From Clostridiaceae bacterium (GTDB lineage: Bacteria > Bacillota > Clostridia > Oscillospirales > Acutalibacteraceae): a stretch of 36,708 nt of DNA. Of the stretch, positions 1-36,708 are shown in pieces. Made by a program: the position numbers and the translations under genes. The stretch lies in NCBI GenBank assembly GCA_030530095.1, contig JAUMVO010000016.1, forward strand, positions 1-36,708. The letters run 5' to 3'. The notes beneath the pieces are model-generated. The model searched no databases, was not told the origin of the DNA, and worked only from the letters and a program-made list of their open reading frames with translations. Every line of letters starts with the position of its first letter. The stretch's first letter is position 1.

Positions 1-947
1 GATACGGTACGCCTGCCATTTCAAAAATACTTAATGAGGACGGTGTACCAAGACGGCACGGCTATGAAAAATGGTTGCCGAGTTCAATCAACTATGTGTT
101 GAACAATGAACGCTACATGGGAGATGCACTCCTGCAAAAAAGTTATACCACCGAAACTCTGCCGTTTCGGAAAGTGAAAAATGATGGTCGGCTGCCGCAA
201 TACTATGTGGAGAACAGCAATCCTCCCATCGTCAGCCGAGAAACCTTTCATGCAGCACAGAATCTGCTGCACTCACGGCAGACGGAAAAATGCAAGCGAA
301 AGATGTATCCGCTATCAGGAAAGCTACGCTGCCCCGAATGCGGCAGAGCATTCCGCCATCAGGTTGTAAACGAAACAGCCCAGTGGATATGTACCTGCCG
401 ATCATCGGGTGCGACCGACTGTCAGCACCGCCATGTGCGAGAGGAAGCTGTATATGAAATCTTTACCGATATGGTTATCAAGCTGAAAACTTATCAAAAC
501 GAACTGCTCGGTACGCTGATTCACCAAATGGAACTCATGCAGGACCGTACAAGCCGAAATCAGGAACGCATACGGCAGATAGACAAAGAGATTGCCGACC
601 TCGGTGCAAAGAATCATATCATTGCACGGTTGCATACAAGCGGTGCATTGAACGCTGCCGAGTATGCCATGCAGACTTCGGAAATCGGCAACCGACTCAC
701 CGAGCTGCGTATAGAACGGCGGCAAAAGCTCACTGAGGATGAGGATGACCAACGGCTCGCCGCCATCAAAGACTTAAACGGCATACTCGAAGAATATGAG
801 CCGACCGCCGAGTTTGACAACGGACTGCTTGACGAAATTATTGAGAGCATCACGGTGGACAGCAGCGAACAGCTCACATTCAAGCTCCTCGGCGGTATTG
901 CACTGACTGAGCAAATCCCAAAGAAAGGACGGTGCAAAACGACATGA
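1..947 (+). CDS. Large serine recombinase, C-terminal part (5' end outside window)
   Basis: The reading frame is open from base 3, so the gene enters the window already in progress; the internal TTG at 75 is not the start. The visible part begins in the 'recombinase' DNA-binding domain (SKILNEDG, then SSINYVLNNERYMGD), continues with a zinc ribbon (CPECGRAF near base 335, then CTCRSS and a DCQH segment) and ends in a coiled coil (about 480-780) plus a short beta-rich tail. This is the usual C-terminal layout of large serine integrases that insert and excise mobile elements. The catalytic N-terminal domain must lie upstream. Its TGA overlaps the ATG of the next recombinase (ATGA at 944), so the two are probably translationally coupled. 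It belongs to a three-gene recombinase module. Confidence 0.85.
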   Translation, partial: YGTPAISKILNEDGVPRRHGYEKWLPSSINYVLNNERYMGDALLQKSYTTETLPFRKVKNDGRLPQYYVENSNPPIVSRETFHAAQNLLHSRQTEKCKRKMYPLSGKLRCPECGRAFRHQVVNETAQWICTCRSSGATDCQHRHVREEAVYEIFTDMVIKLKTYQNELLGTLIHQMELMQDRTSRNQERIRQIDKEIADLGAKNHIIARLHTSGALNAAEYAMQTSEIGNRLTELRIERRQKLTEDEDDQRLAAIKDLNGILEEYEPTAEFDNGLLDEIIESITVDSSEQLTFKLLGGIALTEQIPKKGRCKTT

Positions 948-1939
948 GCAACAGAACACTGCCTTACGGATACTGCTATAAAAACGGCATAATTGCAATA
1001 GAGCCAAAGGAAAGCAAGGTGCTGAAACGAATATTCTCCGCATACCTTAACGGCGATTCGATGTTAACCATTGCCGAGCAGTTAAACAGAGAAAAAATCG
1101 AATACACAAGCGGCGTTATCGGTTGGAACAAAGGACGGCTCAAGCACCTCATTGATAACCCACGGTATCTCGGCACAGAGGTATATCCGCAGATTATCGA
1201 GCAAGCGGCTTATGAGGAAATACAAAGGACGAAGCACAGCCGTAATACCCAAAAGGATACGGATAAGACACAAGAGATATTCAGACTGACCGTTCCCGTC
1301 CGATGCCCGACCTGCGGAAGCCTAATGCGACGCAGACATGACAGCCGATGCAAATGCCAAGAGCGTTGGACTTGTGAAAACAAGGACTGCCGTCTGCGGA
1401 TAGAAATATCCGATGCCGAACTTCTGGACACACTCTCCGACCTACTCGGTACGGTAACAGCCGACAGCATCACAGTGCCAGCAGAAAAGCCCTACGAGCC
1501 AAGTACCGAGGTAATACGGCTGAACAATGAAATCAGCAGAATGCTTGACGCTGCTGAAATAGACAAGGCTATCCTACGAAACAAAATGACAGAGTGCCTA
1601 AGTCAAAAATACAGCGAGCTTGGCAATGAGTGCTGTGCCGTACAAAGGCTGAAAACCGAACTTGACAGCACAGCGGATATTACCGAACGGCTGAACCGCA
1701 CGGTCAGCGAAATACGCCTACACCTCGACAAAACAGCAGACCTCATACTGCTGAACGGTCAGATTATACGAAAGGAGAAAATCCATGCAACAGACAGCGG
1801 TCGCTCCACAAAGAGTGGTGCGGGTAATAGAACCGACAATATCGGTCAGAGAGAGCATCAAAAACCATTACCGAGTCCTGCGTGTCGCAGCATACTGCCG
1901 AGTTTCCACGAAGCAAGAGGAACAGCTCAACAGTTATGA
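944..1939 (+). CDS. Serine recombinase-like protein lacking the catalytic domain (middle gene of triplet)
   Basis: I chose the ATG at 944 because it overlaps the previous stop (ATGA) and lies behind AAAGGA; an upstream GTG at 932 is too close to that site. The protein (331 residues) starts directly in the recombinase domain (LPYGYCYKNGIIAI, then LKHLIDNPRYLGTEVY), followed by a zinc ribbon (RCPTCGSLMRR, CKCQERWTCENKDCRLR) and a coiled coil. The resolvase domain with the nucleophilic serine is absent, so it cannot cut DNA alone and may be an accessory or DNA-binding partner of its neighbours. The last 51 residues or so are read from sequence that also encodes the start of the third recombinase in another frame (155-nt overlap). 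That tail is low-complexity and may be a read-through after loss of an earlier stop. Confidence 0.75.
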   Translation: MSNRTLPYGYCYKNGIIAIEPKESKVLKRIFSAYLNGDSMLTIAEQLNREKIEYTSGVIGWNKGRLKHLIDNPRYLGTEVYPQIIEQAAYEEIQRTKHSRNTQKDTDKTQEIFRLTVPVRCPTCGSLMRRRHDSRCKCQERWTCENKDCRLRIEISDAELLDTLSDLLGTVTADSITVPAEKPYEPSTEVIRLNNEISRMLDAAEIDKAILRNKMTECLSQKYSELGNECCAVQRLKTELDSTADITERLNRTVSEIRLHLDKTADLILLNGQIIRKEKIHATDSGRSTKSGAGNRTDNIGQREHQKPLPSPACRSILPSFHEARGTAQQL

Positions 1940-3422
1940 GAATCAGGTGGAACACTACACCGAGCGCATCAATTCCGAAAACGGATGGACGCTTGAAGGT
2001 ATCTACGCCGACAAGGGTATCTCCGGCACAAGCGTGAAAAACCGAGATGAATTCAACCGTATGATCCGCCGATGCAAACAAGGCAAAATCGACATGATCA
2101 TCACGAAATCCATTGCAAGGTTTGCGAGAAACACGGTGGACTGCTTGAAGTATGTCCGGCTGCTCAATGACCTTGGTGTGGATGTCTACTTCGAGGAACA
2201 GGGAATCCACAGCAATCAGCCCGGCGCCGAGTTTTACATCACCATCTACGGCAGCATTGCCCAAAGCGAATCGGAAAACATCAGTGCCAATATCAAATGG
2301 GGCAAGGCTCAAAGTGCTAAGGAAGGTAAGGTTATATTCCAATATAAGAACTTCCTCGGCTACCGCAAGGGCGAGGACGGGCAACCCGAAATCGTCCCCG
2401 AAGAAGCCGAAACAATCCGCCTTATATATGACCGCTTCCTCGCAGGCGACAGCTTAAAGGGAATTGCAGAACTACTTGAAGAAAAGGGCATCAAAAGCCC
2501 GACGGGAAAAACTCAGTGGCAGTTTTCAACGATACAGTCAATTCTCTCCAATGAAAAGTATAAGGGCGACGCCATTATCAACAAGACCTACATTACCGAC
2601 TGCATCAGCAAAAAGGTCAGAGTAAATAACGGCGAACGCCCGAAATACTATGTTGAGAACAGCCACCCTGCCATTATCGACTCAGCCACCTTCGGCAGAG
2701 TCCAAGAGGAACTCGCAAGGCGTTCAGGTAAGCGCAAGGTCAGACAAAAAGCCAAAACCGAGCAAGGCAAATATTCAAGCAAATACGCTATGACAGAACT
2801 GCTCGTCTGCGGCGAATGCAAAACACCATACCGCCGATGCACTTGGACGGCAGGCGGCAAAAAGAAAATCGTATGGCGATGTATAAATCGTCTTGACTAC
2901 GGCAAGAAATACTGCCACAACTCGCCGACCATAGAAGAAAGCATATTGCAAAAGGTTGTTATGACGGCAATCATGGAAACCGCCAATCAAAACACCGAGG
3001 TACTGCGAACATTGAAACTGCATATCGGTATGGGATTAGAGGGAGAAAAGAGCAATGACAACAGCCTCGACCTGCAAGTGCGGATTGCCGAAATTGACGC
3101 AGAGTTCAGAAAAATGATTGATCGAGTATCCACAGAAACAGTGGAAGCCTTTGACGAGGAAACCGCAACTCGGCTCATGAACGAAAAAAGCCGTCTGCAA
3201 CAGCAGCTCGACAACATAGCCGACGCTGAGCAACGGCGAGAAAACGCAAAATCCCGACTCGATGATATCTATACTATACTGGACGGCATAAAAAACCATC
3301 CGATAGAATACGATGACCAAATCGTCCGCCAACTGCTCGAATTCATAGTGGTTGACTCAAAAGAACAGGTCACCGTAATATTCAAAGGCGGTCTCAAATC
3401 GGTGCAGCCGCTGACCGAATGA
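1785..3422 (+). CDS. Large serine recombinase, complete (545 residues)
   Basis: This is a complete site-specific recombinase that probably integrates and excises the mobile element through a phosphoserine-DNA intermediate. The resolvase domain covers about residues 31-175, with the nucleophile Ser41 in AAYCRVST and the conserved arginines of SIARFARN. The recombinase domain follows (about 190-300, including SILSNEKYKGD), then a zinc ribbon (CGECKTPYRR, later CINRL and KYCHN), a coiled coil (about 420-505) and a C-terminal beta segment (FIVVDSKEQVTVIFKGG). The ATG at 1785 has a good ribosome site (AAAGGAG) 8 bases upstream. The gene overlaps the preceding one by 155 nt. Size and domain order match the large serine integrase family. 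As the only visible member with an intact catalytic site, it is the likely active enzyme. Confidence 0.93.
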   Translation: MQQTAVAPQRVVRVIEPTISVRESIKNHYRVLRVAAYCRVSTKQEEQLNSYENQVEHYTERINSENGWTLEGIYADKGISGTSVKNRDEFNRMIRRCKQGKIDMIITKSIARFARNTVDCLKYVRLLNDLGVDVYFEEQGIHSNQPGAEFYITIYGSIAQSESENISANIKWGKAQSAKEGKVIFQYKNFLGYRKGEDGQPEIVPEEAETIRLIYDRFLAGDSLKGIAELLEEKGIKSPTGKTQWQFSTIQSILSNEKYKGDAIINKTYITDCISKKVRVNNGERPKYYVENSHPAIIDSATFGRVQEELARRSGKRKVRQKAKTEQGKYSSKYAMTELLVCGECKTPYRRCTWTAGGKKKIVWRCINRLDYGKKYCHNSPTIEESILQKVVMTAIMETANQNTEVLRTLKLHIGMGLEGEKSNDNSLDLQVRIAEIDAEFRKMIDRVSTETVEAFDEETATRLMNEKSRLQQQLDNIADAEQRRENAKSRLDDIYTILDGIKNHPIEYDDQIVRQLLEFIVVDSKEQVTVIFKGGLKSVQPLTE

Positions 3423-3446
3423 CAGCGGCTCACCTCCGCCCTTAAC

Positions 3447-3467
3447 CTTGAAAGTTCAAGATTTTTT
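3447..3467 (+). terminator. Weak hairpin with T-run after the recombinase genes
   Basis: CTTGA and TCAAG arms enclose a 4-base loop (3447-3460), followed by ATTTTTT. It lies 25 bases after the recombinase stop and could be a weak terminator. A short inverted repeat in this place could also belong to a recombinase attachment site. Confidence 0.35.
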
Positions 3468-3527
3468 GTAAGGGTACAAATACCAACCTAAAAAGGCGAA
3501 AAAATCTTTTTTATAGTCCTCTCACAT

Positions 3528-3581
3528 ATCGAGTATCTATAATGGACTTGAGTTATGGAAGTTATGGATACTCGATTTTTC
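3528..3581 (+). repeat. 13-bp inverted repeat with T-rich tail; terminator or recombinase attachment-site candidate
   Basis: ATCGAGTATCTAT (3528-3540) pairs with ATGGATACTCGAT (3564-3576), with one G-T wobble, and is followed by TTTTTC. Between the arms is a tandem 9-mer, AGTTATGGA twice (3551-3559, 3560-3568). The loop is long for a simple terminator. The position just beyond three recombinase genes makes an element end or attachment site a reasonable alternative. Confidence 0.45.
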
Positions 3582-3646
3582 TTTATTCAGCACGTTTTCA
3601 CAGCCGTCGGTGGTGAGTAAGTGCGCATTTGTTAGGAGGAAATAAT

Positions 3647-4027
3647 ATGAAAAAGACGATTGCGTGTTTGTTATCACTTTTATTTACGTTATTAGTTTTT
3701 TCTTCATGTCAATCAAGTAATAGTAACTGGGGAAGTTTCACGTCTGAACGGACTGAAAGCTACGATCACAAGTATTTTGCAAATCAAAAAGTTTCGGATT
3801 CAAATATTGTAGTAACGATATACAACAACGAAACAAAAACCGAAGTTTTTTCGTTTACTCCGGCAAGGTCACGTGACTTTTGGGGTATCTGTTGGGAGAG
3901 CGACACGTATAACATTTGGATACAATCAGGTGATATCGGGGTTTTGTGTTATCAGTATGATAATGAGACATGGATTCTGAATAAAGATGCACAAAGACCT
4001 GCCGACATTATTTCAAAATATGATTAA
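3647..4027 (+). CDS. Small putative lipoprotein of unknown function
   Basis: ATG at 3647 follows a strong AGGAGG site (3634-3639); an upstream TTG at 3629 is in frame but has no such site. The 126-residue product has a lipoprotein signal: Lys-Lys, a hydrophobic run (about residues 5-19) and Cys21 in VFSSC, so it is probably lipidated and anchored outside the membrane. The mature part is rich in aromatic and polar residues (RDFWGICWESDTYNIW, IQSGDIGVLCYQYDN) and ends in ISKYD. I do not recognise a characterised family, and no function is proposed. The gene is more AT-rich than the genes on either side and stands alone between the recombinase module and a strong terminator, which fits recent acquisition, perhaps as element cargo. 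Confidence 0.75.
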   Translation: MKKTIACLLSLLFTLLVFSSCQSSNSNWGSFTSERTESYDHKYFANQKVSDSNIVVTIYNNETKTEVFSFTPARSRDFWGICWESDTYNIWIQSGDIGVLCYQYDNETWILNKDAQRPADIISKYD

Positions 4028-4052
4028 CAAGTCCGTTATCTATATTCGCAAC

Positions 4053-4092
4053 AAAAGCAACGGGGAGTCTTATGACTCCCCGTTGCTTTTTT
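4053..4092 (+). terminator. Strong intrinsic terminator after the lipoprotein gene
   Basis: A 17-bp perfect stem (AAAAGCAACGGGGAGTC and its complement) with a TTAT loop is followed by a run of T, 25 bases past the lipoprotein stop. Confidence 0.93.
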
Positions 4093-4124
4093 ATTGATAC
4101 AGGCTTGAAATGAAACACCGTTTT

Positions 4125-4206
4125 TTACCATTTATACTCCGTTAATTCTCCGTTGATTTCCCATTTATACGGCGTGTGATTTGAATTCGTCCGCAATGCT
4201 TTTCAT
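4125..4206 (-). pseudogene. Probable gene remnant (C-terminal peptide, frame-shifted)
   Basis: On the minus strand a GGACGGAG-like ribosome site precedes ATG at 4206, giving a 13-residue reading frame (MKSIADEFKSHAV) that stops at 4165. Shifting one frame near base 4178 gives a natural-looking ending, HTPYKWEINGELTEYKW, followed by TAA at 4125-4127. I read this as the two ends of a small gene fused by deletion or broken by a frameshift. The family is unknown. A chance short frame cannot be excluded. Confidence 0.3.
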
Positions 4207-4271
4207 ATCTCCGTCCTTTTAGTTTTAAGAATAAAGCATTGTCATATCGTCAAAGGAATAATTAATCAATG

Positions 4272-4300
4272 AAAAAACGCTCTCATTGAGAGCGTTTTTT
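4272..4300 (-). terminator. Terminator of the aldo/keto reductase gene
   Basis: AAAAAACGCTCTC and its complement enclose a 3-base loop just past the minus-strand stop at 4302. The minus-strand copy ends in six T; the reverse arrangement also has T on the plus strand, so it may work both ways. Confidence 0.88.
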
Positions 4301-4301
4301 G

Positions 4302-5414
4302 TTATTCCAGCGCTTCGGCTGCCTTTTTCAGACTGTCGATAATCGCAATATGCTGCGGACATGCGCCTTCGCACTGACCGCATTCGATACAGTCGGTTGC
4401 TTTGCCGCAATCTGCGGTTGCGCTGAGGTAAGCCTTCTTTGCCTCGTCGAGCTGACCGTTGCCCAGCTGAAGATTGAGCGCAGAGAAAATATCGGGTATC
4501 GGAATCTGCATCGGGCAGCCTTCCGTACAGTAATGACAGGCGGTGCAGGGGATAGTCGAGGACTGACCGAGTATCCTCTGAGCCTTGCGTATGATTTCCT
4601 GCTCGTCTTCGCCCAGGGGTTTGAAATCCTTCATATACGAGAGATTGTCCTGCATCTGCTCAACGTTTGACATACCCGAAAGTACGGTAAGTATTCCGTC
4701 GAGCGAAGCAGCGAAGCGTATAGCCCACGATGCTGCGGACATATCGGGAGAGTATGCCTTGAACATCTGCTCAATTTCCTTGTCGGGCTTTGCGAGTGAG
4801 CCGCCCTTGACAGGCTCCATAACGACTATCGATTTTCCGTGCTTACGTGCAACCTCGTAATTTGCCCTTGAGGTTACCTTCGGGTTTTCCCAGTCGGCGT
4901 AATTGAGCTGAAGCTGAACGAATTCAACGTCGGGATGCTCGGTCAGAAGCTTGTCGAGCAGCTTCGGTCCGGCGTGGAATGAGAAGCCGACGTGCTTTAT
5001 AAGTCCCTTTTTCTTCTGCTCCTTTACGAAATCCCAGAGGTGGAATTTGTCGTATTTTTCGTAATTGTTCTCCATAAACGCGTGGAGCAGATAGTAGTCA
5101 AAATAGCCCGCGCCCGTTCTTTCAAGGCTTGTGAAAAATTCCTTTTTTGCGAATTTTTCGGTCGGTGCAACTCCGGCGTTCAGCTTGCTTGCAAGAGTAA
5201 AAGCCTCACGGGGATAGCGGTCAACGAGCGCCTTTTTCGTCGCCGATTCGCTGCCGAGATACACGTAAGCGGTATCAAAATAGGTGAAGCCCGCTTCAAT
5301 GAACATATCGACCATCTGCTTTGTCTGCTCAACGTCGATTATAACGCCTTTTTTAGGCAGTCTCATAAGTCCGAAGCCGAGCTTCGGGATATCCTTGCCG
5401 AAATAATCAGCCAT
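4302..5414 (-). CDS. Aldo/keto reductase with two C-terminal 4Fe-4S clusters
   Basis: This is a cytosolic NAD(P)H-type oxidoreductase of the aldo/keto reductase family fused to a bacterial ferredoxin-like domain. The barrel (about residues 1-280) has the full catalytic set: Asp47 (FDTAYVY), Tyr52, Lys77 (ASKLNA) and His111 (LLHAF). The C-terminal part carries two cysteine clusters, C290-x2-C-x2-C-x3-C (CTACHYCTEGCP) and C342-x2-C-x2-C-x3-C (CIECGQCEGACP), each able to hold a 4Fe-4S cluster. The 370-residue length is normal for this anaerobe-rich subfamily. ATG at 5414 has AAGGGG upstream. The substrate cannot be told from sequence. It stands as a single gene with its own promoter and terminator. 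Confidence 0.92.
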   Translation of the reverse strand: MADYFGKDIPKLGFGLMRLPKKGVIIDVEQTKQMVDMFIEAGFTYFDTAYVYLGSESATKKALVDRYPREAFTLASKLNAGVAPTEKFAKKEFFTSLERTGAGYFDYYLLHAFMENNYEKYDKFHLWDFVKEQKKKGLIKHVGFSFHAGPKLLDKLLTEHPDVEFVQLQLNYADWENPKVTSRANYEVARKHGKSIVVMEPVKGGSLAKPDKEIEQMFKAYSPDMSAASWAIRFAASLDGILTVLSGMSNVEQMQDNLSYMKDFKPLGEDEQEIIRKAQRILGQSSTIPCTACHYCTEGCPMQIPIPDIFSALNLQLGNGQLDEAKKAYLSATADCGKATDCIECGQCEGACPQHIAIIDSLKKAAEALE

Positions 5415-5451
5415 ATTATCGCCCCTTTTCTGAAGGTATGTTTATGCTGTA

Positions 5452-5496
5452 ATTATATCAAAAAATGAGAAAAAATACAATGAAATAATTATTTCA
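5452..5496 (-). promoter_or_regulatory. Promoter and palindromic operator of the aldo/keto reductase gene
   Basis: Reading the minus strand, TTGTAT (5475-5480) and TATAAT (5452-5457) are 17 bases apart. Directly upstream of the -35 box is a perfect 16-bp palindrome, TGAAATAATTATTTCA (5481-5496), a likely regulator site. It is AT-rich, so part of the symmetry could be chance. Confidence 0.5.
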
Positions 5497-5528
5497 ATTC
5501 ACTTTGACTTAATCTGTCGATTTACATA

Positions 5529-5557
5529 CAAAAACACCCTTGGATTTCCAAGGGTGT
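5529..5557 (-). terminator. Terminator of the scaffold/GGGtGRT operon
   Basis: A perfect 10-bp stem (ACACCCTTGG, 5534-5543, and its complement 5548-5557) with an ATTT loop. On the minus strand it ends in TTTTTG, 15 bases past the stop at 5572. Confidence 0.9.
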
Positions 5558-5571
5558 CATTTGTTCAGCTA

Positions 5572-6591
5572 TTAAAACTTGCCTGCCTTTGCAGCTTCCT
5601 CAATGGAAACAGCAACGGAAACGGTCATACCTACCATCGGGTTGTTGCCCGCGCCGATAAGTCCCATCATCTCAACGTGAGCCGGAACTGACGAAGAGCC
5701 TGCGAACTGAGCGTCGGAGTGCATTCTGCCCATGGTATCGGTCATACCGTAGGAAGCGGGGCCTGCAGCCATATTGTCGGGGTGGAGTGTTCTGCCCGTG
5801 CCGCCGCCCGAAGCAACTGAGAAGTACTTCTTGCCTGCTTCGATTCTTTCCTTCTTGTAGGTACCTGCAACGGGATGCTGGAAACGTGTCGGGTTGGTCG
5901 AGTTGCCGGTGATGGAAACGTCAACGTTTTCCTTCCACATGATGGCAACGCCTTCCTGAACGTCGTTTGCACCGTAGCAGTTGACCTTTGCTCTCGAGGA
6001 GTTGGGGTCCTTTGAGTAGCACTTGCGGAAAACTTCCTTAAGCTCGCCTGTATGATAATCGTATTCGGTTTCAACGTATGTGAAGCCGTTGATTCTCGAG
6101 ATAATCTGAGCAGCGTCCTTACCGAGACCGTTAAGGATAACTCTCAGGGGCTTCTGACGAACCTTGTTTGCTTTCTCGGCAATACCGATTGCGCCCTCGG
6201 CAGCTGCGAATGACTCGTGACCTGCGAGGAATGCGAAGCACTCGGTGTCCTCTTCAAGAAGCATTTTACCGAGATTGCCGTGGCCGAGACCGACTTTTCT
6301 GTGGTCGGCAACAGAGCCGGGGATGCAGAAGGCCTGAAGTCCCTCGCCGATAGCGGCAGCTGCGTCGGCAGCCTTGCGGCAGCCCTTCCTGATAGCGATA
6401 GCGGCGCCTACGGTGTAAGCCCACTTTGCGTTTTCAAAGCAGATAGGCTGAATATTCTCAACCATGTGATATACGTCAAGACCTGCGTCCTTTGTAATCT
6501 GTTCAGCTTCGTCGATTGATCCGATGCCGTACTCAGCGAGCTTGGAAAGGATCTGCTTTTCTCTTCTCTCATAAGATTCAAATTTAGCCAT
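5572..6591 (-). CDS. GGGtGRT-motif protein (function unknown, linked to Fe-S scaffold)
   Basis: The 339-residue product carries the signature SGGGTGRTLHPDN (GGGTGRT at residues 262-268) that names this uncharacterised family, and a glycine-rich end (GLIGAGNNPMVGMTVSVAVSIEEA). No signal peptide or membrane segment is visible, so it is probably cytosolic. Cysteines at 51, 71, 89, 118, 191 and 205 could bind metal or thiols. ATG at 6591 follows GAGGAGG. It starts 17 bases after the stop of the NifU/IscU-like scaffold gene, and the two are known to travel together in anaerobic bacteria, which points to a shared Fe-S or redox job. The exact activity is not established as far as I know. The call is firm for family, open for function. 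Confidence 0.88.
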   Translation of the reverse strand: MAKFESYERREKQILSKLAEYGIGSIDEAEQITKDAGLDVYHMVENIQPICFENAKWAYTVGAAIAIRKGCRKAADAAAAIGEGLQAFCIPGSVADHRKVGLGHGNLGKMLLEEDTECFAFLAGHESFAAAEGAIGIAEKANKVRQKPLRVILNGLGKDAAQIISRINGFTYVETEYDYHTGELKEVFRKCYSKDPNSSRAKVNCYGANDVQEGVAIMWKENVDVSITGNSTNPTRFQHPVAGTYKKERIEAGKKYFSVASGGGTGRTLHPDNMAAGPASYGMTDTMGRMHSDAQFAGSSSVPAHVEMMGLIGAGNNPMVGMTVSVAVSIEEAAKAGKF

Positions 6592-6608
6592 TATTCTTTC
6601 CTCCTCAA

Positions 6609-7301
6609 TTATTCTTTTCTCGGATCAATGAACTTGACGGCGTCTGCAACTCTGCCGTACTGTCCCGATGCCTTCTCAAGTGCGGTAGCAGCGTCGTTAC
6701 CTGCCTTGATGAAGTCCATCATCTTGCCGAAGTTTACATACTTATAACCGATAATTTCATCGTTCTCGTCAAGTGCGAGATCGGTGATATAGCCGTCTGT
6801 CAGCTCAAGGTAACGCGGACCCTTTGCGAGTGTGCCGTAGGTTGTTGCAACCATTGAACGCGCGCCCTTACCGAGATCCTCAAGACCTGCGCCGATCTGA
6901 AGGCCGCCCTCTGAGAAGGCTGACTGTGTTCTGCCGTAAACTATCTGTAAAAACAGCTCTCTCATAGCTGTATTGATAGCGTCGCAAACGAGGTCCGTAT
7001 TAAGAGCCTCAAGAAGTGTTCTGCCGGGGAGAATTTCGGACGCCATAGCCGCCGAATGAGTCATACCCGAGCAACCGATTGTTTCAACAAGAGCTTCCTG
7101 GATGATGCCGTCCTTGACGTTGAGCGAGAGCTTGCAGCAGCCCTGCTGGGGAGCGCACCAGCCGATACCGTGAGTATAGCCGGAGATATCGGAGATATCC
7201 TTAGCCTTAACCCATTTTGCTTCTTCCGGTATGGGAGCTGCGCCGTGAGCTACGCCCTGGTTAACACAGCACATACCGTTAACTTCCGATGAATAGACCA
7301 T
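6609..7301 (-). CDS. NifU/IscU-like iron-sulfur cluster scaffold protein
   Basis: The protein (230 residues) resembles the U-type Fe-S assembly scaffolds, with an IscU-like cysteine in IGCSGMTHSAA (Cys77) and another at Cys106 (LVCDAIN). It has extra cysteines rare in classical IscU: Cys11-Cys12 near the N terminus, Cys49 and the pair Cys55-Cys56 (GWCAPQQGCCKLS). The C-terminal half (about 120-230) goes beyond the roughly 130-residue scaffold core. ATG at 7301 follows AAGGAGGA. It is the first gene of an operon with the GGGtGRT gene. No cysteine desulfurase lies in the window, so sulfur supply must come from elsewhere. Role in cluster assembly is inferred from family. Confidence 0.85.
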   Translation of the reverse strand: MVYSSEVNGMCCVNQGVAHGAAPIPEEAKWVKAKDISDISGYTHGIGWCAPQQGCCKLSLNVKDGIIQEALVETIGCSGMTHSAAMASEILPGRTLLEALNTDLVCDAINTAMRELFLQIVYGRTQSAFSEGGLQIGAGLEDLGKGARSMVATTYGTLAKGPRYLELTDGYITDLALDENDEIIGYKYVNFGKMMDFIKAGNDAATALEKASGQYGRVADAVKFIDPRKE

Positions 7302-7388
7302 AAAAGTTGTCCTCCTTATTTTTTCAATCCGTAAAGGAAAGTTTACCGTTTCAAGGCGGCGATTTCAAAAAGCGCACACCTTCAAGTT

Positions 7389-7417
7389 ATTTTATCATAA
7401 CGCACGTGCTTTTTCAA
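7389..7417 (-). promoter_or_regulatory. Sigma-A type promoter of the scaffold/GGGtGRT operon
   Basis: On the minus strand TTGAAA (7412-7417) and TAAAAT (7389-7394) are 17 bases apart, with a TG one base before the -10 box (extended -10). The spacer contains the 8-bp palindrome GCACGTGC (7402-7409). Confidence 0.65.
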
Positions 7418-7468
7418 TAGAATTTGATAATTTTTTAACGGACAAAATTTACAAAAAGCATTAAAGCC

Positions 7469-7492
7469 GTGTAAAGGGTAACGACTTTACAC
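7469..7492. promoter_or_regulatory. Perfect inverted repeat upstream of the LuxR-type regulator promoter
   Basis: GTGTAAAG (7469-7476) and CTTTACAC (7485-7492) are separated by 8 bases. The 24-bp dyad lies 30 bases before the -35 box of the regulator gene and has the size and symmetry expected for a dimeric activator. Confidence 0.5.
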
Positions 7493-7522
7493 TATGGCGG
7501 AGAAACGAAGGGAAACTGCAAG

Positions 7523-7555
7523 TTGAAAAAACAAATCATATGTGCTAATATGATT
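7523..7555 (+). promoter_or_regulatory. Promoter with overlapping operator for the LuxR-type regulator gene
   Basis: TTGAAA (7523-7528) and TAATAT (7546-7551) are 17 bases apart. A perfect 9-bp inverted repeat, AAATCATAT (7533-7541) and ATATGATTT (7548-7556) with a 6-base spacer, covers the spacer and the -10 box, as expected for a repressor or self-regulation site. Confidence 0.6.
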
Positions 7556-7587
7556 TTGTTCGGTTCGTGAAAGGGGAGAGGTAAGCC

Positions 7588-9009
7588 ATGGAAGGATATT
7601 TCGGTAAAATAGGTTCTTCGTTTTTGTCAATGTGGCATTCCCGCGAGGGTATAAATCTTAAAAGTATCCGTTTGTCAAGGATGTGCTATATGCTGGCATA
7701 TACTTTTGAGCTGATACTGTTTTTGGTTCGTGGTCACTTTATGCCCGTGGGCGCGGACGTATGCGGCGTTTCGGGAGGCACGATAATCGTCGCCGTACAC
7801 GGTATTACCTCGGTTGTTGTAATGCTGCTGTGGTCAAAGCGCTTCAAGCCGCTTGTATGGGCTTCGGTGTCGGTGATGGTGCTCGGCTTCGTGCCGTACA
7901 TACTGTTGCCCGAGTCTGACTTAAGGCTTGTGTTCGCAATAGTTGCCTACGCAGGACTCGGCGGTGCGGTTACCTCGGCAAGGTGCGGCTTCGCCTTCGC
8001 CGTCAATAATGCAGAGCGTCTTGTCGGAATGGTAATAATGTTCTTCTCATGTGCGGTTGTGCGCTATATCGATGCCGACACCGCCAATCCCGTTTTCTGG
8101 GCGCAAGTGCTGCCGATGCTGCTTGTAATTGCGCTTAGCATTTGCCTTATCATGTTCAGGGAAAAGGACCTTGAGGTCAGGGAATCCTCGGACAAAGCTG
8201 ACGCCGGGGCTATGTACTGGGCGCTGGCATACTTTATGATGTACTTCACCGTTGACGGTTATATGTGGGGAATACTTGACTCGGACAACCGTGCCGAATA
8301 TAAATTCCTTCTGGCAGGTCTTTTTATAGCGGGTGCGGTGCTTGTGCTTATGATGACTGTGCTTAAGCTCAACGTGTGGCACGTCTGGAATTTCTTTTTT
8401 GCCGTCACCGTTGCGATGGCGCTGTTCACGGTCTTTGCCGACAGAATCGGCTCGCGCAAGCCTCAGTATTTCTTTTCGGGACTTGCCGACATCGGCTGGC
8501 CGCTCAGTATTTATATGCTTGCCTGCGTTCAGCGGCGCTTTGCAAGCTATAAGCTGCTGAAAAAATGCACGCTTATTTTTGCGATTGCTTCGCCGATACT
8601 TTACTTCTCCGACGAATTTTTTGAGGATTTTTATCCCGAGCTGTCGCCGATAGCGATGCTTGTCACCGTAATGGTGTTTACGGTGCTTGCGCTGATGCTG
8701 TCGCCGATAAGCTATAAGCAGCTGTTTTCGCTTAAATGGATAACTCAGCTGAACGCAAACGATATGGAGCTTATCAGGGAAAAGGTTGACGAGCGGGACA
8801 AATTCGGAGAATACGCTCTCACCCCGAGACAGAAGGAAATTGCAACGCTTCTGCTCGCCGCAAAAACACGCCGTCAGATAGCGGGCGAGCTCGGAGTTTC
8901 CGAATCAACTGTCAAAAACCACACCTCGGAGCTTTATAAAAAGCTCGGAATTAACAGCAGAGTCGAGCTGTTTAAAATTTTCGGCGTTGATGAAAACGCA
9001 GACGAATGA
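7588..9009 (+). CDS. Membrane-anchored LuxR-type transcriptional regulator
   Basis: The 473-residue protein begins with a soluble stub and then about 11-12 hydrophobic segments (roughly residues 30-390), resembling a transporter-like sensor. It ends in a LuxR-type helix-turn-helix: YALTPRQKEIATLLLAAKTRRQIAGELGVSESTVKNH and a following KLGINSR segment (about residues 410-470). It is likely a membrane-bound transcription factor that senses an unknown signal through its membrane domain. ATG at 7588 is preceded by GGGGAGAGG. It lies upstream of a giant secreted protein gene, from which it is separated by a terminator. Its own promoter carries an inverted repeat, so autoregulation is plausible. 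The signal and targets are unknown. Confidence 0.85.
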   Translation: MEGYFGKIGSSFLSMWHSREGINLKSIRLSRMCYMLAYTFELILFLVRGHFMPVGADVCGVSGGTIIVAVHGITSVVVMLLWSKRFKPLVWASVSVMVLGFVPYILLPESDLRLVFAIVAYAGLGGAVTSARCGFAFAVNNAERLVGMVIMFFSCAVVRYIDADTANPVFWAQVLPMLLVIALSICLIMFREKDLEVRESSDKADAGAMYWALAYFMMYFTVDGYMWGILDSDNRAEYKFLLAGLFIAGAVLVLMMTVLKLNVWHVWNFFFAVTVAMALFTVFADRIGSRKPQYFFSGLADIGWPLSIYMLACVQRRFASYKLLKKCTLIFAIASPILYFSDEFFEDFYPELSPIAMLVTVMVFTVLALMLSPISYKQLFSLKWITQLNANDMELIREKVDERDKFGEYALTPRQKEIATLLLAAKTRRQIAGELGVSESTVKNHTSELYKKLGINSRVELFKIFGVDENADE

Positions 9010-9028
9010 AAGATTGATTTAAAATATT

Positions 9029-9053
9029 CCCCCGATTAAAATCGGGGGTTTTT
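9029..9053 (+). terminator. Terminator after the LuxR-type regulator gene
   Basis: CCCCCGAT and ATCGGGGG with a TAAA loop, followed by TTTTT, 20 bases past the stop. Confidence 0.93.
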
Positions 9054-9089
9054 GCTGTGTTTTTGCGAAAAAAACGGCAAACCTACCCA

Positions 9090-9147
9090 AATGTCCTAAT
9101 TGATATAGGACATTCTTTTTTATATGATTAAGGTGTAATATTATAAT
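9090..9147 (+). promoter_or_regulatory. Inverted GGACATT operator and promoter region of the first dockerin protein gene
   Basis: AATGTCCTA (9090-9098) and TAGGACATT (9106-9114) form a perfect 9-bp dyad with a 7-base spacer. The half-site GGACATT, and on the minus strand the 9-mer GGACATTTG (9088-9096), match the direct-repeat operators found before bases 16236 and 16923. Candidate -10 boxes are TATATG (9121-9126), 8 bases after the second AGGACA, and TATAAT (9142-9147). No good -35 box is seen, which fits activator dependence. Confidence 0.55.
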
Positions 9148-9170
9148 TCACTTTGATATGAGGTGGGCTT

Positions 9171-12100
9171 ATGAGAAAAACAGCATTGACAAAACTTATA
9201 TCTGTTACGGTGAGCGTGTTGCTGATACTGCTATCATTTCCGTTTTCGGCGTATGCGCTTGACGAAATCAGCTACATTGACGAAAACGGCGAAACGCAGA
9301 CTGTTACGAGCTATGCGGTTGTTGACCTTATGGAAAACAGCGGCGACATTTCGTTAATAAACGGCTGGAACGTCGTTACACACGACGTGACGGTCAGCGG
9401 AACGGTATATTATAACGGTTCGCCAAAAATCCTTCTCTGTGACGGCGCTACTCTCACGGTTGAGGGCAGGATGGTTCCGGGCGGCGTTGCGCTGACGGTT
9501 TACGGTCAGTCGGGCGGCACGGGTACTCTCGACGTCAACAGCTCGCTTGCGTCGGGCAGCGGCATCTCCGCTTCGCCCATAACTATTAACGGCGGTACTG
9601 TTATCTCAAGAGGCGGCGGCACAGGCGCAGGCATAAGCGGAACAGTTGTTATAAACGGCGGTACGGTTACGGCAACGGGCGGCGCTTCGGGCGGCGCAGG
9701 TATAGGCGGCACGGGCGGCTCGGGAGGTATGAACTACGGCACAACTGCCGACGTTACCATCAACGGCGGTACGGTTACGGCGACGGGCGGCAGATGGAAT
9801 CCCGGTATCGGCAACGGTTACGGATGCTCGTATATGAGCGGCTCGGTTATAATCAACGGCGGTACGGTTTCGGCAACCGGCGGCGTTTATGCTGCGGGTA
9901 TCGGTACGGGACAGTACGGCAGAGGTATGAATATTACCATTAACGGCGGTACGGTTAACGCTCAGAGCGGCACACTCGGCGACGGCATAGGCAACGGTCA
10001 GGCTCAGGCGGGTCAGTACTATGACGACAAGCTTGGCACAGTTATTATCAACGGCGGTAATGTGAGAGCAACGGGCGGTCAGTACGGCATCAGCGGTACA
10101 ACGGTTACACTCAGCTGGACCGAGCTTACCGATACGATTTATGCGGGCAGTTATTACTGTCCGAATACGATTGAGATTCAGAAGGATTTCGTAAAGCAGA
10201 ATACGCATATACTCGTAACGCCGGACAATCTCGGCAGGTATTCTACAATCTGCGCTTATGACGGTCCGTACGTCTACGTTTCATTTGCGGACTATGACGG
10301 CTCGGCGCTGAATATTGACAGTCAGAAGCTTGCGACGGGCGGCATTGCAACTCAGCCGGTCAACCCCGTAAGAAGCGGACTTACCTTTAAGGGCTGGTAT
10401 CTCGACGGCACGTTGTTCGATTTCACCTCATCCGTTGAAAACGATATTAAGCTTATTGCTCACTGGACGTCGGATACTCCGATTTCATACATTGACGAAA
10501 ACGGCGATACACAGACCACCAATGACTATATGCCGCTTCCTTCTGCGGCTGACGCACTCACGCTGACGGGCGGTATGTATGCCGTAACGGGTAATAGCAC
10601 GGTTTCACAGAGAATTGTTATAAACGGCAGCGTCGGCATTATACTTGCGGACGGCTTCACCCTGACAGCTCCCAAGGGCATTAACGTTGAGGAAGGCAAC
10701 GCCGTGACGTTTTACGGTCAGAGCGCAGGCACGGGAACTCTTGTGTCGACAAATGTTGACAAGGGCAGGGCGGCAATCGGCTCCGACGCTCATTCAGATT
10801 CGGAGAGAAAGCAGGCTGGCGCAATCACCGTAAACGGCGGTACGTTCAACGTCAGAGGTGGCGATAACGTTCAGGGAATTACCGGCGGCGGCGCAGGTAT
10901 CGGCGGCGGTCAGCAGACAGGCCCGGGTAACATTACAATAAACGGCGGTACAATTACCGCAAGAGGCGGTACGGATGCGGCAGGTATAGGCGCGTCTGCC
11001 TGGGGCAAAGACGGAACGATAACGATAAACGGCGGTACGGTCAACGCATACGGTACAAAATCCGGCTCGGGTATCGGCGGCAGTATAAACTCGTCCTTAA
11101 CTTACATTTACATAAACGGCGGTAACGTTACCGCAACAGGCGGCAGTTCGCCTTATGCAAGCGGCATCGGTGCATATTCAACCGAACATTTCACGCATAT
11201 TTATCTGAGCTGGGCGACGTTCGGCTCAGACAGTATCAGCGCAAACAAATATATCGGATATCTGCATTTTACAAAGGACTTCAATCTTGAAGGTACCGAT
11301 ACAAAGGCAACAACCGACAACATAAACGGTCAGACCATAGTTCCGAGAATCGGCTATAACGTTTCGTTTGTTGATTCGGACTCAGTCACCCCGATTTACG
11401 ACACGCTTGACGTTTCGCAGGGCTCTGCGGTTGCAAAGCCTGAGGATCCGTCAAAATCCCGCTGCGCCTTCACAGGCTGGAAGTTAAACGGCGTTGATTA
11501 CGATTTTACGACGCCGGTAACACAGGACATCACTCTTGTTGCAAGCTGGATTGACTACGGTCCTCTTGATTATACTGACGAAAACGGCTCTGTTCAGACC
11601 TGCACCGATTACACGGTTATCACGGCGAATACCGATACCGTCCTTGAAAGCGGCTGGTATGCGGTACCTGATGACGTTACCGTTTCCGAAAGACTGACGG
11701 TAAGCGGCACGGTTAATCTTATACTTTGCGACTCCGTCGAGCTTGATGCGGTCAAGGGAATAACCGTTCCCGAAGGCGCAACGCTGAATATTTATGCCGA
11801 AACGAGTACAGGCGCTCTTACGGTTTCAGCTCCTGACGATAATGATGCGGGTATAGGAGGACAGAGCGGCGCTTCGGCAGGTAATATCAATATCAACGGC
11901 GGTATCATAGAGGTATATTCCGGTGTAAATGCCTCGGCAATCGGCGGCGGCGAAAGCGGTTCAATCACCTTTAACGGAGGTATCATTACCGCTAACGGCA
12001 ACGTCGGCGCAGATGCAAACGCGTCAGACGGCAGCGGTTACAGTATAACGCTTAACTCAAACAGCAGCGATGCGGTTTACACCTTCGGAACACTTCTAAA

Positions 12101-13421
12101 GGGCAATATAACTCTCGAAAAGGATTTCTTCTATCAGGGGACAACCGATCTGGTTGATACAACCTATATTCCTTACGGCAGCACGATAGTTCCCGCAGGC
12201 GATTTCCTTGAATACTATGACGAATTCGGCGTAAGAAAGGCTTGCACGAATTACACCGTGCTTGAAAGCTCCGACGCAATAGTCAGAATGCAGACAAGCG
12301 GATGGTATGCGGTAACGGCAGACACCGTTATTAACGCAAGACTCTCCGCAGTCGGCACGAATCTCAAGCTCATAATCTGTGACGGCGCAACTCTCACGGT
12401 CAAGGATATCCGTCTTTCGTCTTCAAACGTTAATCTGACAATCTACGGACAGAAAGAAAACACGGGCGTTATCAACGCTCTCGGAAAGACCTCGGGCTAT
12501 GCGGGTATCGGAACCAACGGCGGTACGGTTAATATTTACGGCGCCGTAATTAACGCCGAGGGCGGTAATAATGCGGCAGGTATCGGCGGCGGTCATACAA
12601 ACGGAAACACCAATGACGGACAGCTCGGAACGCTGAATATCGCAAGAGCGACGGTTACCGCTGTCGGCGGCAACGGCGGCGCAGGTATCGGCGGCGGCAA
12701 TACGTCAATCTGCGGAACGGTTAATATTATGAGCGGTACCGTTACTGCAACGGGCGGCTCTGGAGCCGCAGGTATCGGTAACGGCTATGACTGCACGGTC
12801 TATACAAACGAGCAGTTCAATATCACAATAAGCGGCGGTACGGTTAACGCAACCGGCGGCGCGATCTATCAGGTGCAGAAACCGGCAGATGCCGTTTCGG
12901 GAGGCGCAGGTATCGGAGCAGGCGCGGCGGCGTCAAGCACTTACGGCGCAGGAACAGTCAATATCTACGGCGGCAACGTTACCGCAAACGGCGTCTATAA
13001 CTCACACGACATAGCTCTTTCAGCGGGTATCGGCAGAGGAACAAACGTCAGCACGTCGTCGTCAAGACAGATAACCGTAAACTTCAGCTGGACAAACGGA
13101 ACCGACAGCTATTACGCGTCCTCATACAGTGTGTATCAGATCAATCTTATGAGCGATTTCCTGCTTGAGAAAACACTTGAAGACGCAACCGTCTCAAATA
13201 TCGGCGGAAAAACAATGATTCCCAAGCTTAATAAGGGCGATATCAGCCGAAGCGGTATAATTGATCTTGCGGACTATGCTCTTCTTCGTGCTTATCTTGA
13301 AGATGAGCAGAACAATGCGCTTGACAACTATCAGTTTGCTCTCGCTCACATTGACAGCGACGAAGCGGTTGACGCATTCGATCTGTTCTATCTTGACAAG
13401 ATGTTGAACGGTTTGGCGTAA
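9171..13421 (+). CDS. Large secreted beta-helix repeat protein with dockerin-like C terminus
   Basis: The 1416-residue protein starts with a signal peptide (cleavage likely after AYA, residue 30). It contains four related modules, each opening with a header of the form Y-x-D-E-x-G-x-x-x-x-C/V-T-x-Y (near residues 34, 440, 800 and 1013), followed by a conserved strand block (SGWYAVT, LILCDGATLTV, LTIYGQ) and then many GG-rich turns of the type INGGTVTATGG and AGIGGG, which should build a right-handed beta-helix. InlB-type B-repeats (FKGWYLDG near 405; FTGWKLNG near 765) join modules. The end (about 1355-1416) has two calcium-loop-like segments, DISRSGIIDLAD and IDSDEAVDAFD, as in a divergent dockerin. 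I infer a surface or cellulosome-attached adhesin or glycan-binding protein. No catalytic motif is visible. ATG at 9171 follows GAGGTGGG. Confidence 0.85.
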   Translation: MRKTALTKLISVTVSVLLILLSFPFSAYALDEISYIDENGETQTVTSYAVVDLMENSGDISLINGWNVVTHDVTVSGTVYYNGSPKILLCDGATLTVEGRMVPGGVALTVYGQSGGTGTLDVNSSLASGSGISASPITINGGTVISRGGGTGAGISGTVVINGGTVTATGGASGGAGIGGTGGSGGMNYGTTADVTINGGTVTATGGRWNPGIGNGYGCSYMSGSVIINGGTVSATGGVYAAGIGTGQYGRGMNITINGGTVNAQSGTLGDGIGNGQAQAGQYYDDKLGTVIINGGNVRATGGQYGISGTTVTLSWTELTDTIYAGSYYCPNTIEIQKDFVKQNTHILVTPDNLGRYSTICAYDGPYVYVSFADYDGSALNIDSQKLATGGIATQPVNPVRSGLTFKGWYLDGTLFDFTSSVENDIKLIAHWTSDTPISYIDENGDTQTTNDYMPLPSAADALTLTGGMYAVTGNSTVSQRIVINGSVGIILADGFTLTAPKGINVEEGNAVTFYGQSAGTGTLVSTNVDKGRAAIGSDAHSDSERKQAGAITVNGGTFNVRGGDNVQGITGGGAGIGGGQQTGPGNITINGGTITARGGTDAAGIGASAWGKDGTITINGGTVNAYGTKSGSGIGGSINSSLTYIYINGGNVTATGGSSPYASGIGAYSTEHFTHIYLSWATFGSDSISANKYIGYLHFTKDFNLEGTDTKATTDNINGQTIVPRIGYNVSFVDSDSVTPIYDTLDVSQGSAVAKPEDPSKSRCAFTGWKLNGVDYDFTTPVTQDITLVASWIDYGPLDYTDENGSVQTCTDYTVITANTDTVLESGWYAVPDDVTVSERLTVSGTVNLILCDSVELDAVKGITVPEGATLNIYAETSTGALTVSAPDDNDAGIGGQSGASAGNININGGIIEVYSGVNASAIGGGESGSITFNGGIITANGNVGADANASDGSGYSITLNSNSSDAVYTFGTLLKGNITLEKDFFYQGTTDLVDTTYIPYGSTIVPAGDFLEYYDEFGVRKACTNYTVLESSDAIVRMQTSGWYAVTADTVINARLSAVGTNLKLIICDGATLTVKDIRLSSSNVNLTIYGQKENTGVINALGKTSGYAGIGTNGGTVNIYGAVINAEGGNNAAGIGGGHTNGNTNDGQLGTLNIARATVTAVGGNGGAGIGGGNTSICGTVNIMSGTVTATGGSGAAGIGNGYDCTVYTNEQFNITISGGTVNATGGAIYQVQKPADAVSGGAGIGAGAAASSTYGAGTVNIYGGNVTANGVYNSHDIALSAGIGRGTNVSTSSSRQITVNFSWTNGTDSYYASSYSVYQINLMSDFLLEKTLEDATVSNIGGKTMIPKLNKGDISRSGIIDLADYALLRAYLEDEQNNALDNYQFALAHIDSDEAVDAFDLFYLDKMLNGLA
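9585..10075 (+). repeat. Degenerate coding repeat (AACGGCGGTACGGTT-type)
   Basis: A 15- to 16-base unit reading roughly AACGGCGGTACGGTTA recurs at irregular 65-110-base spacing, for example near 9590, 9655, 9764, 9858 and 9952, encoding the NGGTV turns of the beta-helix. Further copies occur near 10835, 11033, 12519 and 12835. Repeats this similar can expand or shrink by recombination. Confidence 0.7.
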
Positions 13422-13451
13422 TTACCGCAAAGACAAAACAGAATAAACAAA

Positions 13452-13480
13452 AAATCACCCCGATTCGGGGTGATTTCTTT
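13452..13480 (+). terminator. Terminator after the first dockerin protein gene
   Basis: AAATCACCCCG and CGGGGTGATTT with an ATT loop, followed by CTTT, 30 bases past the stop. Confidence 0.88.
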
Positions 13481-13496
13481 ATATGTATTCTCTCAA

Positions 13497-13525
13497 TAGA
13501 CAATTTAAGTTTTATGTGATAAAAT
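13497..13525 (+). promoter_or_regulatory. Promoter of the flavin reductase-kinase-regulator operon
   Basis: TAGACA (13497-13502) and TAAAAT (13520-13525) are 17 bases apart, 38 bases before the first ATG. Confidence 0.5.
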
Positions 13526-13562
13526 AAAATATAATGTAATTTATCGTGAGGTAATTGACGGT

Positions 13563-14126
13563 ATGATTCTGTATATCAACTGCTGCGTGCGCGAAAATTC
13601 CCGTACCGACAGACTCGCGAGGGCGGTGCTCAAAAAACTCGGCGGGGAGTACGAAGAACTTTATCTTCCCGATGAAAACCTTCAGCCGCTTTCACGGGAG
13701 CTTCTTAAAAGACGGACTGAGCTTATTGAAAACGGTGATTATTCGGACGCAATGTTCCGCTATGCAAAGCAGTTTGCGGCGGCTGATAAAATAGTCGTTT
13801 CCGCACCGTTCTGGGATTTTTCGTTTCCGTCGGTTCTGAAGGTCTATATTGAGAACATCTATGCCGTGGGAATTGTATCCCGTTACACGCCCGAAGGTCA
13901 GCCTTACGGACTTTGCAGGGCGGATGAGCTTATTTACGTTACGACTGCGGGCGGTCCTTACGTGCCCGATTACAGCTTCTGCTATATCAAGGAACTGTGC
14001 GAAACCTGCTTCGGGATTGCGAAGGTTACTCTTGTCAAGGCTGAAATGCTTGACGTCGACGGCTTTGACGCCGAAAGGATTATTGAGGATAAAATTAACG
14101 AAATAAACAGGGGAACAGCGTTATGA
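13563..14126 (+). CDS. Flavodoxin-fold NAD(P)H dehydrogenase / azoreductase-like protein
   Basis: The 187-residue cytosolic protein fits the flavodoxin-2 family of FMN-dependent NAD(P)H:quinone reductases and azoreductases. It has an N-terminal strand plus phosphate-binding loop (ILYINCCVRENSRTDRLAR), the flavin-contact motif VVSAPFWDFSFPSVLKVYI (about residues 78-96) and a TTAGGPY loop (about 137-143). The natural substrate is unknown; an electron carrier such as a quinone or flavin is likely. ATG at 13563 follows GAGGT. Its stop overlaps the start of the histidine kinase gene (ATGA at 14123), so an enzyme and a two-component system are translationally coupled. That is unusual, and suggests that the redox activity relates to the signal or output. 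Confidence 0.82.
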   Translation: MILYINCCVRENSRTDRLARAVLKKLGGEYEELYLPDENLQPLSRELLKRRTELIENGDYSDAMFRYAKQFAAADKIVVSAPFWDFSFPSVLKVYIENIYAVGIVSRYTPEGQPYGLCRADELIYVTTAGGPYVPDYSFCYIKELCETCFGIAKVTLVKAEMLDVDGFDAERIIEDKINEINRGTAL

Positions 14127-15382
14127 CGGAATATATTATCTTAATGCCGCTATTTATCCAGATTATAGGTTTGATTTACGGCGTAATGACCGACAAATAT
14201 CTGCGCCGCTCGCAGAGATTTCTTATGATGAACGTCATTACGCTCATAATCCTTCTTATCGGACAGAACTGTGCGGAATACGTGCTTAAAACCACTGTAT
14301 CAATGCCGTATTTAAGAACACTTGTCAGTATTTTCGGCTATATTCTCCGTCCGACGATACTCGTGCTTTTCGCCAAGATAGTCGTGCCTAACCGGAAGCA
14401 TTATCTGGCGTGGGGTATGCTGGCGGCGCACTCTCTGGCTTACCTTACCGCGACCTTTTCACACTGGGTTTTCTATATTGACGAGAATAACCGTTTCCAC
14501 AGAGGCTCCATCGGCTACACGGCGTATTTTATGAGCTCACTGTTGCTGATTTATCTGGTCGTTGTAACAATTTATGAATACCGTCACCGTAAATCCTCGC
14601 TCGTGGTAGTGCTGTTAAACGCCGGCTTTATCGTGATTTCCGCTCTTCTGGAGCTGACTCCCGCTTATTACGATTACCCCGTCAGCTACCTTACTATTGC
14701 CGTAGTCAGCTGCTCGCTGTTTTACTATATCTGGCTGCATCTCGAGTTCGTCCGTGACCATGAGGACGCGCTTATGTCCGAGCAGCGCATAAAAATAATG
14801 ATGAGCCAGATTCAGCCGCATTTCCTGTACAACACGCTTTCGACTATTCAGTCGCTTTGTATAACCGACCCGAAAATGGCTTTCAGCACAACGGAAAAAT
14901 TCGGCACGTATTTAAGGCACAACATTGATTTCCTTGAGCAGCCCGAGCTCATTCCGCTCGAAAAAGAGCTTGAGCACACCCGCATTTACGCGGATATTGA
15001 AATGATACGTTTCCCGAAAATCAGCGTTGAATACGACGTTCAGGCGGATAACTTCAAGCTGCCTCCGCTGACAATTCAGCCGCTCGTCGAGAACGCCATT
15101 CGTCACGGCGTCCGCGGTATGGACGACGGTAAAGTCACCGTTACCACTAAGGAAGAAAACGGTTATTATAAAGTCATTGTCAAGGATAACGGCACAGGCT
15201 TTGATCCCGATACGCTCGGCGAGCAGGAGGGCACGCACATAGGCGTTGCCAACGTCCGCCAGCGAATTGAGGATATGTGCACGGGTACGCTTGAAATTGA
15301 CAGCGAAGAAGGAAAAGGAACGGAAATTACAATCAGCATTCCGAAAACGAGAAGGAGAAAATATGAAAATTATCTGCGTTGA
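14123..15382 (+). CDS. LytS/AgrC-type membrane sensor histidine kinase
   Basis: The 419-residue kinase has six to seven hydrophobic segments in the first 205 residues, with little extracellular loop, as in receptors for peptides or membrane-soluble cues. The cytoplasmic part starts with the His_kinase signature QIQPHFLYN (phosphorylated His233), then an HATPase domain with the N box PLVENAIRHG (Asn324), the G1 motif DNGTGF (Asp355) and a G2-like GVANVRQRIE. It should phosphorylate the response regulator encoded next to it, whose ATG lies 20 bases inside this gene. Lack of PAS or large sensor domains leaves the ligand open. Confidence 0.93.
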   Translation: MTEYIILMPLFIQIIGLIYGVMTDKYLRRSQRFLMMNVITLIILLIGQNCAEYVLKTTVSMPYLRTLVSIFGYILRPTILVLFAKIVVPNRKHYLAWGMLAAHSLAYLTATFSHWVFYIDENNRFHRGSIGYTAYFMSSLLLIYLVVVTIYEYRHRKSSLVVVLLNAGFIVISALLELTPAYYDYPVSYLTIAVVSCSLFYYIWLHLEFVRDHEDALMSEQRIKIMMSQIQPHFLYNTLSTIQSLCITDPKMAFSTTEKFGTYLRHNIDFLEQPELIPLEKELEHTRIYADIEMIRFPKISVEYDVQADNFKLPPLTIQPLVENAIRHGVRGMDDGKVTVTTKEENGYYKVIVKDNGTGFDPDTLGEQEGTHIGVANVRQRIEDMCTGTLEIDSEEGKGTEITISIPKTRRRKYENYLR

Positions 15383-16160
15383 CGACGAAGAACTCGTCCT
15401 TAATATGGTCGTGTTCCTTTGTGAACAGATGCCTGAGACTGAGTCGGTAAACGGCTTTTCCGACTCGCTGAAGGCTCTTGACTGGTTAACGGAAAACAGC
15501 GTTGATCTGGCTATTCTCGATATAGATATGCCGAAGCTTAACGGCATAGCTCTTGCACTGAGAATCAAGGAGATAAGGCCCGATACCGCCATTATTTTCC
15601 TGACCGGTTACTCTCATTATGCCGTTGAAGCCTTTAAGCTTCATGCGCAGGGCTATCTGATGAAGCCTGTCAATTATGAACAGCTCAGAAGCGAGGTCGA
15701 ATACGCTATGTCCGATAAAGCGACGTCGCAAAGTTCTCACATTTTTGCGCGTACCTTCGGTGAATTCGACTTCCTTATCGACGGCAATCCCGTACGCTTT
15801 TCGCGTTCAAAGGCAAAGGAGCTTCTGGCGTTCCTTATCGACCGCAACGGCGCAGGCGTAAAGCGAGCAACCGCCTTTGCGGCGCTGTATGAGGACGCGC
15901 CGTACGACCGTAAGATGCAGAAGCAGTTTGACGTTATAATCCGAAGCCTTAAGGACACGCTCAACGAAAACGGAATAGGCGATATACTTGATATGAAATC
16001 GGGCGAGCTTCGTCTTAATACCGATATGTTTGAGTGCGATTTGTATAAGCTTCTCAGCGGCGACGTTGATACAATCAATTCCTTCAGGGGAGAGTATATG
16101 AACTCCTACGAATGGGCGAGCATTACCGAAGCGGACCTCGCGTATAAATATCAGAAATAA
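15363..16160 (+). CDS. Response regulator with SARP-like winged-helix output domain
   Basis: Translation starts at ATG 15363 behind GAAGGAGAAA, overlapping the kinase gene by 20 nt. The 265-residue protein has a receiver domain (residues 1-118) with the acidic pair Asp7-Asp8, phosphoacceptor Asp53 (LAILDIDMP), Thr81 and Lys101 (MKPVNY). The output part (about 130-225) resembles the winged helix of SARP/OmpR-type activators (GEFDFLIDGNPVRFSRSKAKELL), followed by about 40 residues that look like the start of a BTAD domain (CDLYKLL, FRGEYMNSYEWA) but stop short. SARP regulators bind direct repeats with 11-bp pitch upstream of the -10 box; such repeats stand before the next two genes, which makes those genes the obvious targets. 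Confidence 0.9.
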   Translation: MKIICVDDEELVLNMVVFLCEQMPETESVNGFSDSLKALDWLTENSVDLAILDIDMPKLNGIALALRIKEIRPDTAIIFLTGYSHYAVEAFKLHAQGYLMKPVNYEQLRSEVEYAMSDKATSQSSHIFARTFGEFDFLIDGNPVRFSRSKAKELLAFLIDRNGAGVKRATAFAALYEDAPYDRKMQKQFDVIIRSLKDTLNENGIGDILDMKSGELRLNTDMFECDLYKLLSGDVDTINSFRGEYMNSYEWASITEADLAYKYQK

Positions 16161-16173
16161 TTATACGCGTAGA

Positions 16174-16204
16174 TGGACATTTGTTGGACATCGCTTGTTA
16201 TTAT
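16174..16204 (+). promoter_or_regulatory. SARP-type direct-repeat operator and -10 box before the DUF3592 gene
   Basis: TGGACA occurs at 16174-16179 and again at 16185-16190, exactly 11 bases apart (TGGACATTTGTTGGACA). Eight bases after the second copy stands TATTAT (16199-16204), a -10 box. No separate -35 box is present at the right distance. The same layout recurs before the gene at 16923. Confidence 0.72.
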
Positions 16205-16235
16205 ATGTCGCATATTGTATTACGGAGGAACCTGA

Positions 16236-16658
16236 ATGAATAAGATTTTCAATATCGCGGTACCTTTCCTTGCCATAATACTTGGCATTGTGGCTATGGT
16301 AGCGGGCATAGTTCAATTTGCGAACAGGGACAAGTACGACACAACGGTTATCGCAACCGTCGTTGAAGTCCGTGAGGAATGGGAAAATGCCGCGACCGAG
16401 GACGATGTTGACCGCCTTGTAAAGACCGCTTATATAGAATATGATGTTAACGGCGTTAAGTACGGACCCGTTCTCGCTCCCGTTCAGAAGGACTCGTATG
16501 AAGTCGGCGACAAGATGGAGATACGCTATCAGTCGGAAAACCCCGAAAAAATCTCCGATCCCAACGTAGCCGAGACGGCTGCAATCTTTATCGGACTCGG
16601 CTTGATTGCAACCCTCGCAGGCGCTTTTCTGGCGTTCAAGGCTATTAAAGCAAAATAA
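16236..16658 (+). CDS. DUF3592-type small membrane protein
   Basis: The 140-residue protein has one membrane helix near the N terminus (about residues 7-28) and a second near the C terminus (about 113-136). Between them is a small soluble domain with the pattern of DUF3592 proteins: VEVREEWENA, AYIEYDVNGVKYGP and a following VGDKMEIRYQSENPEKI. The family is widespread in Gram-positives and lacks an established function; some members accompany secretion or envelope genes. ATG at 16236 follows CGGAGGA. It has its own operator-promoter and terminator, and shares the operator with the giant FIVAR-dockerin gene just downstream, so the two are likely co-induced by the response regulator encoded upstream. 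Confidence 0.82.
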   Translation: MNKIFNIAVPFLAIILGIVAMVAGIVQFANRDKYDTTVIATVVEVREEWENAATEDDVDRLVKTAYIEYDVNGVKYGPVLAPVQKDSYEVGDKMEIRYQSENPEKISDPNVAETAAIFIGLGLIATLAGAFLAFKAIKAK

Positions 16659-16689
16659 TACACAATAATATAAACTGTTTATTATCTGC

Positions 16690-16719
16690 AGGGCACGGTT
16701 CTCCGTGCCCTATTTTTTT
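16690..16719 (+). terminator. Terminator after the DUF3592 gene
   Basis: GGGCACGG and CCGTGCCC with a TTCT loop, followed by TATTTTTTT, 32 bases past the stop. Confidence 0.93.
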
Positions 16720-16770
16720 ACATATTTCACAAATGTTTTCACTAATTATGTACGGAATTCGTCATTTTTT

Positions 16771-16823
16771 TGTCCTAAATGCCCAAATCCGTTGGACATT
16801 TGTTGGACGGCCTTAACTATAAT
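16771..16823 (+). promoter_or_regulatory. SARP-type direct-repeat operator and promoter of the FIVAR-dockerin gene
   Basis: TGGACA (16793-16798) and TGGACG (16804-16809) are 11 bases apart in the same 16-base context as the site at 16174. TATAAT (16818-16823) begins after an 8-base gap. An extra inverted half-site, TGTCC (16771-16775), lies upstream, and TGTCCTAA here also occurs in the promoter of the first dockerin gene (9092-9099). Confidence 0.75.
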
Positions 16824-16922
16824 TGTATTGAATCGTAATTGTTTTATTATCGATTATTGGGATTTGACCTTTCACGCGGTCAGAGCGTGAGCAGACGACA
16901 CACAGAAAAAGGAGTGTTAATT

Positions 16923-19900
16923 ATGACGAACAACACATTCGCAAGAAAAGCATTGAGCGTTATCGTAGCGGTATGTATGGTGCTCAGCATCCTTCCCGTT
17001 TACGTAATCAATTCTTCGGCTCAGAGCGTATCGGTCAGCACGCTCGCACAGCTGCAGGACGCTCTTGCAAATGAAGCATATGACGAGATTATCGTCACTG
17101 CGACAATAAACCTTCCCGACGGAGCTGAGATTTACGGCAACGGAAAGACCGTCCGCGCTCAGGTTACCGGCGTTGATGAGCAGGGTATTGTTCAGACCGG
17201 TTCAAACTACAACGTTTTCAAGACAGCTGCAAATGCTACCGTTCATATCTACGATATGGTAATCATGGGCGGTTCGGTTACGGCTGTTGTAAACCAGACC
17301 GGTAAGCTTTATCTCGACAACGTTACAATCACCCGTTCAGGCTCGGCGACCAATCCCGGCGGCGGTATAGTAAACGGTGTTCAGAACATCAGAAATAATA
17401 AAAACACGTCACATAAAACAGCTTATGTTGTTATGACGAATTCTTCTATCGTCCGTAACGTTGCCAAATGGGGCGGCGGCTTCCTTAACTACGGTACGCT
17501 GATTATGGACGGCTGCTCACTTTCCGAGAACCGTTCAATTAACCAGAGCGGCGGCGGCGGCGCAGGTGAGAATGAGGGCTATGCCTACCTCAACAACTGT
17601 ACGGTAGCTAACAACACCTCTTCCGAAATCGGCGGCGGCATCAACATCTGTAAAGCCGGTGAGCTTTACGTTATGAACTGCACCTTCACCGGTAACGTTA
17701 CCTACAACAACACCAACGGCGGTTCTACTTTCGGCGGCGCGGTAGGCGTTAACGACAGCTGTATCTTCAAGGCAGTTAACAGCATTTTTGCTAACAACTA
17801 CTATATCAACAAGAGCACCGAAACAGTTACCCCCTGCGATATCGGTATGTACAACAGCTCAAATATTTATATGTACGACTCAATCGTAGGTACGGTAGCC
17901 GGCGGCACACCGCACAACGAGAACTGCTCAAACGAAACCGACGGACTCTTCGCGGCATACGTAATGGGTAACGTTCTTGCCGGCGATGGCACCGAGTCAA
18001 CATCGGACTTCAGTAAGCCCGCTGTTGTTCAGAACGCTTCGGGCGAGCTTTATACACCTCTTAACGGCGACTATCAGGGCGACATCGAAGGCGTTCCGAC
18101 GTACTTCGATTATTCCGATCTTGATAATATAAGAATGTATTTCACCGACGAAGACGGTACTGATTCAACCTTCTTCGCAGGAAGCGGCACTCAGCCCACT
18201 GACATTCCCGTAGGCGACGCTCTCGACGATACCGACAGAGATACAACCCTCATCGGCTCGTCCAACTCACTCGGCGAGGGCAAGGCTATATATACCATTA
18301 AAGTTGTTGCTTCGCAGCACGGCAAAATCAAGGGCGGTACAATCTACGGCGACTCCTATATCGTTGTTTCCGACGGTTCGGTTGTCAGCGTTGAGGAAAT
18401 CGTTACCGTAACTCTTGAGGCTACTCCCGACAGCGGATATTACTTCGACAAGTGGGTAGTCCTTGAAGGCGCCGGAGATAGCAGTGAGCTTGCTCAGCTT
18501 GCTGCTGAGATTGAAGCTCTTCAGGCTCAGGTAACAAAAATCAATAACGCTGTTTCCGAAATGGCGGATCAGGCAGATAATGTCAATGATTATATTGCCT
18601 ATGCCGACAGGACATCAAATTTTTATACCACTTATAAAAGGACTCTTGTAACCAATACGAACACGCTTGTTAACACTCTTAACGGCTACAAGACTTCGTT
18701 CTCGTCATACAGCGACGTTGTCAGCGCTATAACATCGGCGAATCTTTCAACAAAGTCCACCTCCAGCAACAACACCATCAGAAGCACAAAATACTCAACT
18801 TGGTGCAATTCCGTTATAAACACTGCTACAAGTGTTACAGCGCTTCTTAACGCTCATCTTACTGAGGTTCAGGCTCAGATAGCTGCGAAGCAGGCGGAAT
18901 ATGACGCTGCAGTTGCTGAGGCAATGGCTGATACAGGCTTAAAGACCGGCAACAACCCGATGGAGTTTGTTGTTGACAGAAACATTGAACTTAAGGCTGA
19001 ATTCGTTGCTCAGGCTCCCGATTACACGGTAACCTTCCACTCGAACACCGAGCCGGAAACCACCGTTACCCAGACCTTTGCGGCAGGTCACTACACCGCA
19101 AACCTTACGGCTAACACCTTCACCAACGACGGTCAGCCCTTCCTCGGCTGGTCAATGGTATATTGCGGCGACGTTGAATATGCTGACGGCGTAAGCTACA
19201 CCGCAAGCGGTAACGCAGACCTCTATGCACGCTGGGGCTACACCGTTGACTACAACGCAAACGGCGGACGTAACGTTCCCGATTCACAGATTAAGAATCC
19301 GGGCGAGGCGCTCAACATTTCATCCGTAGCTCCCACCAGAGACGGTTACACCTTCAAGGGCTGGGGACTTGCTGCTGACTCGACCGAGGCTGTTCTTCAG
19401 CCGGGCGGCGTTTACGGCGTTGATAAGAATATAGTATTGTATGCAATCTGGGAACAGCTCAAGGTTCCGGAAGTTCTTAACACAACGCTTGCCGACGGTT
19501 ATCTCAACGTTCCGTATTCGGGCGCAATCGAAACCGACCAGGATGCGATTATCATTCTTGCCGACGGTTCAACTCTTCCCGCAGGACTTACAATCGGTAA
19601 GGACGGCACTATCACCGGCACACCGACAGCGACGGGAACATTTACCTTCGACGTTTCGGTATATAATAAGGATGACACATCCCTTGCAAATGCAACAACT
19701 ACTACAATTACAATAACAATCACCGATCCCAAGACGGCTCTTCAGGAACTCGTTAACACAGCGAACGCTGTTGATCAGGACGACTACACTCCCGAAACCG
19801 CACAGAATCTTCAGGACGCCATTGACAACGGCCAGTCGGTTCTTGACGACGACGGTGCAACATTAAGCGAAATCAGCGACGCTATCCAGGAGCTTCAGGA

Positions 19901-22376
19901 CGCTCTCAATCAGCTTGCGCTTGACAAGTCGGCTCTTGCAGCCGCTATCGCTCAGGGCGAGGCAATCACTGACGACGCAGCAGAGGCTGCCAAGTACACA
20001 GCCGATTCGCTTGCAGTTCTTGAAAACGCTCTCAACGCCGGCGAAATCGTTTATGAGAACACAAAGGCGACAGCGGAGCAGATAGCTTCTGCTACTCAGG
20101 CAATTCTTGACGCTATCAATTCTCTTAAGCGCAACGTTGACAAGGATGACCTTCAGGAACTCGTTGATCAGGCTAACGCCATAAATCAGGACGACTACAC
20201 CGATACAACGGCTGATGCTCTTCAGGATGCTATTGACGACGCTCAGGCAGTGCTTGACGATCCGAATGCTACCGACGACGAAATCAGCAACGCTTACGAG
20301 GCTCTTGAGGATGCAATCAATAACCTCAAGCCCGATAAGACCGAACTTGCAGAGGCTATCGCAGACGGTAACGACGTAGTAAACGGCGACACCTCGGCTT
20401 ACACATCTTCAAGCGTTCAGGCTCTTGAGAATGCAATTGACGCAGGTCAGGACGTTTATGACGATCCCAACGCTACCGTACAGGAAATCAAGGATGCAAC
20501 CGATGCTATCAGAAACGCTCTTGAAAACCTCCTTGAGGAAGCGGTTAACAACGCAGAAGACATTATTAACAATAATTCCGACGATTACACCGATGACAGC
20601 ATCCAGGCTCTTGAAGACGCCATCAGCGATGCCGAGGATGTAATCAATAATCCGAACTCGACACCCGACGAGATTAAGGACGCTATCGACGCTATCGAGG
20701 ATGCAATCAACAACCTCAAGCCCGACAAGACCGAGCTTGCAGAGGCTATCGCTGAGGGTACAGAGATTGTAAACGGCGATACATCAGGCTTCACACCTTC
20801 AAGCGTTCAGGCTCTTGAGGACGCCATAGCACAGGGCGAAGCGGTTGACGCAGACCCGAATGCAACGGTTGAGGAAATCAAGGCAGCAACCGAGGCTATC
20901 AAGGACGCACTTGAGAATCTCCTCGAGGAAGCGGTTGACAACGCAGAGGATATTGTAAATAACAATTCCGAAGATTATACTCCCGAGAGCATTCAGGACG
21001 TTCAGGACGCTATCGACAATGCCAAGGACGTAATTAACAACCCCGATTCCACTCCCGACGAGATAAAGAACGCACTCGACGCTATCGAGGATGCGGTAAA
21101 CAATCTCAAGCCCGACAAGACAGAGCTTGAAAAGGCTATCGCAGACGGTAACGAGATCGTAAACGGCGACACAGATAAGTTCACTCCCGAGTCAGTTCAG
21201 GCTCTTGAGGACGCCATAGCACAGGGCGAAGCGGTTGACGCAGATCCCGATGCAACGGTTGAGGAAATCAAGGCAGCAACCGAGGCTATCAAGAATGCTC
21301 TTGAAAATCTCCTCGAGCAGGCAGTTGACAACGCAGAAGATATCATTAATAACAATCCGGACGATTACACCGAGGACAGCATCCAGGCACTTGAAGATGC
21401 TATCAGCGATGCCCAGGACGTAATCAATAACCTCGATTCAACACCCGAGGAAATTGCAGATGCTATCCAGGCTATCGAGAATGCAATAAACAACCTCATT
21501 GACAGAAGCAAGCTTGCAGACGCAATCGCGGACGGCAACGACGTACTCGGCGGCGACACCTCAGCTTATACAAGCGAGAGCGTAGACGCTCTTGAGGATG
21601 CCGTAGCGGCAGGCCAGACTGTTTACAACGATCCCGATGCAACTCAGGCTGAAATCGACGCAGCTACTCAGGCTATCAGAAACGCTCTTGAAAATCTTCT
21701 TGAAGAAGCTGTTGACAACGCAGAGGATATTATCAATAACAATTCAGACGATTACACTCCCGACAGCATTCAGGACGTTCAGGACGCTATCGACAATGCC
21801 AAGGACGTAATCAACAATCCCGATTCCACACCCGATGAGATCAAGAATGCACTCGACGCTATCGAGGATGCAATCAATGCTCTTGAGCTTACCAAGATTA
21901 CTCCCGATGCGACCTCCGAGATTATTGTTGACAGAGAGACCGGTACCGAATATACCTATATGGTAGGTCTTGACCTTAGCGCCAACTCTGTTGCCGATAT
22001 CAAGGCTCAGCTTGAAAATGACGATACCACGATCATCATCCTCAGAAATGACGTTGAGCTTGACGAGAATGAGCTTGTAGGTACAGGCTGCATCGTTAAG
22101 TGCGTATCAAAGGCCGATCCGTCAATCGTATATGAGGTAGCAACGGTTATCCTCTATGGCGACGTTAACGGCGACGGACTTGTTGACGGTACCGATAAGT
22201 CAATGGTATTTGACGATGCCTTCACCGGCGGCAGCAATATAGATGCCGAAACTGTATTCTATATCGCGGCTGACCTTTCCAAGGACGGAGTTCTCGATGC
22301 GTTCGACTACTTCGACCAGGACGGTATTATCACCGGTGAAAGACCGTTTGACCAGACCTTAACCCTTTACAAATAA
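16923..22376 (+). CDS. Giant secreted protein: beta-helix, InlB repeats, 11 FIVAR repeats, dockerin
   Basis: ATG at 16923 follows AAAGGAGTG; an open frame from 16839 has no such site. The 1817-residue product has a signal peptide (cleavage near SSAQS, residue 34-37). It then has a right-handed beta-helix (about 105-345, GGGFLNYGTL and GGGINI turns), a 'bacterial repeat' beta unit split by a helical insert (about 485-695), two InlB-type B-repeats (to about 845), an Ig-like putative fold (about 846-936), eleven FIVAR repeats of about 65 residues (937-1656) and a linker. A dockerin follows (about 1744-1810), with loops DVNGDGLVDGTD and DLSKDGVLDAFD. FIVAR arrays are typical of adhesins that bind host or plant glycans. 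The dockerin suggests docking to a cohesin scaffold rather than sortase anchoring; no LPxTG motif is visible. Confidence 0.9.
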   Translation: MTNNTFARKALSVIVAVCMVLSILPVYVINSSAQSVSVSTLAQLQDALANEAYDEIIVTATINLPDGAEIYGNGKTVRAQVTGVDEQGIVQTGSNYNVFKTAANATVHIYDMVIMGGSVTAVVNQTGKLYLDNVTITRSGSATNPGGGIVNGVQNIRNNKNTSHKTAYVVMTNSSIVRNVAKWGGGFLNYGTLIMDGCSLSENRSINQSGGGGAGENEGYAYLNNCTVANNTSSEIGGGINICKAGELYVMNCTFTGNVTYNNTNGGSTFGGAVGVNDSCIFKAVNSIFANNYYINKSTETVTPCDIGMYNSSNIYMYDSIVGTVAGGTPHNENCSNETDGLFAAYVMGNVLAGDGTESTSDFSKPAVVQNASGELYTPLNGDYQGDIEGVPTYFDYSDLDNIRMYFTDEDGTDSTFFAGSGTQPTDIPVGDALDDTDRDTTLIGSSNSLGEGKAIYTIKVVASQHGKIKGGTIYGDSYIVVSDGSVVSVEEIVTVTLEATPDSGYYFDKWVVLEGAGDSSELAQLAAEIEALQAQVTKINNAVSEMADQADNVNDYIAYADRTSNFYTTYKRTLVTNTNTLVNTLNGYKTSFSSYSDVVSAITSANLSTKSTSSNNTIRSTKYSTWCNSVINTATSVTALLNAHLTEVQAQIAAKQAEYDAAVAEAMADTGLKTGNNPMEFVVDRNIELKAEFVAQAPDYTVTFHSNTEPETTVTQTFAAGHYTANLTANTFTNDGQPFLGWSMVYCGDVEYADGVSYTASGNADLYARWGYTVDYNANGGRNVPDSQIKNPGEALNISSVAPTRDGYTFKGWGLAADSTEAVLQPGGVYGVDKNIVLYAIWEQLKVPEVLNTTLADGYLNVPYSGAIETDQDAIIILADGSTLPAGLTIGKDGTITGTPTATGTFTFDVSVYNKDDTSLANATTTTITITITDPKTALQELVNTANAVDQDDYTPETAQNLQDAIDNGQSVLDDDGATLSEISDAIQELQDALNQLALDKSALAAAIAQGEAITDDAAEAAKYTADSLAVLENALNAGEIVYENTKATAEQIASATQAILDAINSLKRNVDKDDLQELVDQANAINQDDYTDTTADALQDAIDDAQAVLDDPNATDDEISNAYEALEDAINNLKPDKTELAEAIADGNDVVNGDTSAYTSSSVQALENAIDAGQDVYDDPNATVQEIKDATDAIRNALENLLEEAVNNAEDIINNNSDDYTDDSIQALEDAISDAEDVINNPNSTPDEIKDAIDAIEDAINNLKPDKTELAEAIAEGTEIVNGDTSGFTPSSVQALEDAIAQGEAVDADPNATVEEIKAATEAIKDALENLLEEAVDNAEDIVNNNSEDYTPESIQDVQDAIDNAKDVINNPDSTPDEIKNALDAIEDAVNNLKPDKTELEKAIADGNEIVNGDTDKFTPESVQALEDAIAQGEAVDADPDATVEEIKAATEAIKNALENLLEQAVDNAEDIINNNPDDYTEDSIQALEDAISDAQDVINNLDSTPEEIADAIQAIENAINNLIDRSKLADAIADGNDVLGGDTSAYTSESVDALEDAVAAGQTVYNDPDATQAEIDAATQAIRNALENLLEEAVDNAEDIINNNSDDYTPDSIQDVQDAIDNAKDVINNPDSTPDEIKNALDAIEDAINALELTKITPDATSEIIVDRETGTEYTYMVGLDLSANSVADIKAQLENDDTTIIILRNDVELDENELVGTGCIVKCVSKADPSIVYEVATVILYGDVNGDGLVDGTDKSMVFDDAFTGGSNIDAETVFYIAADLSKDGVLDAFDYFDQDGIITGERPFDQTLTLYK
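18484..18950 (+). other. Helical coiled-coil insert splitting a beta-repeat domain (within the FIVAR-dockerin gene)
   Basis: About 155 residues of heptad-like helical sequence (from SSELAQLAAEIEALQAQV to AEYDAAVAEAMADTG) interrupt a repeat whose halves read GYYFDKWVVLEG before and NNPMEFVVDRNIELKAEF after. The insert includes a stretch near 18540-18660 that is more AT-rich and uses different codons from its surroundings. Confidence 0.6.
19731..21890 (+). repeat. Eleven FIVAR coding repeats with a 390-bp super-repeat
   Basis: FIVAR units alternate between two types, one starting DKTEL and one starting LEEAV, so the last eight form four pairs of about 390 bp. Identity at DNA level is high: the stretch beginning GCTCTTGAGGACGCCATAGC at 20812 recurs at 21202, and one beginning ATTCAGGACGTTCAGGACGC at 20991 recurs at 21768. 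Array length may vary between strains. Confidence 0.85.
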
Positions 22377-22410
22377 TCTTAGATAATATCGTCGAATCCC
22401 AATGGAAAAA

Positions 22411-22437
22411 CCCGAGGCGTAAGCCCCGGGCTTTTTC
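22411..22437 (+). terminator. Terminator after the FIVAR-dockerin gene
   Basis: CCCGAGGC and GCCCCGGG with a GTAA loop (one mismatch), followed by CTTTTTCC, 34 bases past the stop. Confidence 0.88.
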
Positions 22438-22451
22438 CTTTATAAAATACA

Positions 22452-22481
22452 CTTGCAAGATTGCGCAATATATATTATTAT
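22452..22481 (+). promoter_or_regulatory. Promoter with palindromic operator for the beta-glucosidase gene
   Basis: TTGCAA (22453-22458) and TATTAT (22476-22481) are 17 bases apart. The spacer holds the perfect 10-bp palindrome ATTGCGCAAT (22460-22469), whose CG-centred form is reminiscent of sugar-responsive LacI-family operators. Confidence 0.5.
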
Positions 22482-22531
22482 AGTATATGTAGAAATTTAT
22501 GCAATTACTATTGCTTAGGAGGAAAAATGTT

Positions 22532-24985
22532 ATGGCATTGAAACACGAAGACCTTATCGCCAAAATGACGCTCGAAGAAAAGGCGAGCATGTGCGACGGT
22601 CTTGATTACTGGCACAGCCAGCCCGTCGACAGATTGGGCATACGCTCTGTCAGCCTCAACGACGGCCCTCACGGCATACGTAAGAAGGGCGACCCCGACG
22701 CAGCGAAAAAGGGCGAGACCGACCTTCTCAAGGGTGTTCCCGCTATCTGCTTCCCGACAGCATCGGCAACGGCGTGTTCGTGGGACGTTGATCTTATCAG
22801 AACGATGGGCGAGGCCCTCGGCGACGAGTGCCGTAAGGAAAAGGTTTCCGTTCTCTTAGGACCCGGAACCAATATCAAGCGCTCACCCCTCTGCGGCAGA
22901 AACTTTGAATATTTCTCCGAGGATCCCGAGCTTGCGGGCGAGATGGCAGCCGCATTTATCAACGGCGTTCAGTCCAAGGGCATAGGCACCTCGCTTAAGC
23001 ACTATGCCGCAAACAATCAGGAAACCCGCCGTATGACCGTCAACACCGTTGTTGACGAGAGAACGCTTCGTGAAATTTATCTTCGTCCGTTTGAGATCGC
23101 TGTCAGAAAGGCACAGCCCTGGACGATAATGAACGCATACAACAGACTTAACGGCTACTACTGCGCTGAGAACAAGTGGCTTCTTACCGACGTTCTGCGT
23201 AAGGACTTCGGCTATGAAAATCTTGTAGTTACCGACTGGGGCGCGGAAAACGAGCGCGTACCCGGACTTATTGCCGGTCAGGAAATCGAGATGCCTACAT
23301 CCTCGGGCGACGGCACAAAGCTTATCGTCGAGGCTGTCAAGGACGGCACACTTGACGAGGCTGTGCTCGACCATGCGGTAGACCTTATACTCGATATGGT
23401 TGACAAGTCGGTTGCAACTCTCGGTGAGTACACTTACGATCCAGCGGAGCATCACGCACTCGCAAGAAAAATTGCTTCACAGTGCATGGTACTTCTTAAA
23501 AACGAGGACAACATTCTCCCGCTTAAGAAGGACGCTAAAATTGCCGTTATCGGCGAGATGGCGAAGAAGCCGCGTTATCAGGGCGCAGGCTCATCGCTTA
23601 TCAATCCCATTCAGCTTGACTGCGCTTACGATACGCTTAAGGAAATGGGCGTTGACTTCTCGTATGCGCCGGGCTTCGTTACCGATAAGAAAAAGAAGAA
23701 AAAGGTCAGCGAGGACGCTCTTGTTGAAGAGGCGGTCAACACTGCGAAGGATGCCGAGGCAGTTCTTATGTTCATCGGTCTTACCGACGAGTACGAAACC
23801 GAAGGCAGCGACAGAAAGCATATTAATCTTCCTCCGCTTCATAACAGACTTGTTGAGGAAGTTCTCAAGGTCAACAAGAACGTTATCGTAGTCCTTTCGG
23901 GCGGCGCTGCGGTTGATATGCCGTGGGCTGACGACGTTAAGGCTATACTCAACGGCTTCCTTACCGGTCAGGCATCGGGCAGCGCGGCGTGCGACGTACT
24001 TTTCGGCGACGTTAATCCGTCGGGCAAGCTCTCCGAAACCTACCCCTATGCGCTTGAAGATAATTCGAGCTACAAGTACTTCCCCGGAACGAGTGTTTCC
24101 GTCGAGTACAGAGAAGGCGTTTACGTCGGCTACCGTTACTACGATTCAGCCAAAAAGGATGTTCGTTTCCCGTTCGGCTTCGGCCTTTCGTACACGACCT
24201 TTGAATATAGCGATTTAAAGCTTTCCGCTGACTCAATCAAGGACAGCGACACGCTTACCGTAAGCTTTAAGATTAAGAACACCGGCACGGTTGACGGCGC
24301 AGAGGCTGCCCAGCTTTATGTTTCGGACGTTGAGTCAACCATCTACCGTCCCGTCAAGGAATTAAAGGGTTTCAAAAAGGTATTTCTGAAGGCAGGCGAG
24401 GAGAAGGAAGTTTCCATCGACCTTGACAAGAGAGCCTTTGCCTTCTATAACGTTGACGCTCACGACTGGCAGGTTGAGACGGGCGAGTTTAAGATTCTCG
24501 TCGGCGCGTCGAGCCGTGATATCAGACTTGAGGCAAGCGTAAACGTTGAGTCAACGAGCAGCTATGCAATACCCAATTACAGCACTCTTGCTCCCGCTTA
24601 CTATACCGCAGACGTCAACAACGTAACCGACGAGCAGTTCCGCACCGTTCTCGGTCACGAAATTCCTCCGACCGAGAGGGATAAGTCAAAGCCGCTTACG
24701 ATTCTCAATACTATTGAGGACGCGGCTGACGGCAAGTGGGGCGGACGTCTTAACAGAATGCTTAAGAAGATGCTCGGTGAGGACAATCTCGCTTCAGCCG
24801 TTGCGCTTCAGCTTCCCATCAAGAACTTTATCTCCATGAGCTTCGGCATCTTCTCGCCGAGAATGGCGGAGGGCCTGCTCGTAATTCTCAACGAGGATAA
24901 GTTCGGCAAGGGCATGCGAATGATAATCGGCGGCTTCTTCAAGGGCGGCGGATTCAAGCAGCTCGGCAAGTTAAAGCAGATTTAA
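22532..24985 (+). CDS. Glycoside hydrolase family 3 beta-glucosidase
   Basis: ATG at 22532 stands 9 bases after TAGGAGGA. The 817-residue enzyme is a GH3 exo-acting beta-glycosidase, likely splitting cellobiose or short beta-glucans imported into the cell, since it has no signal peptide. The first barrel holds LNDGPHGIR, GPGTNIKRSPLCGRNFEYFSEDP, KHYAANNQE and the nucleophile Asp235 in VVTDWGAE. The second domain has the acid/base candidate Glu424 (ETEGSDRKHINLP), and a fibronectin III-like domain follows (about 565-680). About 130 extra residues at the C terminus (from NYSTLAPAYY on) end in a glycine- and lysine-rich tail and are not part of the core fold. It stands alone between two terminators. 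Confidence 0.93.
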   Translation: MALKHEDLIAKMTLEEKASMCDGLDYWHSQPVDRLGIRSVSLNDGPHGIRKKGDPDAAKKGETDLLKGVPAICFPTASATACSWDVDLIRTMGEALGDECRKEKVSVLLGPGTNIKRSPLCGRNFEYFSEDPELAGEMAAAFINGVQSKGIGTSLKHYAANNQETRRMTVNTVVDERTLREIYLRPFEIAVRKAQPWTIMNAYNRLNGYYCAENKWLLTDVLRKDFGYENLVVTDWGAENERVPGLIAGQEIEMPTSSGDGTKLIVEAVKDGTLDEAVLDHAVDLILDMVDKSVATLGEYTYDPAEHHALARKIASQCMVLLKNEDNILPLKKDAKIAVIGEMAKKPRYQGAGSSLINPIQLDCAYDTLKEMGVDFSYAPGFVTDKKKKKKVSEDALVEEAVNTAKDAEAVLMFIGLTDEYETEGSDRKHINLPPLHNRLVEEVLKVNKNVIVVLSGGAAVDMPWADDVKAILNGFLTGQASGSAACDVLFGDVNPSGKLSETYPYALEDNSSYKYFPGTSVSVEYREGVYVGYRYYDSAKKDVRFPFGFGLSYTTFEYSDLKLSADSIKDSDTLTVSFKIKNTGTVDGAEAAQLYVSDVESTIYRPVKELKGFKKVFLKAGEEKEVSIDLDKRAFAFYNVDAHDWQVETGEFKILVGASSRDIRLEASVNVESTSSYAIPNYSTLAPAYYTADVNNVTDEQFRTVLGHEIPPTERDKSKPLTILNTIEDAADGKWGGRLNRMLKKMLGEDNLASAVALQLPIKNFISMSFGIFSPRMAEGLLVILNEDKFGKGMRMIIGGFFKGGGFKQLGKLKQI

Positions 24986-24997
24986 CAGCAGATAATT

Positions 24998-25030
24998 AAC
25001 GGGTATCCTTTCGGATACCCGTTTTAATTT
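24998..25030 (+). terminator. Terminator between convergent beta-glucosidase and MBL genes
   Basis: AACGGGTATCC and GGATACCCGTT with a TTTC loop, followed by TTAATTTTTT. It lies between two converging genes and could end transcripts from both. Confidence 0.9.
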
Positions 25031-25039
25031 TTTATTATT

Positions 25040-26056
25040 TTATTTTGATTCCCAGTCCGTAATCTTATTATAGAAGCTGAGTGTTCCGTCATCGCCGAAT
25101 ACCGCCATAACTCCCTGCTCCTGTCCCGTGACGAGTATCGGGCAGTGGCAGATTCGCGTAAGCCTACGCGCTGTCGGATCGGTGCAGTAATTGTTCGTAA
25201 TTACGGCATAGTCGGGGTTAAGCGTTTTAAGCCAGCCCGAAGTTGTCGAGCCCGAATAGCTGTGATGACCGACCTTGAGTATATCGACCTTGCCGATTTG
25301 CGGCGCGAGCCTTTCCTCGTCGCCCGTGTAGTTGTCAATGTCGCCCGCGAGGAATGCGCGTTTTCCGTCCTTTTCAACAAGCACGCCCATTGAATTGTCA
25401 TTCTCGCCGATGTCGCTAAGCTTCGTTTCCGGCTCGGTGTTGAAGAGCGTAATCTTAAAGCTGCCGAGCATAAATTCGGTTTCCTCAATGTCGGCAATAA
25501 TCGGCACGTTCTTAGCGTTCAGCGCATTGACCGTTTGCTCGTAAACCTCTTTGTTGTCCCACTCTACGATTTCGGACGAGCGTATTCTCGACTCATCGTA
25601 GCGCTTGAGATAAGCTCTGTCGATTACTATGTCATCATCCTCAATCACGGTGTCAAAGCCGCCTATGTGGTCGGAATGGGCGTGAGTGCCGAGTATGAAG
25701 TCAAGATGCACCTTGCCGTCGGATGACCTGCAGTTCTTCTTTAAGTAGCCGAGCACCTCGTTCTCATAGCCTCTGAAAACAAGGTTGGGGAAGTCCCTCG
25801 GATTGTCGCTATCCTCGGCGCAGTCAACGAGGGCAAAATGTCCGTCGCTCTCGATAAGTATCGCGTCGGAGCTACCCGTGTTGAGAAAATGAATTGAGCT
25901 TTGATGAGCATTGTCTCCGAGCGCGGGAATGTTCGTTTTCTCACGGATTTTAATCATTTCCCTGTTCGGCCTGACATACATTATAAATATTATTGCGTAA
26001 GCGGCAGCCAGCGCCGCAACAGCTAAAATCAGAATTGCCTTAACCCATATTTTCAT
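25040..26056 (-). CDS. ComEC/Rec2-like metallo-beta-lactamase protein with N-terminal membrane anchor
   Basis: I chose ATG at 26056, behind GGGAGGA; an in-frame ATG at 26182 lies across the terminator of the upstream operon. The 338-residue protein has one N-terminal membrane helix (about residues 5-28) and a metallo-beta-lactamase fold with the metal site THAHSDHIGG (His125, His127, Asp129, His130), an AGDID motif (about 252) and KVGHHSYSGS. This is the arrangement of stand-alone relatives of the ComEC C-terminal domain, thought to act as nucleases or hydrolases on the outer face of the membrane. The membrane channel of real ComEC is absent. A TTGCTT-17-TAGAAT promoter (26089-26117) precedes it. 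Substrate unknown. Confidence 0.87.
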   Translation of the reverse strand: MKIWVKAILILAVAALAAAYAIIFIMYVRPNREMIKIREKTNIPALGDNAHQSSIHFLNTGSSDAILIESDGHFALVDCAEDSDNPRDFPNLVFRGYENEVLGYLKKNCRSSDGKVHLDFILGTHAHSDHIGGFDTVIEDDDIVIDRAYLKRYDESRIRSSEIVEWDNKEVYEQTVNALNAKNVPIIADIEETEFMLGSFKITLFNTEPETKLSDIGENDNSMGVLVEKDGKRAFLAGDIDNYTGDEERLAPQIGKVDILKVGHHSYSGSTTSGWLKTLNPDYAVITNNYCTDPTARRLTRICHCPILVTGQEQGVMAVFGDDGTLSFYNKITDWESK

Positions 26057-26088
26057 CTGTATTCCTCCCGTGAATTGCTTTCGGCTTA

Positions 26089-26117
26089 ATTCTATCACAC
26101 AACCCGAACTGAAGCAA
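26089..26117 (-). promoter_or_regulatory. Promoter of the MBL gene
   Basis: On the minus strand TTGCTT (26112-26117) and TAGAAT (26089-26094) are 17 bases apart, with TG one base before the -10 box. Confidence 0.5.
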
Positions 26118-26135
26118 TAATGAAATCGCAAAAAG

Positions 26136-26164
26136 AAAACGGACGTTATTAACGCCCGTTTTTT
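26136..26164 (-). terminator. Terminator of the padR-HAAS operon
   Basis: AAAACGGACGTT and AACGCCCGTTTT form a stem with one mismatch and an ATT loop. On the minus strand it runs into TTTTCTTTTT, just after the stop at 26191. Confidence 0.82.
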
Positions 26165-26190
26165 CTCCGTAAACTTTTTCAATTCGTCTT

Positions 26191-26940
26191 TTAATCTCTG
26201 TATTTCGCTTTTAGCATTCCTGCGACTGATGCCATGTAAGGAATAAACGTCAGCGCGATGTTTAAGCCTACGGATTCATGCAGATTTTCTGTGAAACGCC
26301 ATGCTTGATGATTGTAAATAAAATCAAAAACGCCGTTGAGTGCGGATGTCCACCACGATACTGCCTGATACGCAAGCTCACCGTTGGTTCTTTCTTCAAA
26401 AGTGTATAACAATATCATCAGGATAACATGAGGCAAAAGGAAAAGAATAGCTCCCAATACTCCGCTTATTTCACATTTTATTTGTTTACCGAACATGTAA
26501 TACATAATAAGTAGCAAATAGTTCATTAAACTGATAATTATTAAAAGAATAAGAACGTTTTTGTTATACAGAGGAATTTCTTCCGTTTCCGGATCATAGA
26601 ATACGATTTGTTGCAAAATTCCGCTTCCGTAAGTAATAAAGCAGAACATAAGGTTAAGACCTGCCCACAGAAAAGATATTCCTACTCCCGAAAAGAATAA
26701 CGTAAGCACGTTTTCACGGACGTTTATATTATGCAACTTGGCAAGCTCTTCGGAAACCGTCTCGGGCGGTCCCATTTCTTCAACCGCTTTTTCCTCGGCA
26801 TCTTCTTCCGACATTCCATTGTTAATGTAAAAATCCATAAGCTCGTCGATATGTGCGGCAAGCTCTTTTTCAATTTCCCATTTTTCCTTTTTGCTGTCGA
26901 TTTTCGACACTATTGCGGCAATATATGCGAATTTCTTCAT
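26191..26940 (-). CDS. HAAS-domain membrane protein (second in padR operon)
   Basis: The 249-residue protein starts with a cytoplasmic HAAS (permease-prefix-like) domain: KKEKWEIEKELAAHIDELMDFY and a helix reading MSEEDAEEKAVEEMGPPETVSEELAK (residues about 15-68). About five hydrophobic segments follow. HAAS proteins are usually encoded beside PadR regulators and are thought to form heteromeric membrane sensors with their partner. It lies 19 bases after a paralogue in the same operon. The start at 26940 has a GGAG-type site. Molecular function is not known. Confidence 0.8.
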   Translation of the reverse strand: MKKFAYIAAIVSKIDSKKEKWEIEKELAAHIDELMDFYINNGMSEEDAEEKAVEEMGPPETVSEELAKLHNINVRENVLTLFFSGVGISFLWAGLNLMFCFITYGSGILQQIVFYDPETEEIPLYNKNVLILLIIISLMNYLLLIMYYMFGKQIKCEISGVLGAILFLLPHVILMILLYTFEERTNGELAYQAVSWWTSALNGVFDFIYNHQAWRFTENLHESVGLNIALTFIPYMASVAGMLKAKYRD

Positions 26941-26959
26941 AACAACTCCGAATGATTAT

Positions 26960-27499
26960 TTAAAAACAAAGCGATACGGTTTTGAAACTTGCGTATGCGG
27001 CAATTACCCAAATGCCAACACAGATTATTGCCAACAGTCCGTTATAAGGCGACGGACAGTCATCCTTTTCTCTCGCAGTTACGTCAATTATTGACAGAAT
27101 AAGAACAATAATCGGTTTGGCGCAAAAACGCGTAAATCCATCAGTCATCATCTCAAAACCTAAATAAATGCCTGACAAAACATCCATTATTCCACCGAGG
27201 AAAAATGTAAAATAAAACACAATGGCAATTAAGAGTCTTATTAAACCGATTGCCGTTAAAACCAAAAGGAAAGTACTGATTGGACTTGGATGAAGTTGGG
27301 ACATTTTCTCTGCAATCAGTTCGGGACCGCCCATATCCGAAACAGCGCGTTCCTCGGCTTCTTCTTTTGAACTGCTTCTGTCGAGATAGAATTCAGTCAG
27401 CTCGTCGATATGCTCGGCAAGCTCCCGTTCGGTTTCCCGTTTTGCTTTTTTATTGCTGATTTTCGACACAGCCAAAGCTATGTATTCGTCTTTTCTCAT
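26960..27499 (-). CDS. HAAS-domain membrane protein (first in padR operon)
   Basis: ATG at 27499 follows GGAGAAG and lies 13 bases after the PadR stop; the longer open frame from 27580 overlaps padR and has no ribosome site. The 179-residue product has an N-terminal HAAS domain (KRETERELAEHIDELTEFYLD, then SSKEEAEERAVSDMGGPELIAEKM) that closely parallels the next gene, and three to four hydrophobic segments. The two probably arose by duplication and may act together with PadR in membrane-linked regulation. Confidence 0.82.
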   Translation of the reverse strand: MRKDEYIALAVSKISNKKAKRETERELAEHIDELTEFYLDRSSSKEEAEERAVSDMGGPELIAEKMSQLHPSPISTFLLVLTAIGLIRLLIAIVFYFTFFLGGIMDVLSGIYLGFEMMTDGFTRFCAKPIIVLILSIIDVTAREKDDCPSPYNGLLAIICVGIWVIAAYASFKTVSLCF

Positions 27500-27512
27500 A
27501 ACTTCTCCGTGA

Positions 27513-27839
27513 TTATGCGTAATTGAGCACCTTTTTGACGGATGCGGAGAACGCCTCGAATTCTTCCTTCTTCTCGGCAAGCTCCTTAAGTCCTTTTTTC
27601 GTTATGTGGTAGTACTTACGGTTTCTTCCCTCGAATTCCTGCCAGTAGGATTCAAGCATTTTTTCCTTTTCAAGCGCGTGAAGGATAGGGTAGAGCGTAC
27701 CCTCGCTCATCTGAAACTCGTTCTGCGAACGCCTCTCAAGCTCGCGGATGATTTTGTAGCCGTACAGGTCGCCGCCCTTGAGCACGCTCAGAACAAGCAG
27801 CGACGTACTGCCCTTTAACAATTCCTTACTGTATTTCAT
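27513..27839 (-). CDS. PadR family transcriptional regulator
   Basis: ATG at 27839 (MKYSKELLKG) follows GAGGTG; an in-frame ATG at 27878 would lie across the operator and promoter. The 108-residue protein is a PadR winged helix (LLVLSVLKGGDLYGYKIIREL, then EGTLYPILHALEKEKMLES, YYHITKKGLKEL) with a C-terminal dimerisation helix. Such short PadR proteins repress their own operon and release it on an envelope or drug cue. Here the gene heads a padR-HAAS-HAAS operon on the minus strand, and its promoter contains a palindrome that covers the -10 box. Confidence 0.92.
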   Translation of the reverse strand: MKYSKELLKGSTSLLVLSVLKGGDLYGYKIIRELERRSQNEFQMSEGTLYPILHALEKEKMLESYWQEFEGRNRKYYHITKKGLKELAEKKEEFEAFSASVKKVLNYA

Positions 27840-27856
27840 AAAGACACCTCGTATAT

Positions 27857-27897
27857 CAATGTATATACATTGTAACACAATGCATATTTTTTGTCAA
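27857..27897 (-). promoter_or_regulatory. Consensus promoter with PadR operator palindrome
   Basis: On the minus strand TTGACA (27892-27897) and TACAAT (27869-27874) are 17 bases apart. The perfect 16-bp palindrome CAATGTATATACATTG (27857-27872) overlaps the -10 box, with the ATGT...ACAT form seen at PadR-family sites. A related half-site, CAATGCATAT, lies in the spacer (27878-27887). Confidence 0.78.
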
Positions 27898-27934
27898 TTG
27901 TAAATTTGAGTTTATCGCTGAGTTTGATTGAGCA

Positions 27935-28084
27935 AAACAGCGCCCCTTGTTAAAGGGGAGAGGGCCAGCGAACGCTGGCGAGGGGATTCAAGAAAGCTTG
28001 ATATAACAATAAAAGGAATCCCTCCACCGCCGTACGGCGGTCCCCCTCCCTTTGACAAGGGAGGCTGGTGTTCTATCAAGCTTT
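27935..28084. repeat. Non-coding imperfect inverted-repeat element (CCCTTTGACAAGGGAGG type)
   Basis: The left part (CCCCTTGTTAAAGGGGAGAG, from 27943) and the right part (CTCCCTTTGACAAGGGAGGC, 28046-28065) are inverted, imperfect copies. Inner arms GGGGATTC (27982-27989) and GGAATCCC (28015-28022) also match, as do AAAGCTTGAT (27993-28002) and ATCAAGCTTT (28075-28084). It holds a perfect hairpin GCCAGCGAACGCTGGC (27964-27979) and a palindrome CCGCCGTACGGCGG (28027-28040). No convincing gene is present. I recall similar sequences as common intergenic repeats in gut Clostridia. Confidence 0.65.
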
Positions 28085-28091
28085 CGCTCGC

Positions 28092-28320
28092 TAAACTCCG
28101 ATTTGAAAATTAAATATTATAACGGGCGATTCGTGAATCACCCCTACGATAAGTTTGATATACGCCGAAAGCAATACAATGGGGTGCGGGTGTCCCGCCC
28201 ACAACTTGCCGAAGGCAAATTTCACTCGTCCACAGGACGAATTTCACTGCCGTAAGGCAATTTCACTCTTGCGAAGCAAGAATTTCACTTCGAGGTCAAA
28301 GACCCCGATAAACTCCGATT
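28092..28320. repeat. Gene-free segment bounded by 12-bp direct repeats, with four hairpin-TTTCACT units
   Basis: TAAACTCCGATT occurs at 28092-28103 and 28309-28320. Between them are four short units, each a small hairpin followed by TTTCACT: 28206-28226 (TTGCC/GGCAA), 28227-28248 (CGTCC/GGACG), 28249-28267 (TGCC/GGCA) and 28268-28289 (CTTGC/GCAAG). The hairpin bases differ between units but stay paired, and the tail is constant. A fifth hairpin (CGAGGTC/GACCCCG) follows without the tail. Nothing in this stretch looks coding. Confidence 0.7.
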
Positions 28321-28324
28321 AATA

Positions 28325-28352
28325 TAAAAAACGGGTGCGTTTAAGCACCCGT
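28325..28352 (-). terminator. Terminator of the E2-like gene
   Basis: ACGGGTGC and GCACCCGT around a GTTTAA loop (28331-28352). On the minus strand it is followed by TTTTTTA, just past the stop at 28363. Confidence 0.9.
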
Positions 28353-28362
28353 AATATAATTC

Positions 28363-29790
28363 TTATTCCGCATCAGTGTCGGAAGCAATCTGCTCAACGT
28401 TCTTGAGCGCTTCCTCAGCCTTTAGCCTTGCCTCCTCGGCCTTTCTTGCCTTTTCCTCGGCTTCCTGCTGAGCCTTCTCGATGTCGCGCTTAATCTTTTC
28501 CTCGCGCTCGGCTTCCTTGCGCGCCTTTTCGGCGGCTTCCTTTTCGGCTTTCAGGGCTCTTTCGGCTTCCTTCTTTGCCTCGCGTGCCGCTTTTTCTTGA
28601 GCCTTCTCAGCCTTTTCCTCTGCTTCCTTCTGAGCTTTCTCGGCTTCCTTGCGTGCCTTTTCCGCCTTTTCCTCAGCTTCCTTAGCTGCTCTTTCGGCAT
28701 CCTTGGCTGCCTTCTCTGCGTCACGCTGAGCCTTTCTGGCTATTTCCTCGGCTTCCTTACGCGCCTTTTCTCTGTCCTTGGACTGCTGATACTTTTCCTC
28801 TCTCTGCTCACGCTCGTGCTTAATCTCTTCCATATCGAGATTGTCCGTGCCGCCGTCGCGCCAGGTGTGCATAATTTCGGGTGCCTCGAAGATTTCGTCG
28901 AGCTTCTTTATAAACGGAACGATATCGCCGAAATCAAGTGCGCGGTGGTCAAATACGATAGTGAAGGGGAGTACCTGACGGATTGCGATTTCCTTCTCGT
29001 CGTTTTCGTTTACAATTACAACGGGTTTATCCTGAACCGCGCCGACCGCTATCGCGGTAACCTGCGGCGGGATGATTTCAATAAGCGCCGCCGCGCCTCT
29101 CTGCTCACGGTAAACCGAGCCGATATTCGAAATGGTAATCGAACCCTGCTCAATGTCGTGCTTGGTAAGACGGTCTGACTCGGGTATTGCCTCGTAAGCC
29201 TTCTTTTCCTTGCCTTTTAGCGTCTTAACCTTGTGCTTGCCCGTCTTTGAACCGATAAGGCGCTGAAGCGTCTGCTTGATTTTGCCCTGACGCAGTCCCG
29301 TCAGCGTGTTGTCAAGCGAAACGTCAAACATAACCTCGTTTAAGTCGGTGTTCTTCATTCTGCGGTTGACGTCCTTGATATAGTCAACCATCTGGTTTAA
29401 GTTCTTCGACTCGAAATTGTGAAGATTAATCGTCATCATTTCGCCCGTGGGAAGCACCATGGGCATTGAAATATTGATTTCGCTCAAGGTGTTGATAACG
29501 CCTCTTACGAATTTACGGTCAAAGTCGATATGCGCGTTCATCGCAGGGCACGCCTTGAGTCCTTCGCAGATAACCTTGAGCATAAGGGTGTTGACGGTGA
29601 TTTTGTTTTCCTTTTCAACGCCCTCGTTGAGTCGTTTGTATTCTATCATAAACTCGGTGACGTCAGGCTCATAGGTATATGTAACGTGGGGGATATTCTG
29701 CCAGGATTCGGTAGTCATATTAGCTACGATTTTACGCTGAATTCCGAAATGCTCGGTTTTAAGAATTCTTCTCTTTTCTTTTTTAGCCAT
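28363..29790 (-). CDS. Orphan 2-oxoacid dehydrogenase E2-type acyltransferase domain with long charged helix
   Basis: ATG at 29790 follows CAGGAGGATAAC. Residues 1-310 match the catalytic domain of dihydrolipoamide acyltransferases (E2), including GSITISNIGSV (about 216-226), the substrate-site strand QVTAIAVGAV and the active-site motif FDHRALDFGD with His282 and Asp286; the usual glycine after the aspartate is phenylalanine here. The lipoyl domain and the E1/E3-binding domain are missing, and no E1 or E3 gene is nearby, so it cannot be part of a normal dehydrogenase complex as it stands. Residues about 320-470 are an almost unbroken Ala/Glu/Lys/Arg helix of the TolA type, expected to be a long coiled coil. 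I know such proteins only as uncharacterised. Confidence 0.8.
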   Translation of the reverse strand: MAKKEKRRILKTEHFGIQRKIVANMTTESWQNIPHVTYTYEPDVTEFMIEYKRLNEGVEKENKITVNTLMLKVICEGLKACPAMNAHIDFDRKFVRGVINTLSEINISMPMVLPTGEMMTINLHNFESKNLNQMVDYIKDVNRRMKNTDLNEVMFDVSLDNTLTGLRQGKIKQTLQRLIGSKTGKHKVKTLKGKEKKAYEAIPESDRLTKHDIEQGSITISNIGSVYREQRGAAALIEIIPPQVTAIAVGAVQDKPVVIVNENDEKEIAIRQVLPFTIVFDHRALDFGDIVPFIKKLDEIFEAPEIMHTWRDGGTDNLDMEEIKHEREQREEKYQQSKDREKARKEAEEIARKAQRDAEKAAKDAERAAKEAEEKAEKARKEAEKAQKEAEEKAEKAQEKAAREAKKEAERALKAEKEAAEKARKEAEREEKIKRDIEKAQQEAEEKARKAEEARLKAEEALKNVEQIASDTDAE

Positions 29791-29896
29791 TGTTATCCTC
29801 CTGAATAATTCTTGGTGAATACAGATTCATTATAATATAAAATTATTAAAAGTAAAATATTTTGGAACTATTTTTACAATATTTTAACAATTAATT

Positions 29897-29925
29897 CAAA
29901 AGCCCTTCGCAAAATGCGAAGGGCT
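29897..29925 (-). terminator. Terminator of the alpha/beta hydrolase gene
   Basis: AGCCCTTCGC and GCGAAGGGCT around a 5-base loop (29901-29925), followed on the minus strand by TTTTG. It lies 19 bases past the stop at 29944. Confidence 0.9.
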
Positions 29926-29943
29926 GAAAGTCCGTAAAACTGT

Positions 29944-30879
29944 TTATTTAACCGCTGTCTTATCAATCCAGTCGATTACGTCCGAGATAACCTGCTCTTT
30001 ATCAAGCTCGTTGAGTATTTCGTGACGGTCGCCAGCATAAAGCTTCATAAGCGTATTTGTGTGTCCCGTTTCCTTAAGTTGATCGAACACCTGCTTAACA
30101 CCCTTGCCGTATGCGCCTACGGGGTCGTCAGCGCCCGCGATAAGAAGCATCGGCAGCTCCTTGGGAACGGTGTTGAACCAGAGCTTTGAGGAAACCTGCT
30201 TAAGCACGGAGAACAGACCTACGAAGCCGTTTGCCGTGAAGCAATAGCCGCAGTATTCGTCGGCAATGTATTTGTCAACGATTGCCGTGTCCTTGGTCAG
30301 CCAGTCGAATTCAGTTCTCTGCTCGGTCTTTTTGTTATATGAACCGAAAGCCATTGAATTTAAGAAGCTTGAACGTACATGGTCGCCCTTTGACTTCTCA
30401 AAATGCTTTGCAAGTGTAATTCCGAGACTTGCCGCGGGATTGGGACCGGCAGTGCCGCAGAAGATTGCGCCGTCGATTTCGTGACCGTATCTGGCAGTAT
30501 ATTCACGTGCGAGGAACGAACCCATCGAGTGACCGAAAATAATGAAGGGAAGCTCGGGGTATTCCTTCTTTGCAATTTCCGTCAGCTGCTTCATATCCTT
30601 AACGAGAGCGTCATAGCCCATAGGTCCGAAGAAGCCTAAATCCTCCTTGGATGCAACGGACTTGCCGTGGCCGAGATGGTCGTTGATAAATACGGCGTAG
30701 CCGCGCTCGGCGAGTGCCTTGGCAAACTCAGCGTAGCGTGCGGAATGCTCAGCCATACCGTGTGCAATCTGAACAACGCCCTTGACATCCGAAAAGCTTG
30801 CGGGAACCGCGCTTGTGGCGTAGATGTCGCAAAGTCCGGAGGACGATTTGAAGCTGTATTCGTGAACTGTTAATTCCAT
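29944..30879 (-). CDS. Alpha/beta hydrolase, monoacylglycerol lipase-like
   Basis: The 311-residue cytosolic enzyme has the serine hydrolase fold of monoacylglycerol lipases and lysophospholipases. The oxyanion motif HGMAEHSARY is at residues 40-49, the nucleophile Ser118 in GHSMGS, the acid Asp252 in GADDPVG and the base His286 in DRHEILNE. Residues about 145-235 form the cap. The likely substrate is a fatty-acyl ester, but exact specificity is not visible. ATG at 30879 follows AAGGAGG. A promoter TTACAT-17-TAGAAT (30920-30948, minus strand) precedes it. It is a single gene with its own terminator. Confidence 0.92.
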   Translation of the reverse strand: MELTVHEYSFKSSSGLCDIYATSAVPASFSDVKGVVQIAHGMAEHSARYAEFAKALAERGYAVFINDHLGHGKSVASKEDLGFFGPMGYDALVKDMKQLTEIAKKEYPELPFIIFGHSMGSFLAREYTARYGHEIDGAIFCGTAGPNPAASLGITLAKHFEKSKGDHVRSSFLNSMAFGSYNKKTEQRTEFDWLTKDTAIVDKYIADEYCGYCFTANGFVGLFSVLKQVSSKLWFNTVPKELPMLLIAGADDPVGAYGKGVKQVFDQLKETGHTNTLMKLYAGDRHEILNELDKEQVISDVIDWIDKTAVK

Positions 30880-30919
30880 ATATAAGCCTCCTTAAAGCTA
30901 TATATTAAACATCCTGTCT

Positions 30920-30948
30920 ATTCTATCATATTTTGAAGGGTAATGTAA
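30920..30948 (-). promoter_or_regulatory. Promoter of the alpha/beta hydrolase gene
   Basis: On the minus strand TTACAT (30943-30948) and TAGAAT (30920-30925) are 17 bases apart, with TG before the -10 box. Confidence 0.5.
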
Positions 30949-31010
30949 CAATTTAAGCAGATATTTGTCGTTTTGCATAAAGCAGGGGAGCCTGAATTGT
31001 GCAAAAAAGC

Positions 31011-31038
31011 AAAAACCGTCGGAACTTTCCGACGGTTT
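31011..31038 (-). terminator. Terminator of the unknown gene ending at 31053
   Basis: AAACCGTCGG and CCGACGGTTT around AACTT, followed on the minus strand by TTTTTG. Confidence 0.9.
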
Positions 31039-31052
31039 GTTAAAACCTTAAA

Positions 31053-31952
31053 TTACATCTGAGGAGGCATGCCGCCCTGAGCGTTACCCGCCGCCATCAT
31101 CTGCGATAAGAAACCGGGCTTCTTCTGCTTTTTGGGCTTGTAAGGGGGAGGATTCTTAAGCTTTTCCTTAATCTTTTCGCCCTTGCCCGAAGCGAGATAC
31201 TGATTAATAAGCACAACCAACTCGTTCATATCGTCGCACATATATTCCTTTGCTCTTGAGATGAGTTTTTCCTCGTTGTTCATCTTGCCGAGGATTGTAA
31301 CCGCGATAACGCCCTGAACGTCCGAGGTGCCGTCCTCAAAGCACTCGTTAAGCGCCTTGAAAACCTTCTTCATTTCGGAGTCGCTGCCGTATCTTATTGT
31401 ATTGATAATAGGAGCCGCGCCGTAATTCTCAAAGAATTCCTCCGCCAGAAGTTCGCCGTACTTATCGTAATTCTCCTGATAATAGGGCTTGAGCTCGGGG
31501 TAGATAGCCGAGATGCGGCTTGCAAGCGTGTTCGGGTCATAGAACTGAGCACCCGATTTAACCGCAGCCTTCGAAACCGTGGCAGGCTTCTTTGAGCCGC
31601 CCTGAGCGGAAGCTTTTGACGAGCCGAACTTCGACTCGACGGTATCGTTAAACTCGTTGCAGAGAGATTTTAGGTCTCTCTGGTCAAACTCGTCGAGGTT
31701 GAAGTAGTTGGCGCTCGCCTTCTTGAAGTCATCGTCGGTAGCCTCGTCGGCATTTACGTCGGTATAGTAAAGCACTGCCTGATTGCCGAAGATATCAACT
31801 CTGATTTTACCTTTGTCACCCGCGAAGTCAACGTACGAATGCTCACCGTCGGTAACTACGGGATTGTTTGCGTTTACAACGGCAAAGCCGTTTTCGCCCA
31901 TAATATCCTTAGTGCCTGAAATTATGGCAGCAAAAGCTTCGTTTAATTGCAT
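31053..31952 (-). CDS. Protein of unknown function, probably cytosolic
   Basis: ATG at 31952 follows AAAGGCGG; a longer frame starts at 32018 but would lie inside the promoter. The 299-residue protein has no signal or membrane segment. The N-terminal part (about 1-110) looks like a compact alpha/beta domain (VVTDGEHSYVDFAGDKGKIRVDIFGNQAVLYY). A low-complexity Ser/Lys/Ala linker follows (about 113-135), then a helical domain that may be HEAT-like (about 140-260: NYGAAPIINTIRYGSDSEMKKVFKALNECF). The tail is rich in Lys and Pro and ends in GGMPPQM. I do not recognise the family. It is transcribed divergently from ddl. Confidence 0.75.
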   Translation of the reverse strand: MQLNEAFAAIISGTKDIMGENGFAVVNANNPVVTDGEHSYVDFAGDKGKIRVDIFGNQAVLYYTDVNADEATDDDFKKASANYFNLDEFDQRDLKSLCNEFNDTVESKFGSSKASAQGGSKKPATVSKAAVKSGAQFYDPNTLASRISAIYPELKPYYQENYDKYGELLAEEFFENYGAAPIINTIRYGSDSEMKKVFKALNECFEDGTSDVQGVIAVTILGKMNNEEKLISRAKEYMCDDMNELVVLINQYLASGKGEKIKEKLKNPPPYKPKKQKKPGFLSQMMAAGNAQGGMPPQM

Positions 31953-31985
31953 ATCAAAACCGCCTTTAGAAAAATGTCGCTTAAT

Positions 31986-32055
31986 AATATACCATAAGCC
32001 CGACAAAATATCAAGCAAATTAATAATTGATTAATATAAAAGTATATGATATTAT
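31986..32055. promoter_or_regulatory. Divergent promoters for the unknown gene (minus) and the ddl operon (plus)
   Basis: Minus strand: TTGATA (32009-32014) and TATATT (31986-31991), 17 bases apart. Plus strand: TTGATT (32027-32032) and TATTAT (32050-32055), 17 bases apart. The two sets are back to back with only 12 bases between their -35 boxes. Confidence 0.6.
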
Positions 32056-32085
32056 ATATTGAATACAAATTTTGGAGTGGTAGTT

Positions 32086-33153
32086 TTGAAGAAAGCACTT
32101 GTACTTTTCGGCGGCGTATCGAGCGAGCATATGGTCTCGTGCGTTTCGGCGAGTTACGTTATAAATAATATTCCCCGCGACAGATATGAGGTCTGCACCG
32201 TCGGCATCACTCTCGGCGGCGAGTGGTATCTCTACGAGGGACCCGTCGAGCTTCTGCCCGAGGATAAGTGGCTTGAAAGCGGTAAGATTACCAAGGCGGT
32301 TATTTCTCCCGACGCCAACGACTCGGGACTTATCGTTATGCGTGAGAGCGGCGTTGAGAAGATTAAGATTGACGTTGTGTTCCCCGTACTTCACGGTAAA
32401 AACGGAGAGGACGGCACTATGCAGGGACTGCTTGAATTAAGCGGTATCCCGTACGTCGGCTGCGATACGCTGAGCTCCGCGTGCAGTATGGATAAGGCGG
32501 TTACGAACACACTTGCGGACAACGCAGATATCGCTCAGGCAAAATGGCTGTCAATTATCAAAGAGGACTATGTAAAAACAAAGGATGCCTTCCTTAAAAA
32601 AGCGGAGGATTATCTTAAATATCCGATTTTCGTAAAGCCCGCCAACGCAGGCTCGTCAGTAGGTATCTCAAAGGCTGCCGACAGAGCTTCGCTTGAAAAG
32701 GCTATGGACGTCGCCTTCAGGGAGGACCGAAAGGTCGTGCTTGAGGAATTCATCGACGGCTACGAGGTTGAGTGCGCGGTGCTCGGTAACTATGATGCGA
32801 AGCCGATGACCGTCGGTCAGATAAAGCCCGCCAACGAGTTTTACGATTACGAAGCGAAATACGAAAACGACGCAAGCGAGCTTTACATACCCGCAAGGAT
32901 TACCGAGGCACAGCAGCAGGCGGTTAAGGACGCGGCCGTACGCGTTTACAATGCACTTGGCTGTTCGGGACTTTCGAGGGTTGACTTCTTCGTCACCAAG
33001 ACGGACGGCAAGGTTTATTTTAACGAAATAAACACCATGCCCGGCTTCACGTCAATCAGTATGTACCCGAAGCTCTGCGAGCACAGCGGTATTCCTTATG
33101 CTGAGCTTATCGACCGACTTTTCACACTCGCTGTTGAAAGGAAACAGAGATGA
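32086..33153 (+). CDS. ddl: D-alanine--D-alanine ligase
   Basis: I prefer the TTG start at 32086 (MKKALVLFGGVSSEH) because GGAGTGG lies 5 bases upstream; a start at 32059 has no ribosome site. The 355-residue ATP-grasp enzyme joins two D-alanines for the peptidoglycan stem in the cytosol. Motifs: GGVSSEH at the N terminus, HGKNGEDGTMQGLLEL, FVKPANAGSSVGISK and the omega-loop YDYEAKY. The tyrosine in KY marks the D-Ala-D-Ala type rather than the D-lactate type. The metal and ATP signature FNEINTMPGFTSISMYPKL completes the set. Its stop overlaps the ATG of the DUF1934 gene (ATGA at 33150). Confidence 0.95.
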   Translation: MKKALVLFGGVSSEHMVSCVSASYVINNIPRDRYEVCTVGITLGGEWYLYEGPVELLPEDKWLESGKITKAVISPDANDSGLIVMRESGVEKIKIDVVFPVLHGKNGEDGTMQGLLELSGIPYVGCDTLSSACSMDKAVTNTLADNADIAQAKWLSIIKEDYVKTKDAFLKKAEDYLKYPIFVKPANAGSSVGISKAADRASLEKAMDVAFREDRKVVLEEFIDGYEVECAVLGNYDAKPMTVGQIKPANEFYDYEAKYENDASELYIPARITEAQQQAVKDAAVRVYNALGCSGLSRVDFFVTKTDGKVYFNEINTMPGFTSISMYPKLCEHSGIPYAELIDRLFTLAVERKQR

Positions 33154-33602
33154 TTGAAACCAACGCAACCCTTGCCATAAAGGGTACGCAGACCGCCGAC
33201 GGTGAGACGGAGGTTACCGAGCTCAATGTTGTCGGCCGACTTGAAAAGACCGACAGGGGATATATTATCGAGTACACCGATTACGCTTCGGTTGACGATA
33301 ACCGTACGGTTATTTCGTTTAACGATGATACACTGATTATGACTAAGCTCGGCGAGATTAATACCGAGATGCTTTTCAAGGAGGGTATGCGCACCAACTG
33401 CGACTATCAGACTCCCTACGGCAATTTTGAAATAGGCATCTATACGAACAAACTGAGCATTAAAGCAGATAAAAAAGGCGCAAAGATAAAGCTTGAATAC
33501 AATATCGACTTCAATTACGGCTTTGCCGCCGTGAATAAATTGGATATCAAGGCTGAATATACTCAGACAGACAAGGAGACAAACAATGTCCTTATTAGTT
33601 AA
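33150..33602 (+). CDS. DUF1934 (YwiB-like) beta-barrel protein
   Basis: The 150-residue protein matches the calycin-like DUF1934 family: an all-beta domain with the patterns GYIIEYTDYA, LIMTKLGEINTEMLFKEGMRTNC and the closing YTQTDKETNNVLIS. In Bacillus the relative YwiB also sits next to argS, and that neighbourhood is conserved here. Calycin folds often bind small hydrophobic ligands, but no function is established. ATG at 33150 is coupled to the ddl stop; the 3' end overlaps argS by 17 bases. Confidence 0.88.
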   Translation: MIETNATLAIKGTQTADGETEVTELNVVGRLEKTDRGYIIEYTDYASVDDNRTVISFNDDTLIMTKLGEINTEMLFKEGMRTNCDYQTPYGNFEIGIYTNKLSIKADKKGAKIKLEYNIDFNYGFAAVNKLDIKAEYTQTDKETNNVLIS

Positions 33603-35328
33603 GAAAACCGAAAAAGAACTTAAAACTCTTGTGCTCGACGCGCTAGGCAGAGCTATTGCCGCGGGTGAGCTTCCCGCCGAACCGATTCCGGATTTCATAG
33701 TTGAAATACCGCAGGACAGGCTTAACGGCGATTATTCGACCAACGCGGCGTTCGTCTGCGCCAGGGCATTCCGTAAAGCACCCAGACAGATTGCCGAGAT
33801 AATTGAGAAGAATATTGAGCTTACAGGCTCGTACTTTTCGACGTGTTCTGTTGCGGGAGCGGGCTTCCTCAACTTTATTCTGTCCGACGAATTCTACGCC
33901 GACATCCTTCTTGATATAAAGGAAAAGGGCGACGAATACGGCAGAAGCGATTACGGCAAGGGTAAGAAAATCAACGTTGAATTCGTTTCCGCAAACCCGA
34001 CGGGCCCGATGCACATGGGCAACGCCAGAGGCGGCGCGCTGGGCGACTGCCTTGCGAGTGTGCTTGATATGGCGGGCTATGAGGTTTCAAGGGAATTCTA
34101 TATCAACGACGCGGGCAATCAGATTGAAAAATTCGGTCTCTCACTCGATATTCGCTATCAGCAGCTTTACAAGGGCGAGGATGCCGTCGAGCTTCCCGAG
34201 GACAGCTATCACGGCGAGGATATTATCGACAGAGCGAAGGAGTTTGCCGCGATTAACGGCGACAGCTACATTGAAAAGAGCGAAGCCGAGAGACGTGCGG
34301 CTCTCGTTGCCTACGCTATGCCGAAAAATATAGAAAAAATGCACGAAAACCTCACCAAGTACCGTATTGAATACGATACCTGGTTCCACGAGAGCGAGCT
34401 TCATAAGGGGGCTATCGACGAGGTTATAAAGATACTTTCAGACAACGGCAGGACCTATGAAAAGGACGGCGCCGTATGGTATAAGAACGCTGAGGTGCAG
34501 ACTGAGCTTCTCAGAGCTGCAGGCAAGAGCGACGGGGAAATTGAAAAGCTCGAATTAAAGGACGACGTGCTTATCCGTCAGAACGGCAACCCGACCTACT
34601 TTGCTGCCGATATAGCCTACCACAGAAACAAGCTCGTAACACGCGGCTTTGATAAGGCTATTGATATATGGGGAGCCGACCATCACGGCCACGTTGCCCG
34701 TCTTAAGGGCGCGCTTGCGGCGATAGGACTTGACCCCGAGCGTCTTGACGTTGTGCTTATGCAGCTCGTCAACCTTAAAAAGGACGGCGAGGTTGTAAAG
34801 ATGTCAAAGCGTACGGGTAAGGCAATCACGCTTGTCGATTTGCTTGAGGAAATCCCGATTGACGCGGTTCGTTTCCTTTTCAATATGCGTGAGCCCGGCT
34901 CACAGATGGACTTTGACCTTGACCTTGCAGTTGAGCAGTCGTCGCAGAATCCCGTTTACTACTGTCAGTATGCAAATGCGAGAATCTGCTCGATTCTTCG
35001 CAAGCTTGATGAGGACGGCGTGACAGTAAGGGATGCCGAAAAGGCTGAGTTGATGAAACTTACCGAGCCCGAGGAAAAGGAGCTTATCAGACATCTGTCG
35101 ATGCTCACCGATGAGATTATACTTGCGGCGAAGAATTACGACCCTGCAAGAATAACCCGTTACGCGGTAACGCTTGCAACTCTTTTCCATAAGTATTATA
35201 ATGCATGCCGTATAGGCGTTGAGGACGAGAGTCTTATGCAGGCGAGGGTAGAGCTCTGCAAATGCGTTAAGAGCGTTATGGCGAACATCCTGACCTCGTT
35301 CAAAATCACCGTTCCCGAAAAGATGTAA
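33586..35328 (+). CDS. argS: Arginyl-tRNA synthetase
   Basis: The 580-residue class I synthetase charges tRNA-Arg with arginine. Signatures: an N-terminal ArgRS additional domain (DYSTNAAF, SVAGAGFLNF; about 1-110), the HIGH-type motif NPTGPMHMGNARGGA (HMGN at residues 143-146), the active-site IWGADHHGHVARL segment and the KMSKS loop KMSKR (405-409). The DALR anticodon-binding domain (about 455-580) ends in the usual short tail. ATG at 33586 follows AAGGAG. It is last in the ddl-DUF1934-argS operon, with overlapping gene ends, and is followed by a terminator. Confidence 0.97.
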   Translation: MSLLVKKTEKELKTLVLDALGRAIAAGELPAEPIPDFIVEIPQDRLNGDYSTNAAFVCARAFRKAPRQIAEIIEKNIELTGSYFSTCSVAGAGFLNFILSDEFYADILLDIKEKGDEYGRSDYGKGKKINVEFVSANPTGPMHMGNARGGALGDCLASVLDMAGYEVSREFYINDAGNQIEKFGLSLDIRYQQLYKGEDAVELPEDSYHGEDIIDRAKEFAAINGDSYIEKSEAERRAALVAYAMPKNIEKMHENLTKYRIEYDTWFHESELHKGAIDEVIKILSDNGRTYEKDGAVWYKNAEVQTELLRAAGKSDGEIEKLELKDDVLIRQNGNPTYFAADIAYHRNKLVTRGFDKAIDIWGADHHGHVARLKGALAAIGLDPERLDVVLMQLVNLKKDGEVVKMSKRTGKAITLVDLLEEIPIDAVRFLFNMREPGSQMDFDLDLAVEQSSQNPVYYCQYANARICSILRKLDEDGVTVRDAEKAELMKLTEPEEKELIRHLSMLTDEIILAAKNYDPARITRYAVTLATLFHKYYNACRIGVEDESLMQARVELCKCVKSVMANILTSFKITVPEKM

Positions 35329-35345
35329 TAATAACAAACCAACCC

Positions 35346-35381
35346 GAAACCGAGGCTCAATTCCGACCTCGGTTTCTTTTT
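35346..35381 (+). terminator. Terminator after argS
   Basis: GAAACCGAGG and CCTCGGTTTC around an 11-base loop, followed by TTTTT, 17 bases past the stop. Confidence 0.9.
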
Positions 35382-35393
35382 GTATTGTCAAAA

Positions 35394-35575
35394 TGAACAT
35401 ATATTCACCGAAAAAATTGTGAGGCTAACAGATGTAGTGTTTCCGACCGAGTTCAACACATATATAGTGTTATTATTATTGAGGAGGGTACATAATAGAT
35501 GAAAATTATCTATTTTACCGCTTTTAATAGATGTTTTTTATCTATTTCGGCATTTTGAACATATATTCACCGAAA
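35394..35575. repeat. 20-bp direct repeats bracketing the leader region of the aminotransferase gene
   Basis: TGAACATATATTCACCGAAA occurs exactly at 35394-35413 and 35556-35575, 162 bases apart. Between them lie two copies of an AATAGAT-N7-ATCTATT dyad (35494-35514 and 35526-35546). Confidence 0.85.
35499..35558 (+). CDS. Possible 19-residue small ORF in the aminotransferase leader
   Basis: ATG at 35499 lies about 11 bases behind GAGGAGGG (35481-35488) and gives MKIIYFTAFNRCFLSISAF. Its stop falls on the first bases of the second 20-bp repeat. It precedes the main promoter of the next gene, so it would be transcribed separately. A chance frame behind a chance purine run is possible. Confidence 0.22.
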   Translation: MKIIYFTAFNRCFLSISAF

Positions 35576-35583
35576 TTTTCTAT

Positions 35584-35611
35584 TTGACAATAGTTTATAT
35601 TATGGTATAAT
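35584..35611 (+). promoter_or_regulatory. Strong promoter of the aminotransferase gene
   Basis: TTGACA (35584-35589) and TATAAT (35606-35611) are 16 bases apart, with an extended -10 (TGGTATAAT). It begins 9 bases after the second 20-bp repeat. Confidence 0.8.
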
Positions 35612-35668
35612 GAGGGTGAATGGAAATTCACTTTTTCAAAAAATCTATTGAAAACGGAGGAAAAATCA

Positions 35669-36708
35669 ATGGACACCAGATTTGCAATCGCTGAATACCA
35701 TGACGCGAAGGCTATCAACAGAGAGCTCGACGAGCTCATCAAGAAGCCGATTTACACTATCAGACCCGACGCTCTCCAGAAGTATGAGGATGAGTATTAC
35801 GGCCAGAAGTGTGTTAAGTCAAAGGAAATTATCGACGAGGCAAGATCGATAATTCCCGGCGGCGTTCAGCACAACCTTGCTTTCAACTATCCCTTCCCGC
35901 TCGTATTTACGAAGGCTGACGGCGCATATCTCTATGATATCGACGGCAACAAGTATTTCGACTTCCTTCAGGCAGGCGGCCCGACAGTTCTCGGTTCAAA
36001 TCCGAAGGTTGTACGTGAGCAGGTTATCGACCTTCTGAACACCTGCGGTCCTTCAACCGGTCTTTTCCACGAGTTTGAGTACAAGCTTGCAAAGAAGATT
36101 GCCGATTCTATCGAAACGGTTGATATGTTCCGTATGCAGGGCTCGGGTACTGAGGCTTGTATGACGGCTGTCCGTGTTGCAAGACTTGCAACCAAGAAGA
36201 AGAACATCATCAAGATGGGCGGCGCTTATCACGGCTGGTCGGATCAGCTCGGTTACGGTATCCGCGTTCCCGGCTCTAAGTTCACTCAGGCAAGCGGTGT
36301 TCCGCTTTACATCTTCAAGCACACTCAGGAATTCTTCCCCGGCGACCTTGAGGACCTTGAGAGAAAGCTCTGGATGAACCAGTTCAGAGGCGGCACTGCT
36401 GCAGTATTCATTGAGCCCGTAGGTCCCGAGAGCGGTTCTACTCCCGTTGACTTCGACTTCAACAAGGGCGTTGAGAGACTTTGCCGCAAGTACGGTGCTC
36501 TGCTCGTATTCGATGAGGTTGTTACAGGCTTCAGAATCGGCATGGCAGGCGCACAGGGCTTCTTCGGCGTTTCACCCGACCTCACAATCTTCGGTAAGGT
36601 TATCGCCGGCGGTTATCCGGGCGCAGGCGGCTTAGGCGGCAAGAAGGAATACATGAAGTATCTCGGCGCAGGTCTTGACGCTACAGGCGAAAAGATCAAG
36701 AAGGCATT
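35669..36708 (+). CDS. Class III aminotransferase, glutamate-1-semialdehyde aminomutase-like (3' end outside window)
   Basis: The frame opens with ATG at 35669 behind ACGGAGGA and runs off the window. The visible 346 residues are a PLP enzyme of class III (fold type I): GSGTEA (158-163) binds phosphate, FDEVVTGFR (281-289) gives the pyridine-nitrogen Asp282, and Lys310 in IFGKVIAGGYP is the likely Schiff-base lysine. An N-terminal extension of about 50 residues comes before the usual SIIPGGVQHNL start. The family includes HemL and related aminomutases or transaminases. No other tetrapyrrole gene is in view, so I do not assign hemL. Codon use is strongly biased, as in highly expressed genes. 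Confidence 0.88.
   Translation, partial: MDTRFAIAEYHDAKAINRELDELIKKPIYTIRPDALQKYEDEYYGQKCVKSKEIIDEARSIIPGGVQHNLAFNYPFPLVFTKADGAYLYDIDGNKYFDFLQAGGPTVLGSNPKVVREQVIDLLNTCGPSTGLFHEFEYKLAKKIADSIETVDMFRMQGSGTEACMTAVRVARLATKKKNIIKMGGAYHGWSDQLGYGIRVPGSKFTQASGVPLYIFKHTQEFFPGDLEDLERKLWMNQFRGGTAAVFIEPVGPESGSTPVDFDFNKGVERLCRKYGALLVFDEVVTGFRIGMAGAQGFFGVSPDLTIFGKVIAGGYPGAGGLGGKKEYMKYLGAGLDATGEKIKKA

Follow-up and report, generated by a model that had tools for sequence, protein, structure and literature searches.

Very probable activation of surface-protein genes by a two-component regulator acting through a double 11-bp DNA repeat in a Clostridiaceae bacterium

In the analysed stretch of Clostridiaceae DNA (36,708 nt, hereafter the window), a two-component regulator very probably turns on genes for surface proteins, acting through a DNA tag made of two 11-letter units. 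The two-component system would consist of a LytS-type membrane kinase and a response regulator, whose genes overlap by 20 nt, and the winged-helix domain of the regulator would bind two 11-bp direct repeats (consensus TTTGTTGGACA, twice) as side-by-side protomers. The bound box, predicted to cover the -35 region and to end 8 nt ahead of the -10 hexamer, would thereby recruit RNA polymerase to promoters without a -35 box. Four promoters would be driven in this manner: those of a DUF3592 gene and a giant FIVAR gene in the window and those of two giant secreted-protein genes on other contigs. We hold this overall explanation, a kinase-regulator system activating -35-less promoters through two 11-bp repeats, four of them here, to be highly likely. 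Sequence comparison strongly supports the operator and its geometry, as well as the link of the operator with the regulator family and with recognition-helix residues; from these we infer physical binding, control by phosphorylation and activation rather than repression. The features of the locus are the following.

14123..15382, + strand: sensor histidine kinase, LytS-type (His_kinase PF06580 and HATPase_c; inspection by eye shows several hydrophobic segments near the N-terminus)
15363..16160, + strand: response regulator (receiver, OmpR/SARP-like winged helix with recognition helix 183-202, short C-terminal helices)
16169..16190, + strand: operator 1, two 11-bp direct repeats GTAGATGGACA TTTGTTGGACA; the regulator stop codon lies 8 nt upstream
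16199..16204, + strand: -10 hexamer TATTAT, exactly 8 nt past operator 1
16236..16658, + strand: target gene 1, encoding a small DUF3592 membrane protein (Pfam)
16690..16718, + strand: intrinsic-terminator-like hairpin and T run between the two target genes
16788..16809, + strand: operator 2, two 11-bp direct repeats TCCGTTGGACA TTTGTTGGACG
16818..16823, + strand: -10 hexamer TATAAT, exactly 8 nt past operator 2
16923..22376, + strand: target gene 2, encoding a secreted protein of 1817 aa with FIVAR repeats, Listeria-Bacteroides repeats and He_PIG

Pfam confirmed the kinase (His_kinase and HATPase), the receiver and DUF3592 as originally predicted. The label of a FIVAR-dockerin gene held for FIVAR in the target protein (P0004), and dockerin was absent among its Pfam hits at E ≤ 1; an ortholog of P0004 at another locus (L104) gave a sub-threshold Dockerin_1 match.

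At both promoters, TGGACATTTGTTGGAC (at 16174 and 16793) carries GGAC cores with a pitch of 11 bp and is followed by a -10 hexamer 8 nt further on. The full copies are TGGACATTTGTTGGACA at 16174-16190 and TGGACATTTGTTGGACG at 16793-16809, the last letter of the second being G, not A. At spacers of 16-18, no -35 box was found at either window promoter (0-1 of 6 letters matching TTGACA); the upstream repeat TGGACA matches TTGACA at 5 of 6 letters, but at an unusual spacer of 19. A sigma-70 scan of 14000-17200 detected neither promoter. Coordinates and spacer scoring thus bore out the predicted layout of TGGACA-type repeats 11 bp apart, a -10 box after 8 bases and no normal -35 box. By chance, the 16-mer with at most 3 mismatches is expected 0.16 times on average in the window, and at least two matches arose in 3 of 100 shuffles. 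The looser pattern TGGACA-N5-TGGACA was set aside, as with 2 mismatches it showed no excess over chance in the window, whereas the 16-mer did.

Since the upstream repeat overlaps the -35 position, the bound regulator could instead occlude sigma and repress, or it might act constitutively without phosphorylation. We consider this quite unlikely. The missing -35 match at 16-18 nt, the fixed 8 nt to the -10 hexamer and a partial TG ahead of it, seen across the family sites, correspond to the activator-dependent layout of SARP boxes in PMC10936776, and the receiver residues D8, D53, T81 and K101 are invariant in 81 of 81 aligned regulators (D7 in 80), which argues against constitutive action.

The predicted operator sites are rare. 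In the whole genome (1.82 Mb), the 16-mer has four exact copies, none with 1-2 mismatches and two with 3, so that the many random copies which the original prediction had named as grounds for its rejection are not there. The reversed pattern gave 8 matches at ≤3 mismatches and 0 at ≤2 in the same genome. All four exact sites precede a gene, the two outside the window preceding the giant secreted-protein genes on other contigs. The proposal of a complete kinase-regulator-operator-target circuit within about 3 kb is supported in its regulator-operator link, with a regulon that exceeds the two genes seen there.

Among 39 genomes of the genus, 5 have an ortholog of the regulator and 34 do not. Sites with ≤2 mismatches and TANNNT at 8 nt occur in 5/5 of the former and 1/34 of the latter (Fisher 1e-5, uncorrected for kinship). 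When the -10 requirement is dropped, the counts are 5/5 and 8/34 (Fisher 0.002), and over the 39 genomes the reversed control yields 36 hits at this loose criterion versus 27 for the real pattern. Within the genus, the 16-mer at ≤2 mismatches without a -10 is thus weak evidence, and the signal sits in the exact and -10-linked sites. A scan of IMG/VR for the operator with its -10 gave zero matches. A protein with an N-terminus like that of target gene 2 lies behind the operator in all four other regulator-bearing genomes of the genus, and FIVAR was found in both copies of it examined for this domain (G033 and G034).

Another co-conserved regulator might bind the repeats and leave the neighbour a bystander, such as the paralog P0010 (39% identical), which is found in this genome (G000) itself and in 20 genus genomes without the ortholog. 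Two of these 20 have sites: G023, 88% complete, has two, and G026 has one exact 16-mer with a shifted -10; the ortholog was detected in neither. However, the remaining 18 have no site at ≤1 mismatch, the recognition helix of the paralog reads YDDTVQSLFRKVLKS versus YDRKMQKQFDVIIRS in the ortholog, sites cluster directly behind the ortholog gene, and the operator changes along with the ortholog's own helix. We judge the paralog reading very unlikely.

The link of the operator to the neighbouring regulator extends beyond the genus. We examined 80 regulator loci from named genomes (regulators 51-67% identical), a set that re-includes some genus genomes (L141, L147, L149 and L154). A ruminant host is named in 34 of the 80 locus record titles. 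In 58 of the 80 loci, about 90 sites (89-90) were found at ≤2 mismatches, compared with 0 for the reversed pattern. Of 89 sites, 87% have TANNNT at offset 8, and no other of 30 offsets exceeds 18%. The composite pattern GGACA-N6-GGACW-N8-TANNNT occurs 70 times at pitch 11, once at 22 and never at 8, 9, 10, 12, 13, 14 or 17. No more than 400 bp 3' of the regulator gene lie 32 of the 89 sites (1.2 expected). In whole genomes, sites at ≤1 mismatch are present in 32 of 43 distinct regulator genomes (two sets, 21/23 and 12/22 with sites, sharing two genomes), compared with 1 among 59 relatives from outside the genus. Lachnospiraceae bacterium XBB2008 (L155) alone has 8 sites at this threshold; its record title and that of strain LC2019 (L162) do not carry the label MAG. 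Target genes related to those of the window also stand behind sites in other species, including a DUF3592 homolog that comes directly after the operator in L106 (Pfam score under the cut-off) and as the second gene after it in L256.

No nearby site is present at 22 loci, 10 of which are in genomes lacking any site at ≤1 mismatch. These 10 comprise three with a recoded operator, two with a variant box, one with a candidate and four (L175, L180, L204 and L216) in which no convincing site was found. A separate operator code was considered for regulators with Y183: in L196, TTTGTGACACT/TTTGTGACAGA is followed by TATTAT at 8 nt, the tandem of L175 is weaker, L167 carries a canonical site, and nothing convincing as an operator was found for L180 and L204.

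Five species share a target-gene block, operator included, at 94-97% identity, and in G000 and G026 this block has a recombinase and a relaxase as neighbours, as might be expected were the 16-mer a mobile or repeated DNA element or the promoter of an alternative sigma factor. We regard this as extremely unlikely. Outside that block, sites share just the 22-bp box and the -10; the half-sites covary at position 4 (65 of 70 are alike, 41.8 expected), not at positions 1 and 2; and 58 of the 59 relatives outside the genus have no site.

Recoding connects the operator to the recognition helix of the regulator. The most telling result is that a recoded operator, TTTGTTATACA (twice), goes with 5/5 regulators that have Asn instead of Asp at position 190 (N190) and with 0/76 regulators that have Asp there (D190). 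Seven of 55 genomes contain the exact recoded 17-mer, at 12 places in all, each of the 12 having TANNNT after 8 nt, and an N190 regulator is present in six of these seven; in G101 (L291), which has an exact recoded site, the 3-kb piece shows none. Within a single clade, for which FastTree printed a support of 0.975, D190 with Q/H194 goes with half-sites GG/AG or AG/GG and N190 with H/Y194 goes with AT/AT; around that clade, D190 with R194 goes with GG/GG. Two genomes hold both kinds. G099 has GG/GG 2.2 kb from a D190 gene and AT/AT adjoining an N190 gene, and G141 has GG/AG 89 bp behind a D190 gene and AT/AT adjoining an N190 gene. The regulators of L142 (D190) and L146 (N190) come from a shared genome. 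It is likely that regulator and operator were naturally rewired in steps, a duplication giving two, probably insulated, circuits in one cell. Because rarity, co-occurrence, position and recoding with the recognition helix agree, the link between regulator and operator is strongly supported; together with the related targets, they favour the claim that the neighbouring regulator reads both sites and would drive both genes.

A role of R148 as reader of G at half-site position 4 showed a strong association. It is kept as a lead only, because receiver columns associate nearly as well and R148, which the model puts at the beginning of helix 1, goes back to one change on the full-length tree. Both the R148 association and the N190 recoding are confined to one clade each and hence represent few independent events.

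To our knowledge, response-regulator operators in uncultured gut Clostridia are rarely readable from sequence. Here, one 22-bp box predicts targets for a regulator family, many of whose examined members come from ruminant guts. It supplies a ready-made regulon of giant surface proteins, part of which is a cassette apparently moving between species with its operator attached. As regulator and tag changed together in one branch, the pair can be used to study gain of specificity; natural intermediates, in which the recognition helix and both operator half-sites are changed, make the origin of new specificities without cross-talk directly testable. By title and start of abstract, no paper on this regulator or operator was found among the matches listed, in a search whose coverage excludes preprints and most subscription journals.

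The regulator combines an OmpR/PhoB-like effector with a SARP-like operator geometry, and it is not classed as a SARP because no BTA domain was detected. Response_reg matches the window regulator at E 7.3e-24, and all 25 effector domains examined matched Trans_reg_C at E ≤ 1 (lowest value 3.3e-10; E 0.023 in the window regulator, whose score is under the curated Pfam cut-off). The model places effector helices at 149-160, 168-175 and 183-202. Conserved phosphorylation residues in the receiver and a Trans_reg_C output are the marks of OmpR/PhoB regulators, and ArlR, DrrB, PrrA and PhoB share this architecture and include the top structural and profile matches (Foldseek best hits PrrA and DrrB). 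PhoB also binds 11-bp direct repeats. Unlike these, the regulator has a C-terminal extension past the wing, a LytS-type kinase partner and another operator sequence.

The SARP AfsR of Streptomyces coelicolor has, according to PMC10936776, a 22-bp box of two 11-bp direct repeats, the upstream one covering the -35 and the 3' one lying 8 bp from the -10. The window sites share this arrangement of direct repeats (11-bp or 22-bp spacing in SARPs) ending 8 bp before the -10, and the regulator shares the OmpR-type winged-helix DNA-binding domain. In contrast to AfsR, the effector is fused to a receiver, BTAD was absent among the Pfam families listed at E ≤ 1 for 25 members, the operator sequence differs, and the targets seen are surface or membrane proteins of Clostridia rather than antibiotic clusters of Streptomyces. 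Just about 45 residues follow the wing, compared with the all-helical C-terminal BTA of about 150 residues in SARPs. A further SARP trait is a DNA-induced dimer of side-by-side protomers that contacts sigma region 4. The initial "SARP-like" label holds in part, given that no BTA domain was detected, the attached receiver and the OmpR/PhoB-type winged helix.

The kinase has the PF06580 and HATPase_c domains of LytS-type kinases, and the receiver is near those of LytR, MrkE and BtsR. Unlike LytS/LytR systems, the output is OmpR/SARP-like; no LytTR match appeared among the Pfam hits at E ≤ 1, and the NCBIfam LytR match is limited to residues 1-123. EmbR of Mycobacterium (2fez), which differs in having no receiver and carrying BTA and FHA domains (PMC10936776), gave a very weak profile match (E 0.17) that begins in the winged helix, reaches effector position 115 (of 138) and extends further than the OmpR-type matches.

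We found the genes of the kinase–regulator circuit arranged as follows.

Genes and features of the probable circuit in the window
14123–15382: LytS-type sensor kinase gene, its 3' end overlapping the regulator gene by 20 nt
15363–16160: response-regulator gene
16236–16658: DUF3592 membrane protein gene, 3' of the regulator gene
16690–16711: terminator-like hairpin followed by a T run, between the DUF3592 and FIVAR genes
16923–22376: gene of an 1817-aa secreted protein with FIVAR repeats

The original prediction, that two tandem-repeat sites stand 8 nt before a -10 box and lack a -35 box, was borne out. The first site, TGGACATTTGTTGGACA, lies 13 nt 3' of the regulator stop codon and is followed after 8 nt by TATTAT; the second, TGGACATTTGTTGGACG, lies upstream of the giant FIVAR gene, with TATAAT after 8 nt. 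For neither window site was a fitting -35 box found at 16–18 nt spacing (0–1 of 6 matching), and a sigma-70 scan detected neither of the two promoters. A family 3 glycoside hydrolase gene (22499–24985) is located immediately 3' of the giant gene.

We searched for the operator with a 16-mer and used the reversed pattern as a control. At up to three mismatches 0.16 matches were expected in the window versus two exact copies observed. The whole genome (G000) contained four exact copies and two with three mismatches, and the control gave eight matches at ≤3 mismatches and none at ≤2. The other two exact copies, on contigs C30 and C39, each lie upstream of a large secreted-protein gene, one product carrying InlB-type repeats, BspA leucine-rich repeats and a type I dockerin and the other FIVAR repeats. 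As four cohesin (PF00963) matches above cut-off were present in G000 (C47:749, C6:24206, C38:21119 and C38:20224; loci L250–L253), targets carrying a dockerin could be anchored on a scaffold, which we treat as a lead only.

Among the 39 genus genomes, five encode the regulator or an ortholog (E ≤ 1e-70), with 61–67% identity in the four besides G000. The 16-mer at ≤2 mismatches gave 27 matches in 13 genomes, and the control 36 across all 39, so such matches alone carry little meaning there. With TANNNT at exactly 8 nt, the site occurred in 5/5 ortholog genomes versus 1/34 others (G023; Fisher 1e-5, kinship ignored); in genome G026 the 16-mer is exact but its -10 is displaced. When operator and -10 were searched as a single pattern (≤3 mismatches), the five ortholog genomes gave 15 matches, all at ≤2 mismatches, G023 two (0 and 1 mismatches) and G026 one (3 mismatches, owing to its shifted -10). 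The remaining 32 genomes gave 11, all with 3 mismatches; the control gave 16 in those 32 and 18 across all 39. Behind the operator, a protein N-terminally similar to the FIVAR giant was found in all five ortholog genomes, and a DUF3592 gene in G000 and G028. A 39%-identical paralog has a recognition helix unlike that of the regulator; it is found in 20 genus genomes that lack the ortholog, and in 18 of these no site at ≤1 mismatch is present. Among 59 relatives outside the genus, one had a site at ≤1 mismatch and four a remote relative of the regulator.

A genome collection was then scanned with receiver-domain patterns of the five orthologs, which confirmed at least 517 stretches with some relative, possibly including members outside the regulator's family. 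The best 80 of these (51–67% identity, 1.145 Mb altogether; titled Oscillospiraceae, Lachnospiraceae, other Clostridia and one Erysipelotrichaceae, four of them genus genomes over again) contained 42 exact 16-mers, 32 with one mismatch and 16 with two; the control gave none at ≤2. A site was present in 58 of these best 80 loci. The box consensus is TTTGTTGGACA twice, N8 and TANaAT, with a partial TG ahead of the -10, and TANNNT begins at offset 8 in 87% of 89 sites. Using a pattern in which only GGACA, GGACW and TANNNT were fixed, with an 8-nt spacer, we counted 70 cases at pitch 11, none at pitches 8–10, 12–14 or 17, and one at 22; at pitch 11, spacers of 4–7 or 9–13 gave 0 to 13 cases apiece. 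Sites lay ≤400 bp 3' of the regulator gene on the same strand in 32/89 cases (1.2 expected) and ≤1.8 kb 5' of it in 20/89. In whole genomes, sites at ≤1 mismatch were found in 21 of 23 hand-picked regulator genomes (86 sites, control 0) and elsewhere in 12 of the 22 genomes whose loci had none (31 sites, control 0); one of these, G125, appears to be G029 again.

Site-less loci were richer in altered recognition helices: with R183, D190 and R194 all present a site was found in 54/66 loci, and with other helices in 4/14 (Fisher 2e-4). Six loci (L140, L143, L145, L146, L150 and L151) were searched blindly for tandem 11-mers located 8 nt upstream of TANNNT, and all but L140 yielded TTTGTTATACA twice, its last base variable. 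In all five this recoded box takes the canonical box's usual position, ≤120 nt 3' of the stretch matched to the regulator. It accompanied 5/5 N190 regulators versus 0/76 D190 regulators, 55/76 of which had a GG-half-site box under the same stricter pattern. The exact recoded 17-mer occurred at 12 places in 7/55 genomes, with TANNNT at 8 nt in 12/12; for one-mismatch matches this was 0/8. Six of the seven genomes encode an N190 regulator (five from the blind search and G141, where an additional one lies immediately upstream of the recoded site); in the seventh, G101, the 3-kb piece with the site showed no such regulator. D190 and N190 regulators occur together in G099 (L142, L146) and G141 (L148, regulator in L289).

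In a tree, the N190 clade also takes in L149 and L141 (both Q194; half-sites AG/GG and GG/AG, respectively), L148 (H194; GG/AG) and L140 (H194), a locus without a box whose genome, G121, has one TGGACATTTGTTAGAC. The operator path would thus read as GG/GG, then one AG half, then AT/AT. An AG half also stands beside R194 (L159, L187, L189), so it does not arise from R194 loss alone. All this lies within one clade, hence few independent events, but helix and both half-sites were altered jointly. The operator is missing in four of five Tyr183 loci (L167, L175, L180, L196, L204); L196 has TTTGTGACACT/TTTGTGACAGA 8 nt before TATTAT, perhaps another operator code.

An AlphaFold2 model of the regulator (51 sequences; mean pLDDT 88.5, pTM 0.56) comprises a receiver domain, a winged helix with recognition helix 183–202, and then ~45 residues with short helices. 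Profile and structure searches grouped it with OmpR/PhoB regulators (ArlR, DrrB, PrrA), and the ArlR profile aligns D190 and R194 with the Asp and Arg of 'VDVYIRYLR'. EmbR matched at E 0.17. The original prediction had called it SARP-like; BTAD, a defining SARP domain, was absent from the families found among 25 effector domains. Its promoter action should nonetheless be like that of SARP or PhoB. The kinase would phosphorylate D53, and two protomers would occupy the tandem repeats across the -35 region, bringing RNA polymerase to the -10 located 8 nt downstream, the geometry given for AfsR (PMC10936776). In G000 the targets would be the DUF3592 protein, the FIVAR giant and two further giant secreted proteins.

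A 4-kb block, from ~110 bp upstream of the operator to inside a giant gene, is shared at 94–97% DNA identity by five species (L095 11730–15696 on G000:C30, L098, L102, L107 and L109), and the operator seems to move together with the giant gene. Its carriers with an ortholog, G029 and G033, have regulator genes just 66% identical to the window's. Next to the block in both G000 and G026 are a MobA-type relaxase and a serine recombinase, identified by Pfam on the G000 copies. In G026, where no ortholog was detected, an additional base stands ahead of the -10 of the travelling operator (L109 10232), leaving no TANNNT at 8 nt; this operator may have decayed in the absence of the regulator.

Elsewhere, DUF3592 was found behind the operator in L106 (below the Pfam cut-off) and L256 (second gene), HAD-type proteins in L101 and L255 (second gene), and a GH3-family enzyme in L255. 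By eye, the operator also precedes STAS-like proteins in L161, L177, L182 and L203, and in further cases short peptides or the operon of the regulator itself. Crude scoring marked a possible signal peptide in 40/88 target ORFs. Short peptides with double-glycine-like leaders (by eye; L190 11008, L201 10877, L215 18552, L255 8806) suggest that secreted peptides belong to the regulon in some species. Nine of the ten one-mismatch operators of G104 lie within 63 kb of one contig, all on the same strand (G104:C32:52000–121880; L254–L257). The genes behind them vary and include GH3 and a short peptide with HAD as well as, judged by eye, an AMP-binding-like enzyme and lipoproteins. A third 11-bp repeat, partial or full, abuts the box upstream at L144 421, L158 10841, L177 12027, L188 1630, L191 7024 and 529, L194 8436 and L200 11118.
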